DNA of 13,508 nucleotides, taken from NCBI GenBank assembly GCA_021157815.1, contig JAGGVT010000207.1, positions 1 through 13,508 of the forward strand. The letters are read 5' to 3'. The notes under the pieces were generated by a model that did not search any database, was not told where the DNA came from, and saw only the letters and a list, made by a program, of their open reading frames with translations. Shown one piece after another: positions 1-13,508 of this stretch. This DNA is from a bacterium. Its GTDB lineage: Bacteria; JAJVIF01; JAGGVT01. The translations under genes and the position numbers were made by a program. The first letter of the stretch is position 1; each line of letters starts with the position of its first letter.

Positions 1-30
1 CCCCCGCTCGCGGGGGGATTAAGGGGGGGG
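1..30. repeat. GC-rich intergenic repeat, copy A
   Basis: Positions 1-16 form a hairpin: cccccgc, a two-base loop tc, then gcggggg, followed by attaa and a run of eight G. The 25 bases at 5-29 are identical to 2246-2270. The window edge cuts this copy, so its true left end is not visible. The stem is not followed by a T-run, so it is not a standard terminator on the plus strand. It is probably a dispersed intergenic repeat of this genome. Confidence 0.75.
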
Positions 31-124
31 GAGGGAGAAGATATAAAAACAACCTTTTCCGACACGCTCTTAAACCCACTGCTATTCTTCTGCAAATTGA
101 CGCAACCCTGAATCCGGTTTTCAT

Positions 125-156
125 GTCTCAATTATTATGATGATTTCTGATATAAT
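125..156 (+). promoter_or_regulatory. Candidate promoter of htpX
   Basis: A perfect TATAAT lies at 151-156 and is preceded by TGA, which gives the extended -10 form TGnTATAAT. The -35 region is poor: tcaatt at 128-133 with 17-base spacing. The start codon follows 36 bases downstream, a reasonable leader length. The call rests on the -10 element alone. Confidence 0.5.
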
Positions 157-192
157 CTGATTTTTAAGTAACTCAGGGAATCGGGAAATTTA

Positions 193-1098
193 ATGTTCTA
201 TCAGGCGATACAGGCAAATAAAACAAAAACAGTATTCCTTCTGATTGCGTTTGTCATTGTAATCTGCGCTATCGGCTGGGCGGTCGGTGTGGTTATGGGG
301 ACTGGCAGCGAACTGACTCTTGTAATCGGACTGGTTCTTGCATTGCTGATGGTATGGGGCGGATACTACAATTCAGACAAAATAGTAATAGCATCGGTAG
401 GCGCAAAACCGGCTGACAGATTCAAGGACGCATATCTGGTAAACGTTGTCGAGGGATTATCCATAGCGGCTGGATTTGGAACGGTGCCAAAAGTTTACAT
501 CATGGAAAGTCCGGCGCTTAACGCGTTTGCGACCGGACGGAATCCCGACCACGCTGCGGTTTGCGTAACAAGAGGCCTTCTCGAAAAACTCGACAGGCAG
601 GAACTTGAGGGCGTAATCGCCCATGAGATGAGCCATATCAGAAACTACGACATTCTCATCATGACAATCGCCGCGGTTTTCGTTGGCGGAGTCGCGTTGT
701 TCAGCCAGATTATTTTCAGGTGGATGTTCTGGGGCGGAGGCGGCCGCTCAAGACGATCATCCTCATCATCAGGTGGAGGCGGCGCGCAGGCCATTATGTT
801 TGTAGTTGCCATTTTGTTATTAATACTCGCGCCGATTCTTGTCAATCTGATGAAACTTTCCCTGTCGCGCAACAGGGAATATCTCGCCGATGCCTCAGCT
901 GTTCAGCTTGCGCGCAACCCTGAAGGCCTGATTAACGCGTTGAAAAAACTGTCCACTGATGAAGAAAAACTCGATGGCGTATCCGATGCCACCGCGCATC
1001 TTTTTATAGCGAATCCGTTCAAGAAAAAAGCTGTTTCCAGGATGTTCAGCACGCATCCTCCAATCGAGGATAGAATCAGTGCTCTTGAGAAAATGTAA
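193..1098 (+). CDS. htpX: HtpX-type M48 membrane zinc metalloprotease
   Basis: This is a 301-residue inner-membrane protease of the HtpX family (peptidase family M48). The family degrades misfolded membrane proteins and overlaps in role with FtsH. The zinc site is complete: HEMSH at residues 144-148, and the third ligand Glu229 in the stretch NREYLADASA. Two hydrophobic segments lie near the N-terminus (about 14-34 and 39-57) and two more at about 156-180 and 201-222. A Gly/Ser/Arg-rich loop (about 182-198) separates the last two, as is common in bacterial HtpX. The C-terminal signature FSTHPPIEDRI is present and the length matches the family (E. coli HtpX is 293). ATG at 193 has ggga at 183-186. 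The next gene starts 20 bases after the stop, so the two are probably co-transcribed. A more distant paralog lies at 6069-6944. Confidence 0.93.
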   Translation: MFYQAIQANKTKTVFLLIAFVIVICAIGWAVGVVMGTGSELTLVIGLVLALLMVWGGYYNSDKIVIASVGAKPADRFKDAYLVNVVEGLSIAAGFGTVPKVYIMESPALNAFATGRNPDHAAVCVTRGLLEKLDRQELEGVIAHEMSHIRNYDILIMTIAAVFVGGVALFSQIIFRWMFWGGGGRSRRSSSSSGGGGAQAIMFVVAILLLILAPILVNLMKLSLSRNREYLADASAVQLARNPEGLINALKKLSTDEEKLDGVSDATAHLFIANPFKKKAVSRMFSTHPPIEDRISALEKM

Positions 1099-1118
1099 AA
1101 ATACACGGGAGATAAACC

Positions 1119-1760
1119 ATGATTACTTTTGGAACAATACTCGCTGCGGATGATATCACAATCGACAACAAAAGCGTTTATCTGTGCAAACTCGGTGAAT
1201 GGTCGATTCTCAACATGCTCGCGCGTGAAATGGATAAAAGCACTGTCAGGGAATGGGCTGTCGTGCTTGGACATGATAATGATTTACACCGCCGGGACAT
1301 TGAAAATATTTCCATAAGATGTGTTTTCGATACCCAGTGGGAAAAGGGTTTTGCGAGCCATGCGCTAAAGGGGCTGAATGAAATGCCGCCACACGCGGAT
1401 GGTTTTATTATTCTTCCCGGCAACATTCCATTTTTCACGCAGGAGATAATGGACGCTATGGTCGGATGCCTTGCCAGTGAAAAAGGATTCATAATCGTGC
1501 CTGCGATAAATGGCCAGCGATTCCCGTATCCGCTCTTCCATAGAAAATACCTCGGTGAGATTCGCAGGAGATTGAACGAGGATAATTTCTTTGAGATAGC
1601 GGATGACTATCCGGCGGAAACGTATGAACTGCAACTTGATTCAGGGGAATCAATTCTTAGAATAGACGATGAAAACAGCCTTACACAGGCAAGGGAAATT
1701 AATTACCGTCGAACCGAAGGAGACAACCAGTCGAATCCGCAGGCGCGAATTCCGCAGTGA
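1119..1760 (+). CDS. Degenerate MobA/MocA-like nucleotidyltransferase-fold protein
   Basis: The 213-residue protein matches the layout of MobA-like NTP transferases (molybdenum-cofactor guanylyl- or cytidylyltransferases), which join a nucleotide to molybdopterin. Visible parallels are: start GTILAAD where the family has xxLAAG; VVLGHD at about residues 48-53; DTQWEKGFASHALKGL at about 70-85, like the 'NPxWxxGxxxSLxxGL' stretch; a PGNIPFFTQEIMDAM block where the family has LLGDQPxV; and PAINGQRFPYPLF, like 'P..xGxRGHPVLF'. Key positions are altered. The N-terminal Gly-rich RMGxxK loop is short and reads DDITIDNK, and the metal-binding Asp of GDxP is Asn102. It is therefore either a divergent enzyme or a non-catalytic relative. 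ATG at 1119 has a good gggag site at 1107-1111. It follows htpX by 20 bases. No molybdenum-cofactor gene is nearby, so the family name should not be read as a pathway assignment. Confidence 0.68.
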   Translation: MITFGTILAADDITIDNKSVYLCKLGEWSILNMLAREMDKSTVREWAVVLGHDNDLHRRDIENISIRCVFDTQWEKGFASHALKGLNEMPPHADGFIILPGNIPFFTQEIMDAMVGCLASEKGFIIVPAINGQRFPYPLFHRKYLGEIRRRLNEDNFFEIADDYPAETYELQLDSGESILRIDDENSLTQAREINYRRTEGDNQSNPQARIPQ

Positions 1761-1947
1761 AGTTACGCATTAACTCCCAACCAGTAAATTTGTGCTGCGG
1801 GCATCCTGCCTGCATGGTTTATATCTCAAGATTGCAGGCATCCTCTCGACTTTCGATATTTGAGGCTACCTAAATAGTCGTATTAAATTGGGTGCCGCCC
1901 ATACAGCCGTCCCGGCTTTATGGGTGTTTGCTGCGAAGTTACGCATT
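1759..1947. repeat. 13-base direct repeat gaagttacgcatt (1759-1771 and 1935-1947)
   Basis: The same 13 bases occur at 1759-1771 and 1935-1947. The first copy begins inside the stop codon (TGA, 1758-1760) of the nucleotidyltransferase-like gene, so the repeat cluster abuts the gene end directly. This suggests that the 3' end of that gene may have been set by a repeat insertion. Confidence 0.6.
1797..1844. repeat. Palindromic gcaggcatcc repeat cluster
   Basis: gcgggca (1797-1803) pairs with tgcctgc (1807-1813) over a three-base loop, with one G-U pair. tgcctgca at 1807-1814 is also the perfect reverse complement of tgcaggca at 1833-1840. The motif gc[g/a]ggcatcct occurs twice in direct orientation (1797-1807 and 1834-1844). 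No T-run follows, so terminator function is unlikely. Confidence 0.55.
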
Positions 1948-1989
1948 TCACCCACAAATCCCGCTTCGCGTGATGTGTGGGCGGCACCC
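1890..1989. repeat. 100-base inverted repeat with gggtgccgccca ends
   Basis: gggtgccgccca at 1890-1901 is the perfect reverse complement of tgggcggcaccc at 1978-1989. Inside, tgggtg (1921-1926) pairs with caccca (1949-1954), giving a nested structure. No coding potential is seen between the arms. This looks like a short palindromic non-autonomous element. No flanking target duplication is evident. Confidence 0.6.
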
Positions 1990-2042
1990 GGCGTTTTTGA
2001 AAAGGTCGTGCTTTTGAAAAAATCGATTTTATTCCGAACCGT

Positions 2043-2055
2043 AGGGGCAACCCCT
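2043..2055. repeat. Small agggg-caa-cccct hairpin
   Basis: agggg (2043-2047) and cccct (2051-2055) pair over a three-base loop. It lies within the repeat cluster, and no T-run follows. Confidence 0.35.
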
Positions 2056-2064
2056 TGGAAGGTG

Positions 2065-2223
2065 TCTCAGAACCTGGCTTTTCTGTCATTCTGAACGAAG
2101 TGAAAAATCTATTCTCGACAGCGTGGATTAATTTCATCTGGTTTAATAATCAACACAGCAACTTATAGATTCTTCGCTACGCTCAGAATGACAATGTATC
2201 TTGTTTAAATCTGGATTCTGAGA
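2065..2223. repeat. Long imperfect inverted repeat with cattctga arms
   Basis: The main arms are 2084-2111 and 2166-2193. Read as reverse complements they agree at 24 of 28 positions, including a perfect tcagaatgaca. Outer arms tctcagaa (2065-2072) and ttctgaga (2216-2223) extend the symmetry. The central 54 bases show no open frame. The structure resembles the widespread 'tcattctgagcgaagcgaagaatc' type of intergenic repeat, here present as a facing pair. Confidence 0.65.
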
Positions 2224-2240
2224 TATCTCCCAAACTTGCT

Positions 2241-2270
2241 CCCCTCGCTCGCGGGGGGATTAAGGGGGGG
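2241..2270. repeat. GC-rich intergenic repeat, copy B
   Basis: The 25 bases at 2246-2270 are identical to 5-29. The stem is slightly different from copy A because a T at 2245 replaces a C. With copy A it brackets htpX, the nucleotidyltransferase-like gene and the repeat cluster in direct orientation. Confidence 0.75.
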
Positions 2271-2289
2271 ACCAAAAATATTATTTTCC

Positions 2290-2317
2290 CAATTATCCAG
2301 CAGTCTCAGGTTATAAT
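2290..2317 (+). promoter_or_regulatory. Candidate promoter of the fmt operon
   Basis: A perfect TATAAT lies at 2312-2317, 35 bases before the fmt start. The -35 region is weak (ccaatt at 2289-2294, 17-base spacing). The bases caattat sit 22 bases upstream of the -10 start, exactly as they do ahead of htpX (129 versus 151). The call relies mainly on the -10 match. Confidence 0.45.
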
Positions 2318-2352
2318 TACAGTTTATTCATCTTAATTGCGGAGATTGAACG

Positions 2353-3354
2353 ATGCGTGTTGCATTGTTTGCGGCGGATGACTTTTCAATACAACTTTGC
2401 CGGTATCTTGCCGGTGAACACATGCTTGCCTGTCTGGTGACACAGCCGGATAAACCGCGCGGACGAGGCGGCAAAGTCTCGAAGTTGCCTGTCATGATTG
2501 AGGCGGAAAAACATAACGTGCCCGTGTTCATTCCCGATACGCTGAAAGATGAAAATTTTAAAACTGAGTTTAAATCAATTGGCGCTGATATCCCAATTAT
2601 CGCGGCGTACGGCTTGTTCATCCCGAAATGGATTCGTGGTTGGAATCCGTTTCCGTGTATAAATGTGCATCCATCGATTCTTCCCCGATGGCGCGGCGCT
2701 GATCCGATAAGAAGCGCTGTCATGGCAGGCGATACCAAAACCGGAGTCGCGCTTCATTTTACAAAAAAGAAAATCGACACCGGCGATGTTATTGTCACTT
2801 CGGATGAATATGATATTGATGCCAATCAAACCTTTGATGAACTGAAAAGCGCGCTGTCAGAAATTGCTGTTACGCTGGCCAGCGATTTTCTAAATAAACT
2901 CGCGCCTGTAAATATTTCAGATTACAAATCGTCCAAAGGGCATTCGGGAGAAAACGCGATACGAGAGCTTTTTAACTGCACAACTCAGGATGATTCAATC
3001 GCGACATATTCGCAGAAGCTGGATAAGCCAATGATGTGGATTAACTGGGACAAGCCATCGCGTGATGTGCATAACCTGATACGGGCGTTGTCATTACGTC
3101 CCGGCGCGCGAACCGGCAATCCGCAGAAACCACTGAAAATCCTTCGCTCTGAAATGGTGGAAGAAAGCGAATCCGCAGTGCCTGCAATGCCGGGTGAAAT
3201 TACAACAGCATCGCGTGATTCGCTTGTGGTATCCTGCTCTGATGGCTTGATTCGGCTTGTCAGTTTGCAGCCGGCGGGCAAGAGAATAATGGACGCTGCT
3301 GATTTCATTAACGGTTATCGAGTGAAACCGGGGACAAATATAACAAACTCTTGA
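2353..3354 (+). CDS. fmt: Methionyl-tRNA formyltransferase
   Basis: The enzyme transfers a formyl group from 10-formyltetrahydrofolate to Met-tRNA for translation initiation in the cytoplasm. The 333-residue protein has both expected domains. The N-terminal formyltransferase domain shows VTQPDKPRGRG (29-39), AAYGLFIP (84-91) and NVHPSILPRWRGADPI (104-119). The catalytic Asn104 and His106 are present, and Asp142 lies in the IDTGD motif. The C-terminal tRNA-binding domain includes VHNLIRALSLRPGA at about 237-250. ATG at 2353 has ggag at 2341-2344. The stop codon TGA (3352-3354) shares its A with the ATG of the next gene, which suggests translational coupling. No peptide deformylase gene (def), the usual partner, lies within the window. 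The region before the gene is repeat-filled, so fmt is probably the first gene of its transcript. Confidence 0.95.
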   Translation: MRVALFAADDFSIQLCRYLAGEHMLACLVTQPDKPRGRGGKVSKLPVMIEAEKHNVPVFIPDTLKDENFKTEFKSIGADIPIIAAYGLFIPKWIRGWNPFPCINVHPSILPRWRGADPIRSAVMAGDTKTGVALHFTKKKIDTGDVIVTSDEYDIDANQTFDELKSALSEIAVTLASDFLNKLAPVNISDYKSSKGHSGENAIRELFNCTTQDDSIATYSQKLDKPMMWINWDKPSRDVHNLIRALSLRPGARTGNPQKPLKILRSEMVEESESAVPAMPGEITTASRDSLVVSCSDGLIRLVSLQPAGKRIMDAADFINGYRVKPGTNITNS

Positions 3355-5342
3355 TGGATAAAAGCAATATAAAAAATGCTCCCCCGCTTCTTGGGCGTTA
3401 CCGCCTCCTGAAGGAAAAATCGGGCATTTCAGCTTATCGCTCCTTTCTTGCTTTTGACCTTAAACTCAAGCGCGGTGTTGTGGTCAAACTGATTTCAGTC
3501 GAGCGATTTCAAAAAAAGCACTTGCCGATTCTGTGGAAATATGTCGAGAAAGCGTTTCGCAAAGAGGAAAACATAAGCCGTATAGTCGAAATCGATTTCC
3601 AGAAAGACAGCCTTCTGGTTGCCGAGGAATATCTTGAGGGCCGTTATTTCAACAGCATGATTTTTGAAAATCCCCATGAATACGACAGGTTCGAATCAAT
3701 TCTGTACCGCTCGGTTGGCTTGGTAAAGAAAATCCATTCAAACGGCATTCCGCATGGATTCCTTAATTTCCGCAATTTGAAGCTCACGCAGAATGACGGA
3801 GTCATTATTGAGGACTACCCGATTCTTCACTGGCTCGAAATGAACAATCTGCTTCCGGGCGATGTTGTTCCAAACAGGGAATTCAAGGCTGAGGTACGGG
3901 ATATGAGACAGCTCGGGCTGATTTTATTCAACCTGTACAGAACGCAGCTTGTGCCTGAGTTTCATTCGTTTCCAAGGAAATATTCACGCAGGGATATCTA
4001 TGATTTTTTCCGAAACAATTCGTTTGCGTATTTCAGTGATGTCGAGCGCATAGTCGCAAAACTCCTCCTAGGCGGTGAACAGCCGAAGGGATATATATCA
4101 ATAAATGAGGCGTTCAGGGAGGTAAAGGAAAATATTGGTGTTCTGCCACCAGCGGTTTATGTGCGCGGGAAAATAAAGCAGTTTGACAAAATTGATGCAA
4201 CACAGGCTGTCAAGCAGACAAAGTCGATTTCAACATCAGAGAAAAAAACGCGTGATTTCGCCCAGCAGCTCGGCAAGCCTGTCGAGATGCCTTATCCAGA
4301 TGAACAAACCGCAGCGGAAACTCCAACTCACGAAGATGCGGCATACCCGCAAAAACCCGAGATATATTCCATGCGCGAACTTGTCAGGGAAAAACTCATG
4401 TTCCGGGGTGTGGCGTGGCTGGCTCTGTTTATAAGCATTATCACGATTGCCCTCACTCTCCTTGTGATAACAAAAGGATTCATGGCGACATCTATCCCGG
4501 AAATTGTAACTCCTGATTTTGTTGGACTGAGTTTCGATGAAGCTGAAAGTAGAGCTAAGAAAAACGGTTTGAAATTGCAAATCAGCTCGGAGGAATATCA
4601 CGATGAACTTCCAGAGGGCCTTGTAATCGAACACCAGCCACAGGCAGGCGCAAGAACCAAGCGCGGCAGAACTGTTTATACAATTCTGTCAAAAGGAGTC
4701 GCCGTGGTTAATGTTCCGAATCTTATCAGCCATCAGGAGGATGAAGCAACCAGTGTGCTGTCTTCTGTCCAGCTTAATGTTGGGCGAAAGGAATATGAAT
4801 TCAACGAGGATGTTGCACTCGGAATCGTCGTGGACCAATATCCGCCACCTAATGTAAAAGTCGCTGTGGGTGAGAAAGTGAATCTGACAATATCAGCCGG
4901 ATTGCTGAAAAGCACCATTCCAATGCCAAATCTTGAGAGCATGTCGCTTAACGAGGCTTTGACTTTCCTGGATCGAAAAAGGCTCAGAGTGAGAAGAATA
5001 ATCCGATCATATTCGGATTATTATGAGCGTGACGGAGTGCAATATCAAAGCCCGGCTGCCGGTGCGGAGGTCGAGTTCGGCATGATGGTTGACCTGGAGG
5101 TTGTCATGCCAAAACAACTTATGCCTATGGAGGGTTTTCAGGTGGCGCTTACCGTGATGCTCCCGGACTACGATGGCAGGAAACGCGTTAAAATAATCGA
5201 CAAGAATCAGAAAACGGAAAAAACCATTTATAATGAATTGCACAAAGGGCGTGAAATGATTTCGCTCCTCGCTGAAGGATACGGAAGAACGAACTTGAAA
5301 GTATATCTGGATAACGAGTTAATCAGGGAAGAGGTATTTTGA
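3354..5342 (+). CDS. Membrane protein with pseudokinase-like domain and three PASTA domains
   Basis: From ATG 3354 the protein has 662 residues; a TTG one codon earlier is less likely. Residues about 10-270 resemble a Ser/Thr protein kinase fold. GRYRLL is followed by no glycine-rich loop. A VVVKLI Lys45 is in the ATP-lysine position. The HRDxKxxN stretch reads HGFLNFRN from residue 134, so the catalytic Asp is replaced by Phe, and DFG reads DYP from Asp154. It is thus probably a pseudokinase. One membrane helix follows (about 352-378), then three PASTA repeats (about 385-450, 453-522 and 524-592), each ending in a beta strand plus SKG- or SAG-like turn, and a C-terminal extension of about 65 residues. 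The architecture copies PknB/StkP-type wall-sensing kinases, in which PASTA domains bind muropeptides or beta-lactams outside the membrane. In several deltaproteobacteria a PASTA protein sits close to fmt, though without an obvious kinase domain in those I recall. The function is inferred, not shown. Confidence 0.8.
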   Translation: MDKSNIKNAPPLLGRYRLLKEKSGISAYRSFLAFDLKLKRGVVVKLISVERFQKKHLPILWKYVEKAFRKEENISRIVEIDFQKDSLLVAEEYLEGRYFNSMIFENPHEYDRFESILYRSVGLVKKIHSNGIPHGFLNFRNLKLTQNDGVIIEDYPILHWLEMNNLLPGDVVPNREFKAEVRDMRQLGLILFNLYRTQLVPEFHSFPRKYSRRDIYDFFRNNSFAYFSDVERIVAKLLLGGEQPKGYISINEAFREVKENIGVLPPAVYVRGKIKQFDKIDATQAVKQTKSISTSEKKTRDFAQQLGKPVEMPYPDEQTAAETPTHEDAAYPQKPEIYSMRELVREKLMFRGVAWLALFISIITIALTLLVITKGFMATSIPEIVTPDFVGLSFDEAESRAKKNGLKLQISSEEYHDELPEGLVIEHQPQAGARTKRGRTVYTILSKGVAVVNVPNLISHQEDEATSVLSSVQLNVGRKEYEFNEDVALGIVVDQYPPPNVKVAVGEKVNLTISAGLLKSTIPMPNLESMSLNEALTFLDRKRLRVRRIIRSYSDYYERDGVQYQSPAAGAEVEFGMMVDLEVVMPKQLMPMEGFQVALTVMLPDYDGRKRVKIIDKNQKTEKTIYNELHKGREMISLLAEGYGRTNLKVYLDNELIREEVF

Positions 5343-5533
5343 AATTTAATACATCATGCATTCCATGGGCTGTGCAAAAATGAATCTCTCTTTTGGCGAC
5401 GCTTTTCATGTGGTAAAATTAAATTGAATCAGCCAAAAGTGAGTTCTCCTGAACTGCAGCCTGAGAATGGTAATGGATGTTATTTTTGAAAGGCGGATAG
5501 ATATTCCGCAATTGTGAGGTATTTTCTGAAAAT
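5343..5533. other. 191-base gap with an 8-base inverted repeat
   Basis: cttttggc (5390-5397) is the reverse complement of gccaaaag (5432-5439). Between them lies an AT-rich stretch with taaaat at 5414-5419, preceded by ttggcg at 5393-5398 with 15-base spacing, slightly short for a sigma70 promoter. The inverted repeat could be an operator around a promoter for the zinc-ribbon gene. No T-run follows, so it is not a terminator. No terminator for the PASTA gene was found. Confidence 0.3.
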
Positions 5534-5956
5534 ATGACACCAGCCTTTAAAATTGTTCTTGCGATATGGGCTGTCTCAATGTACTTGGTTGGTTTCATTG
5601 CGTGGAGAGTGCAGAATGATGCTCTCAAGCGTGGTTACAGCAGCATCACAGCATCTTTCTGGTCACTGGGAGTGTTATTCATGGCGCCGATTATGCTCCC
5701 TCTCTACATTCTCCTGAGAGAAAAAAGCGCGCCAACAGAAACTGAACCGGATGAAGTTGAACAGGCAAGGAGACGATTATTTATTATATGCCCTCACTGC
5801 GGCGAGGAAAATCCACCGGAACTGACAAGATGCCAAAAATGTGGACGATTACTTGTCAGCGAAGGCAAAGCAATAGGCACGAAAGCCTGTCCCTATTGTG
5901 GAGAACAGAATGACATAAACGCTGTTTACTGCGCAAATTGCAAGCAGCCTTTTTAA
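5534..5956 (+). CDS. Small membrane protein with two zinc ribbons
   Basis: This 140-residue protein is not assigned to a named family. It has two hydrophobic helices (about residues 4-24 and 44-64), a short acidic linker (TETEPDEVE, about 72-80), then two zinc-ribbon motifs of identical geometry, C-x2-C-x10-C-x2-C. These use Cys86, 89, 100 and 103, then Cys119, 122, 133 and 136. The protein stops four residues after the last Cys, so it is complete. Such double-ribbon domains usually act as protein- or nucleic-acid-binding modules, and a membrane-anchored copy suggests an adaptor at the inner face of the membrane. The start ATG has only a distant gtgagg (about 5514-5519), so translation may be weak. 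It has no clear tie to the neighbouring genes. Confidence 0.75.
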   Translation: MTPAFKIVLAIWAVSMYLVGFIAWRVQNDALKRGYSSITASFWSLGVLFMAPIMLPLYILLREKSAPTETEPDEVEQARRRLFIICPHCGEENPPELTRCQKCGRLLVSEGKAIGTKACPYCGEQNDINAVYCANCKQPF

Positions 5957-6068
5957 TTCTACCGCACTATATATAATTATTAGTAGTTCTGGCATCTAAT
6001 GAACTTGGAGGATTATGTGAAAAACTAATCCTTCATTAACAATACACTTACTCACTTTGGAGTTGGAA
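5957..6068 (+). promoter_or_regulatory. Leader of the second M48 gene: candidate -10 and a stem-loop
   Basis: A TATAAT lies at 5972-5977 with a poor -35. Further on, aggatta (6009-6015) pairs with taatcct (6026-6032) over ten bases. The left arm overlaps a perfect Shine-Dalgarno ggagg (6007-6011), which is followed by ATG-TGA at 6015-6020 and by GTG at 6017 with only three codons, so it serves no gene of useful length. The true ribosome binding site is ggag at 6059-6062. Confidence 0.35.
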
Positions 6069-6944
6069 ATGAGAACTTTCTTAAAAGCAGGGCTTGTAAT
6101 ACTTGTTAATTATGCTTTCTGGGTTTTTATTTTCTGGGCAATCTGTGAAGCTTTTGGGGTTGGACTGATTGGGGCTGCAATCGGATTTTTGATTGCGACC
6201 AGCTGTATTTTGTTCGCTGTTTATGGCCTTAAGTATGCGATTATGAAAGACCTGGAGGCTACTCGCGTAACAGGGGGAGCCTATGCGGATGTGAATCGAA
6301 TAATTGCTGATATGGCTTATAAAGAGGGATTGCCAAAACCTGATGTTTATGCTGCCAATGTATTCGCTCCGCACGCGATGTCAATTGGAACCAGCATGCA
6401 ATCCATGTCTCTTTTTGTCACAAAGGGGTTGGTTGATAAACTTAATGAGGATGAATTGAAAGCCTATATCATGCACGAATTGGCTCATTTAAAAAGAGGG
6501 GATCACGTTGCGGCCGATATCGGCGCAGCGGTTGCGTATTTCCTTTTGTTTCCAACAAGGATTTTCGATTCGATAAACGATGGCGAGAACGTTGGTAAAG
6601 TGCTTGCAATGCTAATCTTTGGGCCTTTCGCAGCGATATTTGTCCAGTTGGGCGCCTATCGCGCTATCGATTATGAAGCTGACAAGTTCGCAGCGCAAAT
6701 ACACGGACAGGGTTATTCGCTGGCATCTGCCTTGAATACGGGGCAGAAAGATATCCGAAAGCATCCTATTAAAGTTCCTCTTTACTGTGCGCATCTCTTT
6801 ACAGTCGAGCCGATAACAACACAAACACAGTCTGGAGCGCTGTTTATTACTCATGTTCCCACGCCGAAACGAATGACAAGATTGAAAAGGCTGGGCAAGA
6901 AAATAATAAAGAAAGCAATCTACAAGAAAAAGGGAATAACATAA
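6069..6944 (+). CDS. HtpX-like M48 membrane metalloprotease, second copy
   Basis: This 291-residue protein is a divergent HtpX relative. The zinc site is intact: HELAH at 136-140 and Glu203 in IDYEADKFA. The block MSLFVTKGLVDKLNEDELKAYI before the HELAH motif parallels the equivalent stretch of the protease at 193-1098. Hydrophobic segments lie at about 5-27, 31-55, 145-163 and 177-197, matching HtpX topology. The C-terminal HPP signature is altered to FITHVPTPKRMTRL, and the tail is strongly basic (KKIIKKAIYKKKG). ATG at 6069 is chosen over a TTG at 6057 because ggag (6059-6062) sits six bases before it. The role is probably membrane-protein quality control, with a substrate range different from the first copy. 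The gene stands alone between the zinc-ribbon gene and a terminator. Confidence 0.88.
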   Translation: MRTFLKAGLVILVNYAFWVFIFWAICEAFGVGLIGAAIGFLIATSCILFAVYGLKYAIMKDLEATRVTGGAYADVNRIIADMAYKEGLPKPDVYAANVFAPHAMSIGTSMQSMSLFVTKGLVDKLNEDELKAYIMHELAHLKRGDHVAADIGAAVAYFLLFPTRIFDSINDGENVGKVLAMLIFGPFAAIFVQLGAYRAIDYEADKFAAQIHGQGYSLASALNTGQKDIRKHPIKVPLYCAHLFTVEPITTQTQSGALFITHVPTPKRMTRLKRLGKKIIKKAIYKKKGIT

Positions 6945-6979
6945 TCAAAACCTGATTTAACTGCATTATGATGAAAGCG

Positions 6980-7007
6980 AATCGCGGATTTTTCCCGCGA
7001 TTTTTTT
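6980..7007 (+). terminator. Rho-independent terminator after the second M48 gene
   Basis: aatcgcgg (6980-6987) pairs perfectly with ccgcgatt (6995-7002) over a seven-base loop, and the stem runs into seven consecutive T (7001-7007), then a further AT-rich stretch. It lies 36 bases after the stop codon. This is the clearest terminator in the window. Confidence 0.88.
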
Positions 7008-7025
7008 ATTTTTACTATTGCATGG

Positions 7026-7316
7026 CACTACTGTCCGGTTAAATTTATATAAAAGCAAAAAAGACATAGAATGTTCCGCAAAGGCGGTAAAAAGGGGATT
7101 GTCCCAACAATGTGAATAAGTGCAGTATAAATGAGGGTTTGCAGTATGGTAAATTGATAATATCAGATTTGAAGCCTATGTGGACTGTCCCCTTTTTACG
7201 GATAGAACGACTCAATATTCACTTTCGTTTCATGTCTGATAAATACCAATAATCCCATTTATTCTTTATTAATCAGCAATCCGGTAAGTGGGCTCTAACT
7301 TAACCGGACACTTGTG
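7026..7316. mobile_element. MITE-like non-autonomous element with TIRs and 9-base target duplication
   Basis: The nine bases attgcatgg occur at 7017-7025 and again at 7317-7325, exactly 300 bases apart. Immediately inside them are terminal inverted repeats. The left end reads cactactgtccggttaaatt. The reverse complement of the right end reads cacaagtgtccggttaagtt. They agree at 17 of 20 positions, with tgtccggttaa perfect (7032-7042 versus 7300-7310). The 291-base interior has no transposase frame, only a second inverted repeat. This is the form of a miniature inverted-repeat transposable element moved by a transposase elsewhere in the genome. A 9-base duplication fits IS4/IS10-like elements among others, so the family is not assigned. 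Confidence 0.72.
7087..7199. repeat. Internal inverted repeat gtaaaaagggga within the element
   Basis: gtaaaaagggga (7087-7098) is the perfect reverse complement of 7188-7199. The next bases inward continue similarly, gtccc at 7101-7105 against the opposing ggac at 7182-7185. The arms enclose about 90 AT-rich bases. It may be a separate repeat nested in the larger element, or the stem of its transcript. Confidence 0.6.
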
Positions 7317-7317
7317 A

Positions 7318-7348
7318 TTGCATGGATTTAAAAAAAATAGTGTAGAAT
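7318..7348 (+). promoter_or_regulatory. Candidate promoter of the LolA-like/ABC operon
   Basis: tagaat (7343-7348) matches the -10 consensus at five of six bases. ttgcat (7318-7323) is a possible -35 with a long 19-base spacer. The -35 lies within the right-hand copy of the element's target duplication, so the insertion abuts, and may have changed, this promoter. The resulting leader would be about 125 bases. Confidence 0.33.
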
Positions 7349-7359
7349 ATATTAAGACT

Positions 7360-7409
7360 GCCCACTCAGTGTGGGGCGCATGTGATTTCTTAAATCATAC
7401 TGAGGTGGC
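7360..7409 (+). promoter_or_regulatory. Two-part stem-loop in the leader of the LolA-like gene
   Basis: The outer stem pairs 7360-7370 with 7399-7409 (9 of 11 positions), centred on ctcagt/actgag. The inner stem is tgattt (7383-7388) with aaatca (7392-7397) over a three-base loop. No T-run follows, so it is not a simple terminator. It could be a regulatory or stabilising leader structure. It matches no riboswitch class that I recognise. Confidence 0.35.
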
Positions 7410-7436
7410 AAACGACTGGATTTATGGAATAATCAC

Positions 7437-7484
7437 ATGCTGACAGGAATTTTGAAGCGCCTAAAAAAGAAGGGAAGGAAATGA
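7437..7484 (+). CDS. Possible 15-codon basic leader peptide
   Basis: The frame from ATG 7437 encodes MLTGILKRLKKKGRK and stops at TGA 7482-7484, overlapping the ATG of the LolA-like gene as ATGA. Seven of its last nine residues are Lys or Arg. The ribosome binding site is poor (gga at 7425-7427). The overlap would allow translational coupling, but the basic codons may simply reflect the purine-rich ribosome binding site of the next gene. This is a weak call. Confidence 0.15.
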   Translation: MLTGILKRLKKKGRK

Positions 7485-8275
7485 TTAATACTACTTCAAT
7501 GAAACATATTCGATTGGTGAAAGCAGGCACGATTCTATGCCTGTTCCTGCTCGCAATCGCTTTCCAAACCGCGACAGCGCAATCATCAGAATTAACCGCC
7601 GATGAAATCCTCGACAAAGTGGATGACCTCTACCGCGGCGATTCATCTCAAGGCACGATGACCATGACAATTAAAACCGAGCACTGGACACGCGAACTGA
7701 CCCTTGAATACTGGAGTCTGGGAAAGGAAAAATCACTGTTCAGAATTCTCGCGCCAAAAAAGGAAAAAGGAACCGCAACCCTGAAATGCGACAGGGATAT
7801 CTGGAATTACCTTCCCAAGGTTAACAGAACAATCAAACTACCGTCCTCGATGATGTCGCAGTCATGGATGGGAAGCCATTTCACAAACGATGACCTTGTC
7901 AAGGAATCACGTTTCACCGATGATTACACATTCGAGAAGAGTTTCGACGGTGAGCGGGATGGGCAGAACATTATCGAAATAACATGCATTCCTCATGAGG
8001 ATGCCGCTGTTGTCTGGGGCAAGGTGATTGTCATTGTCGAGCAGGATTCTTTCATTCCGCTTGAAATCAGCTATTATGATGAAGACATGGAACTGGCAAG
8101 AACAATGCGATTCAGTGATGTCAAAGATATCGGTGACAGAAAGCTGCCCGTTTCCATGATTGTGATTCCAGCTGACAAACCTGACGAGTCAACTGAAGTG
8201 ACTTATGATGAAATTAATTTCAACGTGGAAATCGATGAGGAATTTTTCTCTTTACGGAATTTGCAGGACAGATAG
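7481..8275 (+). CDS. LolA-like periplasmic outer-membrane lipoprotein-sorting protein
   Basis: This 264-residue exported protein belongs to the LolA-like 'outer membrane lipoprotein-sorting' group (COG2834-type). A signal peptide covers about residues 1-33: a basic start, the hydrophobic core TILCLFLLAIAF, and a probable cut after ATA. The mature part opens with ELTADEILDKVDDLYRG. Family-like features follow: repeated beta strands, LKCDRDIWNYLPKVNRTIKLP at about 103-123, and the block MMSQSWMGSHFTNDDLVKES, like the 'FMGSDFSYEDL' stretch of the group. Such proteins form a half-barrel that holds an acyl chain in the periplasm. ATG 7481 has an agggaagg purine run just upstream. Two ABC permeases and an ATPase follow in the same direction, so it probably accepts the ABC transporter's cargo. 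It is not classical LolA, which is shorter and lacks the WMGS block. Confidence 0.82.
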   Translation: MINTTSMKHIRLVKAGTILCLFLLAIAFQTATAQSSELTADEILDKVDDLYRGDSSQGTMTMTIKTEHWTRELTLEYWSLGKEKSLFRILAPKKEKGTATLKCDRDIWNYLPKVNRTIKLPSSMMSQSWMGSHFTNDDLVKESRFTDDYTFEKSFDGERDGQNIIEITCIPHEDAAVVWGKVIVIVEQDSFIPLEISYYDEDMELARTMRFSDVKDIGDRKLPVSMIVIPADKPDESTEVTYDEINFNVEIDEEFFSLRNLQDR

Positions 8276-8323
8276 GTATTTATTGGAAACAAGGGACTTA
8301 AACCGCTTGTCTCTCAATTATCG

Positions 8324-8350
8324 TAACCCGGCGTCCCTTCGCCGGGGTTA
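8324..8350. repeat. aacccggc hairpin repeat, first copy
   Basis: taacccggcg (8324-8333) pairs with cgccggggtta (8340-8350), with one bulged G over a six-base loop. It lies in the 99-base gap between the LolA-like gene and the first permease and has no T-run, so read-through is likely. A close copy is at 11609-11635. The two flank the permease-permease-ATPase block. Confidence 0.6.
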
Positions 8351-8374
8351 TGAAAGGTGGATAGAACGTATTAA

Positions 8375-9595
8375 ATGTTAAGCATACGACTGGCATGGCG
8401 AAATCTCTGGCGAAACAAGCGGCGTACATTAATTACGCTTCTTGCGCTGGCTGTGAATACCGCGGTGTTGATTACAACATTTGCTCTCATGGACGGTTAT
8501 ATTGAAAATGCCGTTCGTTATGCCACAGACCTTCTAACCGGTGAAGCGCAGATTCACGCTAATGAATATCTCGAAGACCATTCCTTATATAAAACGATTG
8601 ATAATCCAGATGAGATAATCGCAAAAGCCAAATCGCATGGGATTAACGCATCGCCCAGGGTTTACGGTTTTGGGCTTCTGTCTGTTGGAAATAAATCTGC
8701 CGGTGTAATGTTTGAGGGAGTTAATCCTGAACTCGACAAACAGGCGTTCACACTGCATGAACACTTGCAGGGGGATGGCCGGTTTGTTTCAAACAAAGCT
8801 GACAAGGGAATGGTGCTGGGGAAGAAACTCGCGAAAACGCTTAATGTAAAAATAGGCTCGGAAATAATCGCGGTCGTTCAGGCAGCGGACGGCTCACTTG
8901 GAACAGACATTTACACGGTATCAGGAATTCTTAAAACCGCGGGTGAAAAACTGGACCGCTCAACCGCCATTTGCCACATTGATGACTTCAGGGAATTGTT
9001 TGTAATGGAAAATGCAGTACATGAGATAGCCCTTAATTCATTCAGAGGTGTCGAACTGGAGGAAATAAAGCCACTACTGGGAACGACGATCGATGGTCTT
9101 GAGTTTAAAACATGGCGACAGCTTAATCCGTCGCTGAGTCAAATGGTTGATATGTCGCATGTCGGAATGGGGATATTCGCAACGATTTTTTTCATTGTTG
9201 CAGGGCTTGGCGTGATGAACACAATGCTCATGGCAACTTATGACCGCATCAGGGAATTTGGAATCCTCAAAGCGATTGGAACATCACCGATGGCAATAAT
9301 CAGAGACATTCTTGTTGAGGCAATGATGATGAGCGTTATTGCAATCTGTATTGGATTTGTGCTCGGACTCGCCACTTCATATTACCTTTCAATACACGGC
9401 ATCGACATGAGCGGCGTTGGCGGTGATGTTACCTTTGCGGGGATTGCGTTTGACCCAATCTGGAAAGCTGTTATTCATCCTGCATCCTTTATCGAGCCTA
9501 TGGCCATGATGTGCGTGATTTCAGTTCTGGCATCTATTTATCCCGCAGTTATCGCCGCGAGATTAAAGCCCGTGGAGGCAATGAATCATGTGTGA
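8375..9595 (+). CDS. FtsX/MacB-type ABC transporter permease, first
   Basis: The 406-residue inner-membrane permease has the LolC/E and MacB plan. One N-terminal helix (about 18-39) is followed by a large periplasmic domain (about 40-260), then three helices (about 265-286, 312-337 and 371-393). The cytoplasmic loop after the second helix reads YDRIREFGILKAIGTSPMAIIRDIL, the FtsX-family coupling region that contacts the ATPase. The N-terminal LAWRNLWRNKRRT is typical of this group. Such permeases are mechanotransmitters that extract lipids or lipoproteins from the outer leaflet instead of passing solutes through a channel. The start ATG has aggtgg at 8355-8360, rather far away. The gene lies 18 bases before a paralog. 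Together they should form the heterodimeric membrane part of the transporter. Confidence 0.88.
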   Translation: MLSIRLAWRNLWRNKRRTLITLLALAVNTAVLITTFALMDGYIENAVRYATDLLTGEAQIHANEYLEDHSLYKTIDNPDEIIAKAKSHGINASPRVYGFGLLSVGNKSAGVMFEGVNPELDKQAFTLHEHLQGDGRFVSNKADKGMVLGKKLAKTLNVKIGSEIIAVVQAADGSLGTDIYTVSGILKTAGEKLDRSTAICHIDDFRELFVMENAVHEIALNSFRGVELEEIKPLLGTTIDGLEFKTWRQLNPSLSQMVDMSHVGMGIFATIFFIVAGLGVMNTMLMATYDRIREFGILKAIGTSPMAIIRDILVEAMMMSVIAICIGFVLGLATSYYLSIHGIDMSGVGGDVTFAGIAFDPIWKAVIHPASFIEPMAMMCVISVLASIYPAVIAARLKPVEAMNHV

Positions 9596-9613
9596 TACGA
9601 GGAAACCTGCATA

Positions 9614-10846
9614 ATGAAAATGATTGCAAAATTAGCGTGGCGAAGTGTCTGGCGAAACAAGCGTCGAACAATAATCACCGTTGTCTCGATTGGTTTCGGA
9701 CTCGCAGCGGCTTTGTTTTTTATCACTTTTGCGGATGGCCAATATCAGAAGATGATAAATGACAGTGTCAGGATGCAGGCGGGACACATTACGCTTGAAC
9801 ATCCTGAATACCGTGATGCCCCCGCTGTTGACCTGTTTGTAAATGATTCAACTGATATACGTCGTGAAATCGAGAAACTGCCTGATGTTGAGAAAGTAAA
9901 ACTGCTGGTGACAGGACAGGGCGTCGCGCGAAGTGGCTCCGGCGCTGTCGGAGTCGGGTTCTTAGGCGTTGAACCGTCGCTGGAGATTCAAACATCACCC
10001 CTGGCGAAAAAAATAATCAAAGGTGAATTTCTTGATGATGAGGACAAACGCCATGTTGTTATCGGCAGTGTGCTGGCAAAGCGCTTGAAACTGGATATTG
10101 GCAAGAAAATGGTTCTTTCGACAAATGATGTTAACGGCAACCTGGTCGAGGAACTTTGTCGTATTAAGGGTATATTCTCAACAGGCTCTGATGAGACAGA
10201 CGGTTTTTTCATCCTCGTTCCAATTGCATTTGCACGAGGTTTGATGCAGCTTCCTGAGGATGCCTCAACACAGATTGGAGTTATTCTGGAAAAACAGGAA
10301 AAAATGAAGCAAGTTCAAAAACAGATTTGGAACATGCTTGGAAGCAGGGATATCGTTGTTCTCACCTGGCAGCAGGTCATGCCTGATTTAAACGCTTTTA
10401 TAAAAGTTGACGGAGGGTCAAATCTTGTTTTCCAGGGAATTATTCTTACTCTGGTTCTGTTCACGATATTCAATACAATCCTTATGTCCGTGCTTGAACG
10501 AAAGCGGGAATTCGCGGTACTGCTCGCGCTTGGAACATCCCCGAATCTTCTTCAGGCGCAGGTTATGATGGAGTCGGTTTTTCTTGGGTTAATCGGAGTG
10601 TTCATCGGAACTGTGGTCGGTGGGGCGATCACGTGGTACTACTCGATTCATGGATTGGACTTCAGCGAAATGATGACTGAGAACATGACCGTTTCAGGAA
10701 TGGCTTTCGATCCAATTATTTACACCCATTTGACTCCAGGCGTTTTCATTATTTTAGGCTCGATTGTTTTTATTGCGACTGTTCTCTTAAGTGTATTTCC
10801 AATGCGTCGCGCGGCGAATACGCCTATCAGCGACGTTTTGCGATAG
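9614..10846 (+). CDS. FtsX/MacB-type ABC transporter permease, second
   Basis: This 410-residue paralog of the preceding gene has the same plan: helix about 20-41, a periplasmic domain to about 268, and helices at about 271-292, 321-343 and 375-397. Shared signatures are LAWRxxWRNKRRT at the N-terminus, RxREFxxLxAxGTSP in the coupling loop, and SIHGxDxS followed by GxAFDPI before the last helix. The resemblance shows an old duplication. It would pair with the first permease as LolC pairs with LolE. gagga at 9599-9603 serves ATG 9614. The ATPase starts 17 bases after its stop, so the three genes form one transcript. Confidence 0.88.
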   Translation: MKMIAKLAWRSVWRNKRRTIITVVSIGFGLAAALFFITFADGQYQKMINDSVRMQAGHITLEHPEYRDAPAVDLFVNDSTDIRREIEKLPDVEKVKLLVTGQGVARSGSGAVGVGFLGVEPSLEIQTSPLAKKIIKGEFLDDEDKRHVVIGSVLAKRLKLDIGKKMVLSTNDVNGNLVEELCRIKGIFSTGSDETDGFFILVPIAFARGLMQLPEDASTQIGVILEKQEKMKQVQKQIWNMLGSRDIVVLTWQQVMPDLNAFIKVDGGSNLVFQGIILTLVLFTIFNTILMSVLERKREFAVLLALGTSPNLLQAQVMMESVFLGLIGVFIGTVVGGAITWYYSIHGLDFSEMMTENMTVSGMAFDPIIYTHLTPGVFIILGSIVFIATVLLSVFPMRRAANTPISDVLR

Positions 10847-10863
10847 GAATTCAGGAGATAAAC

Positions 10864-11571
10864 GTGGACAAAATAATCAACATAAATAACGTTATAAAAG
10901 ATTACGGACAGGGCGATGTCATTGTCCACGCACTGCGGGGAATCACCCTTTCACTCGAATGCGGTGAATTCACATCAATGGCAGGCCCCTCAGGATCAGG
11001 CAAGAGTACGCTTCTCAATATTATTGGCGGACTCGACAAACCTACAACGGGATCTGTCGAGGTTGATGGCAGGGATGTTGTATCAATGTCAATGGCTCAG
11101 TTAAGCCATCTACGGCGTAACCGCATCGGGTTCATCTTTCAGAATTACAGCCTGATTCCCGTACTAACAGCGTACGAAAACGCTGAATACATCCTCGTTC
11201 TGCAGGGCGTTTCAGCGAAAAAAAGAAATGAAAGGATAATGGATATTCTGAAAGAAGTCGGACTCGACGGCATGGAAAACAGATTCCCGCGCGAACTCTC
11301 AGGAGGCCAGCAGCAACGTGTCGCAATCGCAAGGGCAATCGCGCCGGAGCCGGCACTGGTACTCGCGGATGAACCGACAGCGAATGTCGATTCAAAAACC
11401 GGCGGCGCTCTCATGGATTTAATGCGCAAACTCAACGAGGAAAAGGGAATCACTTTCCTTCTCTCCACTCATGAGAAAATAGTCATGGAGCGCGCGCGAC
11501 GCCTTTTTGTATTAAAGGACGGACTAATTGAATTCGACGGTTCACCTAAGGAGGGAATTAATATTGCCTAA
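10864..11571 (+). CDS. ABC transporter ATP-binding protein of the LolD/MacB type
   Basis: The 235-residue cytoplasmic ATPase powers the two permeases encoded just upstream. All nucleotide-binding motifs are present: Walker A GPSGSGKST (41-49), the Q-loop in FIFQNYSLIPVLTAYENAEY, signature LSGGQQQR (145-152), Walker B LVLADEPT (165-172) with catalytic Glu170, and H-loop His203 in LSTHE. The wording LIPVLTAYENAEY and ADEPTANVDSKTG is typical of the LolD/MacB/FtsE-like subfamily that works with FtsX-fold permeases. The start is GTG at 10864, supported by aggaga at 10853-10858. It is the last gene of the operon before the hairpin region. The length equals that of LolD (about 233). Confidence 0.93.
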   Translation: MDKIININNVIKDYGQGDVIVHALRGITLSLECGEFTSMAGPSGSGKSTLLNIIGGLDKPTTGSVEVDGRDVVSMSMAQLSHLRRNRIGFIFQNYSLIPVLTAYENAEYILVLQGVSAKKRNERIMDILKEVGLDGMENRFPRELSGGQQQRVAIARAIAPEPALVLADEPTANVDSKTGGALMDLMRKLNEEKGITFLLSTHEKIVMERARRLFVLKDGLIEFDGSPKEGINIA

Positions 11572-11606
11572 TGCTGATTAAAACTTTTGCTGGCATCACA
11601 GGAATT

Positions 11607-11684
11607 TGTAACCCGGCATCCCTTTGCCGGGGTATTGGCTGCCCATCTCTTTCATTTTCCCGGTTAATGAGAAGCCGGGCTACA
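11607..11684. repeat. aacccggc hairpin repeat, second copy, in a larger inverted repeat
   Basis: A hairpin at 11609-11635 (taacccggca with tgccggggta) nearly repeats the one at 8324-8350. A second hairpin, cccgg (11659-11663) with ccggg (11675-11679), follows. The outer ends tgtaacccggc (11607-11617) and gccgggctaca (11674-11684) are inverted with 10 of 11 matches. It lies between the convergent ATPase and lipoprotein genes and could slow transcription from both sides, but there is no T-run, so it is recorded as a repeat and not a terminator. Confidence 0.55.
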
Positions 11685-11704
11685 TAAAATCTTTGAATTA
11701 TATT

Positions 11705-12796
11705 CTAATCATCACCAAGCGGAATATCCTCAATTGAGATCAAATATTCCTCAGGTATCTTGATATCTATAAGATTATCGCTCGTGATAATTGGTGATGA
11801 TTTATCAAGCGTATCAAACATGGTTTGATCAAAAGCGCACTCAGATGTCAAACCACCTGTGCTGCGGTATTTATCCAGGCTTCCATAAACGACACAGTGT
11901 TTAATATATCTTTCATCATCAATGATAAGTTCAAAGTACCTCGTATTGCCATCGAAACCCCATTTGAAAGAAGCGCCTGAATCTTTCAGCATTTGTGCGA
12001 AAGCCTCGAAATTCTCCTTGATTATGAAACTGCGGTTGTCCAATACATCGTAAAAGGATTCCGGTAAAACCTCATCATAGACATAATGCCGGTTAGTTGA
12101 AGCATTAATAATTGTTTCAAGATTGCCAGCCATCGCACAAAGAAGTCTTTTATCATAATCCTCAATTTCCTCAGGTGTCTTTGTTGCTCCCATTAAGTGC
12201 ATTTTCCATCGTTTTATTTTTGTGCCCTCGTCCTGTTTATCAATCCTGCGGTGAATAATTGCCGGATTATATTCATATACCGGTGCAGCTTCAAACCATG
12301 ATTCCTTACCAGTATCTAAATAATTATTCCAATCCAGATAAACGCATCTCAAACTGAATTCTGAGTCGTTGATTACTTCATACTTGAATGAGCCGAAATC
12401 AGAACGGTCTTTAATTAGATCCCGTCCTGTAATAACCTCGACTGGTTTCCCGGTCATTGGATTTCTGGGCCAATATAAAAGAAAACCATTTTTGACAAGA
12501 GTGGAAAACGAGTCGGGAAAACTCCCGTTCACATCCTTATAAAGGTTGATTTCATGAAAAAAAGATACAATATCCAACCAGGAACAAACTGTAGCTAAAT
12601 CAGTACTTAATGGAAATTCCATTTTCTTGAAATCAAATGCCTGTCCTTCTCTTTGAATTAAGGGGGCTTCAGTAACTGAACCCTTTAACTCGGCATTTGG
12701 CTTAACAGCCCTTGGTGATGAGGAACAACCGGCTAAAAAAATAAATACTAATGCGACTAATAAGATAGAAGCTGCCCGAAAATATTCTTTCCTCAT
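11705..12796 (-). CDS. Secreted lipoprotein of unknown function
   Basis: From the ATG whose complement is at 12794-12796 the protein has 363 residues. This start is preferred to one five codons earlier because aggtg sits six bases before it. A signal peptide (MRKEYFRAASILLVALVFIF) ends in the lipobox LAGC with Cys24 as the lipidated residue. Ser follows at +2 rather than Asp, which favours outer-membrane sorting if the E. coli rule holds. After a low-complexity linker, the mature part includes a stretch like the C-terminal half of type II pseudopilins: YKDVNGSFPDSFSTLVKNGF, then a YWPRNPMTGKPV segment, as in 'YxxDNGxYPxxLxxLV...DPWGxPY'. There is no pilin N-terminal helix. The rest is not recognised. 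It lies convergent to the ABC operon and divergent from the porin-like gene. Confidence 0.75.
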   Translation of the reverse strand: MRKEYFRAASILLVALVFIFLAGCSSSPRAVKPNAELKGSVTEAPLIQREGQAFDFKKMEFPLSTDLATVCSWLDIVSFFHEINLYKDVNGSFPDSFSTLVKNGFLLYWPRNPMTGKPVEVITGRDLIKDRSDFGSFKYEVINDSEFSLRCVYLDWNNYLDTGKESWFEAAPVYEYNPAIIHRRIDKQDEGTKIKRWKMHLMGATKTPEEIEDYDKRLLCAMAGNLETIINASTNRHYVYDEVLPESFYDVLDNRSFIIKENFEAFAQMLKDSGASFKWGFDGNTRYFELIIDDERYIKHCVVYGSLDKYRSTGGLTSECAFDQTMFDTLDKSSPIITSDNLIDIKIPEEYLISIEDIPLGDD

Positions 12797-12965
12797 GATT
12801 GCACCTGTCATGTCAATTTATTTCATATCGACAACTAAAAAATAAAAAGAGTCTTGTCAAGCTCTTTATGCTTTTTCGATAAAACCAAACTGTGTTAATA
12901 TACAAGTCCGGTATGTCGGATTACTGGGAAATCTGACCTTTTTTAAAGATATTTAGGATTTAATC
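12797..12965. promoter_or_regulatory. Divergent promoter region, lipoprotein and porin-like genes
   Basis: This 169-base AT-rich gap must carry both promoters. For the plus strand, an extended -10 (tgt then taatat at 12896-12901) and an alternative pair, ttgtca (12854-12859) with gataaa (12878-12883) at 18-base spacing, are visible. On the minus strand, ttgaca overlaps the same cttgtcaag near-palindrome, but no good -10 lies at the right distance. The porin-like gene has agga at 12955-12958. Confidence 0.35.
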
Positions 12966-13508
12966 ATGAAAAATATTGTTTGCATAAATCGATTTATTCC
13001 TGTAATGATTTTCTCCATCATCCTGTGTTTCGCGTTTATTACAGACGCGCACGCGGAACAAAGCAATCCCTTTGACTCATGGTCGGGACGTATCAGCATC
13101 CAGACAACAGGCGCAGATAACAAGAGGTTCGGCGAGCAATTTGAAATTTCCCAGAGTTTGCTTCTAAGGCTGATTAGAAATCTCGAAATAAACGATGAAA
13201 CCGATTTGGAAATACATTTGCTCAACGGGTTGAAATTATCGACCATGGATAATCCGTTCAGCGATATGCTTTTCTCGTTCGCCCCTGAAAATCTGCGATA
13301 CCGATGCTTCGACATGACATGGGAAATCCTCGATGAATCCGCTACTTCAATGTTCTTCTCCGTTGACAGGCTGAACGCGCGATTTACACTGCCCGATGCG
13401 GACATCACAATCGGGCGCCAAGCGATTACTTTCGGCAAGGCGTGGTTTTTCAATCCGCTCGACAACTATCTCCCATTCGATTCCGGCACTGTTGACCGCG
13501 ATTACAAA
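12966..13508 (+). CDS. Porin-like outer-membrane beta-barrel precursor, partial
   Basis: The frame is open to the window end (181 codons seen), so the C-terminus is missing. A signal peptide covers residues 1-30, with a hydrophobic core and a cut after AHA. The mature part has alternating hydrophobic/polar strands separated by charged turns (for example GRISIQTTG, SLLLRLIRNLEIN, TDLEIHLLNGLKL and SMFFSVDRLNARFTL). These are followed by IGRQAITFGKAWFFNPLDNYLPFD, which resembles the 'GRQxxxWGxxxxxNPxD' block of large single-protein barrels such as the DUF1302 or alginate-export type. ATG 12966 is supported by agga seven bases upstream. By position it is the likely outer-membrane partner of the LolA-like/ABC genes, though two intergenic regions and an opposite-strand lipoprotein gene separate them. 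The exact barrel family needs the missing sequence. Confidence 0.68.
   Translation, partial: MKNIVCINRFIPVMIFSIILCFAFITDAHAEQSNPFDSWSGRISIQTTGADNKRFGEQFEISQSLLLRLIRNLEINDETDLEIHLLNGLKLSTMDNPFSDMLFSFAPENLRYRCFDMTWEILDESATSMFFSVDRLNARFTLPDADITIGRQAITFGKAWFFNPLDNYLPFDSGTVDRDYK

Follow-up and report, generated by a model that had tools for sequence, protein, structure and literature searches.

The window, a stretch of 13,508 nucleotides that makes up a whole contig, encodes a LolA-like periplasmic carrier, a pair of permeases of the FtsX/MacB type, an ATPase resembling LolD and an outer-membrane barrel. Together, these probably form an ATP-powered exporter that spans the envelope and is dedicated to a hydrophobic cargo, which is itself probably not a protein, lipoproteins included. 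This reading is favoured by the fixed gene order, the co-occurrence of carrier and barrel, the fold of the carrier, and the porin fold of a barrel homologue. From the gene families, their order and its conservation, and the predicted folds, we infer physical interaction between the components, an outward direction of transport, and a cargo from among lipids, glycolipids and further apolar compounds. In the periplasm, the cargo would travel in a putative greasy groove of the LolA3-like half-barrel, and the OprD/AlgE-like barrel would receive it at the outer membrane for release to the outside or into the outer leaflet. Little is understood of the ways in which apolar molecules, LPS and lipoproteins aside, arrive at the outer membrane, and the compact five-gene unit is found in cultured hosts that include Colwellia, Marinospirillum, Pontibacter, Echinicola, and Draconibacterium.

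The first four genes lie on the plus strand with the carrier first and the ATPase last, and profile searches with Pfam and NCBIfam models, and with a family profile for the barrel, bear out that all the proposed genes are real. The carrier gene (7481..8275) encodes 264 residues with a signal peptide ending in ATA-Q, and is followed by permease 1 (8375..9595, 406 residues), permease 2 (9614..10846, 410 residues), and the ATPase (10864..11571, 235 residues, GTG start). Both permeases score over the cut-off for PF02687 (FtsX) and PF12704 (MacB_PCD), and a hydropathy count predicts four TM helices in each. The ATPase matches the Pfam ABC_tran model with an E-value of 3e-36. The FtsX and MacB_PCD domains, the four TM helices and the matching ATPase are the features of a type VII (MacB-like) ABC transporter. 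Among solved structures, those closest to the permeases are LolF, LolC, and LolE (permease 1 to LolF, 9w37, E 1e-20; permease 2 to LolC, 7arh_C, E 1e-13).

The carrier matches PF17131 (LolA_like) with 179 bits against a cut-off of 30 (E 8e-53), and a Pfam search with it gave no match to PF03548 (LolA). Its WMGS block, Trp129 to Ser132, is invariant in 56 of 56 aligned homologues. In an AlphaFold prediction with a pLDDT of 92, the protein models as a half-barrel of the LolA3/LolA kind, and the best fold match is Porphyromonas gingivalis LolA3 (9tp6; Z 27.4, rmsd 2.0 over 223 residues, 27% identity), as compared with Z-values of about 12–13 for canonical LolA and LolB. LolA3 has a hydrophobic groove (PMC13103446). 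At sequence level, the carrier stays below the cut-off of the NCBIfam model LolA3_fam (NF053579; 16.1 bits, cut-off 83). The operon suggests that the label “outer membrane lipoprotein-sorting protein”, attached to many PF17131 entries, is misleading for the subfamily of this carrier.

The barrel gene (12966..13508, plus strand) is truncated by the contig end after 181 N-terminal residues. A search for the sequence beyond position 13508, as the sequence-only reading had proposed, located the C-terminal part as an open reading frame at the end of another contig of the same genome (C151, locus L065) that terminates in MYYF; the family profile A2 matches the window fragment with an E-value of 1.4e-43 and the part on C151 with 7.9e-21. 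Because the gene is split by the contig gap, the barrel was modelled through a full-length homologue (L152), which models as a porin fold of the OprD/AlgE type, with Z-values of about 24–25 to OprD/Occ porins and 22–23 to AlgE over about 300–328 aligned residues at a sequence identity near 10%; OprD/AlgE porins rank among the matches listed for this model, which include no Omp85 chains. A profile search of solved structures gave no match, and the Pfam search returned weak DUF1302 and Wzi signals and nothing else. The window fragment has no DUF1302 (PF06980) match in Pfam, and the homologues reach 14–19 bits against a gathering score of 23.2. A single, more distant barrel (L061) attains 37 bits for DUF1302, and the carrier at that locus adjoins no matching permeases or ATPase.

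Loci were gathered by similarity to the LolA-like protein, and 59 of them were long enough (at least 5.5 kb of downstream sequence) for assessment of the gene order. In 57 of these 59, one or both permeases, the ATPase and the barrel follow on the strand of the carrier, mostly contiguously, and the gap between ATPase and barrel is mostly −7 to 200 bp. The order carrier-permease-permease-ATPase-barrel occurs in at least eight phyla, with hosts that span Aminicenantes, Bacteroidota, Balneolales, Poribacteria, Zixibacteria, Elusimicrobia, Calditrichia, and Proteobacteria, and no further gene is conserved in it. In a reverse test on 59 distant genomes, the carrier was found in 29, the barrel in 29, and both in 26 (Fisher p 2.5e-10); of the 51 barrel places, 37 have a same-strand carrier less than 8 kb away. 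Chance does not account for the clustering of the carrier gene with those of the permeases, the ATPase and the barrel. The earlier proposal of a dedicated trans-envelope unit is thereby upheld for these components, by the recurrence of their order and by the half-barrel model of the carrier. In several hosts, a TetR-type gene lies upstream of the operon, an arrangement that resembles that of inducible exporters.

The sequence-only reading had also placed a lipoprotein in the system, as cargo or receptor and as one of five families in fixed order, and this part does not stand. The lipoprotein gene (11705..12811, lipobox FLAGC) lies on the minus strand and is read towards the ABC genes and away from the barrel gene; it therefore cannot share a transcript with either. 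No homologue occurs in any of 100 related neighbourhoods, paralogues are present at no fewer than 10 other places in its own genome, and the protein has no match in Pfam or NCBIfam. Its presence at the ATPase-barrel junction is a particularity of this lineage, and we judge it to be a bystander. Between the ATPase and the lipoprotein gene lies a dispersed repeat (11602..11692, no strand assigned), outside the system, with many copies across the same genome; a second copy of its hairpin is found at 8323–8346. The repeat marks the junction between ATPase and barrel as disrupted. Remoteness from the ABC genes, which had been named as grounds for abandoning the proposal if seen for both the lipoprotein and the barrel, thus applies to the lipoprotein, while the barrel is linked.

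The similarity to LolCDE raises the question of whether the operon is a Lol lipoprotein route, possibly the sole such route in the source genome, in which the barrel or the carrier itself stands in for LolB. In the strict sense, the operon is not a Lol pathway. Against the LolCE model TIGR02212 (cut-off 362), permeases 1 and 2 reach 126 and 111 bits, and the ATPase scores 212 bits with the LolD model TIGR02211 (cut-off 307.75), although LolD is nonetheless its best NCBIfam model. In E. coli, LolA recruitment depends on the LolC Hook, which is essential there and comprises residues of about 168–178 with Pro174 at the apex, an element also described for LolF (PMC10865981). According to sequence alignment, the loop in the equivalent position is 26–27 residues in both window permeases and in 55 homologous pairs, compared with about 32 in LolC, i.e., five to six residues shorter, and lacks the PMG tip. 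Together with the missing PF03548 match, these discrepancies led us to reject canonical Lol membership. Furthermore, Marinospirillum, Roseateles, and Colwellia possess canonical LolA and LolCE in addition to the operon. Two observations on relatives of the carrier point the same way: P. gingivalis LolA3, a distant relative, binds its LolB weakly (PMC13103446), and deletion of lolA3 in Flavobacterium johnsoniae leaves gliding and amylase secretion unaffected (PMC11885536). G002, the most complete of the class relatives, has neither carrier nor barrel. On the other side, apart from the relationships to LolF, LolC, LolE and LolD noted above, the incomplete source genome contains no PF03548 LolA anywhere and no LolCE above cut-off, its best LolCE matches being these permeases, and PF03548 LolA is likewise missing from the class relatives G001–G003. 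Because of this lack of a canonical LolA and of a better LolCE match, the operon might serve lipoproteins in the source genome, and lipoproteins have been suggested as possible cargo for a similar gene set in Borrelia, BBJ23–BBJ29 (PMC13078400). As an account of the operon, we regard a Lol lipoprotein route as unlikely. The LolCDE-LolA precedent thus survives in part: the type VII ABC transporter, its permease pair and the half-barrel carrier are retained, whereas the case for an acylated protein moved in the manner of LolCDE is weakened by the failed LolCE and LolD cut-offs, the altered Hook, and the hosts with a separate canonical Lol system. An apolar cargo is instead favoured by those three hosts, and by RND/MMPL-linked relatives tied to apolar compounds.

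Two further explanations concern the barrel. OprD/Occ porins, its nearest folds, are uptake channels, so that the barrel might admit a hydrophobic compound that the carrier and ABC transporter then move or modify at the inner membrane. TOL_3188, encoded beside an MMPL-LolA fusion, has indeed been interpreted as an alkane uptake porin (PMC6304351). However, AlgE, likewise close in fold, is an exporter, and the characterised type VII systems either take their substrate out of the inner membrane or drive it outward, as do LolCDE and MacAB-TolC, with YbbAP extracting for hydrolysis (PMC12646458). Deletion of AmeABCD lowers tolerance and increases dye accumulation, i.e., these proteins export (PMC6394551), and inward transport appears improbable. 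It is more improbable still, to the point where we give it very little weight, that the barrel is a client whose assembly is aided by the LolA-like protein and the ABC transporter. The strict linkage of carrier and barrel would fit such a role, and work cited in PMC6304351 has proposed that an outer-membrane protein is delivered in a Lol-dependent manner with the help of a lipoprotein pilotin. Against this, the signal peptide of the barrel is ordinary and its C-terminal residue aromatic, as in Bam clients, Omp85 is present in the source genome, and a conserved pilotin-like lipoprotein is absent from the operon in the 100 neighbourhoods.

The kinds of components in the exporter proposed here are known already, but the ABC form appears undescribed as a single system in the open-access PMC literature, which is weak evidence of novelty. 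As for LolCDE-LolA(-LolB), it combines a type VII ABC transporter and paired permeases with a half-barrel periplasmic carrier. Unlike that pathway, the carrier belongs to PF17131 and not PF03548, the Hook loop is shortened, the LolCE and LolD cut-offs are missed, a barrel of the porin type adjoins the other genes in nearly every case, and several hosts have canonical Lol in addition. LolA3 of P. gingivalis and F. johnsoniae provides the nearest fold to the carrier, but its low sequence identity and the unreached family cut-off set the two apart. The aryl polyene ApeLMN proteins also pair a LolA-like chaperone with a dedicated pump for proposed lipid delivery to the outer membrane, but the pump is of the RND type, a LolB-like protein is present, and a porin-type barrel is not among the listed genes (PMC8253772). 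In Borrelia BBJ23–BBJ29, proposed to transfer a non-polar ligand from the inner to the outer membrane, a type VII ABC transporter, a LolA-like protein and an outer-membrane barrel share one cluster as well, but the permease there is a single, homodimeric one, the barrel is of the Omp85 type, and the cluster includes two TPR proteins (PMC13078400). The order conserved here comprises two permeases and a barrel resembling OprD/AlgE, and has no additional genes of that sort. AmeABCD (RND HAE3, LolA-superfamily and DUF1302 proteins) and TOL_3187/3188 have been linked experimentally to monoterpene tolerance (PMC6394551) and to long-chain alkane (PMC6304351), respectively. Both place a LolA-type carrier beside a DUF1302-like or porin-type barrel and are tied to apolar compounds, but AmeB is a DUF1329 protein and AmeABCD-type systems have two periplasmic proteins. 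A related carrier-barrel pair with a confirmed MMPL pump in place of the ABC transporter is found at three of our loci (L052, L058, and L060). Two others that were taken as RND-linked from helix counts were discarded, the many-helix neighbour being a spermine-synthase-domain protein in L053 and the scanned neighbour an MFS transporter in L059. The window itself contains no RND/MMPL pump, and a difference from AmeABCD and TOL_3187/3188 lies in the engine, which is a proton-driven RND/MMPL pump there, and an ATP-driven permease pair with its ATPase here. If this exchange of engines is real, a general export route would have the carrier and barrel at its core.

The contig that constitutes the window (C138), one of 221 in the 3.2-Mb, 91% complete source genome G000, carries on its plus strand a LolA-like carrier gene (7481–8275; PF17131, E 8e-53), two permease genes with FtsX/MacB_PCD domain matches (8375–9595 and 9614–10846) and a LolD-like ATPase gene (10864–11571, likewise assigned by domain matches). 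Pfam and NCBIfam profile matches and the shared strand thereby bear out the set of carrier, paired FtsX-type permeases and ATPase that had been read from the sequence. A minus-strand lipoprotein gene (11705–12811) follows 3′ of the ATPase, and beyond it, on the plus strand, a barrel gene begins (12966–13508), of which the contig end leaves only the N-terminal 181 residues. A probable continuation past 13508 lies at the extreme end of contig C151, where a C-terminal barrel segment of this family (model positions 255–397, terminus SEFGSYPNVIYAELMYYF) is followed by a DUF362 gene. Because the two fragments cover complementary parts of the family model, the barrel is probably a single gene broken by the assembly gap between these unjoined contigs.

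The order carrier, permease, permease, ATPase, barrel is repeated around the closest homologues in distant genomes. Scanning named genomes with a carrier alignment gave 80 loci, picked by carrier similarity alone, and 59 of them extend 5.5 kb or more downstream. In 57 of these, permease(s), ATPase and barrel lie within 8 kb on the same strand, as counted with a barrel profile constructed without these loci. The barrel is separated from the ATPase or last permease by mostly −7 to 200 bp. In the reverse test, carrier and barrel each turned up in 29 of 59 distant genomes and co-occurred in 26 of them (Fisher p 2.5e-10, shared ancestry ignored), and 37 of 51 barrel places have a carrier within 8 kb on the same strand. 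The barrel belongs to the operon. Variants include single permeases in class relatives (loci L048 and L049) and ABC-permease fusions (L050). A CAP-domain protein gene lies between ATPase and barrel in one marine Bacteroidota genome (L131:13946–14605), and an FG-GAP-repeat gene follows the carrier in a Poribacteria genome (L127:11394–13013).

The fixed-order association proposed in the sequence-only reading thus holds for the barrel and fails for the lipoprotein, which had been taken as possible cargo or receptor. The lipoprotein gene is antisense and convergent to the ABC genes, and has no Pfam match, no homologues in 100 related neighbourhoods, essentially none in 58 other genomes, and at least 10 paralogous places in G000 (including contigs C37, C143, C149, C56, C9, C159, C51 and C187); it was therefore rejected as part of the system. 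Since PF17131 is represented in G000 by a single gene above the cut-off, no paralogue can lie beside a second operon copy. Judging from sequence, these lipoproteins are a lineage-specific family, and the most economical interpretation is that an insertion particular to this lineage parted ATPase from barrel. The N-terminal part resembles pseudopilin-like “NGSFPDSFSTL” text, as judged by eye only. A dispersed repeat (about 11602–11692) lies between this gene and the ATPase, and a hairpin repeat, GTAACCCGGC...GCCGGG, is present both inside the operon in the carrier–permease gap (8323–8346) and after the ATPase (11608–11631). BLAST finds dozens of similar places across G000, and the hairpin represents a REP- or MITE-like intergenic family. 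Elsewhere on the contig are two HtpX-type M48 membrane metalloproteases (193–1098 and 6057–6944), the first alone reaching the HtpX equivalog cut-off, and a protein with three PASTA repeats (3351–5342), possibly a pseudokinase, whose kinase-like N-terminal half has no kinase match in Pfam.

The complete barrel of a homologue (L152) was modelled with pLDDT 91 and pTM 0.87, and resembles OprD/Occ porins (Z about 24) and AlgE (Z 22–23), which are 18-stranded; some barrel homologues give weak DUF1302 signals below the cut-off. For the carrier model (pLDDT 92), the nearest solved fold is Porphyromonas gingivalis LolA3 (Z 27.4, with an rmsd of 2.0 across 223 residues), together with 4z48, 3bk5 and 3buu (Z 25–27), compared with Z about 12–13 for canonical LolA and LolB. 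LolA3 has a hydrophobic groove (PMC13103446), and by homology the carrier is expected to have one too.

The nearest solved relatives of the permeases are LolF, LolC and LolE, so the operon mechanism may resemble that of Lol. Canonical Lol membership was rejected: the permeases score 126 and 111 bits with the lolCE model (cut-off 362) and the ATPase 212 bits with the LolD model (cut-off 307.75), PF03548 LolA matches neither the carrier nor any other protein of G000, and the loop at the position of the LolC Hook, essential in E. coli (PMC10865981), is shortened to 26–27 residues from about 32 in LolC and lacks the proline tip. Every one of the 55 permease pairs has a loop of 26 or 27 residues. 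A QGYHG or QGADGS motif recurs in this loop of the first permease and not the second (loci L074–L153, among the aligned rows listed), and is a candidate carrier-docking site. PF03548 LolA and above-cut-off LolCE accompany the operon in Marinospirillum, Roseateles, Colwellia and genome G043. Because PF03548 LolA was found neither in G000 nor in its class relatives, and the best LolCE-like proteins of G000 are the operon's own permeases, the operon may have a Lol role within this lineage. Omp85 is present in G000, hence also an outer membrane. The operon is dispensable within the class, since G002 (99% complete) has neither carrier nor barrel.

That the operon is a lipoprotein sorting route, as the same lack of PF03548 LolA and rank of the permeases would favour, is nevertheless unlikely in our view. 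TetR genes upstream of the operon, found in Bacteroidota and Aminicenantes hosts, are more in keeping with an inducible exporter than with a housekeeping route for lipoproteins. Such PF00440 regulators stand immediately upstream of the carrier gene at L079, L086, L090 and L131, the Aminicenantes one (L086) also matching the YsiA-like C-terminal family TetR_C_4. Relatives of the carrier–barrel pair adjoin RND/MMPL pumps at three loci (L052, L058 and L060), and the published sets of this kind are tied to apolar compounds: AmeABCD to tolerance of monoterpenes, its deletion also raising Nile Red accumulation (PMC6394551), and TOL_3187/3188 to the n-C28 alkane (PMC6304351). As YbbAP-TesA shows, extraction by type VII ABC transporters is not confined to lipoproteins and can extend to other hydrophobic molecules (PMC12646458). 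On the basis of these relatives, YbbAP-TesA and the TetR genes, we moderately favour a system that would export a hydrophobic, probably non-protein cargo, both cargo and direction being read from analogy. A P. gingivalis operon of TetR, MMPL and LolA-like genes is strongly induced at low iron or hemin (PMC10434189, PMC10470040). We regard work in import as improbable, and an aid to assembly of the barrel as very improbable.

Every part of the proposed exporter comes from a known family, and a search of the open-access literature found no description of the five-gene ABC form. The nearest published whole is Borrelia BBJ23–29, which differs in having an Omp85 barrel and one permease (PMC13078400).
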